A stretch of 64,000 nucleotides of DNA from an uncultured Lachnospiraceae bacterium (GTDB lineage Bacteria; Bacillota; Clostridia; Lachnospirales; Lachnospiraceae), in NCBI GenBank assembly GCA_902783775.1, contig CACZSI010000097.1:20261-84260 (forward strand), given 5' to 3'. Positions 1 to 64,000 of this stretch are shown piece by piece. Made by a program: the position numbers and the translations under genes. Positions within the stretch are counted from its first letter, which is position 1, and each line of letters begins with the position of its first letter. The notes under the pieces are model-generated. The model saw only the letters and a program-made list of their open reading frames with translations. It was not told the origin of the DNA and searched no databases.

Positions 1-63
1 TTCGATACCCAATTCATAAGCTATGGAATTTTCCTTAACACTCTTTATCAAATGTTTTTTCAT
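1..63 (-). CDS. DUF512-family protein, N-terminal fragment (cut by window edge)
   Basis: Only the first 21 codons are present; the rest lies beyond base 1. The start MKKHLIKSVKENSIAYELGI looks like the PDZ-like opening of DUF512 proteins (radical-SAM-related Fe-S proteins), which typically begin with IxxVxxxSIAxELGIExGD. The ATG at 63 has an AGGAG Shine-Dalgarno at 70-74. In many Clostridia this gene precedes der (engA). The function of the family is not settled, and the fragment is too short to show any catalytic motif. The family call rests on the N-terminus alone. Confidence 0.55.
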   Translation of the reverse strand, partial: MKKHLIKSVKENSIAYELGIE

Positions 64-82
64 ATACTACTCCTAAATTGCC

Positions 83-928
83 CTACTCACTAATAGTTAA
101 AAATACACCTAAATTTCCTCTTTTACCTTGTGATGCTCTGTGAGAAAATAAGGTCTTATAGTTATGACATGTACACACATCACTAACAGAAATATTCTCC
201 ATTAAAACACCTGCACTTAAAATAATCTGGCGATTTATCTCCCATAAATTTAACATATACTTATCATTTTTAGGATACATAATTATATCCTTTTTATCAG
301 GCATTAATGAAATAAACTCATCAGCCACATCTTTACTTACCTCATAGCAGTCTACGCATATTGACGGACCTATAACCGCTATAATATCTTTAGGGTTACT
401 TCCATAATTTTCACCCATCATTTCTATAGTCTTTTTAGCAATCATTTTATGAGTGCCACGCCAACCGCTGTGACACACACCTATAGCCTTGTTTTTCTTA
501 TCCACTAAACAAATTGGCACACAATCCGCAAAAAAAGCAGCAAGTACTACATTTTTTTCATTGGTAATTAGTCCATCCACATCAGTGTATGCTATGTCTT
601 CAAAAATACCTTTACCCTTATTATTCTTATCTGCAATTAAAACATTGTCAGTGTGAGTCTGAGCTGTCATAACAATGTCTTTAACATCAAAACCAATGGC
701 ATCAGCTATCCTTGTAAAATTCTCAATAATATTTTCCTTAGAATCACCTCTAGTAATCCCTAAATTCATGGATGCTAAATCACCTGTTGAGACTCCACCT
801 ATCTTAGTGGAAAACCCATTCTTTAGCCATGGAATTTTATCAAGCGCATTAAAGGATAAATATGCCACGCCATTTTTTATATTTGTTTTCGTTGAATTAT
901 TGTTATTTTTATTTAAAACTATTCCCAT
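83..928 (-). CDS. pgeF: PgeF/YfiH family purine nucleoside phosphorylase-like (peptidoglycan editing) protein
   Basis: 281 aa, the usual length for the YfiH/DUF152 family, once called multicopper polyphenol oxidases and now linked to adenosine phosphorylase/deaminase activity and, in E. coli, to keeping L-Ser out of the peptidoglycan stem. The metal triad is visible: His92 in AQTHTDN, Cys136 in FFADCVP and His153 in CHSGWRGT. The spacing from Cys to the second His is as in the family. It is the last gene of an rbgA-rnhB-yraN-pgeF run and starts 11 bases after yraN ends. The Shine-Dalgarno is weak (GGTG), so it probably depends on translation from upstream. The exact substrate in this organism is unknown. 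Confidence 0.88.
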   Translation of the reverse strand: MGIVLNKNNNNSTKTNIKNGVAYLSFNALDKIPWLKNGFSTKIGGVSTGDLASMNLGITRGDSKENIIENFTRIADAIGFDVKDIVMTAQTHTDNVLIADKNNKGKGIFEDIAYTDVDGLITNEKNVVLAAFFADCVPICLVDKKNKAIGVCHSGWRGTHKMIAKKTIEMMGENYGSNPKDIIAVIGPSICVDCYEVSKDVADEFISLMPDKKDIIMYPKNDKYMLNLWEINRQIILSAGVLMENISVSDVCTCHNYKTLFSHRASQGKRGNLGVFLTISE

Positions 929-939
929 ATTTCACCATA

Positions 940-1284
940 TTAAGAAAAAATATTTTCTATAAAATCTATTCTCTCACCTTCTATTGCCAATAAATCATAA
1001 CTTATAGCCTGATTAAAGCTTAGTTTATTTTCTAATAAATAAATTTTAGATGTTCGAAGAATTTTATATATTTTAGCATTGCTAAGGGACTCTATTGCAG
1101 AGCCATACTTATTATTTTTTCTATATTTTACTTCAATAAAATGGAGAATATTATCCTTTATAGCGATAATATCTATCTCTCCACCTTTAGCATAATAATT
1201 CGTTTTTATAATCTTAAAGTTTTTCTTTTCTAAATATATCAACGCAAGAGATTCAAAATGATTTCCCACTCTCTTTTTATTCAT
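940..1284 (-). CDS. yraN: YraN family (UPF0102) endonuclease-like protein
   Basis: 114 aa, full length for UPF0102. The small protein has a restriction-endonuclease-like fold. The core motif is visible as GGEIDIIAI near residues 35-43 followed by LHFIEVKYR near residues 48-56, matching the E-D-ExK pattern of PD-(D/E)xK nucleases. Its cellular role is not established; some homologues are reported as DNA-binding or nuclease proteins. It sits 4 bases after rnhB, a very common pairing in bacteria, so it is almost certainly co-transcribed. No strong Shine-Dalgarno precedes the start. Confidence 0.85.
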   Translation of the reverse strand: MNKKRVGNHFESLALIYLEKKNFKIIKTNYYAKGGEIDIIAIKDNILHFIEVKYRKNNKYGSAIESLSNAKIYKILRTSKIYLLENKLSFNQAISYDLLAIEGERIDFIENIFS

Positions 1285-1288
1285 ATAT

Positions 1289-2047
1289 TTATTTTAATAT
1301 CCCTTCTATAAAAGTCTTTCTGTGTATTGGACATGGGCCATATAACTTTAAGGCATCAATATGTTTCTGTGTGCCGTATCCTTTATTGGATTTAAAATCA
1401 TATTCCGGGAATAACTTATCATATTCATCCATTAAAGAATCTCTATATACCTTAGCCACAATACTAGCTGCACCTATGGATATACTTTTAGAATCACCTT
1501 TTACAATAGCTACCTGCTTAATATCATTGTCAGGTATCTTTACTGCATCCACTAATAATAAATCAGGCTTAACCATTAATTCACTAATGGCTTTATTCAT
1601 TGCACGATATGTAGCCTGAAGAATATTTATATCATCAATTACCTCAGGCGAAACTAATGACACCTTAGTGGCCACTGCTTTTTTAACTATTATCTTAGAT
1701 AATTCTTCTCTTTTTTTAGGCGATAATTTCTTTGAGTCATTAATATAAAGTATATCACAGTTTTTAGGTAATATCACTGCCCCTGCAGCCACAGGACCGG
1801 CTAAACAGCCTCTGCCCACTTCATCTACGCCGCAGATATAGTCATAATCGCTATATTTATTTTCAAAGAATTTTATCTTTTCACATCTTTCCAGCTCTTT
1901 ATGATAATCATCTAATCTTTTTTTAGCTGATTTAACTATTGTTTTAACGCCAGCTCTAGAATCCGCTTCATATTTTTCAATAAATGCGTATAGTTCTAAC
2001 TCTGAAGTATTCTTTAATATATCTTTTATATCACTGATTTTTTCCAT
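1289..2047 (-). CDS. rnhB: ribonuclease HII
   Basis: 252 aa. Removes RNA from RNA-DNA hybrids and initiates repair of misincorporated ribonucleotides. The catalytic signature CGVDEVGRGCLAGPVAAGAV starts near residue 72, giving the first Asp-Glu pair; a further Asp is in LLVDAVKI. The roughly 70-residue N-terminal extension ahead of the catalytic core is normal for Firmicute RNase HII. The start at 2047 has a strong GGGAGG Shine-Dalgarno. It lies 17 bases after rbgA, as in Bacillus (rbgA-rnhB), and runs on into yraN. Confidence 0.95.
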   Translation of the reverse strand: MEKISDIKDILKNTSELELYAFIEKYEADSRAGVKTIVKSAKKRLDDYHKELERCEKIKFFENKYSDYDYICGVDEVGRGCLAGPVAAGAVILPKNCDILYINDSKKLSPKKREELSKIIVKKAVATKVSLVSPEVIDDINILQATYRAMNKAISELMVKPDLLLVDAVKIPDNDIKQVAIVKGDSKSISIGAASIVAKVYRDSLMDEYDKLFPEYDFKSNKGYGTQKHIDALKLYGPCPIHRKTFIEGILK

Positions 2048-2064
2048 ATATACCTCCCTTTATC

Positions 2065-2910
2065 CTAAACTCGGTCTAGAGAGATTCTTCCTAGTTTTCC
2101 ACTTCTAAAATCATCTATAATTAGTTTTGATGCTCTGTCTAAATCAGGTTCATTGCCCCTCTTTATACATCCTCTAATTCTGGCAATCTCATACATAGTC
2201 TCGATAGTTTCTTTTTTTGGTTCAAAACCATATCTCTCAACTATGGCATCCTTGTAATCCTTCTCTAAAATCTTTAGTAAGCTAAATGCCATCTCAGCCG
2301 AATCAAGGATATTATCATTGATAGTTCCAACTAGCGCTAAATGAAGTCCGATAGTTTGATCTTCAAACTTAGGCCATAAAATACCCGGTGTATCTAATAA
2401 TTCTAAGTTTTTATTAAGTCTAATCCACTGTTTTCCCTTTGTAACTCCTGGTTTATTACCTGTTTTAGCTACAGATTTTCCAGCATAAGAATTAATAAAA
2501 GTAGATTTTCCTACATTAGGAATTCCCACAACCATAGCTCTAATAGGTCTGTTTACGCCCTTTTTCTGGTTTCTCTCAATTTTTTCCTTACAAGCTATTT
2601 TTACTGCTTCATCTATCTTTTTTAAAGTCTTTTTATTTCTAGAATCAATCTTTAATGTAGTAATACCCTTATCTTCAAAATATTTAGTCCACTTATCATT
2701 CTGTATAGGATCTGCTAAATCTGTTTTATTAAGCAATACAATTCTAGCCTTATTCTGTCCTAATTTATCAATATCAGGGTTTCTGCTACTAATTACAGTT
2801 CTAGCATCTAATAACTCTATTAGTAAATCTATTAATTTAATATCTTCTTTCATCTGGCGCACAGCCTTAGTCATATGACCTGGGTACCAGTTAATATTAG
2901 TATTATTCAT
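2065..2910 (-). CDS. rbgA: ribosome biogenesis GTPase RbgA (YlqF)
   Basis: 281 aa circularly permuted GTPase needed for late assembly of the 50S subunit. The permuted motif order is visible: G4 as LNKTD near residue 60 comes before the P-loop GIPNVGKSTFIN near 128 and the G3 motif DTPGILWP near 174. The N-terminal NWYPGHMTKAVRQ is the family hallmark. The C-terminal helical region includes RIRG and the conserved DFRSGKLGRISL ending. It follows the rplS terminator on the same strand and begins a four-gene run with rnhB, yraN and pgeF. The Shine-Dalgarno is AAAAGGATGG. Confidence 0.95.
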   Translation of the reverse strand: MNNTNINWYPGHMTKAVRQMKEDIKLIDLLIELLDARTVISSRNPDIDKLGQNKARIVLLNKTDLADPIQNDKWTKYFEDKGITTLKIDSRNKKTLKKIDEAVKIACKEKIERNQKKGVNRPIRAMVVGIPNVGKSTFINSYAGKSVAKTGNKPGVTKGKQWIRLNKNLELLDTPGILWPKFEDQTIGLHLALVGTINDNILDSAEMAFSLLKILEKDYKDAIVERYGFEPKKETIETMYEIARIRGCIKRGNEPDLDRASKLIIDDFRSGKLGRISLDRV

Positions 2911-2940
2911 ATATTACCATCCTTTTTTCTAATAGATTAA

Positions 2941-2967
2941 AAGAGAACAGGCAAAACCTGTTCTCTT
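2941..2967 (-). terminator. intrinsic terminator after rplS
   Basis: A perfect 11-bp stem (2941-2951 with 2957-2967) closes a 5-base loop. On the minus strand it is followed by a T-rich run (TTTTAAT). It lies 40 bases after the rplS stop and separates the ribosomal operon from rbgA. Confidence 0.85.
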
Positions 2968-3006
2968 AATCTGTTCATAAGAAATTTAAATAAAATTGAA
3001 ATAAAA

Positions 3007-3357
3007 TTATTTAACTAATTCTTTAACTCTAGTAGCTTTACCAACTCTGTTTCTGATGTAGTTAAGTTTAGCTCTTCTTACTTTACCTCTTCTTACAACA
3101 TCGATGTGATCGATAGTTGGTGAGTAAAGTGGCCAAGTTCTTTCAACTCCGATACCATTTGAAGTCTTTCTTACAGTGAATGTAGCTCTGTTGCTTCCAC
3201 CCTGCTTCTTAATAACAAGTCCTTCGAATACCTGGATTCTAGAACGATTACCCTCAACGATGTTAGCGTGAACTTTAATAGTGTCACCAACGTTAAAAGC
3301 TGTTACTTCTTTTCCTTCAATCTGTTCTTTTTCAATTTCTTTGATAATATCCTGCAT
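3007..3357 (-). CDS. rplS: 50S ribosomal protein L19
   Basis: 116 aa, standard length. The sequence contains the typical [20 protein letters not shown] and [11 protein letters not shown] segments of L19, which sits at the 30S-50S interface. The start has AAGGAGG 6-7 bases upstream. It follows trmD, as in most bacteria, but a good promoter lies in the 109-base gap, so it can be expressed apart from trmD. A strong terminator follows. The leader may carry an autoregulatory structure (see separate entry). Confidence 0.98.
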
Positions 3358-3429
3358 AATATCCTCCTTATTATTTCGATGCTCTTAATACTTCTGTAAC
3401 AGAGGAACATCTTTTTTTCTTATACAGCA
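3358..3429 (-). promoter_or_regulatory. candidate L19 leader RNA (rplS 5' UTR)
   Basis: The expected transcript from the promoter at 3436-3464 has a leader of about 72 bases. It can fold with an outer GATG/CATC pairing around a small TCTG-TTA-CAGA hairpin, followed by an AAGGAGG Shine-Dalgarno. Firmicutes are known to carry an L19 leader motif at this place, where L19 is thought to repress its own synthesis. The match to that family is judged by position and shape only; a covariance-model search would decide. Confidence 0.5.
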
Positions 3430-3435
3430 CGTAAT

Positions 3436-3464
3436 ATAATAACATATTGCTATGCAAATATCAA
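3436..3464 (-). promoter_or_regulatory. sigma-A-type promoter of rplS
   Basis: TTGATA (3459-3464) and TATTAT (3436-3441) on the minus strand are separated by exactly 17 bases. The -35 box starts 3 bases after the trmD stop, so rplS has its own promoter. Confidence 0.75.
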
Positions 3465-3466
3465 GG

Positions 3467-4201
3467 TTAATCCTGCATTTTTAATTTATTAATTAATTCA
3501 ATATCTTCCTTAGATAATTCTGCCTTTTTTAATAGATCCGGGCGTCTCTCAAAAGTTCTCTTAACGGACTCCACATGTCTGTACTCATCCACCTTTTTAT
3601 GATCTCCGGACAATAAAATATCCGGCACAGTTTTTCCCATAAAATCGTATGGTCTAGTGTATTGCGGATGCTCTAATAAGTTATCAGAAAAACTTTCCAA
3701 AACGCTGGAGTCATCATTTCCTAATACCCCTGGCACCAATCTAGAGATTGCATCAATCATAACCATAGACGCCAATTCACCGCCAGTTAGCACATAATCG
3801 CCAATAGATAAATTATCAGTTACAATCTCCTCTAAAACTCTTTCATCGATTCCTTCATAATGCCCGCATAGAAATACCAAATCCTCTTCCATTGATAATT
3901 CCTTAGCAATACTCTGATTAAAAGTTTTTCCCTGAGGCGTTGTATAAATCACTCTAGGCTTTTTTCCTATCTTTTCTTCAATGGATTTATAGCTATCATA
4001 AACAGGACCTGGCTGCATAACCATACCGGCACCCCCGCCATATGGATAATCATCCACCTGACCGTGCTTATTGCCGGAAAAATCTCTAATATTGACAGCC
4101 TCTAGCCCAATTTTTCCCTGTTCAATAGCTCTTCCCGTAATGCTGGTATTTAATCCATTTAAAACCATCTCCGGAAAAAGCGTTAAAATATGAAAATTCA
4201 T
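3467..4201 (-). CDS. trmD: tRNA (guanine37-N1)-methyltransferase
   Basis: 244 aa. SAM-dependent methylation of G37 next to the anticodon, which prevents frameshifting. The knotted SPOUT core is recognisable: LFPEMVLNGLNTSITGRA at the N-terminus, the GQVDDYPYGGGAGMVMQPGP loop, LCGHYEGIDERV, and SIGDYVLTGGELA. The start overlaps the rimM stop by one base (TAATG), showing tight translational coupling. It is the last gene of the ylxM-ffh-rpsP-khpA-rimM-trmD run before the rplS promoter. Confidence 0.98.
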   Translation of the reverse strand: MNFHILTLFPEMVLNGLNTSITGRAIEQGKIGLEAVNIRDFSGNKHGQVDDYPYGGGAGMVMQPGPVYDSYKSIEEKIGKKPRVIYTTPQGKTFNQSIAKELSMEEDLVFLCGHYEGIDERVLEEIVTDNLSIGDYVLTGGELASMVMIDAISRLVPGVLGNDDSSVLESFSDNLLEHPQYTRPYDFMGKTVPDILLSGDHKKVDEYRHVESVKRTFERRPDLLKKAELSKEDIELINKLKMQD

Positions 4202-4710
4202 TAATCCATTAACCCCTTTAACATATGTACTAAAATTTCTCTTTTTTCAATATCCTTATTTAAAATACATTGCTCAATAGACGGAATAAGAACCTCTCCT
4301 CCATTATGTAACTTTACTACATAAACATCATTAGCTCCTGTTTCCATCACATCCTCCAAAACGCCGATATCCTCACCCTCATCTGTGACAATCTTACATC
4401 CAATTAAATCCTGAACATAATACAATCCGTCCTCTAAAGGAATAGCGTTTTCTCTATCAACTAACAAGTCCATAGTTTTGAATTTTTCAACATCATTGAT
4501 ATTATTATATTCTTTAAATTTAATAATAACCATTCCCTTAAAATATCTTACCTTCTCCACGGTAACAGGGATATATTCACCTCTATTATCTATATATGCG
4601 CTTTTTAAGTAGTCAAATCTACTAACATCCTCTGTAGTAGGCTTAATTTTTAATTCACCTTTTAGGGCATGAGTGTTAGTTATTATTCCAACTCTAAAAT
4701 AATTTTCCAT
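4201..4710 (-). CDS. rimM: ribosome maturation factor RimM
   Basis: 169 aa with the chosen start. Assists maturation of the 30S head and binds S19. The N-terminal domain starts YFRVGIITNTHALKGELKI and a PRC-barrel domain follows (LEDGLYYVQDLIGCKIVTDEG). The frame is open 16 codons further upstream to 4758, but that part would be coded by a hairpin. The ATG at 4710 has GGAGAG at the right distance and matches the family N-terminus. It is coupled to trmD by a one-base overlap. A terminator-like hairpin lies just before its Shine-Dalgarno. Confidence 0.95.
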   Translation of the reverse strand: MENYFRVGIITNTHALKGELKIKPTTEDVSRFDYLKSAYIDNRGEYIPVTVEKVRYFKGMVIIKFKEYNNINDVEKFKTMDLLVDRENAIPLEDGLYYVQDLIGCKIVTDEGEDIGVLEDVMETGANDVYVVKLHNGGEVLIPSIEQCILNKDIEKREILVHMLKGLMD

Positions 4711-4728
4711 ATAAACTCTCCATAATAA

Positions 4729-4751
4729 AAGGCTGGTATAAAACCAGCCTT
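4729..4751 (-). terminator. terminator-like hairpin between khpA and rimM
   Basis: A 9-bp perfect stem (4729-4737 with 4743-4751) has a 5-base loop and is followed on the minus strand by TTTTATTAT, then at once by the rimM Shine-Dalgarno GGAGAG. It sits inside an operon, so it may lower expression of rimM-trmD relative to rpsP, or act as an RNA processing or stability element. Confidence 0.6.
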
Positions 4752-4769
4752 CATGCACTTGTTCAAAAA

Positions 4770-4997
4770 TTATAGTATTTCTACTTTTACTTTCTTGTCA
4801 AGGTTAGTTGAAGCAGCTCTAACTACGGCACGAATAGCCTTAGCAATTCTACCCTTCTTACCTATAACTTTACCCATGTCGTTCTCTGCAACATGAAGCT
4901 GAACAATAAGGATTCCATTTTCCTCTTTCTCTGTAACTACCACATCACTAGGAGAATCAACAAGTGCTTTTGCAATTGTCTCTACTAATTCCTTCAT
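4770..4997 (-). CDS. khpA: KH-domain RNA-binding protein KhpA
   Basis: 75 aa single KH domain (YlqC/UPF0109). The RNA-binding loop GKKGRIAKAIRAVVR is clear near residues 46-60, preceded by VAENDMGKVI. In streptococci and clostridia KhpA pairs with KhpB (Jag/EloR) in a small-RNA-binding complex linked to cell elongation. It lies between rpsP and rimM, the usual place. The start has an AGGAGGCGC Shine-Dalgarno. It ends 19 bases before the hairpin that precedes rimM. Confidence 0.95.
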   Translation of the reverse strand: MKELVETIAKALVDSPSDVVVTEKEENGILIVQLHVAENDMGKVIGKKGRIAKAIRAVVRAASTNLDKKVKVEIL

Positions 4998-5017
4998 GAA
5001 TTGCGCCTCCTAATCAA

Positions 5018-5263
5018 TTATTTTGTGATTCCAGCAATCTTAAGGATCTTTCCTACTGTCTCTGTAGGCTGAGCACCATTTCCTAACCATTTTTTAATAG
5101 CTTCTTCCTTAACGTCGATTACGCTAGGATCCTTAGTTGGATCATATGTTCCAACTTCCTCGATAAATCTTCCATCTCTAGGTGCTCTAGCATCAGCTAC
5201 AACTATTCTATAAAATGGAGCTTTCTTCTTTCCCATTCTCTTTAATCTGATTTTTACTGCCAT
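5018..5263 (-). CDS. rpsP: 30S ribosomal protein S16
   Basis: 81 aa, normal for S16. Begins [20 protein letters not shown], the family signature, followed by [23 protein letters not shown]16 binds 16S rRNA early in 30S assembly. The start is preceded by GGAGGTATTTTAC. It is 80 bases after ffh and 20 bases before khpA. A weak hairpin in the ffh-rpsP gap may tune read-through. Confidence 0.98.
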
Positions 5264-5307
5264 TGTAAAATACCTCCAAAAATTAATTAATTAAAATAAA
5301 ATAATAT

Positions 5308-5335
5308 ATATCATAAAACCTAATAGGTTTGATAT
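5308..5335 (-). terminator. weak terminator-like hairpin between ffh and rpsP
   Basis: GATAT/ATATC and AAACC/GGTTT stems enclose TATTA, with a three-base bulge on one side. It is followed on the minus strand by TATATTATTTT. AT-rich and imperfect, so partial termination at most. Confidence 0.35.
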
Positions 5336-5343
5336 CTGATTTT

Positions 5344-6690
5344 TTAAAAGCTAAAAGGTAAGTTAAATCCCTTAGAACGTTTACCTTTTTTCATCATGCC
5401 AGACATGTTCTTCATCATCTTTCTGGCTTCATTAAACTGTTTAATGAATTTATTAACCTCAGCGATGTCTAAGCCGGCTCCCTTAGCCAATCTAGCTTTT
5501 CTAGACGGATTTAATAAATCCGGATTATTTCTCTCCTCTAGGGTCATGGAATAAATAATAGCCTCTGTTCTCTTAATCTGCTTTTCATCCGGAAGCATAT
5601 CAGGGCTAACCTTATTTCCAATACCAGGAATCATAGATAGCATCGATGACAAACCACCCATATTTCTTATCTGTGACATATACTCTATATAATCATCAAA
5701 TGTGAACTGAGCTTTCTTTAATCTGTCAGTCATCTCTTTAGCTTTTTCTTCATCAATAGCATCCTGTGCCTTCTCAATAAGTGATAAGACATCACCCATT
5801 CCTAAGATTCTAGATGCCATTCTGTCTGGATGGAACTGCTCTAAATCAGAAAGTTTCTCACCCATACCAACATAAAGAATAGGTCTTCCTGTTACAGCCT
5901 TAATAGAAAGAGCTGCACCACCTCTAGTATCACCGTCTAACTTAGTGATAACCACACCGTCAATACCAATCTTTTCATTGAATTCATTGGCCACATTAAC
6001 AGCGTCCTGACCTGTCATTGCATCAACTACTAAAACAGTGTCAGTAATATCTATGTTCTCTCTGATACCAATCAACTCATTCATCATATCTTCATCTACA
6101 TGAAGACGACCTGCAGTATCGAGAATAACAACATTGTTATCATTTTTCTTAGCATGTTCTATAGCCGCTTTAGCAATATCTAATGGTTTATTTTTATCTC
6201 CCATAGCAAATACAGGAACATGCATCTTCTTACCATTGATTTTTAACTGTTCAATGGCCGCTGGTCTATATACATCAAGGGCTGCTAAAAGAGGTCTCTT
6301 TCCTCTCTCCTTAAACTTTCCAGCTAACTTAGCTGCTGTAGTAGTTTTACCTGCACCCTGAAGTCCCATCATCATAACAACTGTAACTTCGTTATCCGGC
6401 AACATCTTAAGCTGAGTAGTTTCTGATCCTAAAAGGTCAGTCAATTCCTCATTAACTATCTTAATCACCATCTGGCCAGGTGTAAGACTAGTCATAACAT
6501 CCTGTCCTATAGCCTTTTCTGTTACAGTCTTAGTAAAATTCTTAACTACTTTAAAGTTAACATCAGCCTCTAAGAAAGCTAATCTAACTTCTTTCATAGC
6601 TGCCTTTATATCATCCTCAGTAAGAGTTCCCTTACCTTTTAATGATTTAAATACATTTTGTAATTTATCTGATAAGTTTTCAAATGCCAT
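5344..6690 (-). CDS. ffh: signal recognition particle protein Ffh (SRP54)
   Basis: 448 aa. GTPase that, with the 4.5S/6S RNA, delivers nascent membrane proteins to FtsY. N domain first (MAFENLSDKLQNVFKSLKGKG), then the G domain with the P-loop GLQGAGKTTTAAKLA near residue 110, DTAGRLH and TKLDGDTRGGAAL. The methionine-rich M domain starts near residue 320 (FTFDDYIEYMSQIRNMGG) and ends in ARKMMKNMSGMMKKGKR. It directly follows ylxM, its usual partner, 23 bases away. Confidence 0.98.
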   Translation of the reverse strand: MAFENLSDKLQNVFKSLKGKGTLTEDDIKAAMKEVRLAFLEADVNFKVVKNFTKTVTEKAIGQDVMTSLTPGQMVIKIVNEELTDLLGSETTQLKMLPDNEVTVVMMMGLQGAGKTTTAAKLAGKFKERGKRPLLAALDVYRPAAIEQLKINGKKMHVPVFAMGDKNKPLDIAKAAIEHAKKNDNNVVILDTAGRLHVDEDMMNELIGIRENIDITDTVLVVDAMTGQDAVNVANEFNEKIGIDGVVITKLDGDTRGGAALSIKAVTGRPILYVGMGEKLSDLEQFHPDRMASRILGMGDVLSLIEKAQDAIDEEKAKEMTDRLKKAQFTFDDYIEYMSQIRNMGGLSSMLSMIPGIGNKVSPDMLPDEKQIKRTEAIIYSMTLEERNNPDLLNPSRKARLAKGAGLDIAEVNKFIKQFNEARKMMKNMSGMMKKGKRSKGFNLPFSF

Positions 6691-6713
6691 ATGGCCTCCA
6701 TTTATAGTAAAGA

Positions 6714-7046
6714 TTAATAGTTTTCAATAATCTCTCTAGCTAATTTTCTAATCTGTTTAACATCTGTATCCTTAGTATCATTAGTTAAATCACAAATCTC
6801 AGATACGATGCCCTTAATCTCTTCAAACTTTTTAACTAACTGAAGTTTATCCTCATATTTCTCTAAAAGTTTATCGCATCTCTTTACAGTATCGTGAACA
6901 CCCTGTCTTGAAATGCCATGCTCATCTGCAATCTCTGATAAACTTAAATCCTCTAGCATAAACTCTTCATAAATATCTCTTTGATGCTCTGTAAGTAACT
7001 GACCATAAAAATCATATAACAGAGAACTTCTAAATAAATCTTTCAT
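6714..7046 (-). CDS. ylxM: YlxM family (UPF0122) helix-turn-helix regulator of SRP
   Basis: 110 aa. Starts FRSSLLYDFYGQLLTEHQRDIYEEF and contains a sigma-4-like helix-turn-helix (LSLSEIADEHGISRQGVHDTVKR near residues 32-54). In streptococci YlxM influences SRP GTPase activity; the gene almost always sits in front of ffh, as here. A consensus promoter at 7070-7098 lies just upstream, with its -35 box inside the luxS terminator. The Shine-Dalgarno is GAGG. Confidence 0.93.
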   Translation of the reverse strand: MKDLFRSSLLYDFYGQLLTEHQRDIYEEFMLEDLSLSEIADEHGISRQGVHDTVKRCDKLLEKYEDKLQLVKKFEEIKGIVSEICDLTNDTKDTDVKQIRKLAREIIENY

Positions 7047-7069
7047 AGAAAAACCTCAATCCAAAGAAG

Positions 7070-7098
7070 ATAATACAATAATAAAAAGCCACTGTCAA
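7070..7098 (-). promoter_or_regulatory. sigma-A-type promoter of the ylxM-ffh operon
   Basis: TTGACA (7093-7098), a 17-base spacer and TATTAT (7070-7075) on the minus strand. The -35 box is part of the 3' arm of the luxS terminator stem, so the two elements share bases. Confidence 0.8.
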
Positions 7099-7123
7099 GT
7101 GTTTTTTCTTGACAGCGGCTTTT
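7084..7123 (-). terminator. intrinsic terminator of luxS
   Basis: A 16-bp stem (7084-7099 with 7108-7123) closes an 8-base loop. It contains one G-U pair when read on the minus strand, then TTTTTATTATTG. It is strong and ends the ilvA-luxS transcript. Confidence 0.9.
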
Positions 7124-7129
7124 ATTCTT

Positions 7130-7654
7130 TTATGAGTCAAAAAATTCTCTTCCATCATCAGTTACTAAACGCTCCACATTAGGATACTCAAAAATCTTAG
7201 AATTATCTTTATTCTCTTTAAGATATGTTGCAAACTCCTTTGCATACCATTTAGCTAACCATAGATTATGTAGTAAATAATTTCCACAGTTGACCGGTGC
7301 TGCTCCAGGAATATCATCTGCCTCTTCCACTGATAAAAACGCATCAGTAATAAGCTTATGAATTTCCTTAGAAGATCGATTTCCTTTAAGAATAAGATAA
7401 AAACCTGTAAGGCAACCCATTGGTCCCCAATAAATCACCTCATCCTTCCACTCATCGTCATTTCGAAGGTAAGTAGCTATAATATGCTCTAATGTGTGCA
7501 TTGCTGCCACATCAACTGCAGGCTCTCTGTTAGGTCTCTTCATTCTTATATCGTAAGTGGTAACGGCATTGCCCCCTACATCGTCTATACGACTAACAAA
7601 AATACCAGGAACAATAGCTGTATGGTCCACTGAAAAACTCTGTATCATTTTCAT
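7130..7654 (-). CDS. luxS: S-ribosylhomocysteine lyase LuxS
   Basis: 174 aa. Cleaves S-ribosylhomocysteine to homocysteine and DPD, the precursor of AI-2, in the activated methyl cycle. The metal site HTLEH is visible near residues 53-57, with the catalytic Cys in MGCLTGFYL (family CRTGFY region) and the third metal ligand Cys in APVNCGNYLLHNL. Slightly longer than the usual 150-160 aa because of a C-terminal extension (SKIFEYPNVERLVTDDGREF). It lies 16 bases after ilvA and is followed by a strong terminator. The motif reads CLTGF where most LuxS have CRTGF, a small departure. Confidence 0.93.
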   Translation of the reverse strand: MKMIQSFSVDHTAIVPGIFVSRIDDVGGNAVTTYDIRMKRPNREPAVDVAAMHTLEHIIATYLRNDDEWKDEVIYWGPMGCLTGFYLILKGNRSSKEIHKLITDAFLSVEEADDIPGAAPVNCGNYLLHNLWLAKWYAKEFATYLKENKDNSKIFEYPNVERLVTDDGREFFDS

Positions 7655-7670
7655 AGTAAATTCTCCTCTT

Positions 7671-8891
7671 TTATAAATTAGGGAATATTTCTTTTACCTC
7701 ATATCCTCTGTCTTTTAAACTGTTTAAAATCTTCATCTTATGGTCATGTCCAAAACACTCTAATGTCACCTTTAACTCCACTGCTGCATTTCTGTTTACA
7801 GAAACAAACTGGTTGTGATCAAGTCTGATTACATTACCCTGAGCATCGGCAATCAACTGTGCCACCTTAACTAATTCACCTGGTTTATCCGGCAATAAAA
7901 TAGATAGAGTAAAAATTCTTTCTCTTTCAATCAAACCGTGCTGCAATGTAGATGACATAGTGATAATATCCATATTACCACCACTTATAATTGAGACAAC
8001 CTTTTTATTTTTACACTTAAGATGTTTTAATGCTGCAATAGTTAATAGTCCTGAATTCTCAGCAATCAACTTATGATTTTCCACTATATCAAGGAATGCT
8101 CCAATTAATTCCTCATCCTTAATTGTAATAATACTATCTAAATTCTTCTGAATATAAGGGAAAATTTTCTCACCAGGAGTCATAACTGCTGTACCATCTG
8201 CAATAGTATTAGCAGATTTCAATGTAGTGACTTTATTATTTTTTAATGAAGCCTTCATACATGCAGCGCTATAAGGCTCAACTCCGATAACCTTAATTCT
8301 AGGATTTAACATCTTAGCTAAAGTAGCCACACCTGTAGCTAATCCACCACCACCTATTGGAACTAAAATATAATCCACAGTAGGAAGTTCCTTAAAGATT
8401 TCCATTGCAATAGTTCCCTGACCTGTAGCCACATCTAAATCATCAAACGGATGAATAAAAGTATATCCATTCTGCTGAGCTAATTTTAAAGCGTAATTGC
8501 AGGCATCATCGTAAACATCACCATATAAAACTACATCTGCACCGTAGTTTTTAGTTCTATTTACTTTCATAAGGGGTGTTACTGTAGGCATAACAATTGT
8601 ACAGTCCACGCCGTAAGCCTTAGCTGCATATGCTACACCCTGGGCATGGTTTCCCGCTGATGCTGTAATTAATCCACGCTCTCTAGCTTCCTTAGACATT
8701 GTGCTTATCTTATAGTATGCACCTCTTATTTTATATGCACCCGTTCTTTGCATATTCTCAGGCTTAATATAGACATTATTTCCTGTAACTTCACTAAAAT
8801 ACTCACTGTATAATAAAGAAGTATCAAGTGTTACCTCTTTTACTTTTTCTGCAGCTTTTTCAAACTGTTCTAATGTTAATTTATCACACAT
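7671..8891 (-). CDS. ilvA: threonine ammonia-lyase with C-terminal ACT domain
   Basis: 406 aa with the chosen start. PLP enzyme turning threonine into 2-oxobutyrate and ammonia. The PLP lysine is in YKIRGAYYKI near residue 55, SAGNHAQGVA follows and the phosphate loop is GGGGLATG near residue 180. The C-terminal 80 residues (FTLSILLPDKPGELVKVAQL) form an ACT regulatory domain, as in the catabolic-type IlvA/TdcB of Clostridia. Start 8891 is preferred over 8912 because GGGAGG at 8898-8903 is correctly placed for it. It lies between ftsY (32 bases) and luxS (16 bases). Confidence 0.92.
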   Translation of the reverse strand: MCDKLTLEQFEKAAEKVKEVTLDTSLLYSEYFSEVTGNNVYIKPENMQRTGAYKIRGAYYKISTMSKEARERGLITASAGNHAQGVAYAAKAYGVDCTIVMPTVTPLMKVNRTKNYGADVVLYGDVYDDACNYALKLAQQNGYTFIHPFDDLDVATGQGTIAMEIFKELPTVDYILVPIGGGGLATGVATLAKMLNPRIKVIGVEPYSAACMKASLKNNKVTTLKSANTIADGTAVMTPGEKIFPYIQKNLDSIITIKDEELIGAFLDIVENHKLIAENSGLLTIAALKHLKCKNKKVVSIISGGNMDIITMSSTLQHGLIERERIFTLSILLPDKPGELVKVAQLIADAQGNVIRLDHNQFVSVNRNAAVELKVTLECFGHDHKMKILNSLKDRGYEVKEIFPNL

Positions 8892-8923
8892 AATAGCGCC
8901 TCCCATTATCAATTAAAATGCTT

Positions 8924-9841
8924 TTAAACTTCGAATAAAGCATTTACGAATTCATCCGCATTAAACTTCTGTAAATCGTCAATCTTTTCGCCTACACCGA
9001 TATATTTAACCGGAATACCAAGCTCTGACTGGATGGCAATGGCGATACCACCTTTAGCACTTCCATCCATCTTAGTTAAAACTACACCTGTAATATCCGC
9101 GCACTCCTTAAACTGTCTAGCCTGCTCTAGAGCATTCTGACCTGTTGTGGCATCTAAGACGATAAAGTTTTCTCTTAAGCAATCTCCCATTTCATTGTCG
9201 ATAATCTTATTAAGCTTCTTTAATTCTTCCATTAAGTTTTTCTTATTGTGAAGTCTTCCCGCTGTATCGCACAATAAAATATCTGAATTCTTATTTTTAG
9301 CAGATGAAATGGCATCAAATAAAACTGAACCCGGGTCTGAACCCTCAGCTCCCATTACAATGTCCGCATCCGCTCTGTTAGCCCACTCATTTAGCTGATC
9401 TGCTGCTGCAGCTCTAAATGTATCTGCTGCCGCTAGCATAACCTTCTTTCCATTGTTTCTAAACTGGCTGGCTAATTTACCAATAGAAGTAGTCTTTCCG
9501 ACTCCGTTAACACCAATCATTAAAATTACAGATTTCTGATTTTCAAAATCATAGGCATTATCACCTAAATCCATCTGTTCTTTAATTTTATCAATTAAAA
9601 TCTGTTTACAGTCTTCAGGCTCCTTGATGCCATTCTTCTTAACATCATCCCTTAATTCCTCTAATATCTCATCAGTGGTTCTAACACCGATGTCAGACAT
9701 AATCAATATTTCCTCTAAACTCTCATAGAATTCCTCATCAATATTACTAAATCCCTGAAAAACTGAGTTTAGTCCTGAAACTAAATTATTTCTGGTTTTC
9801 TTTAATCCGTCTTTAAGTTTATCAAAAAATTTAACAGCCAT
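8924..9841 (-). CDS. ftsY: signal recognition particle receptor FtsY
   Basis: 305 aa. Membrane-associated GTPase partner of Ffh. NG domain with the P-loop GVNGVGKTTSIGKLA near residue 109, AADTFRAAAADQL, DTAGRLHNK and TKMDGSAKGGIAIA. The acidic A domain is nearly absent (about 25 residues before the N domain), typical for Gram-positive FtsY. It follows smc by 12 bases, matching the common rnc-smc-ftsY order. The Shine-Dalgarno is AGGAGG. Confidence 0.98.
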   Translation of the reverse strand: MAVKFFDKLKDGLKKTRNNLVSGLNSVFQGFSNIDEEFYESLEEILIMSDIGVRTTDEILEELRDDVKKNGIKEPEDCKQILIDKIKEQMDLGDNAYDFENQKSVILMIGVNGVGKTTSIGKLASQFRNNGKKVMLAAADTFRAAAADQLNEWANRADADIVMGAEGSDPGSVLFDAISSAKNKNSDILLCDTAGRLHNKKNLMEELKKLNKIIDNEMGDCLRENFIVLDATTGQNALEQARQFKECADITGVVLTKMDGSAKGGIAIAIQSELGIPVKYIGVGEKIDDLQKFNADEFVNALFEV

Positions 9842-9853
9842 AATTCCTCCTAG

Positions 9854-12800
9854 CTATTCCTTATCTAAGTCTTTATCCAATAAATCTACAGAAACTAATG
9901 CTGAAACACCTTTCTCCTGCATTGTAATTCCGTATAATCTGTCTGCACAACCCATTGTACCACGTCTATGAGTAATTACAATAAACTGAGTATTCTTTGT
10001 AAGTTTGTGTAGATATTCAGCAAATCTAACTACGTTTGAACCATCCAAAGCAGCCTCAATCTCGTCTAATAAACAGAATGGTGATGGCTTAAGATTCTGA
10101 ATAGCAAACAATAAGCTGATGGCAGTAAGTGCTTTTTCACCACCTGATAACTGCATCATATTCTGAAGCTTCTTTCCTGGTGGCTGAGAAATAATATTAA
10201 TTCCTGCCTCTAGGATATCTTCCTCTTCATCAGTTAACTCGATAGTTCCCTTACCACCGCCAAACAATTCTTTAAATACCTTATCAAACTCAACTCTGAT
10301 TTCCTGGAATTTCTCCTTGAACTGCTTGCGCATTCCCACTTCTAATTCCTCAATTACGCCTAAGAGATTTTCCTTAGCCTTCATTAAGTCATCATGCTGG
10401 GATTTCATAAACTGATATCTGTCATTTACTTCCTTAAACTCTTCAATGGCATTAATATTTACATCGCCTAGAGATTTCATCTCTTTTCTAACATTAATTA
10501 ACGCCTCTCTAATACTAGCCTTATCCCCACAATCTTCGCTCTTTAATTCAAGGGCTCCTCTAGGAGTAAGCTCGTATTCCTCCCACATATAAGTCTCTTT
10601 ATTCTCAGATTTCTCAACTAAACCATCTTTCTGAGACTTAAGTCTGTAGATTTCCTTATCCAATGAACTAATCTTTTCAGAAAGACTCTCTCTCTTCTCA
10701 AAGAAGTCCTTATGTTCATTGCTCTGTCTTTCCTTCTCATTATTTAACTCTGCGATTTCATCATTTAGAGTTAAAATATACTCCTTATATTCTGCCACCT
10801 GAGCTGTTAGCTTTTCGATAGCTTCCATTCTAGCTTCAATCTCGCTGTTATTTACACTAGAATTAGATGTTAATTCTTCTAAATCACTCTTTAAGCTATC
10901 CACTAACTGTTTTAATCTATTAATATTATCGCTAATAAAGTCATGTTTCTGCTTAACATTAGCAATCTCAATATTAACAGTCTCTAAATCAGCTCTAGCA
11001 TCCTGTCTATCCTTAAGAATATTGCCTAATCTGTCATTCTTTTCCATAACAATTTTTTCTAATTCATCTGAACGATCTTTATTGCCTGATAATTCATTGC
11101 TAAGTTTTTCACTGTTATCATTAATATTTTCAATCTGGTCAGAGATATTATCCTGCTCTTTTCCTAATCCCTCATATTCGTTAGTTAAATTATCTCTATC
11201 TGTCTTAGCCTGATCTAAGTTAACCTCAATAGTATTCTTTACTAACTTCTGTTCCTGAAGGGCAGCATTAATCTTTCTAATCTCATCAGTTGTAGCGCTA
11301 ATGCTAGCGTTATTGTCTGTAATCTTCTTATCTAAGTCCTTCTTTTCCACATAGAGATTATCGATTTTCTTTTCTAAATCATCTATCTCTCTTCTTCTAC
11401 CTAATAGATTGCTAGTATTCTTAAATGCACCACCGGAGATTGAACCACCTACATTAAGGTACTCTCCCTCTAATGTAACAATTCGAACAGTGTATTTATA
11501 TTTTCTCTCAATCTTAATAGCATTATCAATGGTATCTACCACCATAACACGGCCTAAAAGATACTTTGTGACACCGCTATACTCTTTTTTAATATCAATA
11601 AGATCACTAGCTAGTCCAATAACACCTTTTTCCTCTAAGGCGCTAGGAGCGTTAAAGTTAGTTTTATCGCTCATACTGCTTAGTGGAAGGAATGTAGCTC
11701 TACCAAATTTATTTTTCTTTAAGTATTCAATCGTTTCCTTAGCTGTAGTCTCTGTATCAGTAACTACATTTTGAATATTTCCACCTAAAGCTGTCTCAAT
11801 AGCCACTTCATACTTCTTATCAACCTTGATAATATCAGCTACCACACCGATAATGCCCTTTTTCTGCTTTTTAAGTTCCATTATCTTCTTAATGCTGTGA
11901 CCATAGCCCTCGTATCTCTCGGTAATATTTTTTAAAGTATCAAGATTAGACTTAGCCTTATGATAATTTTCCTGGTTCTTAGAAAGATCTTTAGCTAATT
12001 TACTATTTTCTACTCTTAAATCAGCTAAATTCTGGTTAGCATCATTTAATGATACAGTAACTTCCTTAATTTCTTTCTCAGATTCCTCTAGCTGAGCAGT
12101 CAAGCTCTTTACTAAATTATCCTGATCATCCTTACGAGTCTGAAACTCATTTAATTTCTTTTTAAGTTCATCTTTTCTTAAATTAATCTGCTCAAGCATA
12201 GCATCCCATCTCTGTAATTTAGACTGGATATTAGCCTTAGCATTCATAATATTAATAATCTCTTCTTTATCCTTCTCGATTTCTGCAGAAAGATTATTAT
12301 ATTCATCTGTTAACTTATCAACCTTTAGGCTTAATTCAGACTGCTTTGTAGTCAATTCCTTTAACTTATTCTCATTGTCATCCTTCTGAGTAGAAATATT
12401 CTTTAACTCATCTTCGTTTTTCTCAATATCGCCTACTACATTAGTAATTCTCTCGCTCATGTATGACTCACTGCTTTTAGCGGAGTTAATCTGCTCATTG
12501 ATAACGTTAATCTGACCTTCAGCCTTCTCAATTAAAAGGTTAGTCTCATTTAGCTTTTCTTTTTTATTTTCAACATTGATATTAATTGTTTCAATGACTT
12601 CCTCAAGCTTTTTATAGTTCTCCTTGATTTCCTCGAACTCGTTAGTTGCCACATCCATATCAGACTCGGCAATTTTAATCTTCTCATCAATTGTTCCTAA
12701 CTTACTCTTAATTTCCTCCATTTCAATTAAGAACATATTAACATCATTAGTCTTTAAATCTTCCTTTAACTCTAAGTATCTCTTAGCCTTAGCACTCTGC

Positions 12801-13420
12801 TTTTCTAGCGGAATAACCTGTCTTTCAAGCTCTGATAAAATATCTGATACACGAACTAAATTCTGATTCTGGTCATCTAATTTCTTTAAGGCTTCATTCT
12901 TTCTTCTCTTAAATTTAACAATTCCTGCAGCCTCATCAAATAACTCTCTTCTCTCCTCAGGCTTTCCTGATAAAATCTTATCAATCTGTCCCTGTCCAAT
13001 AATAGAGTAACCCTCTTTACCGATACCTGTATCATAAAATAATTCATTGACATCCTTAAGTCTTACCTGAGTTCCATTAATCATATACTCACTCTCACCT
13101 GAGCGGTATAGTCTTCTAGATACAGTAACTTCCTTATAATCTAAATTAAGCTTATGATCTGAGTTATCAAATACAATAGCTACATATGAATAGCCCATAG
13201 GCTTTCTATTCTCAGTACCGGCAAAAATTACGTCCTCCATTTTAGAACCACGCAACTGCTTAATTTTCTGTTCACCTAGTACCCATCTTACGGCATCAGC
13301 TACATTACTCTTTCCTGATCCGTTAGGTCCTACAATACCTGTTATACCATTATGAAAATCAAATTTTATCTTATTGGCAAATGATTTAAAACCATGAATT
13401 TCTATACTTTTTAAATACAT
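9854..13420 (-). CDS. smc: chromosome segregation protein SMC
   Basis: 1188 aa, full length. DNA-organising ATPase that works with ScpA and ScpB, both coded at 38-39 kb in this window. Walker A is GPNGSGKSNVADAVRWVLGEQ-like near residue 32. Long coiled coils flank a hinge near residues 500-680 (GYGHSIKKIMELKK ... NVGGSISGGA). The C-terminal signature LSGGEKALTAISLLFAIQ and Walker B FCLLDEIEAALD are intact. It starts 1 base after the rnc stop, so it is translationally coupled to rnc. Confidence 0.98.
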   Translation of the reverse strand: MYLKSIEIHGFKSFANKIKFDFHNGITGIVGPNGSGKSNVADAVRWVLGEQKIKQLRGSKMEDVIFAGTENRKPMGYSYVAIVFDNSDHKLNLDYKEVTVSRRLYRSGESEYMINGTQVRLKDVNELFYDTGIGKEGYSIIGQGQIDKILSGKPEERRELFDEAAGIVKFKRRKNEALKKLDDQNQNLVRVSDILSELERQVIPLEKQSAKAKRYLELKEDLKTNDVNMFLIEMEEIKSKLGTIDEKIKIAESDMDVATNEFEEIKENYKKLEEVIETININVENKKEKLNETNLLIEKAEGQINVINEQINSAKSSESYMSERITNVVGDIEKNEDELKNISTQKDDNENKLKELTTKQSELSLKVDKLTDEYNNLSAEIEKDKEEIINIMNAKANIQSKLQRWDAMLEQINLRKDELKKKLNEFQTRKDDQDNLVKSLTAQLEESEKEIKEVTVSLNDANQNLADLRVENSKLAKDLSKNQENYHKAKSNLDTLKNITERYEGYGHSIKKIMELKKQKKGIIGVVADIIKVDKKYEVAIETALGGNIQNVVTDTETTAKETIEYLKKNKFGRATFLPLSSMSDKTNFNAPSALEEKGVIGLASDLIDIKKEYSGVTKYLLGRVMVVDTIDNAIKIERKYKYTVRIVTLEGEYLNVGGSISGGAFKNTSNLLGRRREIDDLEKKIDNLYVEKKDLDKKITDNNASISATTDEIRKINAALQEQKLVKNTIEVNLDQAKTDRDNLTNEYEGLGKEQDNISDQIENINDNSEKLSNELSGNKDRSDELEKIVMEKNDRLGNILKDRQDARADLETVNIEIANVKQKHDFISDNINRLKQLVDSLKSDLEELTSNSSVNNSEIEARMEAIEKLTAQVAEYKEYILTLNDEIAELNNEKERQSNEHKDFFEKRESLSEKISSLDKEIYRLKSQKDGLVEKSENKETYMWEEYELTPRGALELKSEDCGDKASIREALINVRKEMKSLGDVNINAIEEFKEVNDRYQFMKSQHDDLMKAKENLLGVIEELEVGMRKQFKEKFQEIRVEFDKVFKELFGGGKGTIELTDEEEDILEAGINIISQPPGKKLQNMMQLSGGEKALTAISLLFAIQNLKPSPFCLLDEIEAALDGSNVVRFAEYLHKLTKNTQFIVITHRRGTMGCADRLYGITMQEKGVSALVSVDLLDKDLDKE

Positions 13421-13421
13421 A

Positions 13422-14111
13422 CTATTTATTCCTTATATTTATTTTATTTAACGCATCCATTGCAGCCATCTGCTCGGCTTTCTTCTTAGTGCTTCCCACG
13501 CCATGGCCAATAACCTTATCACCGTAGAAAACCTCCACCTCATATTCCTTTAGATGCTGTGGTCCTCTCTCGTCCACAATGACATATTTTAATTCTTCCT
13601 TGTCATTGCCTGCTAATCGCTCCTGAAGCACCGTCTTACTGTCGTAGAACAATTTCTTTCTCTCTATATCATTTAAGATATACTTAATAATGAATTGTTC
13701 TGCCACATCAAAGCCGCCATCTAAATAAATGGCACCAATTAATGCCTCTAGGGCATCGGATACAATAGAGTCCCTGTTTCGTCCACCGGTTTTCTCTTCT
13801 CCAACACCTAAATATATAAAGTTTTGCAATCCGAAATCTCTAGCATCCATAGCCAATGTTGGCTCACATACCAGGGCTGCTCTAAGCTTAGTCATCTGCC
13901 CCTCTGATTTGTCTTTATAGCTTCTAAATAGAAAATCACTAGATACCAACTCAAGAACCGCATCACCTAAAAACTCTAATCTCTCATTGTTCTTAGTATT
14001 TCTGCCTTTCTCAAAAGCATATGACTTATGAGTCATTGCAGTAATAAGATATTCAGTATTCTTGAACTCGTATCCAATTATTCTCTCTAACTTACTCACA
14101 TCAATATTCAT
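13422..14111 (-). CDS. rnc: ribonuclease III
   Basis: 229 aa. Double-strand-specific RNase for rRNA and mRNA processing. The signature NNERLEFLGDAVLELVSSDF is near residues 42-61, and the second acidic cluster is DALEALIGAIYLDGG near 117-131. A C-terminal dsRNA-binding domain begins around residue 158 (LQERLAGND ... GVGSTKKKAEQMAAMDAL). It is followed at once by smc. The Shine-Dalgarno is AAAAGGAGT. It lies 42 bases after the acpP terminator. Confidence 0.97.
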   Translation of the reverse strand: MNIDVSKLERIIGYEFKNTEYLITAMTHKSYAFEKGRNTKNNERLEFLGDAVLELVSSDFLFRSYKDKSEGQMTKLRAALVCEPTLAMDARDFGLQNFIYLGVGEEKTGGRNRDSIVSDALEALIGAIYLDGGFDVAEQFIIKYILNDIERKKLFYDSKTVLQERLAGNDKEELKYVIVDERGPQHLKEYEVEVFYGDKVIGHGVGSTKKKAEQMAAMDALNKINIRNK

Positions 14112-14153
14112 GACATACTCCTTTTAATTGTTAGATAAATAATTGGCACTTTA

Positions 14154-14180
14154 AAAAAAGCCCTTTAGCAGGGCTTTTTT
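14154..14180 (-). terminator. intrinsic terminator of acpP
   Basis: An 11-bp stem (14154-14164 with 14170-14180) built on AGCCCT/AGGGCT has a 5-base loop. The A-rich 5' arm and T-run on the 3' side make it a classic terminator; it ends 6 bases before the acpP stop. Confidence 0.9.
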
Positions 14181-14186
14181 ACTTAA

Positions 14187-14414
14187 TTAAAGTGCTTCTT
14201 TAATAGCCTCAAATGCATCTCCTACTGTTTTAATATTCTCTGTAGCCTCTGTAGGAATTTTTATTCCAAACTCTTCTTCGATTCCCATAACAATCTCTAA
14301 AACATCTAATGAGTCTGCACCTAAGTCATCTACAAACTTACTATCAGGTGTGATTTTCTCCTCATCAATCTCTAATACTTCTGCAATAGCTTTAGCTAAT
14401 CTCTCGAACTCCAT
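14187..14414 (-). CDS. acpP: acyl carrier protein
   Basis: 75 aa acidic protein carrying growing acyl chains in fatty acid synthesis. The phosphopantetheine attachment motif [19 protein letters not shown] is centred on Ser35. It follows plsX (21 bases), as is common since both feed phospholipid synthesis. The start has an AAGGAGG Shine-Dalgarno. It is closed by its own terminator. Confidence 0.98.
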
Positions 14415-14435
14415 AGCGTCCTCCTTTGTTATTAT

Positions 14436-15449
14436 TTATTTTAATGAAAGTTTTTCCTTAAATTTATTATTTACATCTTTTTCTATAAAGTTGTGGCACT
14501 GAATAATTGAATTCTTTACCTCAACTGATTTAGAATTACCATGTGTCTTTACTAATAATCCATTTAAACCTAAAAGTGGTGCTCCACCGTACTGTTCAAT
14601 ATTAAAAGCCTTCATAGTATTCTTTAATGACTTCTTAATTAGTAAAGCTCCAATCTTAGTCTTAAGGTTAGTAAATAGTGCCCCCTTAATCTTTTTAAGA
14701 AGAACCGCTCCCACGCCCTCATAAGTCTTTAATATCATATTACCTGTAAAGGCATCACATACGGCAACATCAACTGTTCCCTCAGGAATTTCTCGAGCCT
14801 CAATATTGCCAACAAAATTAATTCCTTCAGTCTGTGATAATAGCTGGTAGGCTTCCTTAGATAGAGCATTTCCCTTTTCTTCCTCAGTTCCTATATTAAC
14901 CAATCCCACCTTAGGATTTTTAATACCTACAACATTTTCCATATATACAGAACCCATCTTAGCGAACTGAACTAAATGCTTAGCCTTAGGATCAACATTA
15001 GCACCGCAATCTAATAATAAGATTACTCCATTTTCTGTAGGTAAAAGCGGAGCTAGCGGAGGTCTCTGCACTCCCTTAATTCTTCCAATAATAACCTGAC
15101 CACCTACTAAGTTAGCTCCTGTACTTCCGGCTGAAACCATAGCATGCGCTTCATTATTCTTAACAGCCTTAAAACATTTAACTAGTGATGAGTCTTCTTT
15201 CTGTCTAATAGCATTAACCGGAGGTTCCCCTGTCTCAATAACCTCTGAGCAATCAACTATTTCATAAGATGATGATATTTTATCAATATCAGCACACTCA
15301 CTTAAAACAGCTTCTATTTCTTCTTTTCTTCCGTAAAGTTTTACGAAGATATTTTCGTTTTCCTTAATAGCATCAATTGCACCCTTAACCGGTTCTAATG
15401 GTGCATAATCACCACCCATACAATCAAGGGCTACCACAGTATTAGACAT
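14436..15449 (-). CDS. plsX: phosphate acyltransferase PlsX
   Basis: 337 aa with the chosen start. Converts acyl-ACP to acyl-phosphate, the acyl donor for PlsY in phospholipid synthesis. Begins VALDCMGGDYAPLEPVKGA and contains MVSAGSTGANL and LLLDCGANVDPKAKHL, all typical. The frame is open up to 15506, but GGAGG at 15456-15460 touches an ATG at 15455 and is correctly spaced only for the ATG at 15449. A promoter whose -35 box lies inside the rpmF terminator is found upstream. Confidence 0.95.
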   Translation of the reverse strand: MSNTVVALDCMGGDYAPLEPVKGAIDAIKENENIFVKLYGRKEEIEAVLSECADIDKISSSYEIVDCSEVIETGEPPVNAIRQKEDSSLVKCFKAVKNNEAHAMVSAGSTGANLVGGQVIIGRIKGVQRPPLAPLLPTENGVILLLDCGANVDPKAKHLVQFAKMGSVYMENVVGIKNPKVGLVNIGTEEEKGNALSKEAYQLLSQTEGINFVGNIEAREIPEGTVDVAVCDAFTGNMILKTYEGVGAVLLKKIKGALFTNLKTKIGALLIKKSLKNTMKAFNIEQYGGAPLLGLNGLLVKTHGNSKSVEVKNSIIQCHNFIEKDVNNKFKEKLSLK

Positions 15450-15477
15450 AGCCATCCTCCTTTTTTTGCATAAAGAT

Positions 15478-15506
15478 AATATACTAAAAAATAGGCAAAA
15501 AAACAA
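15478..15506 (-). promoter_or_regulatory. probable promoter of plsX-acpP
   Basis: TTGTTT (15501-15506), 17 bases, TATATT (15478-15483) on the minus strand. The -35 box is the tail of the rpmF terminator arm. Moderate match to consensus. Confidence 0.5.
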
Positions 15507-15539
15507 GACTCCATGAATAATTTCATAGAGTCTTGTTTT
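15500..15539 (-). terminator. intrinsic terminator of yceD-rpmF
   Basis: A 17-bp stem (15500-15516 with 15523-15539) with one wobble pair and a 6-base loop begins 13 bases after the rpmF stop, followed on the minus strand by a run of T. It separates rpmF from plsX. Confidence 0.88.
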
Positions 15540-15552
15540 TTATTTGTTGAGA

Positions 15553-15732
15553 TTAGTCAACTGTTACGATTTCTTTTTTGTTATAGCTTCCACAAGCCTT
15601 GCAAACGCGGTGTGGCATCATTAAAGCTCCACACTTACTACATGCAACAAGATTTGGAGCTGCCATCTTCCAGTTAGCTCTTCTCTTATCTCTTCTTGCT
15701 CTTGAAGATTTATTCTTTGGGCATATAGACAT
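15553..15732 (-). CDS. rpmF: 50S ribosomal protein L32
   Basis: 59 aa. Begins MSICPKNKSSRARRDKRRAN, followed by the zinc-ribbon type CSKC (Cys31, Cys34) and CKAC (Cys44, Cys47) that identify the zinc-binding form of L32. The Shine-Dalgarno AAGGAGG lies 6-7 bases upstream of the ATG at 15732. It starts 3 bases after yceD ends, the usual yceD-rpmF pair, and is closed by a strong terminator. It is short enough to be missed by an ORF length cut-off. Confidence 0.97.
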   Translation of the reverse strand: MSICPKNKSSRARRDKRRANWKMAAPNLVACSKCGALMMPHRVCKACGSYNKKEIVTVD

Positions 15733-15735
15733 GGT

Positions 15736-16260
15736 TTACACCTCCTTAAATTGATTAAATATATCTAATATTTTTGACATCTGGGAGTCCGGTTTGTTCT
15801 TATCGCAATCACAGGATCCCAAATTGAGATTTGCGCCGCATCTATTACAAATTCCCTTGCAATCATCTCTGCATAGAATCTTCATAGGCATATTAACCAG
15901 AATCTCATCATGAATAAATATATCAAAATCAAACTTAGTATCATTGATATATGCTGACTCGTCTAAATCTTCGATTCTATCCTCATCAGTTTTATTCATG
16001 TCTAGGTCTCTTCTCTCATCTATATTAATTGTTATATCTACCGGTTCTAAACATAAATCACATTTACCCTGCAAGGTTATATTACCTACACATTTAAAAT
16101 CGATATGTTTTTTCTCTCCCAACCTGAATTCTACTTCGAAACTATAATCCTTAATTTCTAAGTTTTCACCCTGGTAAGTGATTTCGCATTCATCCAATTT
16201 AGGATTCAAAACCATCTTCTTCTGGGAGCCATCAACCAAATTAAATAAATCAATCAACAT
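15736..16260 (-). CDS. yceD: YceD family (DUF177) protein
   Basis: 174 aa. DUF177 proteins are linked to 23S rRNA accumulation and nearly always precede rpmF. The C-terminal half carries several cysteines (CDLCLEPV near 80, then CRDDCKGICNRCGANLNLG and CDC), which look like a zinc site found in Firmicute members. A perfect consensus promoter lies 25 bases upstream. The molecular function is not known in detail. Confidence 0.9.
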   Translation of the reverse strand: MLIDLFNLVDGSQKKMVLNPKLDECEITYQGENLEIKDYSFEVEFRLGEKKHIDFKCVGNITLQGKCDLCLEPVDITINIDERRDLDMNKTDEDRIEDLDESAYINDTKFDFDIFIHDEILVNMPMKILCRDDCKGICNRCGANLNLGSCDCDKNKPDSQMSKILDIFNQFKEV

Positions 16261-16284
16261 AATATCCTAAAAGACACCTTTCCT

Positions 16285-16313
16285 ATTATACATATACTAA
16301 TATTTTTTGTCAA
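16285..16313 (-). promoter_or_regulatory. consensus sigma-A promoter of yceD-rpmF
   Basis: TTGACA (16308-16313), exactly 17 bases, TATAAT (16285-16290) on the minus strand. Both hexamers are perfect consensus. A strong constitutive promoter is expected for a ribosomal protein operon. Confidence 0.88.
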
Positions 16314-16355
16314 CCACAGATTAATACTATTCTAAAATATTGATAAAATAATTTT

Positions 16356-17546
16356 TTAAATCAATTCCAGAGTCTCTCTAGCTATAGCCAACTCCTCATT
16401 AGTAGGGATTACAAAGACTTTTACTTTAGAATCTTCACTACTAATCATAATCTCTTTTGAGCGTGTATTGTTAGCTTCTTTATTTATCTTAACACCTAAA
16501 TATTCTAAGTGTGACATAACCATCTCTCTAAGCATAATCTGATTTTCACCTACGCCTGCAGTAAATGCAATAACATCCACTCCATTCATAACTGCCGCAT
16601 ATGCACCAACATATCTGACAATGGCATGAGCATACGCTTCCATAGCCACCTTAGCTCTCTCATCGCCATTTTCAATAGCCCCACTGATATCTCTAAAGTC
16701 AGCAGATATTCCTGACAAAGCAGTAACACCTGATTTCTTATTTAAAATATCGATAACATCTGCAGTAGTTAAGTTTTCCTCTCTGGCAATTACATCCACG
16801 ATACTAGGATCAATATCACCTGATCTAGTTCCCATAACCACTCCGGCTAGAGGTGTTAGTCCCATACTAGTATCCACGGATTTACCGTTTTCAACAGCGC
16901 AGATACTTGCGCCATTACCAATATGGCACACAATAGTTTTAACCTTATCATATGGCTTATTTACAAGCTCGGCTGCTCTCTTTGAAACAAAGCTGTGAGA
17001 TGTTCCATGAAAACCATATCTTCTAATTTTATATTTTTCATAATATTCATTAGGAATAGCATAAAGATATGCTTTCTTATCCATAGTCTGATGAAAAGCT
17101 GTATCAAAAACTGCCACATTCTTTATTCCCGGCATCACTTCCATACTAGCCTTAATTCCGATAATGTTAGCAGGATTATGTAATGGTGCTAATGAATTGC
17201 ACGCTTCAATCTTTTTAATAACATCATCGTCAATAACTACAGACTCTGAGAAATACTCTCCGCCGTGTATCACTCTGTGTCCCACAGCGCCAACTTCTTT
17301 CATATCCTTAATAATTCCTGTATTTTCATCAGTCAACTGAGCAATAACTGCGTCAAAAGCTGATTTGTGATCTGGCAATGGCTTTTCAAGAGAAATCTTA
17401 TCTCCTCCATCAGGAGTGAAATTAACTACTCCTTTAGCCTCACCAATTCTCTCACATAAACCTTTTCCTAAACATTTTTCACTTTCACTATCTATTAACT
17501 GGAACTTCAATGATGAACTTCCACAATTTATTACTAATATATTCAT
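16356..17546 (-). CDS. ackA: acetate kinase
   Basis: 396 aa with the chosen start. Interconverts acetyl phosphate and acetate with ATP formation, the last step of acetate fermentation. Starts MNILVINCGSSSLKFQLID; the ASKHA signatures VFDTAFHQTM, RRYGFHGTSHSFV and CHIGNGAS are present. The upstream extension to 17594 overlaps pta and is rejected; the ATG at 17546 follows AAGGGGAAG. The pta stop is 10 bases upstream, so pta-ackA form one operon. No clear terminator follows. Confidence 0.97.
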   Translation of the reverse strand: MNILVINCGSSSLKFQLIDSESEKCLGKGLCERIGEAKGVVNFTPDGGDKISLEKPLPDHKSAFDAVIAQLTDENTGIIKDMKEVGAVGHRVIHGGEYFSESVVIDDDVIKKIEACNSLAPLHNPANIIGIKASMEVMPGIKNVAVFDTAFHQTMDKKAYLYAIPNEYYEKYKIRRYGFHGTSHSFVSKRAAELVNKPYDKVKTIVCHIGNGASICAVENGKSVDTSMGLTPLAGVVMGTRSGDIDPSIVDVIAREENLTTADVIDILNKKSGVTALSGISADFRDISGAIENGDERAKVAMEAYAHAIVRYVGAYAAVMNGVDVIAFTAGVGENQIMLREMVMSHLEYLGVKINKEANNTRSKEIMISSEDSKVKVFVIPTNEELAIARETLELI

Positions 17547-17556
17547 TGTCTTCCCC

Positions 17557-18552
17557 TTATGAAATTTGTGCCTGTACAGCTGTGATTGCCACAACTCCTA
17601 CGATATCTTTTGCGCTACATCCTCTTGATAAGTCATTAACCGGCTTAGCGATTCCCTGACAAAGCGGACCATAAGCTTCAGCATTACCTAAACGCTGTAC
17701 TAATTTATATCCAATATTTCCTGTATCTAAATCAGGGAAAACTAAAACATTAGCCTTTCCTGCCACAGGACTTCCCGGAGCCTTAAACTCAGCAATCTCA
17801 GGAACAACAGCCGCATCCGTCTGCAACTCACCATCAATAAGATAGTCAGGATGTGTAGCCTTAGCAATTTTAGTAGCTTCAACTACTTTTTCAACTTCCT
17901 CATGAGCGGCACTACCATATGAAGAGTGTGATAACATAGCCACTCTAGCACTATCTCCCACTAAATACTCAAATGAAGCAGCGCTGTCACCTGCTATATC
18001 AGCTAACTGAGCAGCAGTTGGCTTCTGATTTAATCCACAGTCAGCAAAAACAAAAACTCCATCTGAACCAAGTGACTTATCCTGAACGCAAATCACAAAA
18101 AATGCAGATACAAGCTTGCTTCCCTGCTTAGTTTTAATAATCTGCAATGAAGGTCTTAATGTATTAGCTGAAGAATGACAAGCTCCTGATACAACACCAT
18201 CAGCATCGCCGTTTTTAACCATCATACAAGCAAAATACATAAAATCACTTACCACAACAGCCTTAGCCTGCTCTCTAGTCATTCCTTTAGCTTTTCTAAG
18301 TTCAAAGAAACCTTCTGCATATTCCATTGTCTTATCGCTAGTTAAAGGATTAATAATAGTAACACCCTCAATATTATATCCCTCACCGTACTGAGCCACC
18401 ATCTCATCAGTAGCTAGAATAATAATATCGGCAAAATCATCCTTTATAATCTGCTCTGCCGCAGCATATGTTCTAGAATCCATACCTTCAGGCAAAACGA
18501 TAGTCTTTCTTTTCAGTCTAGCTTTCTCTTTTAAACTTTCAATAAAATCCAT
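17557..18552 (-). CDS. pta: phosphate acetyltransferase
   Basis: 331 aa, the short Pta without the N-terminal regulatory domain of E. coli Pta. Transfers acetyl from CoA to phosphate. Recognisable segments are IVLPEGMDSRTYAAAEQI at the start, VVSGACHSSANTLRPSLQIIKT in the middle, and VLVFPDLDTGNIGYKLVQRL with QGIAKPVNDLSRG near the end. A probable promoter lies at 18626-18654. First gene of the pta-ackA operon. Confidence 0.97.
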   Translation of the reverse strand: MDFIESLKEKARLKRKTIVLPEGMDSRTYAAAEQIIKDDFADIIILATDEMVAQYGEGYNIEGVTIINPLTSDKTMEYAEGFFELRKAKGMTREQAKAVVVSDFMYFACMMVKNGDADGVVSGACHSSANTLRPSLQIIKTKQGSKLVSAFFVICVQDKSLGSDGVFVFADCGLNQKPTAAQLADIAGDSAASFEYLVGDSARVAMLSHSSYGSAAHEEVEKVVEATKIAKATHPDYLIDGELQTDAAVVPEIAEFKAPGSPVAGKANVLVFPDLDTGNIGYKLVQRLGNAEAYGPLCQGIAKPVNDLSRGCSAKDIVGVVAITAVQAQIS

Positions 18553-18625
18553 AGTAAATCTCCTTATGCTAAAGTTTATAAATATTTAGTTATAAACATA
18601 ATACGACCCCTTTGTCATAAGTATA

Positions 18626-18654
18626 ATTATAATATATGCGCACCTATTAAACAA
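18626..18654 (-). promoter_or_regulatory. probable promoter of pta-ackA
   Basis: TTGTTT (18649-18654), 17 bases, TATAAT (18626-18631) on the minus strand, about 75 bases before the pta start. The -10 box is perfect and the -35 box fair. Confidence 0.6.
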
Positions 18655-18722
18655 TATATTATCACCTTATTTTATTAGATTTTTTCCTAAAAAAACCTCC
18701 CAATCCCCCCCATTATTTGATA

Positions 18723-18857
18723 GAATGAAAACACATAAAGTGTTTTCATTCGTAATTAACTAGTCTCCATCAGGAGACGTACTTTGCAAAGCAAAGTTTC
18801 AAAGCGGCCTCCTTTGCCGCTTTGAAAGTCTTAAATGAAAACACATAAAGTGTTTTG
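18723..18857. repeat. cluster of hairpins flanked by a 23-base direct repeat
   Basis: The order is: a perfect 12-bp stem with loop ATAAA (18723-18751); GTCTCC-ATCA-GGAGAC (18763-18778); ACTTTGC-AAA-GCAAAGT (18781-18797); a perfect 12-bp stem TTTCAAAGCGGC/GCCGCTTTGAAA (18797-18808 with 18816-18827); then a second copy of the first hairpin, shortened to a 7-bp stem (18838-18856). The 23 bases at 18724-18746 recur exactly at 18834-18856. The last hairpin ends just before the tmcAL Shine-Dalgarno. It may be a dispersed palindromic element or a structured leader of tmcAL; the sequence alone does not decide. Confidence 0.8.
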
Positions 18858-18868
18858 GAAGGTGGAAT

Positions 18869-20038
18869 ATGAGTAACATAGGAATTATTGCAGAATTTAA
18901 TCCGTTTCACGACGGCCACAAATATTTAATAGATAAAGCTAGAACTATGCTAGATATAGACAATGTCACCGTGGTATGTTCAGGCAATTTCGTACAAAGA
19001 GGTCTACCAGCCATTTTTAGTAAGGAAGTTCGCGCTAAAATGGCCTTAGATTGTGGTGTGGATCTTGTTTTAGAGCTACCTACTGTTTTTTCTTTAGCAG
19101 ATGCCGGAACTTTTGCTAAAGCTTCAGTTTCCACTCTTGATAAATGCGGTGTTATTGACTATCTTATTTTTGGTGCGGAATGCAATGATATTAATATCTT
19201 AGATGAGATCGCAGATGTTTTATATAACGAACCTAATTCTTTTAAATGCGCCTTAAAAGAGTTTTTATCAACGGGAGATTCTTATCCTCTTGCCAGACAA
19301 AAAGCTTTAGAATCTTATTTTAAGCGCAATATAAATAATGTTATTTCAGGCTCTAATAATATTTTAGCTATTGAATATTTAATTGCACTAAAAGAATTAA
19401 ATTCTAGTATAAAACCTGTGTGTATTAAGCGAATCGGGGAAGGGTATCAAAGTTTAAATATGGATTCTACTTATCCTTCTGCTACAGCTATTAGGCAGAG
19501 CATTGAAAATAATGAACACATAGACTTAGGTTACAATTATCCTGAAAACTTTTTAGAACTTAATGATTTTTCATTAATTTTAGGTCATCTTTTAACAAAG
19601 AATATTGATGATTATATAAAAAATAATGAATTAAAAAATAGAATTAAAAATCTTTCAGATAGTTTTATAGATTTCGAGTCTTTTGCTAAAAATATAAAGG
19701 CAAAAAATATGACTTATACCGCCACTCTTAGAAACTTATTTAGATTAGTGCTAGATATTAAATATAAGGATTTAGATATTATTTCTAATAACTATAATAA
19801 TTATGCTACTATTTTGGGTTTCAATAAAAACTCTGATATTCTAAGCCAAATTAAAAAGAGAGGCGTTATTAATTTAGTAAGTAAGATATCTGACTTTTCT
19901 AAGACTTGTTCATCAGTTGATAAACTTATTTTAGATATTAATTTAAGGGCAGATGAAATATATAGAAAAGTATATATGAATAAATATAAAACTGTTATTC
20001 CTAATGAATTTAGAAGACAGATTGTTATAAAAAAATAA
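18869..20038 (+). CDS. tmcAL: tRNA(Met) cytidine acetate ligase TmcAL (YlbM)
   Basis: 389 aa. In Bacillus TmcAL makes N4-acetylcytidine at the wobble base of elongator tRNA-Met using acetate and ATP. The N-terminal nucleotidyltransferase motif GIIAEFNPFHDGHKYLI is near residues 4-20, with GNFVQRG near 39 and an ATAIRQSI segment near 202-209. It is divergent from pta-ackA, the acetate genes. The Shine-Dalgarno is AAGGTGG, placed directly behind a hairpin. A bidirectional terminator overlaps its stop codon. Confidence 0.93.
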   Translation: MSNIGIIAEFNPFHDGHKYLIDKARTMLDIDNVTVVCSGNFVQRGLPAIFSKEVRAKMALDCGVDLVLELPTVFSLADAGTFAKASVSTLDKCGVIDYLIFGAECNDINILDEIADVLYNEPNSFKCALKEFLSTGDSYPLARQKALESYFKRNINNVISGSNNILAIEYLIALKELNSSIKPVCIKRIGEGYQSLNMDSTYPSATAIRQSIENNEHIDLGYNYPENFLELNDFSLILGHLLTKNIDDYIKNNELKNRIKNLSDSFIDFESFAKNIKAKNMTYTATLRNLFRLVLDIKYKDLDIISNNYNNYATILGFNKNSDILSQIKKRGVINLVSKISDFSKTCSSVDKLILDINLRADEIYRKVYMNKYKTVIPNEFRRQIVIKK

Positions 20039-20091
20039 GCTCTATAATTGCAATAAATCCAGACAATAGATTTAAATGCAATTACAGAGCT
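20038..20091. terminator. bidirectional terminator between tmcAL and the PFL-family gene
   Basis: A 15-bp stem (20038-20052 with 20077-20091) with a single mismatch that becomes a wobble pair on the minus strand. T-runs lie on both outer sides (TTTTTT on plus, TTATTTTTTT on minus), so it serves both converging genes. The loop is long (24 bases). Confidence 0.82.
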
Positions 20092-20104
20092 TTTTTAATT
20101 CTTA

Positions 20105-21469
20105 TTAATTCTTAAAGCTGTGAATTGGAGCAGGAATTCTTCCTGTTCTATTTACAAAATTATCGCTTGAGAACTGGTTAACCGGCATAATTGGAGCATA
20201 TCCTAACAGTCCACCAAACTCTACAGTCTCGCCTACACCCTTTCCTATAACCGGAATAAGTCTAACAGCTGTAGTCTTCTGGTTAATCATACCAATGGCA
20301 GCCTCATCTGCAATAATTCCGGCAATTGTAGTATCCTTAGTATCACCAGGAATAGCAATCATATCTAAACCTACTGAACATACACATGTCATTGCCTCTA
20401 ATTTCTCTAATGTTAACGCACCTTCGTTTACAGCATCAATCATTCCCTGATCTTCACTAACAGGAATGAAAGCACCGCTAAGTCCGCCAACATATGATGA
20501 TGCCATTACACCACCCTTTTTAACCTGATCATTTAAAAGTGCTAGAGCAGCTGTTGTTCCAGGAGCACCAACTCTCTCCACACCGATTTCCTGTAAAATA
20601 TCAGCTACACTATCACCGATAGCTGGTGTTGGAGCTAATGATAAATCAATAATTCCAAAAGGAACATTTAAGCGTTTAGAAGCTTCTTTAGCTACTAACT
20701 GTCCTACACGAGTAACCTTAAATGCTGTCTTTTTAATTGTGTCACAAAGAACCTCGAAGCTCTCGCCTCTAACTTTCTTAAGGGCATGTCTAACTACACC
20801 AGGTCCTGAAACACCTACATTGATAATAGCATCTGCCTCTGTCACACCGTGGAAAGCTCCAGCCATAAATGGATTATCATCTGGTGCATTACAGAATACT
20901 ACTAACTTAGCACATCCAATAGAATCATTTTCCTTAGTCAATTCAGCTGTCTCTTTAACAACCTGTCCCATTAATCTAACTGCATCCATATTTAAACCTG
21001 TCTTAGTAGAACCTACATTGACAGAACTACAAACTCTCTCAGTTTCAGCTAATGCCTTAGGAATAGATAAAATAAGATTCTCTTCAGCTTTAGTCATTCC
21101 CTTATTTACTAATGCAGAATAACCACCTAAGAAGTTTACTCCCACTTCCTTAGCTACCTTATCTAATGTCTTTGCAATTGTCACAAAGTCATCTGGGCAC
21201 TTACATGCAGCTCCACCTACTAAAGCGATAGGTGTAATAGAAATTCTCTTGTTAACAACCGGCACACCATATTCCTTAGCAATATCATCACCAGTCTTAA
21301 CTAAATCCTTAGCATACTTCTTAATCTTATTATAAATATTGTTATTTAAAGTTTCTAAATCGCTACTGATACAATCTAATAAACTAATACCCATTGTTAT
21401 TGTTCTAACATCAAGATTGTAATTGTCAATCATCTTATTAGTTTCAATAACTTCAAACTTATCTATCAT
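20105..21469 (-). CDS. PFL family protein (UPF0210/DUF711)
   Basis: 454 aa, full length for the family. Homologues resemble the pyruvate formate-lyase fold in structure but lack a demonstrated reaction. Typical segments are [21 protein letters not shown] near residue 30, [16 protein letters not shown] near 113, [15 protein letters not shown] near 218 and [24 protein letters not shown] near 300. It follows the small ACT protein, 29 bases away; the two are paired in most Firmicutes, so the ACT protein may sense an amino acid for it. The function remains unknown. Confidence 0.9.
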
Positions 21470-21498
21470 TTAACTCTCCTCTATTTCCTATATTTTAA

Positions 21499-21771
21499 TT
21501 AGATTCTGTGCATATTATTAAAGATATCTTCATGCTGAATTCTGATATCTACTCCGATGTTTTTACCTAGGCTGTCTAAATCATCAGCCATTGAAGAAAC
21601 ATCTTTCTTAGCACTATTGCAATCAACAATCATCATCATATTAAAATATTCATCTACGATAGTCTGTGAAATATCAAGAATATTCACATCATTGTCTGCT
21701 AAGTATGTACATACCTTTGCAATAATTCCCACTGTATCTTTTCCTACAACTGTAATAATAGATTTTTTCAT
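21499..21771 (-). CDS. ACT domain protein (UPF0237)
   Basis: 90 aa with the chosen start (MKKSIITVVGKDTVGIIAKV). The single ACT domain is related to the glycine cleavage repressor-type ACT proteins; predicted to bind a small ligand such as an amino acid. The frame is open to 21834, but AGGAGG at 21778-21783 is spaced for the ATG at 21771. It is upstream partner of the PFL-family gene and starts 10 bases after the MBL-fold gene. No DNA-binding domain is present. Confidence 0.9.
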   Translation of the reverse strand: MKKSIITVVGKDTVGIIAKVCTYLADNDVNILDISQTIVDEYFNMMMIVDCNSAKKDVSSMADDLDSLGKNIGVDIRIQHEDIFNNMHRI

Positions 21772-21781
21772 TATTATCCTC

Positions 21782-22579
21782 CTAAAAAACAATATCACAT
21801 GATGGTTCTGTTCTACTAGCCACCTGTATATCAAAATAATCCGAATTATATTTATTCTTCGAAAAATTTATTTCATTTCTAACAGCTTCAAAAGCCAATT
21901 TAGGATAGTTATTCTCTCCACTGAGATGTCCTAAAATTATATGTTTTAATTTATCACTGGCAATCTCACTTAAGATTCTGCCACAAGACTCATTAGATAA
22001 ATGTCCCTTATCAGATTTTATTCGCCTTTTTAGGTGATATGGATAAGGTCCTGCATACAGCATATTAACATCGTGATTAGCTTCAATTAAGATAGCATCT
22101 AAATCACTTAATTCATTTATCAATCGCTTATCTGCCACACCAATATCCGTAGCCACAGCGCAAGTCTTATTATTATCATGAAACTTAAAACATACCGGAT
22201 CAACTGCATCATGGCTTATTCTAATAGATTTAACATCAATATCTTTAATATTAAATACCGATTCGGCCTTAACAGAATAAAATAAATCTGTATCCACATT
22301 ACCTATTTTTTTATCATTTAAAATAGCCTTAATGGTATCAGATGTGGAGTAAACCGGAATGGAATATTTTCTTAAAAATACCCCTAATCCACCGATATGA
22401 TCTGCATGTTCATGAGTAACTAATATACCATCTAATTTATCAGGTGAAACATTAAACTTAGAAAGTCCTTCTTCTATTCGTTTTTTACTAATTCCTGCAT
22501 CCACTAAAATATTAGTGCCCTCATTAGAAACTAATATGCAATTTCCTCTACTTCCACTAGCAATAGATGATATTCTCAT
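21782..22579 (-). CDS. MBL-fold metallo-hydrolase, YycJ/WalJ type
   Basis: 265 aa. Begins MRISSIASGSRGNCILVSN, the opening of the YycJ/WalJ group of DNA/RNA-processing metallo-beta-lactamases. The metal motif THEHADHIGG is near residues 54-63, then ISHDAVDPV, EANHDVNML and LGHLSGENN. In Bacillus the walJ gene belongs to the walRK locus and affects cell wall and replication control; here no walRK genes are adjacent. ATG 22579 is chosen for its GGAG Shine-Dalgarno and family N-terminus. Confidence 0.85.
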   Translation of the reverse strand: MRISSIASGSRGNCILVSNEGTNILVDAGISKKRIEEGLSKFNVSPDKLDGILVTHEHADHIGGLGVFLRKYSIPVYSTSDTIKAILNDKKIGNVDTDLFYSVKAESVFNIKDIDVKSIRISHDAVDPVCFKFHDNNKTCAVATDIGVADKRLINELSDLDAILIEANHDVNMLYAGPYPYHLKRRIKSDKGHLSNESCGRILSEIASDKLKHIILGHLSGENNYPKLAFEAVRNEINFSKNKYNSDYFDIQVASRTEPSCDIVF

Positions 22580-22607
22580 TTTTATCTCCACTGTATTTAT
22601 ACTCAAA

Positions 22608-22637
22608 ATATGACCATCCAATTACAGATGGCCATAT
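22608..22637 (-). terminator. possible terminator after the coiled-coil gene
   Basis: An 11-bp stem (22608-22618 with 22627-22637) with one wobble pair on the minus strand and an 8-base loop. It is followed by TTTTGAG, a poor T-run. It may act as a partial terminator between the two genes. Confidence 0.5.
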
Positions 22638-22651
22638 TAATTAATCAATTT

Positions 22652-23236
22652 TTATTCTTCTACATCAATTGTAGCACTATCTTCATATACTTCCTCTTCA
22701 GGCTGTGGGCTTAATTCTTTTCTGCTATCTAATACTACATTTAAAGAATTATCTAATGAACCCATTAATGATTCCTGAGCTGAAGCAAAGTTGTTCATTC
22801 CATTTGTTAATATATTCTGAACATTAGCTAAGATATCATCTGTGTACTGCATAGCACGCATTCTTAAATCGCTAGCTTCATTGTTAGCACTCTCTAATAC
22901 CTGATTAGCCTCTCTCTGAGCCTGCTCAATGATATTATTAGCTTCATCATATGCCTTCTGCATAATTTCGTGCTCACTAACTAACTCGTTAATGTGTGCT
23001 GTAGCTTCAGAAATCATAGCCTCTGATCTTTCCTTAGCATCGTTAAGAATCTCATCTCTGTTAGCGATAATTTTCTGATATTTCTTAATCTCATCAGGAG
23101 TTCTTAATCTTAATTCAGAAAGTAATTCGTCTATATCATCCTTATTAACCTTAATTGTAGTAGTTGAAAGTGGCATATAAGAACAACTATCAATATACTC
23201 CTCAATTTCTGTAATAATCTGCTCAATTTTACTCAT
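22652..23236 (-). CDS. DivIVA-like coiled-coil protein of unknown function
   Basis: 194 aa. No enzyme motif. A coiled coil rich in Ala, Glu and Gln runs from about residue 45 to 140 ([38 protein letters not shown]), followed by an acidic tail ([16 protein letters not shown]). Similar Clostridial proteins are often labelled as DivIVA-like or, loosely, H+-ATPase subunit H; neither label proves a role. Its start overlaps the coaD stop by 8 bases, so it is translationally coupled to coaD. A scaffold in division or the cell envelope is possible, but this is inference. Confidence 0.75.
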
Positions 23237-23726
23237 TGTGTTTCTCCTTTATATTCATTTTATTATATACCTGACTAGCTACATATTCCGGTACAAAACT
23301 GGATATATCTGCACCATGAGCTGCAGCTTCTCTAACAGTACTAGAACTAAGATAAGATAACTCAAGACTAGTTGTTAAGAAAACTGTCTCCACCTTATTA
23401 TTAAGCACTGAATTCGTCTGGGCCATCTGCAATTCATATTCGAAATCAGAGAAAGCTCTCACTCCTCTTATTATCAAGTGAGCATCAATCTCATCTGCAA
23501 AATCAACTAATAGCCCTTCAAAAGCCATAACCTTTACATTATCTAAGTCTTCTACGGCTTTTTCTAACATTTTAACACGATTTTGAACATTAAACAACGG
23601 TGTTTTACTTTTATTGTTTAAAACACCAACCACTAACTCATCTACTATTTTAGACGCCCTCTTAATAATATCTAAATGTCCAAAAGTAACCGGATCAAAA
23701 CTACCTGGATATATCGCCCTCTTCAT
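23229..23726 (-). CDS. coaD: phosphopantetheine adenylyltransferase
   Basis: 165 aa with the chosen start. Fourth step of CoA synthesis. The motif [21 protein letters not shown] near residues 3-23 gives the TxGH-type nucleotide site, and [20 protein letters not shown] is the ISST-type motif. ATG 23726 is favoured over 23738 because GGAG is 6 bases ahead of it and the family begins at this Met. It follows rsmD (coaD and rsmD are neighbours in most Firmicutes). Confidence 0.96.
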
Positions 23727-23737
23727 AACATTCTCCA

Positions 23738-24286
23738 TTACTGTTTCTTTAAAAATAAATGTCTGTTTGTTTTATACAGCTTATCTCTGTGAATTTCATA
23801 CCCTAAATCCGTCACATAAGAAAAATCATCATTAATATCTGCTTCAATAATAATCATAGAATTATCGTCAATTAATTCCAGCTCCATAAGCTTTATTAAA
23901 ACATCTTTTTCGTAACCGTGATTATATGGGGCATCCATAAAGACAAAATCAAATGTCTCACCTTTTAAATCAGGCAAGGCATCTAATACATTGCCGGTTA
24001 TAACATTAGCCTGTTCATCAAGCTTAGTAGCCACTAAATTATCTTTAATACATTGAACCGCTTTTTTATTATTCTCCACAAAAACAGCTTTTTTAGCACC
24101 TCTGCTAAGGGCCTCAATTCCAATAGCGCCACTTCCAGCATACAGATCTAAAAAAGTAGAATCTGCTAAATCGAAATTAATAATATTAAAAAGGGTTTCC
24201 TTTATTCTGTCTGTGGTAGGTCTGGTACTTAACCCTTCTATGGTTTTAAGCTGTATTCTTCTGGCCTTTCCGGCAATCACTCTCAT
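23738..24286 (-). CDS. rsmD: 16S rRNA (guanine966-N2)-methyltransferase RsmD
   Basis: 182 aa. SAM-dependent methylation of G966 of 16S rRNA. The N-terminus [29 protein letters not shown] and motif [21 protein letters not shown] are typical. The catalytic motif IV, usually DPPY, reads DAPY here (residues 118-121), an uncommon but conservative change. First gene of an rsmD-coaD-coiled-coil unit, downstream of the rpsA terminator. Confidence 0.93.
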
Positions 24287-24311
24287 ATTAAGTCCTCATC
24301 TCTAATAAAGT

Positions 24312-24344
24312 GTAAAAGCAAGCAAATAAATTGCCTGCTTTTAC
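24312..24344 (-). terminator. terminator-like hairpin after rpsA
   Basis: A 14-bp stem (24312-24325 with 24331-24344) with one wobble pair and a 5-base loop. It is followed on the minus strand by ACTTTATTAG, a short T-run. It ends the cmk-ispH-rpsA transcript, though the T-run is modest. Confidence 0.7.
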
Positions 24345-24407
24345 TTTAATATCAAATCTGATTATTTATCATTTATTGCATCCAAACAGGTGCAGTATTT
24401 GATTAAA

Positions 24408-25547
24408 TTATTCAGCATCCTCAGTTGTCTCTTCAACTGCCTCTACTGCCTCATCCTCAGCTACTTCATCAGCTGTCTCTTCAGTTGATTCTTCCTCATC
24501 TGGAAGTAAAGCCTTAATGCTTAAGCTGATTTTCTTATCTTCTTCATTGAAGTCTACGATCATTGCTTCAATTTCTTCACCAACTTTAAGCTCATCTGAT
24601 GGCTTTTCAACATGATGCTTAGCAATCTGAGAAACGTGTAATAATGCATCAACACCTGGCTCTAACTCAACGAATGCACCGAAATCTGTCATTCTAGCGA
24701 TAGTTCCTTTTACTACATTACCCTTAGCGAATTTCTCTTCTGCATTATTCCAAGGATTCTGGTCTTCAAACTTAAGACTTAAAGCAATCTTCTCACCATT
24801 GATTTCTTTGATGAACGCTGTTACTTCGTCTCCAGCCTTAAACACCTTCTTAGGATTTCCAATTCTTCCCCAAGACATTTCTGAGATATGAAGTAAGCCG
24901 TCAGCTCCTCCGATATCAACGAAAGCTCCGAAATCAACTACGTTCTTAACAGTACCTGTTACAGTCTGTCCTACTTCGATAGTTTCGAATAATTTCTTCT
25001 TAGCTTCCTCTTTCTGTGCAACTAAAAGCTGCTTTCTATCACCGATGATTCTTCTCTTTCTAGGATTACACTCAGTGATAACAAATTCGATTTCCTGATT
25101 TAAGTACTTATCAAGATCCTTCTCGAAAGTATCTGAAATCAAACTAGCAGGGATGAATACTCTTCCTCCCTCAACATCTACGCTCAAACCACCTTTTAGA
25201 ATCTGAACAACTGGTGCTTTGAGAACTTCTTTATTTTCAAAAGCTTCTTCAAGTCTCTTGTTAGCCTTCTCTGCAGCAAGTCTCTTATAAGATACAATTG
25301 TCTGGCCTTCACCATCATTAACCTTAACGACTTTAACTGTCAATGTATCGCCTACTGAGATTACAGTTGTCAGATCTACTGGTGTATTTGAGTATTCGCT
25401 ACTAGTTAGGATACCATCCTGCTTAGCACCAATATTTAGTACTGCCTGATTCTCCTTTACACTAATAACCTCTCCTTCAAGCACATCTCCACCATGGATA
25501 GTCTTGAATGACTGTTCCAGCATCTCATCAAAACTTAATTCTGACAT
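24408..25547 (-). CDS. rpsA: S1 RNA-binding domain protein (ribosomal protein S1 homologue)
   Basis: 379 aa with four S1 domains, at about residues 15-85, 100-170, 190-258 and 275-345 (VTGTVKNVVDFGAFVDIGGADGLLHISEMS and VVKGTIARMTDFGAFVELEPGVDALLHVSQIAKHH cover the best-conserved two; quoted here only as landmarks by their FGAF cores). The acidic tail is rich in Glu and Ala. Firmicute S1 homologues are shorter than the six-domain E. coli S1. Its start lies 13 bases inside the end of ispH, in another frame; in many Clostridia the two genes are fused. Its GGAGG Shine-Dalgarno lies within ispH. Confidence 0.93.
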   Translation of the reverse strand: MSELSFDEMLEQSFKTIHGGDVLEGEVISVKENQAVLNIGAKQDGILTSSEYSNTPVDLTTVISVGDTLTVKVVKVNDGEGQTIVSYKRLAAEKANKRLEEAFENKEVLKAPVVQILKGGLSVDVEGGRVFIPASLISDTFEKDLDKYLNQEIEFVITECNPRKRRIIGDRKQLLVAQKEEAKKKLFETIEVGQTVTGTVKNVVDFGAFVDIGGADGLLHISEMSWGRIGNPKKVFKAGDEVTAFIKEINGEKIALSLKFEDQNPWNNAEEKFAKGNVVKGTIARMTDFGAFVELEPGVDALLHVSQIAKHHVEKPSDELKVGEEIEAMIVDFNEEDKKISLSIKALLPDEEESTEETADEVAEDEAVEAVEETTEDAE

Positions 25548-26380
25548 ACAGTATGAACCTCCTCAATAATATTCTTTGGGGTCGAAGCCCCTGCTGTAAT
25601 ACCTACACTTTCGAATTTTCTAATCTCATCAATTTTCAAATCGTCCACTGTCTGTATGTAATACGTGTTAGCACAATTAGCTTTACAGATATCAAAAAGC
25701 TTCTGAGTATTGGAACTATTTTTACCTCCAATAACTATCATAGCATCCACTTTAGATGATATTTCTCTAGCTTCTGTTTGTCTAACGTGAGTTGCATTAC
25801 ATATAGTATTCACAACATTAATATCATAACCTTTTTTTGACAGAATTTCAACTAAATATTTAAATTTATTCATGTTAAATGTGGTCTGAGAAACCACAGT
25901 CACTTTAGAATCTTTTTTTATTGATAATTCGTCAATCTGTTTTTCATCATTTATAACAAAAACATTGTCATTGGCCCATCCTTTAATACCCTCAACTTCC
26001 GGATGCTTGTCATTGCCAATAATAACCACTATTCGGCCTTTTTCGTTCTCTTCCTTAACAATCTCGTGAATCTTTTTCACGTAAGGACAGGTGGCATCAA
26101 TGACACAAACCTGATTTTTTTCTAGGATATTATAGATGTCTTTTGACACTCCGTGGCTTCTGATAACCACAGTTCCCTTAGTTATTTTTTTTAATTCTTC
26201 AACGGAGTTTATCACATTTACACCATTTTTCTCTAAGTCATTTACCACACTTTCATTGTGGATAATCGGTCCATATGTATAAATAGGCTTATTGTCAGTG
26301 GATAAAACACCATAAACTGTATCCACTGCCCTTTTAACTCCAAAGCAAAATCCTGCACTTTTTGCTACAAATACTTCCAT
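25535..26380 (-). CDS. ispH: 4-hydroxy-3-methylbut-2-enyl diphosphate reductase
   Basis: 281 aa. Last step of the MEP isoprenoid pathway, making IPP and DMAPP with a [4Fe-4S] cluster. The three cluster cysteines are visible: Cys12 in AGFCFGVKRA, Cys98 in IDATCPYVKKIH and Cys194 in NTICNATHVRQ. Its last 13 bases overlap rpsA. It follows cmk by 9 bases, the normal Clostridial cmk-ispH-rpsA order. The Shine-Dalgarno is AAGGTGAT. Confidence 0.97.
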   Translation of the reverse strand: MEVFVAKSAGFCFGVKRAVDTVYGVLSTDNKPIYTYGPIIHNESVVNDLEKNGVNVINSVEELKKITKGTVVIRSHGVSKDIYNILEKNQVCVIDATCPYVKKIHEIVKEENEKGRIVVIIGNDKHPEVEGIKGWANDNVFVINDEKQIDELSIKKDSKVTVVSQTTFNMNKFKYLVEILSKKGYDINVVNTICNATHVRQTEAREISSKVDAMIVIGGKNSSNTQKLFDICKANCANTYYIQTVDDLKIDEIRKFESVGITAGASTPKNIIEEVHTVCQN

Positions 26381-26389
26381 AAAATCACC

Positions 26390-27040
26390 TTATTTAACCA
26401 ATGAAATAATCTTATCTACCACCTCATCGATTGTCATATTAGAAGAATCCACTAATACAGCATCATCCGCCTGCTTTAATGGTGAGATTTCTCTGTGACT
26501 GTCACGATAATCTCTATCCTCAATATCCTTCTCGATCTCGTCGATATCACATTCAATATTCTTTTCAGTTAACTCTTTATATCTTCTCTCTGCTCTAGTT
26601 CTAGCACTGGCAGTTAAATAAACCTTTACCTCAGCATTAGGTAAAACTGCAGTTCCGATATCTCTTCCATCCATAACCACGTCATTTTCTGCTGCCATCT
26701 TCTTCTGAAGAGCTGTAAGAATTTCTCTAACCGGCTGATAAACTGCAATAGCAGATGTCATATTTCCGATAACTTCCTGTCTAATTTCCTCGCTGACATC
26801 CTGGCCATCTAAGTAAACTCTCTGGTTTCCATCAACATAACCTAGAGTCACTTTAACCTTTTTACACATTTCTTCTACTTTTTCCTGCTCCTGTGCTTTA
26901 ATGCCATTTCTATAGCATGCTAAAGCCATTGTGCGGTACATCGCACCTGTATCTACATAGATATACTCTAATTTCTTAGCTACAATTTTCGCTATTGTAC
27001 TTTTTCCTGCTCCTGCAGGTCCATCAATTGCTATATTCAT
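26390..27040 (-). CDS. cmk: cytidylate kinase
   Basis: 216 aa. Phosphorylates CMP and dCMP. P-loop DGPAGAGKSTIAKI near residues 5-18; VDTGAMYRTMAL near 30-41; VVMDGRDIGTAVLPNAEVK near 121-139; and the lid RYKELTE with RDYRDSHREISPLKQA near 170-190. It lies 64 bases after the baiN-like gene with no terminator seen between them, so they may share a transcript. The Shine-Dalgarno is GGAGG. Confidence 0.97.
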   Translation of the reverse strand: MNIAIDGPAGAGKSTIAKIVAKKLEYIYVDTGAMYRTMALACYRNGIKAQEQEKVEEMCKKVKVTLGYVDGNQRVYLDGQDVSEEIRQEVIGNMTSAIAVYQPVREILTALQKKMAAENDVVMDGRDIGTAVLPNAEVKVYLTASARTRAERRYKELTEKNIECDIDEIEKDIEDRDYRDSHREISPLKQADDAVLVDSSNMTIDEVVDKIISLVK

Positions 27041-27104
27041 ATTAAACCTCCAAAAAATCTCATCTTTTGTATTATATCATGATAAAAATATATTTGTTAT
27101 TTTT

Positions 27105-28331
27105 TTAATATATACTGCTTCCTGCTAAATATCCGCTACTCCAAGCTATCTGTAAATTATATCCGCCGGTCATTGCATCTAAATCAAGAACTTCCCCCAC
27201 AAAAAATAGTCCGGGAACCTTTTTAGATTCCATATTTTTTGAGTTTATTTCAGATAATTCGATTCCGCCCTTTGTTATAATTGCCTCGCTGTAACTTCTA
27301 GTGGATTTAACGTCAAACTCTAAATTTTTAACTGTATCAACTAACGTTTTTCTCTGCTCTTTAGTTATATCGTGAACCTTAGTATATGGATCAATTCCCG
27401 ATAATTCTATAACCACCGGAATTAATTTTAGCGGCAATAACTTTCCTAAAGAGTTATTAAAATTTTTATTTAGATTATCGCTAAAATCCCTAAGAATTCT
27501 AGCATCTAATTCCTTATATGAAAGAGCCGGTTTTAAATCAATGCTGCACTTTATTTTATTATTTTTAATCTTATCCACCACCTTAGTGCTGGCAGATAAA
27601 ACTAACGGTCCGCTTACGCCAAAATGAGTAAAAAGCATCTCACCGTTTTCATTGTAATACTCTGTGTTTTCATCATAAACTTTTAAGTTTACATTTCTAA
27701 GAGATAATCCCTGAAGCTGTCTGCACCAGTCCTGTTCTGTGTTAAAAGGTACCAAACTAGGATATAGTTTTGTAGTCTTAATATCAAAGTTTTTAGCGAT
27801 TTTATAGCCATCGCCTGTGGAGCCTGTAGATGGATAAGCCAGTCCACCTGTGGCGATTATGCAATAATCTCCATTGTATTTTCTCTTTCTTAAATCCACT
27901 ATCTCAAATCCGCTATCAGTCTTTTCTACCGACTTAATTTCGCTATTATAGTGAACATTAACTCCTATATCAGACATCATCTTGTCTAGAGCATAGATAA
28001 TATCAGATGACTTATCACTCTTAGGAAAAGCCCTGTTTCCTCTCTCAACCTTTGTAGGCACTCCGGCACTCTCTATCATGCTAGTAACCTCATCAGGTGT
28101 TAAACTAGAATATGCGCTATATAAGAATTTACCGTTATTAGACACATTTTTAATATGATTTTCAATATCAGATGCATTGGTGTAATTGCATCTTCCTTTT
28201 CCGGTTATATAAATCTTTTTTCCGGACTTTTCATTTTTATCAAATATATGGACTTCATTGCCATTATATGCAGCGGCAATGGCAGCCATCATCCCCGATG
28301 CGCCACAACCTATTATTAAAACCTTACTCAT
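27105..28331 (-). CDS. BaiN/YhiN-family (HI0933-like) flavoprotein oxidoreductase
   Basis: 408 aa. FAD-binding Rossmann motif VLIIGCGASGMMAAIAAA at residues 4-21, the family motif SGKKIYITGKGRCNYTN near 37-53, a GLAYPSTGSTGDGYKIA segment near 157-173 and the C-terminal FFVGEVLDLDAMTGGYNLQIAWSSG. The family is large; one member, BaiN of Clostridium scindens, takes part in bile acid dehydroxylation, but most act on unknown substrates. Nothing here (no bai genes nearby) supports bile acid metabolism. It precedes cmk. Confidence 0.88.
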   Translation of the reverse strand: MSKVLIIGCGASGMMAAIAAAYNGNEVHIFDKNEKSGKKIYITGKGRCNYTNASDIENHIKNVSNNGKFLYSAYSSLTPDEVTSMIESAGVPTKVERGNRAFPKSDKSSDIIYALDKMMSDIGVNVHYNSEIKSVEKTDSGFEIVDLRKRKYNGDYCIIATGGLAYPSTGSTGDGYKIAKNFDIKTTKLYPSLVPFNTEQDWCRQLQGLSLRNVNLKVYDENTEYYNENGEMLFTHFGVSGPLVLSASTKVVDKIKNNKIKCSIDLKPALSYKELDARILRDFSDNLNKNFNNSLGKLLPLKLIPVVIELSGIDPYTKVHDITKEQRKTLVDTVKNLEFDVKSTRSYSEAIITKGGIELSEINSKNMESKKVPGLFFVGEVLDLDAMTGGYNLQIAWSSGYLAGSSIY

Positions 28332-28356
28332 TTTTTCTCCAATTTAATCAAACATT

Positions 28357-28386
28357 AAAATAGGCCGTCATAAGACAGCCTATTTT
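28357..28386 (-). terminator. terminator of the decarboxylase operon
   Basis: A 13-bp stem (28357-28369 with 28374-28386) with one wobble pair and a 4-base loop begins shortly after the oadA-like stop. Followed on the minus strand by AATGTTTG, so the T-run is mostly in the stem end (TATTTT). Confidence 0.72.
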
Positions 28387-28390
28387 TATC

Positions 28391-29797
28391 TTATGCTGGA
28401 TAAGCACCATTGTCCTTATCTGCAATACTGTTATCTACTTTCTTCTGCTGAGCATCTCTGTACTCAAAGAAGTCTTTTGCTACCTGTGGGAACAATGCAT
28501 ATGTTAATACATCTTCATCCTGCTGTTTCCACTGTGCACATTCTTTTTCGAATTTCTCAAGTGATGGCTCGATTAAATCTGCTGGTCTGCATGTAATTCT
28601 CTCTTCATCGCCGATACACTTCTTAACCACTTCCTCATTCATAGGCTTAACAGTCTGCCCGTATTTACCTAAAACAAGGTCTTTAGCCTGCTGGTTAACC
28701 ATCTTATATCTCTCACCTAAAACAACGTTTAAAACAGCCTGTGTTCCAACAATCTGGCTAGATGGTGTAACTAGAGGTGGCTCACCAAAGTCTTTTCTAA
28801 CTCTAGGTACTTCAGCTAATACCTCTTCAAACTTATCATCAGCATTCATTTCGTGAAGCTGTGATACTAGGTTTGAAAGCATTCCACCAGGAACCTGATA
28901 TAAAAGTGTATTAATATCAACACCTAATACCTTAGTGCTCATTAATCCATTCTCGATACATTCCTCTCTGTATGGCTGGAAGTAATCTGCGATTTCCTTT
29001 AATGCCTTCTGATCTAATCCTGTATCGTACTCTGTTCCCTTAAATGTCTCAACCATAACCTCTGTAGCTGGCTGTGATGTTCCTAATGCGAATGGTGAAA
29101 TTGCTGTGTCAATAATATCACATCCTGCCTCTACAGCCTTAAGATATGTCATTGAAGCAACACCTGATGTGTAGTGAGTATGAAGCTCGATAGGAAGCTC
29201 TGTTCCCTCTTTAAGAACTGTAACTAACTCTTTAGCAGCATATGGTGTTAATAATCCAGCCATATCCTTGATACATAAAGAGTCTGCACCCATCTCCTCA
29301 ATTCTTCTAGCTGTATCTTTCCAATAATCTAATGTATAAGCATCTCCTAAAGTGTATGAAAGGGCTACCTGAGCATGTCCTTTTTCCTTATTTGAAGCTT
29401 TTACAGCAGTTTCTAAGTTTCTTAAATCATTTAAGCAGTCAAAGATTCTAATGATGTCAATACCATTAGCTAATGACTTCTGAACGAAATATTCTACTAC
29501 GTCATCTGAGTAATGACTATATCCTAAAATATTCTGTCCTCTGAAAAGCATCTGAAGCTTAGTGTTCTTAAATCCATCTCTGATTTTTCTTAATCTCTCC
29601 CATGGATCTTCCTTTAAGAATCTAAGTGATGCATCGAATGTAGCTCCACCCCAGCACTCTACAGCGTGATATCCTACTTTATCCATTGTCTCAATAATAG
29701 GAAGCATCTTTTCTGTAGGCATTCTAGTAGCAATAAGTGACTGATGGGCATCTCTTAATATTGTTTCGGTAATTTTTACCGGTCTTTTTTCTGCCAT
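28391..29797 (-). CDS. oadA: oxaloacetate decarboxylase alpha / pyruvate carboxylase subunit B (5S-like carboxyltransferase)
   Basis: 468 aa. DRE-TIM carboxyltransferase moving CO2 between oxaloacetate/pyruvate and biotin. ILRDAHQSLIATRM near residues 13-26, the lysine motif SLCIKDMAGLLTP and the metal motif ELHTHYTSGVASM are intact. It ends near residue 468 without the biotinyl domain of classical OadA; the biotin carrier is a separate gene at 30985. Last gene of a five-gene operon after oadB, followed by a terminator. Confidence 0.92.
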   Translation of the reverse strand: MAEKRPVKITETILRDAHQSLIATRMPTEKMLPIIETMDKVGYHAVECWGGATFDASLRFLKEDPWERLRKIRDGFKNTKLQMLFRGQNILGYSHYSDDVVEYFVQKSLANGIDIIRIFDCLNDLRNLETAVKASNKEKGHAQVALSYTLGDAYTLDYWKDTARRIEEMGADSLCIKDMAGLLTPYAAKELVTVLKEGTELPIELHTHYTSGVASMTYLKAVEAGCDIIDTAISPFALGTSQPATEVMVETFKGTEYDTGLDQKALKEIADYFQPYREECIENGLMSTKVLGVDINTLLYQVPGGMLSNLVSQLHEMNADDKFEEVLAEVPRVRKDFGEPPLVTPSSQIVGTQAVLNVVLGERYKMVNQQAKDLVLGKYGQTVKPMNEEVVKKCIGDEERITCRPADLIEPSLEKFEKECAQWKQQDEDVLTYALFPQVAKDFFEYRDAQQKKVDNSIADKDNGAYPA

Positions 29798-29820
29798 TTT
29801 ATTTCCTCCGATAATCGTTT

Positions 29821-30963
29821 TTATTTAACTCCAAAAATAGCCATAAATGTACCTGCAGCTACGGCTGTACCGATAACTCCAGCTACGTTAGGTCCCATGG
29901 CATGCATTAATAAGAAGTTTGTTGGATCAGCCTCAGAACCAACCTTCTGTGATACTCTAGCTGCCATTGGCACGGCTGATACACCAGCTGAACCAATAAG
30001 TGGGTTAACCTTACCGCCTGTTACTACCTTCATAAGCTTACCGAAGATAACACCTGCTGATGTTCCTACTGAGAAGGCAACAAGACCTAAGATTACGATC
30101 TTAATTGTATTTACATTTAAGAATGCCTCAGCACTTGTTGTAGCACCAACTGAAGTACCTAGCATAATAACTACAATATACATTAAAGCGTTTGACGCTG
30201 TATCTGATAACTGCTTAACTACACCAGACTCTCTAAATAGGTTACCTAACATAAGCATACCTACCAATGGAGCTGTTGTTGGTAAGATCATTACCACGAT
30301 AATTGTAACAACGATAGGGAATAAAATTTTCTCTAATTTTGTTACCGGTCTTAACTGTTCCATCTTAATTTTTCTCTCAGCCTCAGTTGTTAACAACTTC
30401 ATAAATGGTGGCTGAATAATTGGAACTAATGACATGTATGAATAAGCAGCAACTGCAATTGGTCCAAGTAGGGCTGTCTGCTGTAACTTACCTGCCAAGA
30501 AAATTGATGTAGGTCCGTCGGCACCACCGATAATTGAGATGGCTGCGGCAGCCTCACCGTTAAATCCTAGGAATATGGCTAAGAAATATGCACCATAAAT
30601 TCCGAACTGTGCTGCAGCTCCTAATAAGAAGCTCTTAGGGTTGGCAATCAATGGACCGAAGTCTGTCATAGCGCCGACACCCATAAATATTAGTGATGGT
30701 AAAATACTCCACTCATCTAATTGATAAAAATAATATAATAATCCACCAGAACCGCCATTAACTGGTTCAGCAATTATATCAGGATACATATTAACCAAAA
30801 GCATACCAAATGCAATTGGGATAAGTAGCAATGGCTCATATCCTCTTCTTATGGCAAGGTATAAGAAACCACATGCCACAATAATCATTATATAATTACC
30901 TACTGAAAGATTCATAAATGCAGTCTGATCAACCAGATTATTTAATGTTTCCAGTATGTTCAT
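29821..30963 (-). CDS. oadB: sodium-translocating decarboxylase beta subunit
   Basis: 380 aa integral membrane protein of the OadB/GcdB/MmdB family, which decarboxylates carboxybiotin and pumps Na+ outward. About nine to eleven hydrophobic segments. Conserved segments are FMGVGAMTDFGPLIANPKS near 95, ISIIGGADGPTSIFLAGKL near 141 with the key Asp, GSAGVSAVPMAARVSQK near 327 and the C-terminal LLMHAMGPNVAGVIGTAVAAG. It lies between the biotin carrier and the alpha subunit. Confidence 0.95.
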   Translation of the reverse strand: MNILETLNNLVDQTAFMNLSVGNYIMIIVACGFLYLAIRRGYEPLLLIPIAFGMLLVNMYPDIIAEPVNGGSGGLLYYFYQLDEWSILPSLIFMGVGAMTDFGPLIANPKSFLLGAAAQFGIYGAYFLAIFLGFNGEAAAAISIIGGADGPTSIFLAGKLQQTALLGPIAVAAYSYMSLVPIIQPPFMKLLTTEAERKIKMEQLRPVTKLEKILFPIVVTIIVVMILPTTAPLVGMLMLGNLFRESGVVKQLSDTASNALMYIVVIMLGTSVGATTSAEAFLNVNTIKIVILGLVAFSVGTSAGVIFGKLMKVVTGGKVNPLIGSAGVSAVPMAARVSQKVGSEADPTNFLLMHAMGPNVAGVIGTAVAAGTFMAIFGVK

Positions 30964-30984
30964 AACTAACCTCCGAAATTATGT

Positions 30985-31365
30985 TTAGTTCATTGTAGCT
31001 AATACTGCACCTGAATCAAACTCTTCTCCTACACCAAACTCGATGCTGGCAACTACTCCATCCTGAGGAGCAACTACGCTGTTTTCCATCTTCATTGCCT
31101 CAAATACCACAATAGTATCACCCTTGCTTACCTGAGTTCCCTCAGAAGCTGAAATTGATAAAACCTTACCTGGCATTGGCGCTGAAATTTTAACTGAACC
31201 TGCACCCTGGCTAGCTGGTTTCTCAGCTACAGGAGCTGTTCCCTTGTTAGGAGCCTGAGGTGCTGCTGCTTTAACTGGCGCACTAACACTAGCTCCAGAT
31301 GTATTCTCTTCAACTGTAACATCGTATACATTTCCATTTACAGTAATTGTATAATTCTTCATCAA
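30985..31365 (-). CDS. biotin carboxyl carrier subunit of the sodium pump decarboxylase
   Basis: 126 aa. N-terminal KNYTITVNGNVYDVTVEE, a flexible Ala/Pro linker at about residues 25-55, then a biotinyl domain with VVFEAMKMENSVVAP; the biotinylated Lys is in EAMKM near residue 92. Corresponds to the 1.3S subunit of transcarboxylase or MmdC/GcdC. It is the only biotin carrier in the operon, so it probably serves both carboxyltransferases. The Shine-Dalgarno is AGGAGG. The start could be M1 or M2; M2 is as likely. Confidence 0.92.
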   Translation of the reverse strand: MMKNYTITVNGNVYDVTVEENTSGASVSAPVKAAAPQAPNKGTAPVAEKPASQGAGSVKISAPMPGKVLSISASEGTQVSKGDTIVVFEAMKMENSVVAPQDGVVASIEFGVGEEFDSGAVLATMN

Positions 31366-31374
31366 TATTTCCTC

Positions 31375-32133
31375 CTAAAATCTTCTCTTTATTGAGCGCA
31401 CTACAAACGCATCTGTAGTAGTATTATTTTCCATTGCAATAGCTGCAGCAATTACTGCTATCAGCTCAGTGTCATCTGTAACAGCAACACTTTCAGTTGC
31501 CGGTGCTTCCTCCACCTTTTCTGCTTTAGTTTCTGTAATCTTCTTATCTTTCTTCTTAAATGCATTCTGCATCTTAGGAATAAATCCAAATAATGAAATA
31601 ATACATGAAATAAAGATAAGAACTATGAATACTGTTCCCATACCTAAAAGTGTATTGTATGCAGCCTCAACTAATTTTTCCTTAGTTGTTAACTTAGCCA
31701 CATATCCTACACCTAAAAGTGTCATCTTATTATCATTTTCTAAATCTCTCTTAAATGATGCGGTAATTTCCACTGGCTTCTTACCTTCTTCGAAACGTCC
31801 AGTGACAACCACCATAATTTCTCCATTTGCAATAGAGAACTTATAGTTTTTATCCTTAACGCCTTTAAGAGCTACAGGTGTAGCTTTACCACATTTCTTT
31901 GTGATTTTTGATAATGCCTTTTTAGCATTCTTATCTACATCATCTGCCACTGCAATCTTACTTACAGGTAATTCTTTAATCTCTGAGACATCTTTCTTAG
32001 AGTTTAGCACTACCTCTTCGTTAATTGCCTTAATAAGCTCTTTTTTATCGTATGAATCTTTTTTATCACCCTTGCAGGCAGTCATCATTAAAGCGAGACA
32101 GAAAAGAAGACCTATTATTCTAATTTTCTTCAT
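31375..32133 (-). CDS. OadG-type gamma subunit with a lipoprotein N-terminal domain
   Basis: 252 aa. Signal peptide with a lipobox (LFCLALMMTAC, Cys near residue 20). Residues 21-150 form a domain I do not recognise (KKAVALKG...NYKFSIANGEIMVVVTGRF region). Then comes the OadG-like core: one membrane helix (LLGMGTVFIVLIFISCIISLFGF) followed by a cytoplasmic Lys-rich linker and the C-terminal DTELIAVIAAAIAMEN. OadG anchors the decarboxylase to OadB. Usual OadG is about 80-120 aa, so the secreted lipid-anchored part is an added feature. It lies between the 12S-like gene and the biotin carrier. Confidence 0.82.
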   Translation of the reverse strand: MKKIRIIGLLFCLALMMTACKGDKKDSYDKKELIKAINEEVVLNSKKDVSEIKELPVSKIAVADDVDKNAKKALSKITKKCGKATPVALKGVKDKNYKFSIANGEIMVVVTGRFEEGKKPVEITASFKRDLENDNKMTLLGVGYVAKLTTKEKLVEAAYNTLLGMGTVFIVLIFISCIISLFGFIPKMQNAFKKKDKKITETKAEKVEEAPATESVAVTDDTELIAVIAAAIAMENNTTTDAFVVRSIKRRF

Positions 32134-32155
32134 ATTTCTCTCCTATATAAGTTGC

Positions 32156-33604
32156 TTAAACAGTTCCGTGTTTCTTAGATGGTCTATCCTCTAATTTAGT
32201 GTAGAGCATCTCGAAAGCTGCGATAAGATATTTTCTAGTATCTTCCGGATTAATTACAGAATCAACATATCCTCTAGCTGCTGCAGCTTCAATGCTGTTC
32301 TGGTTTTCATTGTACTCAGCTGTCTTTTCGGCAATTAAATCTGCTGCATTATCAGCGCTCTCTAACTCGCTAGCGTAGATAATCTTAACTGCTAAGCCTG
32401 CCTCCATAATACCAATCTTAGCCTGAGGCCATGCATATACAATATCAGCCCCTGTAGACTTACTATTCATAACAACTGATGAGCTTCCCATAGCATCCTT
32501 AACAATAAGGTTAACCTTAGGTACTGATGCATTAGAAAAAGCATATACTAACTTAGAATAATTCTTAACACCTAAAACTTCCTCATCCATTGATGTAGCA
32601 AATCCATCAACATTAGTTAATGTTAACACCGGAATGTTAAATGAATCACAGAAGTCTACGAACTTAGCTGCTTTCTCACATCCCTTAGATGTCAGTTTAT
32701 TTTCAAATGAAGCTACCTCATTAGCATCCTCATCATAAATCTTAGTTCTGTTAGCCACAGCACCAACTGTAGCACCGTTTAACTTAATAAATGCAGTAAC
32801 CATTTCAGGCGCATAGTCTTTCTTAGTTTCCATAATAAATCCATTATCAGAAACTGATGCTAAAAGAATAGCTGTATCCTCTGCCATTGAGGTGGCATTA
32901 GCAATACCTCTGTTTAGATCATCTTCGCAATCTAAGAAATCTGCATCCTCGTCATTGCATCCAGGTAATACTGAAAATAAATCTCTGATACCTGCATAAA
33001 TTTCATCAGCATTTCCCTTAAATGAAACATTTCCTGTAACTTCACTCTGGAATGCTGCACTCTTAGTCTCATCTGACTTGTTATCATCTATAGTATTTGG
33101 TGCATTTAAGAATAAAGATGCCTTATCAGCCTCCATAAATACGAAATCTGATAATCCGGCTACGATACTTAAACCGCCACCGCAATTTCCAAATACTGCT
33201 GTAATCATAGGAATAACTCCTGAAGCAACAGACTGCTTAGCATAAATTTTTCCAAATGCTCCTAATCCGTCCACTGACTCCTGAAGTCTTAATCCTGTAC
33301 TATCTACAATACCAATAACAGGCGCTCCCATTTTAAGAGCTAGGTTATATAAATGTACAATCTTCTTAGCATGCATCTCACCTACTGATCCGCCTAAAAC
33401 TTCCGGATCCTGGCTGTATACATAAACAAGGCTGTCATTTATCAAACCATAACCTGTAACCACACCATCTGATGGAGTGTCCTTAGTTTTAATGTTAAAA
33501 TCTGTAGTTCTGGCTTTAACACCTGCACCGATTTCAACAAAGCTGTTGTCGTCTAGAAGATTCTCAATCCTCTGTCTGGCAATAACTTGATTTGATGTGC
33601 CCAT
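32156..33604 (-). CDS. acyl-CoA carboxyltransferase, MmdA/PccB type (12S-like)
   Basis: 482 aa. Crotonase-fold carboxyltransferase that moves carboxyl between a CoA ester (methylmalonyl-CoA or a relative) and biotin. Recognisable are VVTGYGLINDSLVYVYSQDPEVLGGSVGEMHAKKI-type core (landmarks GGSVGEMHAKK and IVDSTGLRLQESV), then FGNCGGGLSIVAGLSDF and DAMGSSSVVMNSK. It is somewhat shorter than the usual 510-520 aa. First gene of the operon with OadG, biotin carrier, OadB and OadA types. The exact CoA substrate cannot be read from the sequence. Confidence 0.88.
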   Translation of the reverse strand: MGTSNQVIARQRIENLLDDNSFVEIGAGVKARTTDFNIKTKDTPSDGVVTGYGLINDSLVYVYSQDPEVLGGSVGEMHAKKIVHLYNLALKMGAPVIGIVDSTGLRLQESVDGLGAFGKIYAKQSVASGVIPMITAVFGNCGGGLSIVAGLSDFVFMEADKASLFLNAPNTIDDNKSDETKSAAFQSEVTGNVSFKGNADEIYAGIRDLFSVLPGCNDEDADFLDCEDDLNRGIANATSMAEDTAILLASVSDNGFIMETKKDYAPEMVTAFIKLNGATVGAVANRTKIYDEDANEVASFENKLTSKGCEKAAKFVDFCDSFNIPVLTLTNVDGFATSMDEEVLGVKNYSKLVYAFSNASVPKVNLIVKDAMGSSSVVMNSKSTGADIVYAWPQAKIGIMEAGLAVKIIYASELESADNAADLIAEKTAEYNENQNSIEAAAARGYVDSVINPEDTRKYLIAAFEMLYTKLEDRPSKKHGTV

Positions 33605-33634
33605 AATAGTCCTCCAATTAATAATATATTTTTC

Positions 33635-33648
33635 AAGGCATGCGCCTT
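33635..33648 (-). other. small hairpin at the predicted 5' end of the decarboxylase mRNA
   Basis: AAGGC-GCAT-GCCTT, a 5-bp stem with a 4-base loop. It lies about where the promoter at 33653-33681 should start transcription, so the mRNA may begin with this hairpin. It may protect the 5' end. Confidence 0.4.
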
Positions 33649-33652
33649 TTCT

Positions 33653-33681
33653 AGCATAAAACTTTTAAATAAAAATATCAA
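33653..33681 (-). promoter_or_regulatory. promoter of the decarboxylase operon
   Basis: TTGATA (33676-33681), 17 bases, TATGCT (33653-33658) on the minus strand, about 50 bases before the first gene. Confidence 0.62.
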
Positions 33682-33743
33682 GCAATAAAAGCCTAATAAA
33701 ATTTATTTTATTAATGAATAAAAATAATAAAATTAAGTTTAAA

Positions 33744-35630
33744 TTAAGCTGTTCTAATTCTCTTCTTTAACCACTCTGAATTAATTGGCTCAAAATCCTC
33801 ATTTTCAAAGTAAACATTGTACCAAACTAAGAATGCATAGACTGTCCAAATCTTTCTGCTATTGTCAGCCTTTCCATTTCTGTGGTCTATCATTAACTTT
33901 TCTAAGTACTCTGTGTCAAAATATTTTTCTGCCACATCACTCTTTAGAGTAGCTAAAACTTTATCATAATACTTATCCTCTTTTAACCACACTCTAATAG
34001 GAACCGGGAATCCTAGTTTCTTTTTCTTAGCTGTTGCCTCAGGGATATGCTTTTTAGCTGCCATTCTAAAAGCTCTCTTAGTAGTATTCTTGTCACATCT
34101 GTATTCTATAGGCAATGTCTTAGCATATGAGAATACATTGACATCTAAAAATGGAACTCTACTCTCTAGGCAGTGTGCCATACTCATTCTGTCAGCCTTT
34201 AGAAGAATATCTCCCTGTAGCCAGAAATTAGTATCAATATACTGCATCTTAGCAATATCATTTAATCCTTCGACCTTCTGATATGTAGTAGATACAATAT
34301 CCATTGGGCTTTCCTTACTTACAGGATTCTTTAATAGCTTACTTCTTTCCTTCATTGAAAACATATTGGCATTTCCAATAAATCTTTCTTCCACTGACTT
34401 AGAGCCTCTGATAAGGAAATCTCTTCCCTTAATATCAGGCATATGACTGGCAATCGCGCCAATTCCTTTTCTTAAGAACTTAGGAAGCTTCTGATACTTA
34501 GCCAATGAATATGGCTCGTGGTAAATATTATATCCACCAAAGAATTCGTCTGCTCCCTCCCCTGATAAAACTACTTTTATCTGATTAGCTGCTAATTCAT
34601 CCACATAGTAAAGAGCTATACATGATGGATCAGCTAATGGTTCATCCATATAATACATTACAGTAGGTATTGAATCAAAATACTCATCTGAATCAATTGT
34701 CTTACTAAAGTTTTTCTTACCCTCTAGAGCTTCAACTAACCCTTCAGCATATCTGATTTCATTGTATTTACTCTGCTTATCTAAAAAGCCTACTGTAAAA
34801 GTCTTCTCTCCAGGAAATTCTGATACAACATAACTGCTGTCAACTCCTGAAGATAACAATGACCCTACCTCCACATCAGCTATCATATGTGCATTAACTG
34901 TCTCTGTAACCACATCTTCGATTTCTGAAACTGTCTGGTCTAAATTGGCACTCTCTTTAGGATAGTGCATTGGATCAAAGTATCTGTCTATTGTAAGCAT
35001 ACCTTCTTCTAATTCCATAAAATGACCTGCCGGCAATCTATAAATCCCTTTAAAGAATGTCTCCGGCAATACAGAATACTGGAAACTTAAGTATTGCTCC
35101 ATAGCCTCCACATTTAATTCCTTCTTATATTCAGGATAGTTTAGAATTACCTTTGGTTCAGATGCGAAAACTAATACATTGTTAATTTGAGCATAATAAA
35201 ACGGCTTGATTCCAAAGTGATCTCTAGCGCCGAAAGCCTTCTTATTTTTTGAGTCCCAAATAACAAAAGCAAACATTCCTCTTAACTTACTTAGCATATC
35301 TCTTCCATATTCTTCGTAAGCGTGAATTAAAACTTCTGTGTCACATTCAGTGGCAAACTCATGTCCTTTATCTATCAAATCTTTTCTTAAATCTAAATGA
35401 TTATAAATCTCGCCATTGAATACGATAGCTAACTCACCAGTCTCATTGTACATAGGCTGAGCGCCGTGATTTAGATCAATGATACTTAATCTTCTGTGTC
35501 CAATGGCAGCATCGCTATCCACATACATTCCCTCATCGTCAGGACCTCTGTGGGCCATCTTATCCATCATAGATTTAAGAATTTCTCTGCTGTTATCTAC
35601 CTTTCCAATAAATCCGCAAATACCACACAT
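33744..35630 (-). CDS. asnB: asparagine synthase (glutamine-hydrolysing)
   Basis: 628 aa. The N-terminal class II glutaminase starts at Cys2 (MCGICGFIGKVD), with HRGPDDEG near 32 and RLSIIDL near 47. The C-terminal synthetase domain has the PP-loop VGSLLSSGVDSSYVVSEF near 256-273 and LSGEGADEFFGGYNIYH near 352. Makes asparagine from aspartate, glutamine and ATP. It follows murE by 58 bases across an AT-rich inverted repeat. The Shine-Dalgarno is AAAGGAG. Some family members modify peptidoglycan (amidation), but the domain order here fits standard AsnB. Confidence 0.94.
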   Translation of the reverse strand: MCGICGFIGKVDNSREILKSMMDKMAHRGPDDEGMYVDSDAAIGHRRLSIIDLNHGAQPMYNETGELAIVFNGEIYNHLDLRKDLIDKGHEFATECDTEVLIHAYEEYGRDMLSKLRGMFAFVIWDSKNKKAFGARDHFGIKPFYYAQINNVLVFASEPKVILNYPEYKKELNVEAMEQYLSFQYSVLPETFFKGIYRLPAGHFMELEEGMLTIDRYFDPMHYPKESANLDQTVSEIEDVVTETVNAHMIADVEVGSLLSSGVDSSYVVSEFPGEKTFTVGFLDKQSKYNEIRYAEGLVEALEGKKNFSKTIDSDEYFDSIPTVMYYMDEPLADPSCIALYYVDELAANQIKVVLSGEGADEFFGGYNIYHEPYSLAKYQKLPKFLRKGIGAIASHMPDIKGRDFLIRGSKSVEERFIGNANMFSMKERSKLLKNPVSKESPMDIVSTTYQKVEGLNDIAKMQYIDTNFWLQGDILLKADRMSMAHCLESRVPFLDVNVFSYAKTLPIEYRCDKNTTKRAFRMAAKKHIPEATAKKKKLGFPVPIRVWLKEDKYYDKVLATLKSDVAEKYFDTEYLEKLMIDHRNGKADNSRKIWTVYAFLVWYNVYFENEDFEPINSEWLKKRIRTA

Positions 35631-35653
35631 ACCTTTTTCTCCTTTTCTTTATC

Positions 35654-35692
35654 ATAATTATCGATTCATTAATGGGGGCAATCAATAATTAT
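35654..35692. other. AT-rich inverted repeat between murE and asnB
   Basis: 13-bp arms (35654-35666 and 35680-35692) with one wobble pair overlap the murE stop codon. No T-run follows in either direction, so a terminator is unlikely. It may be an mRNA stability structure. Confidence 0.35.
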
Positions 35693-37179
35693 AAGATTTC
35701 TTTAATTTCGTCCTCACTAATTATATCCTTTATAAGATCTCTCTCATCCATAGGATATTTAACACCTTCTATTTCCTGATAATCTTCATGGCCTTTTCCG
35801 GCTAAAACTATTACATCGCCATCCTGTGAATTTTTAATGGCATATCTAATAGCTTCCTTTCTATCTAAAATATCAATATATTTTCCAGGCCCCTTCTTAA
35901 TTCCTGTAATAATATCATTTAAGATGTCTTCAGGTTTCTCAAATCTAGGATTATCAGATGTCACAATGGTAAAGTCAGCCATGTTTGATGCCACCTCTCC
36001 CATCTCAAATCTTCTGTCCTTAGAGCGGTTTCCACCGCATCCAAACAATACTACCAGTCTCTTAGGATTGTATTCTCTTAAACAATCCAGTAGACTCTCT
36101 AAGCTCATTGCATTATGAGCATAATCTATCATTAATGTAAAGCGGTCAGATATCTTAACCATTTCAACTCTACCTTTAACGCTAATATCAAGTAACGCCT
36201 TCTCAATTTTCTCCTTGTCAGTTGTAAAATGAGAACAGATAGCAATAGCACACAATGAATTATATACATTAAACTTACCGGGAACATTTATCTCCACAGG
36301 GAAGTTTAATTTTCCTGATAAATCATAAGATATTCCTAACTTACCAGGCTTAGTAAATAATTTAATATTTGATGCGCTAAAGTCATATTCCTCTTTCATT
36401 CCGAAAGTTTCAATCTCACAGGTATGCCCCTTTAATACATCCTCAATAAAGTCAGCATCCATATTTACGATGCCCTGCTTACACTGCTTTAGGAGCTTAG
36501 CTTTAGCATTTTTATAATCATCAAAATCTTCATGCTCATTAGGGCCGATATGATCCGGCTCTAAGTTTGTGAAAATTCCATAGTCAAACTCGATGCCCTC
36601 CACTCTGTGATATTTAAGCGCCTGTGAGGAAACCTCCATAACCACACACTTAATTCCATTATCAAGCATCTTTCTAAATAATCTGTGAACATCAAAAGAT
36701 TCCGGTGTTGTATTTTTAGATGGAATCTTTTCATCACCTATAATTGTCTCTATTGTTCCAATTAAACCTGTCTTAATTCCAACACTCTCTAAGACAGATC
36801 TAACCATATATGCTGTAGTTGTCTTTCCTTTAGTACCTGTAATACCAATAGTAGTTATCTCATCGGCAGGATTATTAAAGAAAGCTGCTGCCATATAAGC
36901 TAGCGCCACCCTGGTATCATCCACCTTTATAACAGTAAGATTTTCATTATAGTCTTTAACATCATCCATTACTATAACAGCAATAGCACCCTTATCGCTT
37001 ACATCACCGATAAAGTTATGCCCATCAAAGCCGGCACCCTTTATGCAGACAAAAACGTCTCTGCTAGAAACTTTTCTAGAATCATTCTGTAAGTTATTAA
37101 CCTCAATATCATCACTACCGTTAATCACTTCATAAGATAACTTCTTTAATAAATCTTTTAAGAGCATATTTTTCTCCAA
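35689..37179 (-). CDS. murE: UDP-MurNAc-L-Ala-D-Glu:meso-DAP ligase MurE
   Basis: 496 aa. Adds the third residue to the peptidoglycan stem. ATP-binding motif GITGTKGKTTTAYMVRS near 115-131; the carbamylated-Lys region follows; DYAHNAMSLESLL near 352; and VTSDNPRFEKPEDIL near 402-416, where DNPR is the signature of ligases that use meso-diaminopimelate rather than lysine. It lies 9 bases after dapF, the gene that makes meso-DAP, a fitting neighbour. Confidence 0.96.
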   Translation of the reverse strand: MEKNMLLKDLLKKLSYEVINGSDDIEVNNLQNDSRKVSSRDVFVCIKGAGFDGHNFIGDVSDKGAIAVIVMDDVKDYNENLTVIKVDDTRVALAYMAAAFFNNPADEITTIGITGTKGKTTTAYMVRSVLESVGIKTGLIGTIETIIGDEKIPSKNTTPESFDVHRLFRKMLDNGIKCVVMEVSSQALKYHRVEGIEFDYGIFTNLEPDHIGPNEHEDFDDYKNAKAKLLKQCKQGIVNMDADFIEDVLKGHTCEIETFGMKEEYDFSASNIKLFTKPGKLGISYDLSGKLNFPVEINVPGKFNVYNSLCAIAICSHFTTDKEKIEKALLDISVKGRVEMVKISDRFTLMIDYAHNAMSLESLLDCLREYNPKRLVVLFGCGGNRSKDRRFEMGEVASNMADFTIVTSDNPRFEKPEDILNDIITGIKKGPGKYIDILDRKEAIRYAIKNSQDGDVIVLAGKGHEDYQEIEGVKYPMDERDLIKDIISEDEIKEIL

Positions 37180-37188
37180 TCCAATTAA

Positions 37189-38022
37189 TTATAGTTCAAT
37201 CTCACCCTCGAATACTGTTGTGGCAGGGCCTGTCATGTAAACTACATTTTCGTCTCTGTCATATTCAATAGTAAGTTTCCCACCTAATAATTCTACAGTT
37301 AGTTTATCCTTAGTGTAACCATTTAAGATACATGCCATACCTACCGCACATGCACCTGTTCCACAGGCTAGAGTTTCTCCTGAACCTCTCTCCCAAACTC
37401 GCATTTTAACATACTCATCATTTATAATTTGAACAAACTCAGTGTTAACTCTCTCAGGGAAAATTTCATTAAACTCAAACTTAGGACCAATTTTTTCAAT
37501 CTCGATAGCATCTGTATCCTCTACAAATGTAACTGCATGAGGATTTCCCATTGAAACACATGTTAATCTGTATTCCTTGCCGTCCACCATAACAGGCTCA
37601 TCAATCATCTCATCCTTATCGCAAATTACAGGAAGTGATTTAACATCTAAATTAGGACTTCCCATATTAACCTTAGCACTAACAACTAAATCATTTTCAG
37701 TATTTACAATAATCTTCTTAATACCTGCATTTGATTCAATATTAATTTCTTTTTTATCTACAATCTTTTTATCGTATACAAACTTAGCTACGCATCTGAT
37801 TCCATTTCCACACATCTGTGCCTCTGAACCATCTGCATTGAAGATTCTCATTTTACAATCTGCAATATCTGATTTATCTACAGTTATCAGTCCATCTGAA
37901 CCGATACCGAAATGTCTGTCACTTACCTTTATTGAAGCCTTTGGTAGGTCATCAATCTTTTCTTCCATTAAATTAACATAAACATAGTCATTGCCACATC
38001 CGTGCATTTTAGTAAATTTCAT
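37189..38022 (-). CDS. dapF: diaminopimelate epimerase
   Basis: 277 aa. Converts LL-DAP to meso-DAP. N-terminal FTKMHGCGNDYVYVNL; the first catalytic Cys is in SEAQMCGNGIRCVAKF near residue 71 and the second in ETLACGTGACAVGMA near 220. It lies in the order scpB-dapF-murE, 22 bases after scpB and 9 before murE. The product of DapF is the substrate of MurE. Confidence 0.97.
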   Translation of the reverse strand: MKFTKMHGCGNDYVYVNLMEEKIDDLPKASIKVSDRHFGIGSDGLITVDKSDIADCKMRIFNADGSEAQMCGNGIRCVAKFVYDKKIVDKKEINIESNAGIKKIIVNTENDLVVSAKVNMGSPNLDVKSLPVICDKDEMIDEPVMVDGKEYRLTCVSMGNPHAVTFVEDTDAIEIEKIGPKFEFNEIFPERVNTEFVQIINDEYVKMRVWERGSGETLACGTGACAVGMACILNGYTKDKLTVELLGGKLTIEYDRDENVVYMTGPATTVFEGEIEL

Positions 38023-38044
38023 ATTATCTCCTATCTTCTATACA

Positions 38045-38614
38045 TTAATCATTTGATTTTAGAGTTACTTCTTCCTCTGCCTCATTCTTAAATTCGTCAA
38101 TCATTTCCTGATTGATAATTGGTAGGCTGTCGGCATTGTCAACGCCGAATCTTCTTAAAAATTCCTCAGTTGTACCAAACAAAATCGGTCTACCAGGTGT
38201 ATCTAATCTTCCCACCTCACAAACCAATTGATACTCTACTAATTTATTTACAGCAAAATCAGATTTAACACCTCTAATCTGCTCGATCTCAGTTTTAGTA
38301 ACCGGCTGCTTATATGCAATAATAGATAAAGTCTCCATCATAACATCTGTGATAACCTGTCTTTTAGGTTGCTTAGCAATCTTAATTAGCGCCTCATACA
38401 TTTCCGGCTTAGTGCACATCTGATATGAACCATCTAACTCGATTATCTTAATGCCTCTATTATCATTCTCTAATTCTTTCTGCATTGCCTTTACAGCTTT
38501 TCTAATATCCTTTGTAGGTACCTCAAGGGCTTTTGCTATCTTAGTTGCCTCCACAGATTCACCCATTGTAAATAATATTGCCTCTATGGATGCCTTTAAT
38601 GTATTCTCTTCCAT
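38045..38614 (-). CDS. scpB: segregation and condensation protein ScpB
   Basis: 189 aa. Two winged-helix domains (SIEAILFTMGESVEATKIAKAL near residues 9-30; MMETLSIIAYKQPVTKTEIEQIRGVKSDFAV near 91-121 as landmarks by their ending IRGVKSDFAV). It forms the condensin core with SMC and ScpA. It starts 2 bases after scpA. SMC is coded in the same window at 9.8-13.4 kb. Confidence 0.95.
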   Translation of the reverse strand: MEENTLKASIEAILFTMGESVEATKIAKALEVPTKDIRKAVKAMQKELENDNRGIKIIELDGSYQMCTKPEMYEALIKIAKQPKRQVITDVMMETLSIIAYKQPVTKTEIEQIRGVKSDFAVNKLVEYQLVCEVGRLDTPGRPILFGTTEEFLRRFGVDNADSLPIINQEMIDEFKNEAEEEVTLKSND

Positions 38615-38616
38615 AT

Positions 38617-39360
38617 TTATCCTTTCGCCTCAATAATAATATCGTCGAATGTATTTTTCTGAATTACAGTAATCTGTCCCATCTTTATAAGTTCTAACAC
38701 TGCTAGGAAAGAGACAATTACATTCATCTTACCTTCCTGCTTTTCTAGAAGTTTCTTAAAACTACACTTCTTCTGTTTCTTAATAGCATGGGTAACAAAT
38801 TCAATTTTATCAGGAAGGCTTACTTCCTCCATCTCGATTTTTCCAAACTTACTTCTCATTGGGTCAATCTTATCTTCCTGACGTCTTAGAACCATTTGGA
38901 AAATATCATTAAGTTTAGAGAAATCCACTCCGGATAACAATTCATCTAAATTAACCGGTGGCTCATATTTTAAGACTTCCTTAGGAATATCTGCAGCCCT
39001 ATATAATGACTTTCCTGCATAAACCTGCATATCTCTAAGCTCTATGGCGGCATACTTATATTTCTTATATTCTATAAGTCTCTCCACCAACTCTGCTCTA
39101 GGGTCAATATCCTCACCGTTTTCATCCTTCTCCTTAGGCAATAGCATACGACTTTTAATATCAATTAAAGTGGCTGCCATAACTAAAAATTCGCTGGCCA
39201 TATCCAAGTCTTCTTTTGGCATATTATTTACATACTCTAAGTATTGATCTGTAATCTCAACTATAGGAATGTCATAAATATCCACTTTATTTTTTTCTAT
39301 AAGATGCAATAGAAGATCTAGCGGACCTTCAAATGCCTCTAATTTAAACTCTAAATTCAT
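38617..39360 (-). CDS. scpA: segregation and condensation protein ScpA (kleisin)
   Basis: 247 aa. N-terminal FEGPLDLLLHLIEKNKVDIYDIPI near residues 9-32 is the kleisin signature, followed by ITDQYLEYVNNM and MAATLIDIKSRMLLP. The C-terminal winged helix (VSFLAVLELIKMGQITVIQ) binds the SMC head. It follows the LTA-synthase-like gene by 76 bases and is coupled to scpB. Confidence 0.95.
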   Translation of the reverse strand: MNLEFKLEAFEGPLDLLLHLIEKNKVDIYDIPIVEITDQYLEYVNNMPKEDLDMASEFLVMAATLIDIKSRMLLPKEKDENGEDIDPRAELVERLIEYKKYKYAAIELRDMQVYAGKSLYRAADIPKEVLKYEPPVNLDELLSGVDFSKLNDIFQMVLRRQEDKIDPMRSKFGKIEMEEVSLPDKIEFVTHAIKKQKKCSFKKLLEKQEGKMNVIVSFLAVLELIKMGQITVIQKNTFDDIIIEAKG

Positions 39361-39436
39361 TTCTTACTCCCAAAAGAATAATTTTCCAAAAGTAAATTTT
39401 ATCAAAAAAACTATTTTATTTCTACCTAATAAAGGC

Positions 39437-41557
39437 TTATTTATTTTTTGATTTAGATTTCTTTTTCTTAGCCTTCTTAGACTTTGTACTATCTTTTTTA
39501 TAGTCCTTATCCTCGCTTTGATATACGAAAACATCTGTCTCATCAATCAATGATCCCTCAGCATCAATCTGGCCAATCTTAACCACATCATTTTCCTTTA
39601 ACTCAGGGCACTTAGCAATTAATGTATTAGAGTCTAAGTACTCAGTCTCCATCTTGTTTTCTTCCACATAGACATTGCTGGCTCTGGTAAAGTTTTTACC
39701 ATAAACCATAACATTGCCGTCATCGTCATTAAGTGGAGAAACAGATTTTATAATAATATCCTTAATACCCAACTTAACCTCTGTAGGCTTATAAGGATTA
39801 GCACCTAATTTAGCTAATCTGTCGCCGTATAACATATCATACTCTAAAGTATGTAATCCATCTAAATATTTTTCGTTTAGGCGAACCTTATCATTTAAAT
39901 GTTTCTGATTATATGAATTGATATCTCCTGAGTCCATTCCTAACTCTTTTAGAATCTTAGCCTCTAACTGGAATGCCTCAATTTCTCCACCCTTATATTG
40001 GTTCTTAAAGTTAGACCAAATAAAATATGGAGTCTGATATACATTTTTATTCTTTAAATCCTCAGACTTAATTCCCAAACTAGGAATATGATCTCCGTAA
40101 AATACTATAACTGTATCTTCCTTAACCTTCTTTACTGCCTTAATTAGTTTCTTAACAAAGCTGTCCATCTCGTTAGTTTGGCTGGCATAGTATTCAATCT
40201 GGTTAAGTTTATCTTCCTCGTCATACTCTTCGTTTACTGCCTTAACCTTTATTGGATATTCCTCATCTAACTCTGTAGGATAGCTGCCATGTCCCTGTAC
40301 AGAAATAGCATAGACGAAATCCTGATTCTTAGTAGACTTCATTGAATCTATAATATATTTAACTAAATACTTATCTTTAAGCCAGCCCACCTTATTAGTC
40401 TCTGTGGCATCCATATATTCTGAGCTGGTAAATGTGTTATATCCTAAATTACAGAACACTTTATTTCTTCCATAGAAAGTAGCTGTATTATTGTGAACTG
40501 CATGAGATGTATATCCGTAATCCTTTAAGTTATAACAAATACTCTCACATGAATTCTTAGTTAATACAGTCTTAAATGGATATTCTCCCGGTCCGAAATC
40601 TTCAAGGTTCATACCTGTCATAATCTCAAACTCTGTATTTACAGTTCCCGCTCCCACTACCGGCACATTTAAATAACCTGATGGATATTTTTTCATATAC
40701 TTAGTGTAATTAGGTGTAGGATCTGATGATAGTTCCACAGTCTTTAACTCTTTTAGGTCAAAGAATGACTCTAATTGAACAAAAATAATATTAGGCTTTT
40801 TCTTAACTTTCTTAGCCTCACCTCTATTATCAGTAATATCCTTAATGGTTTTATCTGAATAATCACTTGGCTTCTTAACTCCGGTATTTACAATACTATT
40901 AGTAAAGCAATAAACAAAGCCATAATCCTCATACGCATTTCTAAGATTTCCAAACTGCTTAGGAATTAATTTAGAACCAATGGCTAAGTTAATCATTCCG
41001 GCATAGAAAATAACTATAAAGAATATTCCAAGTCCTGATTTAATATAGTTAACCTTTTCTCTCTTTTTAGGCGCTTTAACATAAAAATAGATAAGAGCTG
41101 CAATAATTAAAATTATTCCTAATACAGTTAATGCAATATGCCATACCTTAAAATACTTTTTAATCATTGGAATAGCATTATCAATCAACAGAAAATCCAC
41201 TCCTGTAAAAGGTGTAACTCTATTAGATATTAAAATTTTATCAATAACGCCTAATATAAACCATATTGTGGACAATAACGCCACGAAAAACATCCTGTTT
41301 TTAACAAAAAAGCAAAGGCTTAGTGTAATCAGGATAATAACTACATTACATAAAAAAACATAAGGATTAGCAATAAGCATGTATATGCCTTTTATTAAGC
41401 TTCCCCTTATAATACATTCAATCAGGAAATTTAGCGCAAAAGATATTATAAAGATAGTAAAGAATATATGTTCCTGAAAAGCCTCAGTGATTTTATTCTT
41501 CATCCAATGCACATTGTCATTTATTCCTTTTTTTATTTCATCTATATAATAATTCAT
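39437..41557 (-). CDS. LTA synthase-like sulfatase-family membrane enzyme with C-terminal IPT/TIG-like domain
   Basis: 706 aa. Five membrane helices in residues 35-205, then an extracellular alkaline-phosphatase-type domain: metal-binding Glu in FVQLESFFDL, nucleophile Thr in GAGTVNTEFEIMTG, and YGDHIPSLG near residue 490. This architecture polymerises glycerol-phosphate on glycolipids (LtaS) or makes related polymers. Residues about 605-685 (SVSPLNDDDGNVMVYGKNF, ...TRASNVYVEENKM) look like an IPT/TIG beta-sandwich, not usual in LtaS, and the last 25 residues are Lys/Ser-rich. It is divergent from aroF. Confidence 0.85.
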   Translation of the reverse strand: MNYYIDEIKKGINDNVHWMKNKITEAFQEHIFFTIFIISFALNFLIECIIRGSLIKGIYMLIANPYVFLCNVVIILITLSLCFFVKNRMFFVALLSTIWFILGVIDKILISNRVTPFTGVDFLLIDNAIPMIKKYFKVWHIALTVLGIILIIAALIYFYVKAPKKREKVNYIKSGLGIFFIVIFYAGMINLAIGSKLIPKQFGNLRNAYEDYGFVYCFTNSIVNTGVKKPSDYSDKTIKDITDNRGEAKKVKKKPNIIFVQLESFFDLKELKTVELSSDPTPNYTKYMKKYPSGYLNVPVVGAGTVNTEFEIMTGMNLEDFGPGEYPFKTVLTKNSCESICYNLKDYGYTSHAVHNNTATFYGRNKVFCNLGYNTFTSSEYMDATETNKVGWLKDKYLVKYIIDSMKSTKNQDFVYAISVQGHGSYPTELDEEYPIKVKAVNEEYDEEDKLNQIEYYASQTNEMDSFVKKLIKAVKKVKEDTVIVFYGDHIPSLGIKSEDLKNKNVYQTPYFIWSNFKNQYKGGEIEAFQLEAKILKELGMDSGDINSYNQKHLNDKVRLNEKYLDGLHTLEYDMLYGDRLAKLGANPYKPTEVKLGIKDIIIKSVSPLNDDDGNVMVYGKNFTRASNVYVEENKMETEYLDSNTLIAKCPELKENDVVKIGQIDAEGSLIDETDVFVYQSEDKDYKKDSTKSKKAKKKKSKSKNK

Positions 41558-41660
41558 GATTCCTCCACCGAAAATCCGTATTTTTTCTAAAATATATTTT
41601 CCCCCTAAATAATCATTATATTACATAATAATATTTTTTTCACTAATTAATTCTACCATA

Positions 41661-41688
41661 TTGATTTAATGCTTTAAAGTGTTATAAT
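41661..41688 (+). promoter_or_regulatory. promoter of the DAHP synthase gene
   Basis: TTGATT (41661-41666), 16 bases, TATAAT (41683-41688), 23 bases before the start codon. Confidence 0.68.
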
Positions 41689-41711
41689 ACTAAATATTGG
41701 AGGTGTATATT

Positions 41712-42740
41712 ATGAACAATACTTTTTTAAGAAAATTACCAACACCACAGGAAATCAAGATACAGTATCCTGTTCCTGAGTCTGTGGCTAAGCAAAAAGA
41801 AATTAACGACAAGGAAATCAGAGACATCTTTACAGGAAAAGATGATCGATTTGTCCTAGTTATAGGACCTTGTTCTGCTGACAATCAGGAAGCTGTGGAA
41901 GATTATATTTCCAGACTTAGAACAGTTCAGGATAAGGTTAAAGATAAAATCTATATTATCCCTAGAGTTTATACTAATAAACCTAGAACAACAGGTAAGG
42001 GTTATAAGGGAATGCTTCATCAGCCAGACCCAGAAAAGAAACCTGACTTACTTCAGGGATTAATCACAATCCGTCAGATGTTCTTAAAGATTATGGAGGA
42101 CACTAAATTCCCTCTAGCTGACGAGATGTTATATCCTGAAAATGCCAGATATTTTTCTGACTGTCTTTCATATGTAGCTATTGGAGCTCGTTCAGTGGAA
42201 GATCAGCAGCATAGACTAACAGCCAGCGGATTAGATATCCCTGTAGGAATGAAGAATCCTACTAGCGGCGACTTAACTATTATGCTTAACTCTATTGAAG
42301 CTGCTCAGTCAGAGCATTCATTCTTATACAGAGGTTGGGATGTAGAAACAACAGGTAATGATTTAGCACATGCTATTTTAAGAGGAGCTGTTAACCAGTA
42401 CGGACAGTGCATTCCAAACTATCACTATGAAGATATCTTAAATCTTTATAATTTATATAAAGAAAAAGGATTTGAAAATCCGGCAGTTATCATTGATACA
42501 AACCATTCTAATTCTAATAAACAGTATAAAGAACAGATTAGAATTGCTAAGGAAATTGTACATAACAGAAATTATAATCCTGAACTTAAGTCATTTATCA
42601 AAGGACTTATGATTGAAAGTTATATTGAAGAAGGAAATCAGAAAGTAACTGACCATTGCTATGGTAAATCTATTACAGATCCATGTTTAGGATGGGAAGA
42701 TACAGAAAAATTAATTCTTGATATTGCTCAGTTAGTATAA
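41712..42740 (+). CDS. aroF: 3-deoxy-7-phosphoheptulonate synthase (AroF/G/H class)
   Basis: 342 aa with the chosen start. First step of the shikimate pathway, joining PEP and erythrose 4-phosphate. Type I-alpha signature: LVIGPCSADNQEAVEDY near 47-63, RVYTNKPRTTGKGYKGM near 87-103, GARSVEDQQHRLTASGLDIPVGMKNPTSG region near 158-186 (landmark GARSVEDQQHR), and IDTNHSNSNKQYKEQ near 262. ATG 41712 follows TGGAGG at 41698-41703; the frame could start at a TTG at 41697, but that overlaps the Shine-Dalgarno. Own promoter and a shared terminator, so it is monocistronic. Confidence 0.95.
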   Translation: MNNTFLRKLPTPQEIKIQYPVPESVAKQKEINDKEIRDIFTGKDDRFVLVIGPCSADNQEAVEDYISRLRTVQDKVKDKIYIIPRVYTNKPRTTGKGYKGMLHQPDPEKKPDLLQGLITIRQMFLKIMEDTKFPLADEMLYPENARYFSDCLSYVAIGARSVEDQQHRLTASGLDIPVGMKNPTSGDLTIMLNSIEAAQSEHSFLYRGWDVETTGNDLAHAILRGAVNQYGQCIPNYHYEDILNLYNLYKEKGFENPAVIIDTNHSNSNKQYKEQIRIAKEIVHNRNYNPELKSFIKGLMIESYIEEGNQKVTDHCYGKSITDPCLGWEDTEKLILDIAQLV

Positions 42741-42744
42741 TATT

Positions 42745-42777
42745 AAAAGCTTGATAGAAATTCTCTATCAAGCTTTT
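42745..42777. terminator. bidirectional terminator between aroF and the XerD homologue
   Basis: A perfect 14-bp stem (42745-42758 with 42764-42777) with a 5-base loop has a T-run on each side and serves both converging genes. Confidence 0.9.
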
Positions 42778-43635
42778 TTAATTCTTTAATCTTTTATTGT
42801 TATTAGTTAAAAACCTCTGGGTAGATAAATCAGATGTAAATCCCATTAGTTCTTTTACCTCATCAATATCCACACCGCAGACAATCATATGTGAAGCAAA
42901 TGAGTTTCTAATCATATTAGGGGTAATATCTTTCTCTATTCCCACTTTTTTTCCGTAACTCTTTATAAGCTTCCAAAATCCCTGTCTACTCATTTTATTT
43001 CCATAAACATTAGGGAATAACACCCCTGAATCAGTTTTAGATATTCCTTCTCTTCCGTTCTTAAGATATTCGTCTAGTGCCACCTTAGCCACTTTTTGAA
43101 ATTCTACTTTTCTAACACCCTTACTTGTAGAACAAATTAGATAAGAATTAGATTCATTTAGATGTATATCATCCACCTTTAGTTCAATTAACTCAGACAC
43201 CTTAAGTCCTGTAGCATACATTAATTCTAGCATAGCCTTATCTCTTAATTCCTTAGGAGACTTACCGCTAGGCTGACTTAACAAAAGGTCTACCTCTTCT
43301 TCCGTCAAAATTTCCGGCTTAGTTTTTTCAAGTTTAGGCTTTCTTATAGAAAGAGATGGATTTTTTTCTATCATCCCCTCCTCTAGAGCATAAACAAAAA
43401 ATTCTTTAATCGAGGCAATGTTTCTACAAACAGTAGAAGGCTTCTTATTATCATTTAGATATTCAATATACTTATTTAACTTATCCTTAGATATCTTAGG
43501 AATATCATTAGTTGATTTAACCTTCATATAGCTAAGCATATTTTTAACATCTATTGAATAAGAAACCTCAGTGTTTTTCGAAAGATTCTTTTTATTATGT
43601 AATTTTATAACAAACTCATTTATTATTTCATTCAT
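42778..43635 (-). CDS. XerD-like tyrosine recombinase homologue lacking the catalytic residues
   Basis: 285 aa, full length, no internal stop. The N-terminal SAM-like core-binding domain (SYSIDVKNMLSYM, NIASIKEFFVYALEEG) and the C-terminal catalytic fold align with XerD throughout (RDKAMLELMYATGLKVSEL, MSRQGFWKLIKSYGKKVGI). However, the catalytic residues differ: Arg is Lys145, the first His is Asn240, the next His is Asn244, the third-box His is Phe266 and the nucleophilic Tyr is Phe275. Only Arg243 of the active site is kept. The lysine of the beta-hairpin is also unclear. DNA cleavage by the usual chemistry is not expected. It follows nudF (23 bases) in a proC-nudF-xerD unit, the place where xerD is found in many Firmicutes. 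Confidence 0.88.
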   Translation of the reverse strand: MNEIINEFVIKLHNKKNLSKNTEVSYSIDVKNMLSYMKVKSTNDIPKISKDKLNKYIEYLNDNKKPSTVCRNIASIKEFFVYALEEGMIEKNPSLSIRKPKLEKTKPEILTEEEVDLLLSQPSGKSPKELRDKAMLELMYATGLKVSELIELKVDDIHLNESNSYLICSTSKGVRKVEFQKVAKVALDEYLKNGREGISKTDSGVLFPNVYGNKMSRQGFWKLIKSYGKKVGIEKDITPNMIRNSFASHMIVCGVDIDEVKELMGFTSDLSTQRFLTNNNKRLKN

Positions 43636-43658
43636 AATATCTCCTTCTTAAACCACCT

Positions 43659-44198
43659 CTACTGATTCTTGTATTTTAATACATATGTTGTGATAGCAGC
43701 CACTGTTTTAGCATCTGTTATCTCATTATTCATAATTTTATCAATTAACTCCTGTGGCTCATATGCCTCTAACTCAATATCTTCATCCTGATCGAAATTC
43801 TGTCTTCCCGGCATTAGATTAAAAGCCACATAAATATCTATAATCTCACCTGAGTATGCAATGGCAGGTACTAAAGTCTGTAAAAAAACTATATCTTTAG
43901 CCTTATATCCTGTTTCTTCCTCCAGTTCTCTAGTGGCAGTCTTTAATGTAGGCTCATCCTCGGTATCCTTTGCTCCCGCAGGAATCTCCAATGCGAAATC
44001 TTCAATAGTGTTTCTCCACTGTCTCACCATTAATATTTTTCCGTCATCCATTACAGGTACAATAGCAGCAGCTCCTTTGTGATGGAGATAATCCCACTTA
44101 ACATTATTGCCCTTAGATGTCACTATCTCATCTTCACAAAAATCTAATATTTTTCCTTCATACACAACTTTTCTGTTTATTCTGTTAAACTTCTTCAT
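43659..44198 (-). CDS. nudF: NUDIX hydrolase, ADP-ribose pyrophosphatase type
   Basis: 179 aa. Splits ADP-ribose to AMP and ribose 5-phosphate. The NUDIX box runs from Gly75 (EIPAGAKDTEDEP) to RELEEETGY at 90-98; the Glu cluster that binds metal is intact, but there is one extra residue between the first Gly and the first acidic position. The N-terminal beta strands (GKILDFCEDEIVTSKG) are typical of ADP-ribose pyrophosphatases. It lies 8 bases after proC and 23 before the XerD homologue. Confidence 0.9.
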   Translation of the reverse strand: MKKFNRINRKVVYEGKILDFCEDEIVTSKGNNVKWDYLHHKGAAAIVPVMDDGKILMVRQWRNTIEDFALEIPAGAKDTEDEPTLKTATRELEEETGYKAKDIVFLQTLVPAIAYSGEIIDIYVAFNLMPGRQNFDQDEDIELEAYEPQELIDKIMNNEITDAKTVAAITTYVLKYKNQ

Positions 44199-44206
44199 AA
44201 TTTCTC

Positions 44207-44998
44207 CTATTTTAAAGACTCACTCTTCTCGTAACAAGCCTGAGTAGCTTTAAATAATGATTTTCTTAATCCATTGCTCTCTAACTGTTCCACAGCAGCT
44301 ATTGTTGTTCCACCAGGTGAACAAACCATATCCTTTAATTCTCCCGGATGCTTCTTTGTCTCTAACATTAACTTAGCTGAACCTAAAACAGTCTGAGCAA
44401 CTAATGTGTATGCGTCATCTCTCTTAATTCCATATTTAACTACGCTATCAGCCAATGCCTCAATAAACATAAATACATATGCAGGTGAGCTACCGTTAGC
44501 ACACACTGCTGCGTTCATAAGATTCTCTGGCAATTTAACGCTTTTTCCAATAGATGAATAAATAATATCTATCATCTCAATCTCACTCTGGTCAAATAAT
44601 GACTCATCGTAAGATACAGCAGTCATGCCCTCACCTACCATAGCAGGTGTGTTAGGCATTGATCTTACTACTCTTCCGCCAATCTTTTCTTTAATAGTAT
44701 CAATTGTAACACCCGGTAATATAGATAATACAACCAAATCATCTGTGACATAGTCTCTAATCTGCTCTGCTACATCATCTAACATCTGTGGCTTAATAGC
44801 TAATACAATAAAATCAGAGCCTTCCACTAGTTCCTTATAATCAAATGTATATGATACATTTAATTCTTCACTAACGCTTTTAGCTCTGTCTTCAAAAATT
44901 TCGATAAAAGATACATTATCAGAATTAACCTTCTTTAGGACACCACTTAACATAGCATATCCCATATTACCCATTCCAATAAATCCTACTTTTTTCAT
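44207..44998 (-). CDS. proC: pyrroline-5-carboxylate reductase
   Basis: 263 aa. Last step of proline synthesis. The NAD(P) motif VGFIGMGNMGYAMLSGVL at residues 3-20, AIKPQMLDDVAEQI near 66-79, RVVRSMPNTPAMVGEGMTA near 109-127 and the C-terminal signature DMVCSPGGTTIAAVEQLE near 226-243 are all present. First gene of proC-nudF-xerD. The Shine-Dalgarno is AGGAGG. A possible promoter lies at 45040-45068. Confidence 0.96.
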   Translation of the reverse strand: MKKVGFIGMGNMGYAMLSGVLKKVNSDNVSFIEIFEDRAKSVSEELNVSYTFDYKELVEGSDFIVLAIKPQMLDDVAEQIRDYVTDDLVVLSILPGVTIDTIKEKIGGRVVRSMPNTPAMVGEGMTAVSYDESLFDQSEIEMIDIIYSSIGKSVKLPENLMNAAVCANGSSPAYVFMFIEALADSVVKYGIKRDDAYTLVAQTVLGSAKLMLETKKHPGELKDMVCSPGGTTIAAVEQLESNGLRKSLFKATQACYEKSESLK

Positions 44999-45039
44999 AA
45001 TTTTCCTCCTGTTTAATGAATATATACCTAGATAAGCAT

Positions 45040-45068
45040 ATAATATATTAATTTCAAATATAAGTCTA
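45040..45068 (-). promoter_or_regulatory. possible promoter of proC-nudF-xerD
   Basis: TAGACT (45063-45068), 17 bases, TATTAT (45040-45045) on the minus strand. The -35 box is only partly consensus, in an AT-rich region where chance matches are easy. Confidence 0.4.
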
Positions 45069-45105
45069 GTATATTATTTTTTAGAAATACTGCTATAAAA
45101 ATTAA

Positions 45106-45135
45106 AAGCTACATGCCAACTAAGGCATATAGCTT
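45106..45135 (-). terminator. intrinsic terminator of rny
   Basis: A 12-bp stem (45106-45117 with 45124-45135) with one wobble pair and a 6-base loop, followed on the minus strand by TTTAATTTTTATAG. It starts 9 bases after the rny stop. Confidence 0.82.
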
Positions 45136-45143
45136 ATTTTAAT

Positions 45144-46694
45144 TTATTTTGCGTAATCGATCACTCTTGATTCCCTTACTACGTTAACCTTAATTTGACC
45201 TGGGTAATTTAGTGATTCTTCAATCTGCTTAGCTATCTCTCTAGCCATAATTACCATATCAGCATCAGTTACCTTTTCAGGTACTACCATAATTCTAATC
45301 TCTCTACCTGCCTGAATTGCAAAAGATTTATCTACACCCTCAAATGAGTCTGTGATTTCCTCTAACTGTTTTAATCTATTAGTATAAGCTTCCAATGTCT
45401 CTCTTCTAGCACCCGGTCTGGCTGCTGAGATGGCATCTGCTGCCTGTACTATACATGCAATTAATGACTCAGGTTCTACATCACCGTGATGAGCTTCAAC
45501 TGCATTGATAATAAGAGCTGATTCTTTATATTTTCTACATAAATCAGCACCTAACTGTATGTGAGTTCCTTCCATTTCATGGTCGACAGATTTTCCAATA
45601 TCATGTAATAAACCTGCTCTCTTAGCGAGTTTAACATCTAAGCCCATCTCACCAGCTAATAAACCTGATAGCTGAGCCACTTCAATAGAATGAAGTAATG
45701 CATTCTGACCATAACTTGTTCTAAACTTCATCTTTCCTAAAAGCTTAACTAACTCAGGATGAATTCCGTGAACGCCTACCTCTAAAGTAGCACTCTCACC
45801 TTCTTCTCTGATCATAGTATCAACTTCTTTTTTAGCCTTATTAATCATTTCCTCGATACGTGTAGGCTGGATTCTTCCATCCACAATAAGTTTTTCAAGG
45901 GCAATTCTAGCTACCTCTCTTCTTATTGGATCAAATCCTGATAAAATTACTGCCTCAGGTGTATCATCTATAATTAAGTCCACACCTGTTAAAGACTCAA
46001 GAGTTCTGATATTTCTTCCCTCTCTACCAATAATTCTACCTTTCATCTCATCGTTAGGAAGTGAAACTACTGTGATAGCCGCTTCTGAAACATGATCTGT
46101 AGCGCATTTCTGAATGGCATTGATAATAAGCTCTCTAGCCTTCTTATCTGCTGTTTCTTTAGCTCTAGCTTCCTCTTCTTTGATTAATTTAGCTGTCTCG
46201 ATTTTAATGTCTTCTTCTACAGTTTTTAATAATTGATCTTTTGCCTGTTCGGAGGTTAAACCTGAAATTCTTTCAAGTTCCTGTACGCGCTGCTCACTGA
46301 GTTCGTCAACCTTAGCCTGAGCCTCGTTTAAAGCTTCTTCCTTAGCTTTAATACTGTTCTCTTTTTTCTCAAGTGCTGCTGTTCTTTTATCTACAGCTTC
46401 CTCTTTATTGAGAACGCGTTTCTCATAACGCTGAATTTCATTTCTTCTGTCCTTGATTTCCTTATCAAGATCATTTTTAGCCTTCATATTTTCTTCCTTA
46501 GCCTCAAGGATTAATTCCTTCTTCTTAGCCTCAGAAGTCTTTATAGCTTCATCAATAATCTCTCTAGCTCTACCTTCCGCTGTACCGATTTTTTTCTCAA
46601 CGGTATTTTTTCGTACTGTAGTAGCTACAAAAGCTGAAATTACTGCTACGAGAACAAGTGCACATGCCACGATTGCAATTTCCATTGGTCCCAT
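45144..46694 (-). CDS. rny: ribonuclease Y
   Basis: 516 aa. Membrane-anchored endoribonuclease that starts mRNA decay in Firmicutes. N-terminal helix ([21 protein letters not shown]), a long Lys/Glu coiled coil at about residues 30-190, a KH domain ([30 protein letters not shown] region near 213-240; landmark [11 protein letters not shown]) and an HD domain with [12 protein letters not shown] near 363. It is monocistronic: consensus promoter upstream, terminator downstream. The Shine-Dalgarno is AGGAGG. Confidence 0.97.
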
Positions 46695-46742
46695 TAGAGC
46701 ACCTCCTCATATTTAATTTTCATTGTACAAAACAACATTTAT

Positions 46743-46771
46743 ATTATAAAAAATTAAGCATATTATGTCAA
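46743..46771 (-). promoter_or_regulatory. consensus promoter of rny
   Basis: TTGACA (46766-46771), 17 bases, TATAAT (46743-46748) on the minus strand. Both hexamers are perfect. Confidence 0.85.
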
Positions 46772-46806
46772 GATAAACGCCTAACCATTATAACCTTTAA
46801 GTGGTT

Positions 46807-48483
46807 TTATTTTGGTAATTTAAATGAACTCTTCAATGACACAATTCTGTTAAATACAGGTTTCTCATCTGTATAATCTTTTGAATCCTTACAGAAGTAT
46901 CCCTGTCTTACAAACTGGAACTTGTCCTCTCCCTCAAAATCCTTAAATGATGGCTCGATATAAGCCTCTCTAACTACTAATGAGTTAGGATTTAAGTTAA
47001 GAGTTCCATCCTCGTTTAATTTACCTTTCTCCTCGTCCACTAGATTCTCAAATAATCTAACTTCTGACTTGATTGCATGTCTGGCTGATACCCAATGAAT
47101 AGTACCCTTTACTTTTCTACCAGTGAATCCGCTTCCACTTCTAGTCTCAGGGTCATATGTACAATGGATTTCAACTACATTTCCATTTTCATCCTTCTTA
47201 TAATCAGTACATGTCACAAAATAGGCATTCATTAATCTTACTTCATTGCCTGGATATAATCTAAAGTACTTCTTAGGAGGCTCCTCCATAAAGTCTTCTC
47301 TGTCAATGTATAATTCCTTACAGAACGGAGCTTTTCTAACTCCTAACTCCTCATTTTCTACATTGTTTGTTACATCCATATACTCTACCTGATCTTCAGG
47401 ATAGTTATCGATAATTAACTTAATAGGATCTAAGACGCCCATAATTCTAGGCTTCTTAGCTTTTAAATCCTCACGGATACAATATTCTAGCATAGCGTAG
47501 TCCACAGAGCTATTGCTCTTTGAAACGCCTACTAGCTCAATAAATTTCTTAATTGACTCCGGTGTGAATCCTCTTCTTCTAAGAGCTGCAATAGATACTA
47601 GTCTAGGATCATCCCAACCGTCAACTATCTCATCTTCTACTAACTTTTTAATATATCTCTTACCTGTGATTACATCAGTCACATATAATTTAGCAAACTC
47701 AATCTGCTTAGGTGGGTTTTCAAATTCACATTCATTAACCACCCAATCATATAATGGTCTGTGATCCTCAAACTCTAATGTACAGATAGAATGAGTCACT
47801 CCTTCAATAGCATCCTCAATAGGATGAGCGAAATCGTACATTGGATAAATACACCATTTATCCCCTGTTCTATGATGGTTAATATGGGCTACTCTGTAGA
47901 TAATTGGATCACGCATATTGATATTGTCACTAGCCATATCAATCTTAGCACGAAGAACCTTCTCTCCGTCAGCGTATTTTCCTTCCTTCATCTCCTCAAA
48001 TAACTTAAGGTTTTCCTCTACACTTCTATCTCTGTATGGGCTATTCTTTCCAGGCTCAGTTAGAGTTCCTCTGTACTCTCTCATTTCCTCAGCATTTAAG
48101 TCACAGACAAAAGCCTTACCTTTCTTGATAAGCTTAACTGCATACTCATACATCTGATCAAAATAATCTGATGCAAAGAACATTCTATCTTCCCAATCAG
48201 CGCCTAACCACTCAATATCTTTAAGGATAGAATCAACGAATTCTTCCTTCTCCTTAGTAGGGTTAGTATCGTCAAATCTCATATTAAATTTACCGTTATA
48301 TTCTTCTGCCAATCCATAGTTTAAAAGAATAGATTTAGCATGTCCTATATGTAAATATCCATTTGGTTCCGGTGGAAAACGAGTTACAACATGATCAAAT
48401 CTTCCACTCTCTAAATCCTCATCGATAATCTGTTCAATAAAATTCTTTGACTTTACTACTTCTTCTGTATTCTCTATACTCAT
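46807..48483 (-). CDS. glnS: glutaminyl-tRNA synthetase
   Basis: 558 aa with the chosen start. Class I synthetase charging tRNA-Gln directly. Class I motif [18 protein letters not shown] with HIGH at residues 45-48; [20 protein letters not shown] near 289-308. The segment aligned with the KMSKS-type loop of E. coli GlnRS (VMSKRK) reads VITGKRY at 271-277, so only the final Lys-Arg is kept. The C-terminal anticodon-binding beta-barrels are complete. ATG 48483 has GGAGG upstream; the longer frame to 48558 has no support. Confidence 0.94.
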
Positions 48484-48590
48484 ATCCGCCTCCAAAGCTA
48501 ATATTATTTTTTTGCGTAGCAACATTAAAATTATACAATAAACAAAGGGCCTTTTCAAGGAAAAGACAAAGCATACCGCACAATTAAAAA

Positions 48591-48614
48591 AGGAGACACC
48601 AAAAGGTATCTCCT
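48591..48614 (-). terminator. intrinsic terminator of the 3D-domain gene
   Basis: A 10-bp stem (48591-48600 with 48605-48614) with one wobble pair and a 4-base loop, followed on the minus strand by TTTTTTAATTG. Confidence 0.88.
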
Positions 48615-48634
48615 CTCATATAATAATGTTCGAT

Positions 48635-49261
48635 TTACTTTTTGATAAAAACTTCAGCGTACTGAACACCGAAATCCATAGCTGAACCGTGGTCTCCAAA
48701 GAAAACGTCGATTCTGTTTCCGTTGATAGCTCCACCTCTATCTTCAGCCACATACTCGTGACCATTGATAATAACATGTGTTCCAAAAGGAATTACTGAA
48801 GTATCAACTGCAATAGTTCTTCCCACTCTAGGTCTAGCTCCTGATGCTGTAGTGCCGCCCTGGCTTCCACAACAAGAACCACAACCACAGTAAGCTGTTA
48901 ACTTAAAAGTTCCTAAACTCTTTAATTTAGATTTTAACTTCTTAGTTTTCTTCTTAGCAATTTTTTTCTTTAAAATCTTTTTAGATTTCTTAACTGCTTT
49001 TTTCTTTGTTACTTTTTTAGTTACTTTCTTAGCCTTCTTAGTTGTGTCAGTATTAAATGATTTAGCCACTTTACTAACAAGTTTAGTTTCAATTGATACT
49101 GTAGGCTGCTTAACATTTTTTACAACCTTATAAGTCTCAGCTTCAGTGTTAGTCTTAGCAACCTTCTTTTCTGAATAGTTACTAATTAAACCATAACTAA
49201 AAATACCAACTAATACTAATGATATAATCAATCCAATAGTTATCTTCTTTTTCTGATTCAT
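48635..49261 (-). CDS. secreted/anchored 3D-domain cell wall protein (YocH/YuiC-like)
   Basis: 208 aa with the chosen start. N-terminal membrane segment (ITIGLIISLVLVGIFSYGLI) as signal anchor or signal peptide; a very Lys-rich stretch at about residues 65-115 probably binding anionic wall polymers; then a 3D domain with the three aspartates Asp153 (IAVDTSVIPFG), Asp174 (AEDRGGAI) and Asp185 (RIDVFF). The domain has the lytic-transglycosylase-type double-psi barrel. Cysteines in CGCGSCCG are unusual for a secreted protein, though seen in Clostridial 3D proteins. ATG 49261 follows AAGGAG. A consensus promoter and a WalR-type box lie upstream. Confidence 0.88.
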   Translation of the reverse strand: MNQKKKITIGLIISLVLVGIFSYGLISNYSEKKVAKTNTEAETYKVVKNVKQPTVSIETKLVSKVAKSFNTDTTKKAKKVTKKVTKKKAVKKSKKILKKKIAKKKTKKLKSKLKSLGTFKLTAYCGCGSCCGSQGGTTASGARPRVGRTIAVDTSVIPFGTHVIINGHEYVAEDRGGAINGNRIDVFFGDHGSAMDFGVQYAEVFIKK

Positions 49262-49302
49262 AAAATAATCTCCTTTCGCACAAATCATGTGCAACGAAGA
49301 TT

Positions 49303-49331
49303 ATAATACACTGTTTGTTACAGTTTGTCAA
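49303..49331 (-). promoter_or_regulatory. promoter of the 3D-domain gene
   Basis: TTGACA (49326-49331), exactly 17 bases, TATTAT (49303-49308) on the minus strand, 41 bases before the start codon. Confidence 0.83.
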
Positions 49332-49337
49332 CAAATT

Positions 49338-49354
49338 GTTACATAAATATTACA
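49338..49354 (-). promoter_or_regulatory. WalR-type box upstream of the 3D-domain promoter
   Basis: On the minus strand the site reads TGTAAT-ATTTA-TGTAAC, an exact match to the Bacillus/Staphylococcus WalR consensus (two TGTWAH half-sites 5 bases apart). It ends 6 bases upstream of the -35 box. WalR controls wall hydrolases, including the 3D protein YocH in Bacillus. A third TGTAAC lies in the promoter spacer (49317-49322). Confidence 0.65.
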
Positions 49355-49411
49355 TTTCTTGTAATTATTGTAACCATTTTCTTTAGCAAACCCTTTATTT
49401 ATCGGCATTTC

Positions 49412-49726
49412 CTAATTATTAAAAATTTTCTCTAAAATGCGATCCACAACATAAATATGACCATTTATTACAATTGTTTCACCCTCAATTGTAACAAATG
49501 CAGTCTTTCTAAAATTCCATCCCACACCTAGATCAATACCACCAAATGTCTCCGCACTTCTTATAATTTTATTAAGCTCTCTCTTAGACATATAATTAAG
49601 GGCATATTCATCTTTTCTCTTAAAGCTAAATATAGGATATCCCCCTCTATAGCCAGCTAATTTTAAGTCCTCTAACTTATACCTTCTAGTCCAATATTCA
49701 ATTCTTTCTTCTATCTCTTTATCCAT
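49412..49726 (-). CDS. small protein of unknown function
   Basis: 104 aa with the second Met as start; the first Met at 49729 is also possible. Not recognised. N-terminal charged helix (DKEIEERIEYWTRRYKL), no membrane segment, no cysteines, and a C-terminal beta-rich part (TAFVTIEGETIVINGHIYVVD). The AAAGG Shine-Dalgarno fits either Met. It starts about 20 bases after the TetM/Rae1-like gene, with no terminator between, so the two are probably made together. No clear terminator follows it. Confidence 0.7.
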   Translation of the reverse strand: MDKEIEERIEYWTRRYKLEDLKLAGYRGGYPIFSFKRKDEYALNYMSKRELNKIIRSAETFGGIDLGVGWNFRKTAFVTIEGETIVINGHIYVVDRILEKIFNN

Positions 49727-49747
49727 CATAAAACCTTTCCTACTATA

Positions 49748-52345
49748 TTAGTCAAATAAACCTGAGCTAAGCCTTCCACTGTCACCTAACATATTTTCAA
49801 TTTCTAAATTAACTCTATCCACTTCTTCCTTAAAATTATTAGCAGATAGCCTAATAGCTCCACTTCCCATAATAATAAGCTGTTCTAGTTTATCAGATGT
49901 AGCCACACTAATCTCAAACTCCTTAGATAACTTCTTAGTAGTTTTTGCAATATACATATCGGCAGTTTCGGCCTCCTTAGTATAAACCACAAAAACATCG
50001 CCATGCTTATATACCGTCTCCTTGTGTCTTTTTACATTATATGCATCAAAAACCACAATCACTGTATTCTTTAAAAATCCCTGATAGTTAGCCATAATAT
50101 CTAATAGTTTATCTCTAGCTGCATCTATATTATCTTTAGCAATTTCTTTTAATTCATCCCAGGCAAAAATTATATTATATCCATCTACTAAAAGACACTT
50201 CTTTTTAATTTCTACCTTCTTAGGTTTTCTGTTTTTCTTTTTAGAATAGTCAATAGTCTTAGCACTACTTGTATCTACTCTACGCTTAACCGGCCCAAAA
50301 GTCTTTTCAAAAATCTCCATAAGTTCCTTATCCATTGCATAAGAATCCTTATTATCAGATTTTTTAACAGATAAGTTTAAAGCATTTTCATATTCCTCAT
50401 CCATCTTTTCTTTCTTATCCATTAGAGGTATATGCATATGATCATATACTTTATCATATTCCACATTATAACCACTTCCGTGGGCACAAAAAACTGAGCC
50501 ACAAGGATTTTCTAAGTCTGCTTCACTGTCATAATTAATTTCAGCTAGTACCTCATCAGCATTATGAGCTGGTGCATACCCTTTAAATTTAAAGGTTAGA
50601 TTTCCTAAACCATGAGTGTATTGCATAACCTCTGTAATATAATCATGCATCGTATATACAGGGCCATAACCTTTTAGAATAGTAACATCATCTACATTGC
50701 TCTCTATATTAGCAAAGCCTTTTTTCTGACTTATGTCATTTAGCGCCCTGCCAACACAATCAGATGGCACCTTTAACACAAAGTCATAATAAGGCTCTAA
50801 AAGTACGCTATCAGCCATTTTCAAGCCTTGGCGCACCGCTCTGTATGTAGCTTCTCTAAAATCTCCCCCCTCAGTATGCTTAAGATGTGCTTTTCCAGCC
50901 ACAATACTTATCTTCATATCGGTAATCTCAAATCCGCCTAAAACACCCCTGTGGGTCTTTTCCTTAAGATGAGTTAAAATTAGCCTTTGCCAATTTAAAC
51001 TAAGTTCATTGGTGGTAACCCTGCTTTCAAATACCAAACCTGCCCCCGGCTCTAGCGGCTCCATTAACAGATGAACTTCCGCATAATGCCTCAATGGCTC
51101 GAAGTGTCCTACACCCTCTACAGGATTTAAAATAGTTTCCTTATAGAGAATCTTAGCCTTTCCAAACTCTATATCGATTCCCATTCTCTCTTTTACTATC
51201 TCTTTAAGAACCTGAATTTGTATTTCACCCATTACGTTAGCTGTAAGTTCTCCAGCCTCCTTATTCCAGTTAATCATAAGAGAAGGCTCTTCCTGCTCTA
51301 ATTCCTTAAAGCTTTTATATACGCTATTTACACTGACATCATCAGGCAGTTCTATTTTATAGGATAGCACCGGTCTAATTCCAGCTTTATCATTGTCTTT
51401 TTCGGCCCCAAGTCCCTGGGATACATAAGTCTTTTTAAGTCCTAGTATCTGACAGACATCACCACACACAGCTTCTTTTTTATTATCGTATTTTTCGCCA
51501 TTATAGACTCTTATCTCACTTATCTTTTCTTTAATTATCTCATCATCCACTTTATACTCTATGCTGTCTCTTAATGCTAATTTCCCTCCGGTAATTTTTA
51601 AATGTGTCATTCTATTATTCTTATCATCTAGAGAAATTTTAAAAACCTTAGCAGCGAAACTGTCATTGTATAGCATCTCATCACTAAACTCACAGATATC
51701 CTTAAGCATTTCTTCCACACCTTCTATATTAAGGGCTGAGCCAAAATAACATGGAAAAATATTTCTCATACTTATAAGATTTCTTAGCGTATTTCTACTT
51801 ATATTATTAGTCTCTAAAAACTCATCCATAACCATTTCATTGGTCATTGCAATATCTTCTAAATTATCTTTTAAATCACTAAATTCGTAGATATTTTTCC
51901 CTAGTATTTTTCTAAGATCTCCTAACAGCATATTTCTAGAGATATTAGAAATATCCATTTTATTTACAAAAATAAATGTAGGGATATTATATATATCTAA
52001 TAATTTCCACAATGTCTCTGTGTGAGGTTGCACTCCCTCACATCCATTAATAACTAAGACAGCTACATCTAAAACATTTAAAACTCGCTCCATCTCCGCT
52101 GAGAAATCCACATGTCCCGGTGTGTCTAGCAAAGTTAAATCTACATCATTATATTTAATTTTCGCCTGCTTTGAAAAAATAGTAATCCCTCTTTTACGCT
52201 CTAAAAGAAAGTTATCTAATACAGTGTCCTTGTGATCCACTCGTCCTGCTTTTTTTATCTGTCCTGCCACATACAATAAAGCCTCTGACAATGTCGTTTT
52301 TCCGCCGTCTACATGAGCTAACACGCCTAAAGTGATTTTCTTCAT
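49748..52345 (-). CDS. TetM-like ribosome-associated GTPase fused to a Rae1/YacP-type NYN nuclease domain
   Basis: 865 aa. Residues 1 to about 640 are an EF-G/TetM-type GTPase: P-loop AHVDGGKTT (10-18), switch region LERKRGITIFSK, DTPGHVDFSAEM, NKMD, and the domain IV motif HTEGGDFREATYRAVRQGL. From about residue 715 a NYN/PIN-like domain follows: LLVDGYNIIFAW, VIVVFDAYNVK, YTKEAETADMYI and ATSDKLEQ, which align with Bacillus Rae1 (YacP) and keep its acidic residues. Rae1 cuts mRNA in the ribosomal A site. The GTPase half need not confer tetracycline resistance; Clostridial relatives of this type are general translation factors of unknown role. Confidence 0.88.
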   Translation of the reverse strand: MKKITLGVLAHVDGGKTTLSEALLYVAGQIKKAGRVDHKDTVLDNFLLERKRGITIFSKQAKIKYNDVDLTLLDTPGHVDFSAEMERVLNVLDVAVLVINGCEGVQPHTETLWKLLDIYNIPTFIFVNKMDISNISRNMLLGDLRKILGKNIYEFSDLKDNLEDIAMTNEMVMDEFLETNNISRNTLRNLISMRNIFPCYFGSALNIEGVEEMLKDICEFSDEMLYNDSFAAKVFKISLDDKNNRMTHLKITGGKLALRDSIEYKVDDEIIKEKISEIRVYNGEKYDNKKEAVCGDVCQILGLKKTYVSQGLGAEKDNDKAGIRPVLSYKIELPDDVSVNSVYKSFKELEQEEPSLMINWNKEAGELTANVMGEIQIQVLKEIVKERMGIDIEFGKAKILYKETILNPVEGVGHFEPLRHYAEVHLLMEPLEPGAGLVFESRVTTNELSLNWQRLILTHLKEKTHRGVLGGFEITDMKISIVAGKAHLKHTEGGDFREATYRAVRQGLKMADSVLLEPYYDFVLKVPSDCVGRALNDISQKKGFANIESNVDDVTILKGYGPVYTMHDYITEVMQYTHGLGNLTFKFKGYAPAHNADEVLAEINYDSEADLENPCGSVFCAHGSGYNVEYDKVYDHMHIPLMDKKEKMDEEYENALNLSVKKSDNKDSYAMDKELMEIFEKTFGPVKRRVDTSSAKTIDYSKKKNRKPKKVEIKKKCLLVDGYNIIFAWDELKEIAKDNIDAARDKLLDIMANYQGFLKNTVIVVFDAYNVKRHKETVYKHGDVFVVYTKEAETADMYIAKTTKKLSKEFEISVATSDKLEQLIIMGSGAIRLSANNFKEEVDRVNLEIENMLGDSGRLSSGLFD

Positions 52346-52388
52346 ATGGATTATCCTTTCCTAGTTATATCGGATATTATAACATAAA

Positions 52389-52429
52389 AAATCCGACTCT
52401 CTAATTATAATTATTAGAAAGTCGGATTT
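52389..52429 (-). terminator. intrinsic terminator of the large secreted protein gene
   Basis: A 17-bp stem (52389-52405 with 52413-52429) with one wobble pair and a 7-base loop, followed on the minus strand by TTTATG. The stem itself ends in a T-run. Confidence 0.82.
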
Positions 52430-52442
52430 AAAGAGAGCAACA

Positions 52443-55043
52443 TTATTTAGTTTTAAACTTCTTTAGTGCTTTATATGCACTGTAAAGTTTTTTTCCATTT
52501 ATTACTTTATAAGCTCTTACCTTAACATAGTATGTTTTCTTAGATTTTAAACCTTTTAAAGTATAAACCTTTTTAGCTTTAACAAACTTAGCTAACAGTA
52601 AATTCTTACGTCTAATTTTCTTTTTAAACTTCTTATCTAAAGTATAAGCAATTTCATATCCTGCTACATTGTCACTAACTTTATTAAGCTTCCATGTGAT
52701 TTTAGCTTTCTTCTTATACTTCTTTTTAAGTTTTAGACCTGTAACAGCACTTGGTTTCTTATCTTTAGCCACTGTTACAATACACTTAGCTGTCTTATCT
52801 CCTGATAAAGTTCTAACTTCTATAGTAGTAGTTCCCTCGCCTACAGCCACTAAATTACCATTCTTATCCACTGTAACTACAGTAGCATCGTAACTAGTCC
52901 ACTTTAAAGCGTTAGAATCCACTAATTGCGGGTACACTTTTGCTATTAATTTAGCTGTATTTCCAGGCTTTAGATTTAATGTAGTAGCATTTAAAACAAC
53001 AGATGCCGGAGTATCATATACATCTATTGTAGCACTAATAATCTTTCCATCTACTGTGGCAGTTAAAATAGTTCTACCACTCTTTAAGCCCTTAACTTCG
53101 CCATCTTTACTAACTGTAGCTACGCTAGGATCAGTATTTTCCCACTTAACATCCTTATATGTAGCATCAATTGGCAATATGCTAAAGTCTAATTTACATG
53201 TCTCATTAACTCTAATTGTCTTAGATATTTCAGTTTCTTTATTGTCAATAAAGTATAATGAGTAAACTCTAATAGGCGTAGCTGTAATTTCTACGCTATC
53301 CTCAAAGCTTCCATCATCACTTCTTACTATAATAGTAGCTTTACCCTCTGCAACAGCTGTAATTAATCCTGTTTCTTCATCAACCTCAATAACATTTTTA
53401 TTAGTTGATCTCCAATATTTTTTAGTATTAGATGCGTTAATTGGCGCAACATCTGCTGATAAATACAATGATTTACCAACATTAATAGTATTTACTTTAT
53501 TAGTAATTGTAATTCCTGAAGCATCAACGGGAATTAAAACACCTTCACTTAGTTCGCTGTGAGTATCATCATAATATCCGCCATTAGTCTTTGCTACAAC
53601 TTCATATCTGTATGTTCCAACAGCTAAGTTTTCATCTACTAAACTAGTCTTTGTTCCTGAATAAATTAATTCAACGCCGCCGTTGTCTTTATATCTGTAA
53701 ACCTCATATTCTTTGGCATTTTTAACAGCACTCCATGAAACACCGATACTTTTTTCCTTCTGAACTCTACCTGCAGTTACTACCGGCTTATCTAAATACT
53801 GGTTTACAGTTACATTACATTCTTTATATACATTTTCATTTACTTCACTTCTAGCTTTAATTTTACATTTACCAACGCCAACAGCTGTTATTTTTCCAGA
53901 GCTATCAACCTTAGCTACATTATCATTATCTGAACTCCAGATAAGCTTTTTATTATATGTATTTGATGGATTTACATAAGCATCTAGTGTATATTCAGCC
54001 GCTGTTCCTCCATCAATATTCAGTTTAAGATCCTCTGTGTCAAAAAAGATTTCCTTAGCTTTAATATTAGTCTCATTAAATACTTTAATCTCTCTAACTT
54101 CGAAGCACCATTCTCCAAATATTGTTCCTCTAAGTCTTAAATACTTAGCAGTTACAGCATGGTCTAACTTAATATTTTTAATATCATTAGCTTTTCCATA
54201 TGATGTAATTAACTTAGTTGAATCAAAAATTGTCTCCCAAGTTTCATTATCATTAGAAATTTCAACTACATAGCCTCTCATGTAACCGCCAGCCCATGAA
54301 ACTACGACACGGTCGAAAGCCACCTGAGATGACCATTCTAAAGTCACATTATGATTAGTTAACTGCTCATCTGTCACATCATATTCATAGTCTACACGCT
54401 TTTTAGTCTGCCAAATAGTTTGCTCATTGTTATCATTAACCTTATCAGCTGTATTTCCACCTACTTCTTCATCTGCTGTGGCAGTGGCTGATAAAGCCAG
54501 ATTTTCAGTTAATTCTTCCTGAGTGCTTCCCACTGTAAAGACTTCTATTTCATATAGATTATATCCATAGTTTAAGCTTCTAGTTCTAAGTGCTAACTTA
54601 ACATATCTAGCAGTGACAGCCTCAAACTTAATCTGCTTAGTTCCAGGCATACCATCTGTAATAGTTGCTACCTCTGTCCAATTATCTTTATCTGTAGAAA
54701 CTAAAACATCGTACTTAGTAGCACATGATGTTTCCCAATAAAGATTAATAACATCAATTTTATAATTCTCTTTAAGGTCTAATATCCAATCCTGTCTATC
54801 CTCTCTGTTTTCAGGATCTTCGCTTTTTAATGGAGCCTGCCATCCATTTCTTAAATCACCATCGATGATTTTAGAAGTGTTATCATCCATATCCGGAATA
54901 TCAAGCTTAGCATTCTTAGCTACATTAACCCCTAATGCCTGCTTAGCCTTAACCTTATTAATGTCAATATTGATACTGGTTACTAATAGTGTCATTGCCA
55001 ATAATATGGCAAAAACTTTTTCTGTTAACTTTCCTTTAAACAT
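52443..55043 (-). CDS. large secreted multidomain surface protein (discoidin, Ig-like and FN3 domains)
   Basis: 866 aa. Signal peptide (VFAILLAMTLLVTSINI). Two F5/8-type C (discoidin) domains at about residues 40-175 and 180-330; a bacterial Ig-like (BIG2) domain at about 335-420 (GVGKCKIKARSEV); an FN3 domain at about 425-512; three more BIG2 domains at about 515-775 (AVAEGKATIIVRSDDG, GLKSGRTILTATVDG, AVGEGTTTIEVRTLSG); and a final FN3-like domain with a very basic Lys-rich end. No LPXTG, SLH or enzyme domain is seen. Discoidin domains usually bind carbohydrates, so a glycan-binding adhesin or scaffold is likely. Own terminator; Shine-Dalgarno AGGAGG. Confidence 0.85.
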   Translation of the reverse strand: MFKGKLTEKVFAILLAMTLLVTSINIDINKVKAKQALGVNVAKNAKLDIPDMDDNTSKIIDGDLRNGWQAPLKSEDPENREDRQDWILDLKENYKIDVINLYWETSCATKYDVLVSTDKDNWTEVATITDGMPGTKQIKFEAVTARYVKLALRTRSLNYGYNLYEIEVFTVGSTQEELTENLALSATATADEEVGGNTADKVNDNNEQTIWQTKKRVDYEYDVTDEQLTNHNVTLEWSSQVAFDRVVVSWAGGYMRGYVVEISNDNETWETIFDSTKLITSYGKANDIKNIKLDHAVTAKYLRLRGTIFGEWCFEVREIKVFNETNIKAKEIFFDTEDLKLNIDGGTAAEYTLDAYVNPSNTYNKKLIWSSDNDNVAKVDSSGKITAVGVGKCKIKARSEVNENVYKECNVTVNQYLDKPVVTAGRVQKEKSIGVSWSAVKNAKEYEVYRYKDNGGVELIYSGTKTSLVDENLAVGTYRYEVVAKTNGGYYDDTHSELSEGVLIPVDASGITITNKVNTINVGKSLYLSADVAPINASNTKKYWRSTNKNVIEVDEETGLITAVAEGKATIIVRSDDGSFEDSVEITATPIRVYSLYFIDNKETEISKTIRVNETCKLDFSILPIDATYKDVKWENTDPSVATVSKDGEVKGLKSGRTILTATVDGKIISATIDVYDTPASVVLNATTLNLKPGNTAKLIAKVYPQLVDSNALKWTSYDATVVTVDKNGNLVAVGEGTTTIEVRTLSGDKTAKCIVTVAKDKKPSAVTGLKLKKKYKKKAKITWKLNKVSDNVAGYEIAYTLDKKFKKKIRRKNLLLAKFVKAKKVYTLKGLKSKKTYYVKVRAYKVINGKKLYSAYKALKKFKTK

Positions 55044-55185
55044 TAGTTTAACCTCCTATAATATCTCAAGTATAATTTAACCAATAAAAACGTTTTTGTA
55101 AAGAATAGACACCCTTTTTCGTGATTTTGCACCATTATAGTGTAATTTTTTGATAATTCAGATATGGAAATTTGTGTAAAATAAA

Positions 55186-55221
55186 AAAAGATGGGTTGAT
55201 TTATACAACAACCCATCTTTT
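55186..55221 (-). terminator. intrinsic terminator of asd
   Basis: A 13-bp perfect stem (55186-55198 with 55209-55221), then TTTTTTTATTTT on the minus strand. It is strong and ends the putative tRNA-Thr to asd transcript. Confidence 0.92.
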
Positions 55222-55243
55222 ATGTAAAAATGTTTTTATTAAA

Positions 55244-56338
55244 TTATTTAGCCTCAATATATCCTAATGCTACTAATGTCTCAGCTGATAATACAGCTCC
55301 ACCTGCAGCACCTCTTAATGTGTTATGAGAAAGACCTACAAACTTATAATCATAAACTGTATCTTCTCTTAAACGTCCTACTGAAATACCCATTCCGTTT
55401 TCGTAGTTAACATCTAACTGAACCTGAGGTCTATTGTCATCCTCTAAGTACTGGATAAACTGCTTTGGTGCGCTAGGTAAATCTAATTTCTGAGGAGCAC
55501 CACTGAAGTTAACCATAGCGTCAATTAACTGCTCCTTAGTTGGTTTCTTAGCGAACTTAACGAATACAGCAGCTGTATGTCCATCAAGGATAGGAACTCT
55601 GATACACTGGCTAGTGATAACAGGTCCTTCAGCCTTTTTAATAACACCATCTTCTACTTTACCCCAAAGCTTTAATGGCTCCTGCTCTGATTTTTCTTCC
55701 TCACCACCGATAAATGGGATGATGTTAGCATTCATCTCCGGCCAATCTTTAAATGTTTTACCAGCACCTGAGATAGCCTGATATGTAGTAACTACTACCT
55801 CTGTAGGCTCGAACTCTTTCCATGCTGTAAGTACTGGAGCGTAACTCTGAATAGAACAGTTAGGTTTAACTGCAACGAATCCTCTCTTAGTTCCTAATCT
55901 TTCCTTCTGGTATTTAATAACCTCATAATGATGATCATTAATCTCTGGAACTACCATAGGAACATCCTCTGTCCATCTATGAGCTGAGTTATTTGAAACA
56001 ACCGGTGTCTCAGTCTTAGCGTAATCTTCTTCGATTTTCTTAATCTCATCTTTAGTCATATCAACTGCACTAAATACGAAATCAACCTTAGAAGCAACCT
56101 CTTCTACTTCATTAACATTGTAAACTGTAAGGTTCTTTACATTCTCTGGCATAGGAGTAGTCATTTTCCATCTGTCTCCTACAGCTTTTTCATAAGTTTT
56201 TCCAGCTGAACGTGGGCTTGCTGCCACACATACAATCTCAAACCATGGGTGATCTGCTAATAATGTAACAAATCTCTGTCCTACCATACCTGTAGCACCT
56301 AATACACCAACCTTTAATTTCTTGTCTAACTGTTTCAT
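55244..56338 (-). CDS. asd: aspartate-semialdehyde dehydrogenase
   Basis: 364 aa with the chosen start. Reduces aspartyl phosphate in the pathway to threonine, methionine, lysine and DAP. NADP motif KVGVLGATGMVGQRFVTLL near residues 9-27, catalytic Cys in VKPNCSIQSYAPVL near 159, a second signature ITSQCIRVPILDGHTAAV near 236 with the active His. The sequence resembles the archaeal/fungal-type Asd found in many Clostridia. ATG 56338 follows AAAGGAG; the ATG at 56356 would lack one. It is third protein gene after tRNA-Thr with no terminator between. Confidence 0.95.
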   Translation of the reverse strand: MKQLDKKLKVGVLGATGMVGQRFVTLLADHPWFEIVCVAASPRSAGKTYEKAVGDRWKMTTPMPENVKNLTVYNVNEVEEVASKVDFVFSAVDMTKDEIKKIEEDYAKTETPVVSNNSAHRWTEDVPMVVPEINDHHYEVIKYQKERLGTKRGFVAVKPNCSIQSYAPVLTAWKEFEPTEVVVTTYQAISGAGKTFKDWPEMNANIIPFIGGEEEKSEQEPLKLWGKVEDGVIKKAEGPVITSQCIRVPILDGHTAAVFVKFAKKPTKEQLIDAMVNFSGAPQKLDLPSAPKQFIQYLEDDNRPQVQLDVNYENGMGISVGRLREDTVYDYKFVGLSHNTLRGAAGGAVLSAETLVALGYIEAK

Positions 56339-56384
56339 TTTTCTCTCCTTTAACATTTAAAAATAATAAATTATTGATTATTAA

Positions 56385-56927
56385 CTAATATAAATCTGAC
56401 CAGCCCTCGTCATCATCAGACTTCTTTTTATCATCTGACTTCTTATCTGACTTCTTATCATTATTATTATCGGATTTATTATCTGCCTTTTCTTCTTTCT
56501 TCTTATCAGTTTTCTTATCAGTCTTAGCATCTTTCTTAGTCTTATTGTCTACGCTTACTTCATCGTCTTTCTTATTGTCCTTAGACTTAGCAGACTTTTT
56601 ATCCTTCTTAGCTGAGTCTTTAGTATTTTTAGATTTATTAGAAGAATCGCTAGATGAATCATCGCTTCCATCATCTAATACAGAAGCGTCAACAGATAAA
56701 ACTCCATTGCCATTGTCCTTTACCTTTTTCTGATCCTTCTTTATCTCTTTTTCTACCTTCTTGTTAACTGTTTCTACAACATCAACCTTCATTTTTAATG
56801 TGGTAGCACTTTCTGCCTGTGACTTAGATTTACTGCTCTTAGGCACAACGCAAACAAATATTATTATACCTGCAACTGCTAAAATTGCAACTATAATTCC
56901 AATAATTGTCTTCTTCTTTTCGACCAT
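56385..56927 (-). CDS. single-pass membrane protein with a long Lys/Asp/Ser-rich tail
   Basis: 180 aa, not assigned to a family. Residues 7-28 (IIGIIVAILAVAGIIIFVCVV) form one membrane helix. The remainder is low complexity, almost only Lys, Asp, Ser and Asn, probably disordered and outside the membrane if the short Lys-rich N-terminus is inside. The end is acidic with DDDEGWSDLY. It lies 17 bases after the neighbouring membrane protein gene and 46 before asd. The Shine-Dalgarno AAGGAG is good, so it is a real gene despite its composition. Confidence 0.75.
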   Translation of the reverse strand: MVEKKKTIIGIIVAILAVAGIIIFVCVVPKSSKSKSQAESATTLKMKVDVVETVNKKVEKEIKKDQKKVKDNGNGVLSVDASVLDDGSDDSSSDSSNKSKNTKDSAKKDKKSAKSKDNKKDDEVSVDNKTKKDAKTDKKTDKKKEEKADNKSDNNNDKKSDKKSDDKKKSDDDEGWSDLY

Positions 56928-56944
56928 ACTCTTAATCTCCTTAT

Positions 56945-57505
56945 CTATTTATTCTTATTTACAGTTTCTTTATTCACTTTAGTAGTGGCATTATTTGACT
57001 CAATCTGTTTCATTAATTCCTGATTTTTTTTAGCAAATTCTTTTTCTAAAGTGGCCTCATACGCATCTCTAGAGTTTTTCCATGTGTCAGTCATAACGTA
57101 GATATCCATCTGATACATAAATGTGCATATCATAAATACTAAAATAAATCCTTTTACATTATCAAAAGCATTCTTCTTATTAAAAAATGGTATTTTCTCA
57201 ATATATTTAAAGTCTGATAAAAACAATGCCGGGCTAAGTGCCATTATAGTTATAAAGATATATCTAGATACCATTAGAACATAATCTACCGCCTCAAACT
57301 TAAAGTGAATCGTCTCTCCAATTACACTATATAATACAAATGCGATAGCTAATAGATAATAAAATGTGGCAATTATAATCTTATATGATTTTCCACTTCT
57401 ATATCCAAATAATTTTATATTGCTTCTGTTTTCTGCTTTCTGCTGTCTTTTTCTATCATACTTAGCATATATATCAACATTTTTTCTTCCTGGTTTATAA
57501 GCCAT
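56945..57505 (-). CDS. membrane protein of unknown function, about four helices
   Basis: 186 aa. A basic N-terminus (KYDRKRQQKAENRSN) precedes hydrophobic segments at about residues 43-65 (IIIATFYYLLAIAFVLYSVI), 73-98 (VLMVSRYIFITIMALSPALFL) and 118-134 (GFILVFMICTFMYQM), with a charged C-terminal helix. Not recognised. Its AGGAGG Shine-Dalgarno (57510-57515) sits directly behind the 3' end of tRNA-Thr, and no terminator separates them, so the tRNA promoter probably drives this gene. Confidence 0.75.
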   Translation of the reverse strand: MAYKPGRKNVDIYAKYDRKRQQKAENRSNIKLFGYRSGKSYKIIIATFYYLLAIAFVLYSVIGETIHFKFEAVDYVLMVSRYIFITIMALSPALFLSDFKYIEKIPFFNKKNAFDNVKGFILVFMICTFMYQMDIYVMTDTWKNSRDAYEATLEKEFAKKNQELMKQIESNNATTKVNKETVNKNK

Positions 57506-57517
57506 ACTTCCTCCTAA

Positions 57518-57590
<73 letters not shown>

Positions 57591-57607
57591 TTAAATAATC
57601 TCATTTT

Positions 57608-57636
57608 AATTTACTATATATAAGGAAAAAAGTCAA
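57608..57636 (-). promoter_or_regulatory. promoter of tRNA-Thr and probably the following operon
   Basis: TTGACT (57631-57636), 17 bases, TAAATT (57608-57613) on the minus strand, 17 bases before the mature tRNA 5' end. Confidence 0.68.
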
Positions 57637-57702
57637 TGTAGATAACCTTTACAAACCGCTATAATCAGTAGGTTTCTAAGCCTTTACTAAGACTTTGAAA
57701 TA

Positions 57703-57731
57703 TTGAAATGAAATATCTTCTTTGTTATAAT
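57703..57731 (+). promoter_or_regulatory. promoter giving a probable leaderless transcript
   Basis: TTGAAA (57703-57708), 17 bases, TATAAT (57726-57731). Only 7 bases (CTTACTT) separate the -10 box from the ATG at 57739, so transcription should start at or next to the start codon. Confidence 0.75.
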
Positions 57732-57738
57732 CTTACTT

Positions 57739-58218
57739 ATGGTTTCAATTAAAATAAATGATAAAGATAATTTTATGAATGCACTAATTTCAGGTCAGAT
57801 TTTTGATGATTTCAATATGACCGAGTGCGAAATTGACACTTTTGTTAAATACAATATTGACGGTAGAATTAATTCAGATTATTTTGATACCCCATACGAG
57901 AGAGACTTTGTTTCATGGAAGGATTTTAAACAATATTTCACCTCTATTATTAAAGGAGATAGAGCCCCTGAGAAAATAAAGTTAGTCTTAAGTATTCCTA
58001 AAAAAGGATATGAGGGATTTGTGAATTCTAATTCTTTGCCGATAAAACCAGAGAATATTTCCGGTCTTTATATGAATATTAACTATTCTCTAAAAGACCT
58101 ACATATTATCACTGCCACTTCTCTTAATATTTTTACTATGTCTAAGGATGTGGACTATGCTTGGGATAATACTGTAAAAATTATTCTCACTAAAAATTTT
58201 GATGCTGATATTCTTTAA
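57739..58218 (+). CDS. DUF5721-like protein of unknown function
   Basis: 159 aa, soluble, no membrane segment. The opening VSIKINDKDNFMNALISGQIFDDF and the ECEIDTFVKYNIDGRIN segment resemble DUF5721, a family I know from Lachnospiraceae; the function is unknown. The middle has WKDFKQYFTSIIKGDRAPEK, and the C-terminal half is beta-rich (LHIITATSLNIFTMSKD). No Shine-Dalgarno can be found, and the promoter -10 box lies 7 bases ahead of the ATG, so translation may start on a leaderless mRNA. A later Met13 has no Shine-Dalgarno either. A small palindrome (TAATCC-TTAG-GGATTA) follows the stop; htpG starts 46 bases later. Confidence 0.8.
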   Translation: MVSIKINDKDNFMNALISGQIFDDFNMTECEIDTFVKYNIDGRINSDYFDTPYERDFVSWKDFKQYFTSIIKGDRAPEKIKLVLSIPKKGYEGFVNSNSLPIKPENISGLYMNINYSLKDLHIITATSLNIFTMSKDVDYAWDNTVKIILTKNFDADIL

Positions 58219-58264
58219 TCCTTAGGGATTAATTATAATTTATTATTACAAAGGAGTGATTTAA

Positions 58265-60160
58265 ATGAATAAAGAAGGTAGTTTATCAATCAACAGCGAA
58301 AATATTTTTCCTATTATCAAGAAGTGGTTGTACTCAGACCATGATATTTTCTTTAGAGAATTAGTATCAAATGGTTGTGATGCCATCACTAAATTGAAAA
58401 AGTTAGATATTATGGGAGAGGTAAATTTACCTGCCGATGAAAAATTTAAGATTGAGGTTATTGCAGATAATAAAAATAACACTCTTACCTTCATCGATAA
58501 CGGAATCGGTATGACTGCTGATGAGGTGGATGAATATATTAATCAGATTGCCTTTTCAGGAGCTGCAGCTTTTATGGAAGAGTATAAAGATAAGACTTCT
58601 AACGACCAGATTATCGGTCATTTCGGTTTAGGTTTCTACTCTGCTTTTATGGTAGCCGATCATGTTACTATCGAGACTTTATCTTATAAGGACGGCGCTA
58701 GTGCTGTTAAATGGGACTGTGCAGATGGCATGGAATTTACAATGAGCGAGTGTGACAAGGATACTCGTGGTACAAAGATTACTTTATATATTAACGATGA
58801 CAGTGTGGAATTTACTAATTATTACAGAGCATTAGAGGTTTTAAATAAATATTGTTCATTTATGCCTGTGGAAATCTTCTTAACAGACCCTAATAAGGAA
58901 GAAAAAATTGAAAGCACTGCCGATGAATCAGATGAATCAGATAAGACAGATAGCACTGAAGAAAATAATAAGCCAACAGCTATCAACGATGTAAACCCAC
59001 TTTGGAATAAGCATCCTAATGAGTGTAGCGACGAAGAATATAAGGCATTCTATCAAAAAGTTTTTATGGATTACAAGGAGCCACTTTTCTGGATCCACCT
59101 AAATATGGATTATCCATTTAACTTAAAGGGTATTTTATACTTCCCTAAAATCAATATGGAATATGAATCAGCTGAGGGTGTAATTAAGTTATATAATAAT
59201 CAGGTGTTTATTGCAGATAATATTAAGGAAGTTATCCCTGAATTCTTAATGCTTCTTAAAGGTGTTATTGATTGTCCTGATTTACCTCTTAACGTATCTC
59301 GTTCTGCTCTTCAGAACGACGGTTTTGTTAAGAAGATTTCAGACTATATAACAAAGAAGGTAGCTGATAAGTTATCAGGAATGTGTAAGACTAAACGTGA
59401 AGATTATGAAAAATATTGGGATGATATCAGTCCATTTATTAAATATGGTTGCTTAAAAGATGAAAAATTCTGCGAAAAAATGTCTGACTATGTTCTATTT
59501 AAGAATATTGACGATAAATTCTTAACATTTAAGGATTGTTTAGAGAACAATAAGGACGAAAATGAAAATACTATTTTCTATACTGATAACCCTCTTTTAC
59601 AGAGCCAGTATATCAATATGTTCAAGGAACAAAACATCGATGTAATCGTTCTAAATGACAGAATTGACACTCCTTTTATTCAGCAGTTAGAGATGAAGAA
59701 TGAAGGTGTTAAATTCAAGCGTGTAGATGGCGATTTAGGTGATACTTTCTCTGAAAAGTTAAGCGAGGATGACGAGAAAAAATATAAGGATGCTTTAACC
59801 GAAGCTTTTAAGAAGGCTTTAGGTAGAGATGAGATTAATATCGAGGTTAAGAAGATGAAGGATTCTTCTATTCCTTGTATTATCACTGTCAATGAAGATG
59901 ATAGACGAATGAATGATATGATGAAAATGTACGGTCTATCTGATATGGGCAGCATGAATAACTCTATTCTTACTTTAAATTCAGACAATACTTTGGTACA
60001 ATATTTAATTGATAAGCCTGATGGCAAATACAATGATATTATTTGTAAACATCTTTATGATTTGGCCGTTATCAGTAACACTCCTCTTAACGCTGAATCA
60101 ATGACAGCTTTTATAAATAGAAACAACGAAATCTTAAAACTATTAATTGACCAGGCTTAA
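58265..60160 (+). CDS. htpG: molecular chaperone HtpG (Hsp90)
   Basis: 631 aa. The GHKL ATPase domain starts with FFRELVSNGCDAITKLKKL near residues 31-49; FIDNGIGMTADEVD and HFGLGFYSAFMVADHV follow. The middle domain has PLFWIHLNMDYPFNLKGILYFP region and SRSALQNDGFVKKISDYI; the C-terminal dimer domain is complete. An acidic linker near residues 218-245 (rich in Glu, Asp, Ser) replaces the usual short joint. The Shine-Dalgarno is AAAGGAG. No CIRCE element is seen upstream. Confidence 0.95.
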   Translation: MNKEGSLSINSENIFPIIKKWLYSDHDIFFRELVSNGCDAITKLKKLDIMGEVNLPADEKFKIEVIADNKNNTLTFIDNGIGMTADEVDEYINQIAFSGAAAFMEEYKDKTSNDQIIGHFGLGFYSAFMVADHVTIETLSYKDGASAVKWDCADGMEFTMSECDKDTRGTKITLYINDDSVEFTNYYRALEVLNKYCSFMPVEIFLTDPNKEEKIESTADESDESDKTDSTEENNKPTAINDVNPLWNKHPNECSDEEYKAFYQKVFMDYKEPLFWIHLNMDYPFNLKGILYFPKINMEYESAEGVIKLYNNQVFIADNIKEVIPEFLMLLKGVIDCPDLPLNVSRSALQNDGFVKKISDYITKKVADKLSGMCKTKREDYEKYWDDISPFIKYGCLKDEKFCEKMSDYVLFKNIDDKFLTFKDCLENNKDENENTIFYTDNPLLQSQYINMFKEQNIDVIVLNDRIDTPFIQQLEMKNEGVKFKRVDGDLGDTFSEKLSEDDEKKYKDALTEAFKKALGRDEINIEVKKMKDSSIPCIITVNEDDRRMNDMMKMYGLSDMGSMNNSILTLNSDNTLVQYLIDKPDGKYNDIICKHLYDLAVISNTPLNAESMTAFINRNNEILKLLIDQA

Positions 60161-60228
60161 GATTTTAAATTAGTTTCTGGAGAGAAACTTTAATAAATAC
60201 TACTATTATAAATACGAGGTATTAAATT

Positions 60229-61602
60229 ATGAAACTTTGGGGTGGACGCTTTACAAAAGAAACTGACCAGTTGGTTTTTAACTTTAACGAATCACTTTCT
60301 TTTGATCAGAAATTCTTTAGACAGGATATCAAAGGTTCTATAGCTCATGTTACTATGTTAGCTAAACAAAACATCATCTCTGACGATGAGAAAACTGCTA
60401 TTATCAAGGGACTTGAGAGTATCTATGAAGATTTAGAAAATGGAACTTTAACTTTCGATGACGGTAGCGAGGATATCCACAGCTTTGTGGAGGCTAACTT
60501 AATAGAGCGCGTAGGTGATGCCGGAAAGAAATTACATACAGGTCGAAGCAGAAACGACCAGGTGGCATTAGATATGAAACTTTATACTAGAGATGAAATT
60601 GATGAATTAGATGAATTACTAAAAACTCTTCTTTCATCACTACTTAAAGTTATGAAGGATAATCTAAGCACATATATGCCTGGATTTACACATCTTCAGA
60701 AAGCTCAGCCAATAACATTAGCTCATCACTTCGGAGCATATTTTGAAATGTTTAAGCGTGACAGAGGCCGCCTACATGATATTAGAGAAAGATTAAACTT
60801 CTGCCCTCTAGGATCTGGGGCCCTAGCCGGAACTACTTATCCGTTGGACAGAGAATATACTGCTAAGTTATTAGATTTCTACGGTCCTACATTAAACAGT
60901 ATGGACTCAGTTTCAGACAGAGATTACTTAATTGAATTCTTAAACGCATTATCAATTACAATGATGCATTTAAGCAGATTCTGCGAAGAAATCTGTATCT
61001 GGAACTCTAACGAATACAGATTTGTAAATATTGACGATTCATACAGCACAGGTTCAAGTATTATGCCTCAGAAAAAGAATCCTGATATTGCAGAATTAAT
61101 TCGTGGTAAGACAGGTCGTGTATACGGTGCTTTAACATCACTTTTAACTACAATGAAGGGTATTCCTCTAGCATACAATAAGGATATGCAGGAAGATAAA
61201 GAGTTAGCGTTTGATGCTATCGACACTGTTAAAGGATGTGTACTTCTATTTACAGGAATGATTGATTCAATGACATTTAACAATGACATTATGGAGAAAA
61301 GCACAAAATACGGTTTTACTAATGCTACTGATGCAGCAGACTATTTAGTAAAGAACGGGGTTCCATTTAGAGATGCTCACGGCATCGTAGGTCAGTTAGT
61401 ATTATTCTGTGAAGAAAATAATATTTCTCTAGATGATATGAAATTAGAAGATTACCAAAAAATCTCTCCTGTATTTAAGGATGATATCTATGAAGCTATC
61501 AGCTTAGAGACATGTGTAGAGAAACGAGTTACATTAGGTGCTCCTGGCCCTAGCGTAATGAAACAGGTTATCGCATCATATGAAGCTTATCTAGAAGCTT
61601 AA
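60229..61602 (+). CDS. argH: argininosuccinate lyase
   Basis: 457 aa. Final step of arginine synthesis. The family signature GSSIMPQKKNPDIAELIRGK is near residues 277-296. Also KLWGGRFTKETDQLV at the start and HTGRSRNDQVALDMKLY near 104. The catalytic Ser is in the GSSIMPQKKN loop. It follows htpG by 68 bases with only a weak 7-bp hairpin between (60172-60189). argG is not in the window. The Shine-Dalgarno region (ACGAGGT) is moderate. A strong bidirectional terminator follows. Confidence 0.97.
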   Translation: MKLWGGRFTKETDQLVFNFNESLSFDQKFFRQDIKGSIAHVTMLAKQNIISDDEKTAIIKGLESIYEDLENGTLTFDDGSEDIHSFVEANLIERVGDAGKKLHTGRSRNDQVALDMKLYTRDEIDELDELLKTLLSSLLKVMKDNLSTYMPGFTHLQKAQPITLAHHFGAYFEMFKRDRGRLHDIRERLNFCPLGSGALAGTTYPLDREYTAKLLDFYGPTLNSMDSVSDRDYLIEFLNALSITMMHLSRFCEEICIWNSNEYRFVNIDDSYSTGSSIMPQKKNPDIAELIRGKTGRVYGALTSLLTTMKGIPLAYNKDMQEDKELAFDAIDTVKGCVLLFTGMIDSMTFNNDIMEKSTKYGFTNATDAADYLVKNGVPFRDAHGIVGQLVLFCEENNISLDDMKLEDYQKISPVFKDDIYEAISLETCVEKRVTLGAPGPSVMKQVIASYEAYLEA

Positions 61603-61610
61603 AGATAAAT

Positions 61611-61639
61611 AAAGCTCGAGTAGACAGGACTCGAGCTTT
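61611..61639. terminator. bidirectional terminator between argH and mscS
   Basis: A perfect 11-bp stem (61611-61621 with 61629-61639) with a 7-base loop, T-rich on both outer sides, serves both converging genes. Confidence 0.9.
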
Positions 61640-61642
61640 TTA

Positions 61643-62548
61643 TTATTTATTAATAATATTAACATCTAACTTATTATATGGAATAGTAATATCATTCTCA
61701 TCAAAAGCCTTCTTAAGGTTTTCATTTAAATAATATAATGCTTCATAATATTTTTCCTTATCAGCCCATAATCTGGCAGCTAATAATACAGAACTATCCT
61801 TTAATTCTTTAACTACCACATTATTAGAAACATCCTCTATAATAAATGGGCATTCATCGATAACCTTTTGAGCCACCTTCTTAGCCTTATCTATATCCTG
61901 TGTATATGAAATAGAAATATAGGAAACCACTCTTCTAGCAGCATCAAAAGACATGGTAGTTATGGTACTATCTGCCACCTTTCCGTTAGGAATCTGAATA
62001 GTTTTTCTGTCATCTGTTGTAAGGGTTGTGTAGATCATATCAATCTTTTTTACATAGCCTTCTCCGCAATCCTTAACCTCTATATAGTCGCCTGCCACAA
62101 AGGGCTTAGAGAACAAAATAAGCACTCCTCCGGCAAAATTAGATAATGATCCCTGAAGAGCTAAACCAATTGATAATCCTGCTGTTCCTAAAAGTGCTAC
62201 CAAACTGGTGGTCTGAATACCAATCTGTGCACATATAGTGATTATAATAACACCATATCCTGCAATCTTAACTAATGAATCAATAAATTTAGTAGCAGCC
62301 ACATCTATGCGTGATCTATCTAAAAGTCTTTTAACAGCTTTTCTTACAATAGATAAGATTACTCTTCCAATTATTAAAATTACTGCGGCCACTAAAATCG
62401 AAAAACCGAAATCTACTAATTTATCAACAATGGTATCGCCTAATTTACTAATTTTATCAACCTTAGTATTAATATTATCCAGATTTTTTTCTATAGCTGT
62501 TTCAGCAGTCTCACTTACCTTTTCACCTAACAAAAAATTATAAATCAT
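61643..62548 (-). CDS. mscS: small-conductance mechanosensitive channel, MscS family
   Basis: 301 aa with the chosen start. Three membrane helices (VDFGFSILVAAVILIIGRVI; IAGYGVIIITICAQI; and the pore helix LLGTAGLSIGLALQGSLSNFAGG), then the beta domain (VAGDYIEVKDCGEGYVKKI) and the alpha/beta C-terminal cage. Releases solutes on hypo-osmotic shock. The ATG at 62560 overlaps the Shine-Dalgarno; GGAGAG at 62553-62558 fits the ATG at 62548. It follows recX closely. Confidence 0.93.
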   Translation of the reverse strand: MIYNFLLGEKVSETAETAIEKNLDNINTKVDKISKLGDTIVDKLVDFGFSILVAAVILIIGRVILSIVRKAVKRLLDRSRIDVAATKFIDSLVKIAGYGVIIITICAQIGIQTTSLVALLGTAGLSIGLALQGSLSNFAGGVLILFSKPFVAGDYIEVKDCGEGYVKKIDMIYTTLTTDDRKTIQIPNGKVADSTITTMSFDAARRVVSYISISYTQDIDKAKKVAQKVIDECPFIIEDVSNNVVVKELKDSSVLLAARLWADKEKYYEALYYLNENLKKAFDENDITIPYNKLDVNIINK

Positions 62549-62562
62549 AGTACTCTCCATTT

Positions 62563-63165
62563 TTAATAATATATATCTACATCTAATATACTTTTAATAT
62601 CAGAATATTTAAACCCTTTTCTCATTAAATACTGAATAAATTTATTATACTGATTTCTATCACTTAAATCATATTTATTCTTCTTTTTTTCTATTTCATA
62701 AGATAGAGCCTGTGTATCTGATAATTCACTATCCTCAATAGCATTATCAATAACCTGTCTTTTAATGCCTTTTTTAGTAAGATCCTGAATTATTCTTATT
62801 TTACTTCTGCTTTTTCTCTTATAGTCAATGTAGAGCATAGCATAATTCTCATCATCTATCAATTTAAGATCTTTTAAAAAAATAACAGTTCTATCAATAA
62901 TCTCATCCGGATACATACCTTTTTTTAATTTATCGACTATCTGATATTCTGTTTTCATAGAATCCTCTATAAGATAGATAGCTCTCTCCTTAGCTCTCTT
63001 AAATAATGTATCCATAATGATATTATAGATATCATCACTGATTATACCATTTTCAACTATTTTAAATTTTCTTATTTCACCCTTATATAAGACAAAAGGT
63101 TTATCTTCATTCAGATAAACCTTTAATCTAGAATTATAAGGCTCAACTTTAGTTACCTTATACAT
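62563..63165 (-). CDS. recX: regulatory protein RecX
   Basis: 200 aa. Modulator of RecA filaments, built from three-helix RecX repeats: AIYLIEDSMKTEYQIVDKLKKGMYP near residues 58-82, DDENYAMLYIDYKRKSRSKIRIIQDLTKKGI near 100-130 as landmark DENYAMLYIDYK, and FIQYLMRKGFKYSDI at the end. It starts 13 bases after recA and ends next to mscS. The recA-recX order is standard. The Shine-Dalgarno is GGTGA. Confidence 0.92.
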   Translation of the reverse strand: MYKVTKVEPYNSRLKVYLNEDKPFVLYKGEIRKFKIVENGIISDDIYNIIMDTLFKRAKERAIYLIEDSMKTEYQIVDKLKKGMYPDEIIDRTVIFLKDLKLIDDENYAMLYIDYKRKSRSKIRIIQDLTKKGIKRQVIDNAIEDSELSDTQALSYEIEKKKNKYDLSDRNQYNKFIQYLMRKGFKYSDIKSILDVDIYY

Positions 63166-63178
63166 TTAATTCACCATT

Positions 63179-64000
63179 TTATTCTTCTGCAGCTTCCTCT
63201 GCCTCGCCGCCGATATTATAATATTCTCTAACCTTCTGATCTACTTCAGCTAATATTTCAGGATTCTCAATTAAGAATGCCTTAGCATTCTCTCTACCCT
63301 GACCGATCTTCTGATTTTTATAGGCATACCATGAACCACTCTTATTAATAATGTCACAGTTAGCTGCTAAATCTAAGATATCACCCTCTGTGGAAATACC
63401 CTTACCAAACATAATATCAAACTGTGCTTCCTTAAATGGTGGAGCAATCTTATTCTTAACAATTTTAACTCTAGCTCTGTTACCAATCATCTCTCCGTTC
63501 TGCTTTAAGGTCTCAATTCTTCTTACATCTAATCTAACTGAAGCATAGAACTTAAGAGCGTTACCACCTGTGGTAGTTTCAGGATTACCAAACATAACAC
63601 CAATCTTTTCTCTTAACTGGTTAATAAAGATTACAGAACATCCTGATTTATTCATAATACCAGTTAACTTTCTTAATGCCTGAGACATTAATCTAGCCTG
63701 TAGACCCATATGAGAGTCACCCATCTCACCATCAATTTCTGCCTTAGGAACAAGGGCTGCTACAGAATCCACAACAATAATATCAACAGCACCAGATCTA
63801 ACCATAGTCTCAGCAATCTCTAAAGCCTGCTCACCATAGTCTGGCTGTGAAATATATAATTCATCGATATTTACTCCAATATTTTTAGCATAAACAGGAT
63901 CTAGGGCATGCTCCGCATCAATAAATCCTGCCACTCCACCACGCTTCTGGCATTCTGCAATCATATGAAGGGCTACTGTAGTTTTACCACTAGATTCTGG
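63179..64000 (-). CDS. recA: recombinase RecA, C-terminal part (5' end beyond the window)
   Basis: The frame is open to base 64000 and enters at [12 protein letters not shown], the Walker A loop, so about 60-70 N-terminal residues are missing. Further on: [19 protein letters not shown], the Walker B region [29 protein letters not shown], and [17 protein letters not shown]. The C-terminal tail is acidic ([10 protein letters not shown]), typical. It catalyses strand exchange and LexA cleavage. It heads the recA-recX-mscS run. Confidence 0.97.

Follow-up and report, generated by a model that had tools for sequence, protein, structure and literature searches.

Is a xerD gene whose product has lost the residues for cutting DNA decaying, still coding for an enzyme, or kept for another function? 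XerD generally passes for a housekeeping enzyme of universal occurrence, and genes of this kind are annotated as 'site-specific recombinase'. In the 64,000-nucleotide stretch of Lachnospiraceae DNA analysed here (the window), one gene has the frame and the place of xerD, and an earlier note, made from the sequence, had described its catalytic residues as replaced and proposed that it had been repurposed as a DNA-binding or architectural protein.

The xerD locus and its replaced active site

The reading frame is intact and encodes 285 amino acid residues with no interruption (Table 1). Its product contains the SAM-like and Phage_integrase domains of Pfam, the nearest sequence with a solved structure is E. 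coli XerD (1a0p, E 5e-40), and the top NCBIfam match is XerD (TIGR02225) with 253 bits, which lies below the strict cut-off of 329.6, as do two XerDs of the genus g39. These matches bear out the description of an intact tyrosine recombinase frame of this length, and two features of the XerD family, full-length two-domain homology and the xerD locus, are both present. Wherever flanks are available, the genus has the same order of proC, nudF, xerD and, convergent to them, the gene for DAHP synthase, so that the neighbourhood near nudF, which the earlier note had taken for the usual one of xerD, is indeed common to the genus. A gap of about 0.5–0.7 kb separates nudF from xerD in 12 of the 20 genus loci with nudF, and there is no such gap in the window. 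The window gene is thus a genuine xerD locus and a xerD orthologue. The chromosome condensation genes scpB and scpA are found at 38045–39360 of the window, about 3.4 kb from the altered xerD.

Table 1. Position and basis of the features at the xerD locus of the window
Feature	Position	Strand	Basis
xerD orthologue, 285 aa, active site replaced	42778..43635	-	ORF, profile and structure-sequence searches, alignment, synteny
Shine-Dalgarno AAGGAG ahead of ATG	43641..43646	-	read from sequence
Terminator-like hairpin, directly 3' of stop	42745..42777	-	fold, -17.9 kcal/mol
Nudix hydrolase, nudF position, upstream gene in same run	43659..44198	-	nearest NCBIfam NudE, below cut-off
proC	44207..44998	-	synteny and profile scan
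3-deoxy-7-phosphoheptulonate synthase (here aroF), convergent neighbour	41697..42740	+	synteny and profile scan
Kept stretch MSRQGFWKLIKSYGKK, residues 215-230	42946..42993	-	aligns with groove-helix region of E. coli XerD
Codon K145 (AAG), replaces catalytic Arg148	43201..43203	-	alignment
Codon N240 (AAT), replaces His244	42916..42918	-	alignment
Codon R243 (AGA), catalytic Arg247, kept	42907..42909	-	alignment
Codon F266 (TTT), replaces His270	42838..42840	-	alignment
Codon F275 (TTT), replaces nucleophile Tyr279	42811..42813	-	alignment

In an alignment with 1a0p and 29 XerD relatives (which also took in a XerS-like protein, L002, removed from later XerD alignments), the catalytic R/H/R/H/Y reads K/N/R/F/F in the window protein, so that all four replacements and the one kept arginine of the earlier note were confirmed, and the R, H, R, H/W, Y set of the XerD family is not preserved. 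The hairpin lysine had been called uncertain. Among the XerDs of this group, conservation at the position of E. coli K172 is low, while the other five residues are usually conserved; therefore this lysine is uninformative and is not a loss peculiar to the window protein. Moreover, the protein ends about 10 residues early, lacking the YAKAHPKA-type tail of its same-genus orthologues: 10 residues follow position 275, compared with 19 in 185 of 235 intact XerDs, with tails of 12 residues or fewer also occurring in 10 of the 235 intact rows. The terminator-like hairpin occupies the place of the relatives' tail, and the C-terminal helix and tail that the XerD family uses between subunits is absent.

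The changes of R to K, H to N and Y to F abolish the chemistry and roughly retain the shape. The available text of PMC10516654 states that Y-to-F inactivates Cre, XerH and lambda Int. That the product works as an enzyme by means of some atypical active site is scarcely credible: Arg247 is kept, there are lysines in the hairpin region and relatives in g39 retain Tyr279, but the nucleophile is Phe, there is no Tyr among the 10 residues past F275, and R148 and both His are gone. Judged from these residues, it is close to certain that the window protein would be unable to cut DNA. As for the tail, archaeal XerA shortened by its last 13 residues no longer recombines but still cleaves suicide substrates (PMC3646895); therefore the loss of site and tail together would mean a loss of recombination. 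DNA binding is most likely the function left after this joint loss.

The fold predicted by AlphaFold2 from 60 rows has a mean pLDDT of 90, with 78 in the linker and 67–45 in the last 24 residues, a poorly predicted part that includes F266 and F275. The top fold matches of the model are XerD, XerA and XerH, and MrpR/YopR and phi3T SroF come lower. In XerH a helix of the catalytic domain enters the major groove, and K290 there is the counterpart of H225 of E. coli XerD (PMC5241119, from the portion available). By the 1a0p alignment, the counterpart of H225 in the window protein is K222, which lies within MSRQGFWKLIKSYGKK.

Descent, decay and constraint

An orthologue was found in 21 of 22 other genomes of the genus, with 46–50% identity to the window protein, and the single genome without one is 65% complete. 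The R/H/R/H/Y set is intact in all 21. In an IQ-TREE phylogeny of 44 rows with the catalytic columns masked, the window protein stands beside these 21 orthologues, with a support of 74 at the next wider node (with L185) around the genus and the window protein, and constraining the tree so that it groups with four other XerDs of altered site lowers the raw log-likelihood by 22 units. FastTree on 270 rows groups it with these four (support 0.90), which is read as long-branch attraction given the IQ-TREE result and the forced-tree likelihoods. The FastTree grouping, and the fact that the source genome is a draft (1.92 Mb, 143 contigs, 89% complete), could also be taken as signs of an assembly, binning or alignment artefact, or of replacement in place by a foreign degenerate xerD. 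Either is very improbable, in view of the long contig, the genus-typical neighbours, the position in the IQ-TREE phylogeny and the spread of the replacements over the whole gene.

The window copy has changed quickly. Over 17 shared genomes, the terminal branch of the window genome is 1.26 for xerD, compared with 0.28 for nudF, 0.20 for aroF and 0.23 for the gene of the XerS-like recombinase. After scaling by the mean distance of each gene among the other genomes, a tip of 0.29–0.55 would be expected for xerD, and the acceleration is 2.3- to 4.3-fold. The first-position GC of the gene is the second lowest among 11 window genes compared. Since the close relatives are intact and the window copy is accelerated, relaxed selection contributed to its change, and its long branch also fits relaxed constraint. 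The earlier note had named intact orthologues in close relatives together with elevated dN/dS as the mark of decay, and the data go half of the way, in that the orthologues are intact (21/21) and the copy is accelerated.

The main rival, because the window gene is accelerated and no other member of its genus shares its state, is a slow pseudogenisation, in which xerD became redundant with the XerS-like recombinase, the active site and the tail were lost, and the frame is still open because the decay is recent. We regard it as possible but unlikely. The intact orthologues, the long tip and the low first-position GC are all in its favour. On the other hand, the excess in the window gene amounts to about 0.7–1.0 replacements per site with no stop. 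In a neutral simulation with three starting genes and 150 runs each, the share of genes still free of stops was 5–11% with 0.1 replacement per site and no more than 1% with 0.2; with 0.3 or more it was none of the 150 for each starting gene, and the nonsense changes averaged 7.6–8.5 at 0.3. A brief neutral phase in the recent past, of 0.1 replacement per site, is therefore compatible with an open frame in a small share of cases, while a long neutral decay is unlikely because it would have produced several stops and none is in frame. The argument of the earlier note that the absence of stops speaks against simple decay is upheld in this respect.

Other traits also argue against pseudogenisation. 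The length differences to the orthologues are in frame, and the Shine-Dalgarno and the terminator are intact. An alignment of 108 other XerDs has 85 columns with a conservation of 95% or more, and of these the window protein keeps 66, namely 65 of the 80 non-catalytic ones versus 1 of the 5 catalytic ones (Fisher p 0.008); if the comparison is confined to residues 236–285, the catalytic positions do not differ significantly from the surrounding ones (p 0.16). In the region 200–235, which contains the groove-helix stretch, 14 of 15 conserved columns are kept.

Altered XerDs and the other recombinases

A XerD match at E 1e-35 was present in just 171 of 392 sampled genomes of the order, which is in line with pseudogenisation in so far as XerD is often missing. 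Of these 171 genomes, 170 were examined; G231 (a partial hit) and a second copy in G342 were left out, two rows were dropped from the tree and the counts, L229 for its runs of N and L230 for deletions within its catalytic part, and the broken or partial rows L226, L227 and L291 were kept, their catalytic positions reading intact. Among the 168 usable XerDs of the order, 31 differ from R/H/R/H/Y in at least one residue. In a larger set of 270 rows, composed of the order sample, 80 named loci and other relatives, which may share species, 35 are altered, with at least two positions affected in 23 of these, and Tyr279 is absent only in the window protein. Parsimony on the FastTree phylogeny, whose long branches are uncertain, needs 7 state changes for 'two or more altered'. 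The canonical HPR/HPK tail is present in 214 of 235 intact rows versus 13 of 35 altered ones (Fisher 4e-12), and in 13 of 19 altered rows when g39 is removed (p 0.008), both values being uncorrected for relatedness. In the 11 of the 35 altered rows that were inspected for it, the motif SRQGxWKxxKxY is kept throughout, save one S/T and one K/R change in L032. The XerDs L032 (in G054) and L307 (in G386), from other genera, show R148K and H244N as in the window copy, with H270 and Tyr kept.

In the genus g39, all of the 16 XerDs examined are altered (e.g. L318, L315, L345 and L220), with R148K in 12, H244F/Y in 14 and H270F/Y in 12. The Tyr is kept in all, and these proteins may retain some residual chemistry. 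In the three closest g39 pairs with both members altered, dN/dS (Nei-Gojobori) is 0.016, 0.066 and 0.082. The median of 159 intact reference pairs is 0.065 (range 0.017–0.175), these pairs being preselected for 80–99.5% protein identity and dS of 0.2–1.5, a choice biased towards low ratios. In g39 pairs that lie further apart and are saturated (dS 1.5 or more), the values are 0.07–0.30. These results show that the altered XerDs of g39 are under purifying selection like intact XerDs. The proof of such selection after alteration of the site concerns the g39 lineage and not the window gene itself; still, altered XerDs with ratios like those of intact ones argue against decay. It is chiefly by analogy with them that we prefer to read the window gene as coding for a DNA-binding protein that has been kept.

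Four proteins of the source genome match the tyrosine recombinase family: the window XerD, a XerS-like protein of 351 residues, a third, altered protein and an integrase fragment at a contig end. The XerS-like protein (L002, on contig C49) scores 214 bits on the XerS model, whose cut-off is 267, and 31 of 31 rows aligned, which come from 29 genomes, have its R, K, H, R, H, Y. Its gene was found in 54 of the 60 genomes searched, the source genome included. Of the 59 relatives, 34 have XerD (counting that of G059, which is split in two), another 24 lack it but have the XerS-like gene, and one has neither; XerD without a detected XerS-like gene occurs in five, with a completeness of 59–91%. The FtsK gamma domain is present in all 23 genomes of the genus. 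We infer that the XerS-like enzyme resolves chromosome dimers. Hence, of the earlier proposals that another recombinase performs this task and that an intact Xer and a dif site be sought in the genome, an intact recombinase has been found, its role in dimer resolution is the inferred part, and dif was not recognised in the 23 genus genomes. The frequent presence of the XerS-like gene without XerD fits redundancy and thereby pseudogenisation. The XerS-like gene adjoins a gene reading as lexA, with LexA-box-like words between them that are common to most species of the genus, and from these words a link of dimer resolution to the SOS response is possible.

The search for dif used the B. subtilis site with up to 3 mismatches and gave one match in the 23 genus genomes, which was dismissed as it lies inside a coding frame of another species (G009). 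No dif-like module was recognised beside the XerS-like gene among the words shared by the species of the genus: downstream words of 9 and 11 bases, shared by most of them, are read as LexA-box-like and not as dif, and the upstream shared words fall mostly within the neighbouring reading frame. As for XerC, a search of the 89%-complete source genome with TIGR02224 at E 1e-20 matched only the window protein and the XerS-like one, and the cut-off of this model, a strict one passed in just 2 of 14 control genomes, was passed in none of the 23 genus genomes. Four genus genomes other than the source carry an extra recombinase with 226–240 bits on the XerC model (G022:C32, G005:C16, G014:C3 and G002:C73).

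The suggestion that the window protein still pairs with XerC is not supported, as none of the four family matches in the 89%-complete genome looks like XerC and the inter-subunit tail is missing. It is improbable that the protein, itself non-catalytic, assists or modulates the XerS-like recombinase at the dif site of the latter, or that it is an accessory in contact with FtsK. The genome does encode a XerS-like protein and the FtsK gamma domain, and a clamp fold is predicted, but the tail, which would pack into adjacent subunits, is absent, the accessible XerA data link truncation there to a block of recombination (PMC3646895), and XerS-like proteins do without XerD in the 24 relatives counted above.

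A second dead recombinase fold is present in the source genome outside the window (L154, G000:C70:14115-14840), with R to Q, H to Q and Y to F. These replacements are conserved in all 21 genus members in which it was found (the source genome and 20 of 22 others); outside the genus, G034 has Q, Q, Y and eight more distant aligned matches have R, H, Y. Its median dN/dS is 0.039 over pairs with dS of 0.1–1.5, a set that may include G034, and it adjoins a gene that reads as a D-Ala-D-Ala carboxypeptidase.

Taken together, we think it rather probable that the window gene is a vertically inherited xerD whose product neither cuts nor exchanges DNA and has been kept as a DNA-binding protein. The XerS-like enzyme would have taken over chromosome dimer resolution and so freed xerD. 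The product would still close as a clamp on a XerD-type half-site, would be unable to cleave or to build the cyclic tetramer, and might act by occupying or bending DNA, in a repressor or architectural role as MrpR does. The idea of repurposing in the earlier note is strengthened by the altered XerDs under purifying selection in g39, and is to be qualified by the contribution of relaxed selection in the window copy.

A takeover by XerS behind every loss of XerD was also considered and dropped. It cannot account for all cases because at most 8 of the 16 g39 genomes have a fair XerS-like match (seven over 400 bits and one at 291 bits); among the other eight, three have none at E 1e-40 and five have only 141–232 bits. 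A scan of two g39 genomes without a fair match using the XerD model found the altered XerD and weaker matches. The wider proposition, that xerD in the Lachnospirales, once released from dimer resolution, repeatedly became a non-cutting DNA-binding protein of which the window copy is an end point, has in our view an even chance of being right. If true, several independent changes have made what is probably a regulator or an architectural protein out of a core housekeeping recombinase, and in a large bacterial order the name 'site-specific recombinase' would be mistaken for a noticeable part of these genes. The altered XerDs also make one ask by which enzyme chromosome dimers are resolved in these bacteria, including the g39 members without a fair XerS-like match, and g39 offers natural material for asking what a Xer protein does besides cutting DNA. 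The earlier observation is right and more general than its reader could see. No paper on the loss of the XerD active site in Lachnospiraceae was found in the open-access literature, the search leaving subscription papers uncovered.

Comparison with known systems

With E. coli XerD (1a0p), TIGR02225 and the orthologues of its genus, the window protein has in common the locus, the two-domain fold and the groove-helix sequence, and it differs from XerD in lacking R148, H244, H270, Y279 and the C-terminal tail and in scoring under the curated cut-off. In genomes that use XerS, streptococci have an extra XerD homologue, the 'XerD-like' protein, which is not known to take part in recombination at difSL. 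The window protein matches its model (NF002685/PRK02436) with 58 bits, not passing the cut-off of 178 bits, and this model is shorter (245 positions). The likely dimer-resolution enzyme of the source genome resembles XerS of the single-recombinase system, as the latter is described in the available parts of PMC5357621 and PMC2731167; here the XerS-like protein is encoded by a separate gene, scores below the XerS cut-off, and has no adjacent dif that was recognised.

A parallel in function may be MrpR/YopR, the master repressor of SPbeta, which according to the text of PMC10516654 available has a recombinase fold, has lost recombinase function and is a DNA-binding repressor, keeping three of the seven catalytic residues. 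A kept fold, here a predicted one, and lost catalytic residues, which mark this class, are both found in the window protein, and the two proteins have an Asn in place of the same catalytic His; the DNA binding is that of MrpR. In contrast, MrpR is borne by a phage, has under 25% identity to recombinases and keeps its Tyr, as far as that text goes, whereas the window gene stands at the chromosomal xerD locus. Near MrpR/YopR in the list of fold matches stands phi3T SroF, whose title is also that of a repressor. In the same text, the authors of the MrpR study suspect that such recruitment is more widespread (PMC10516654).
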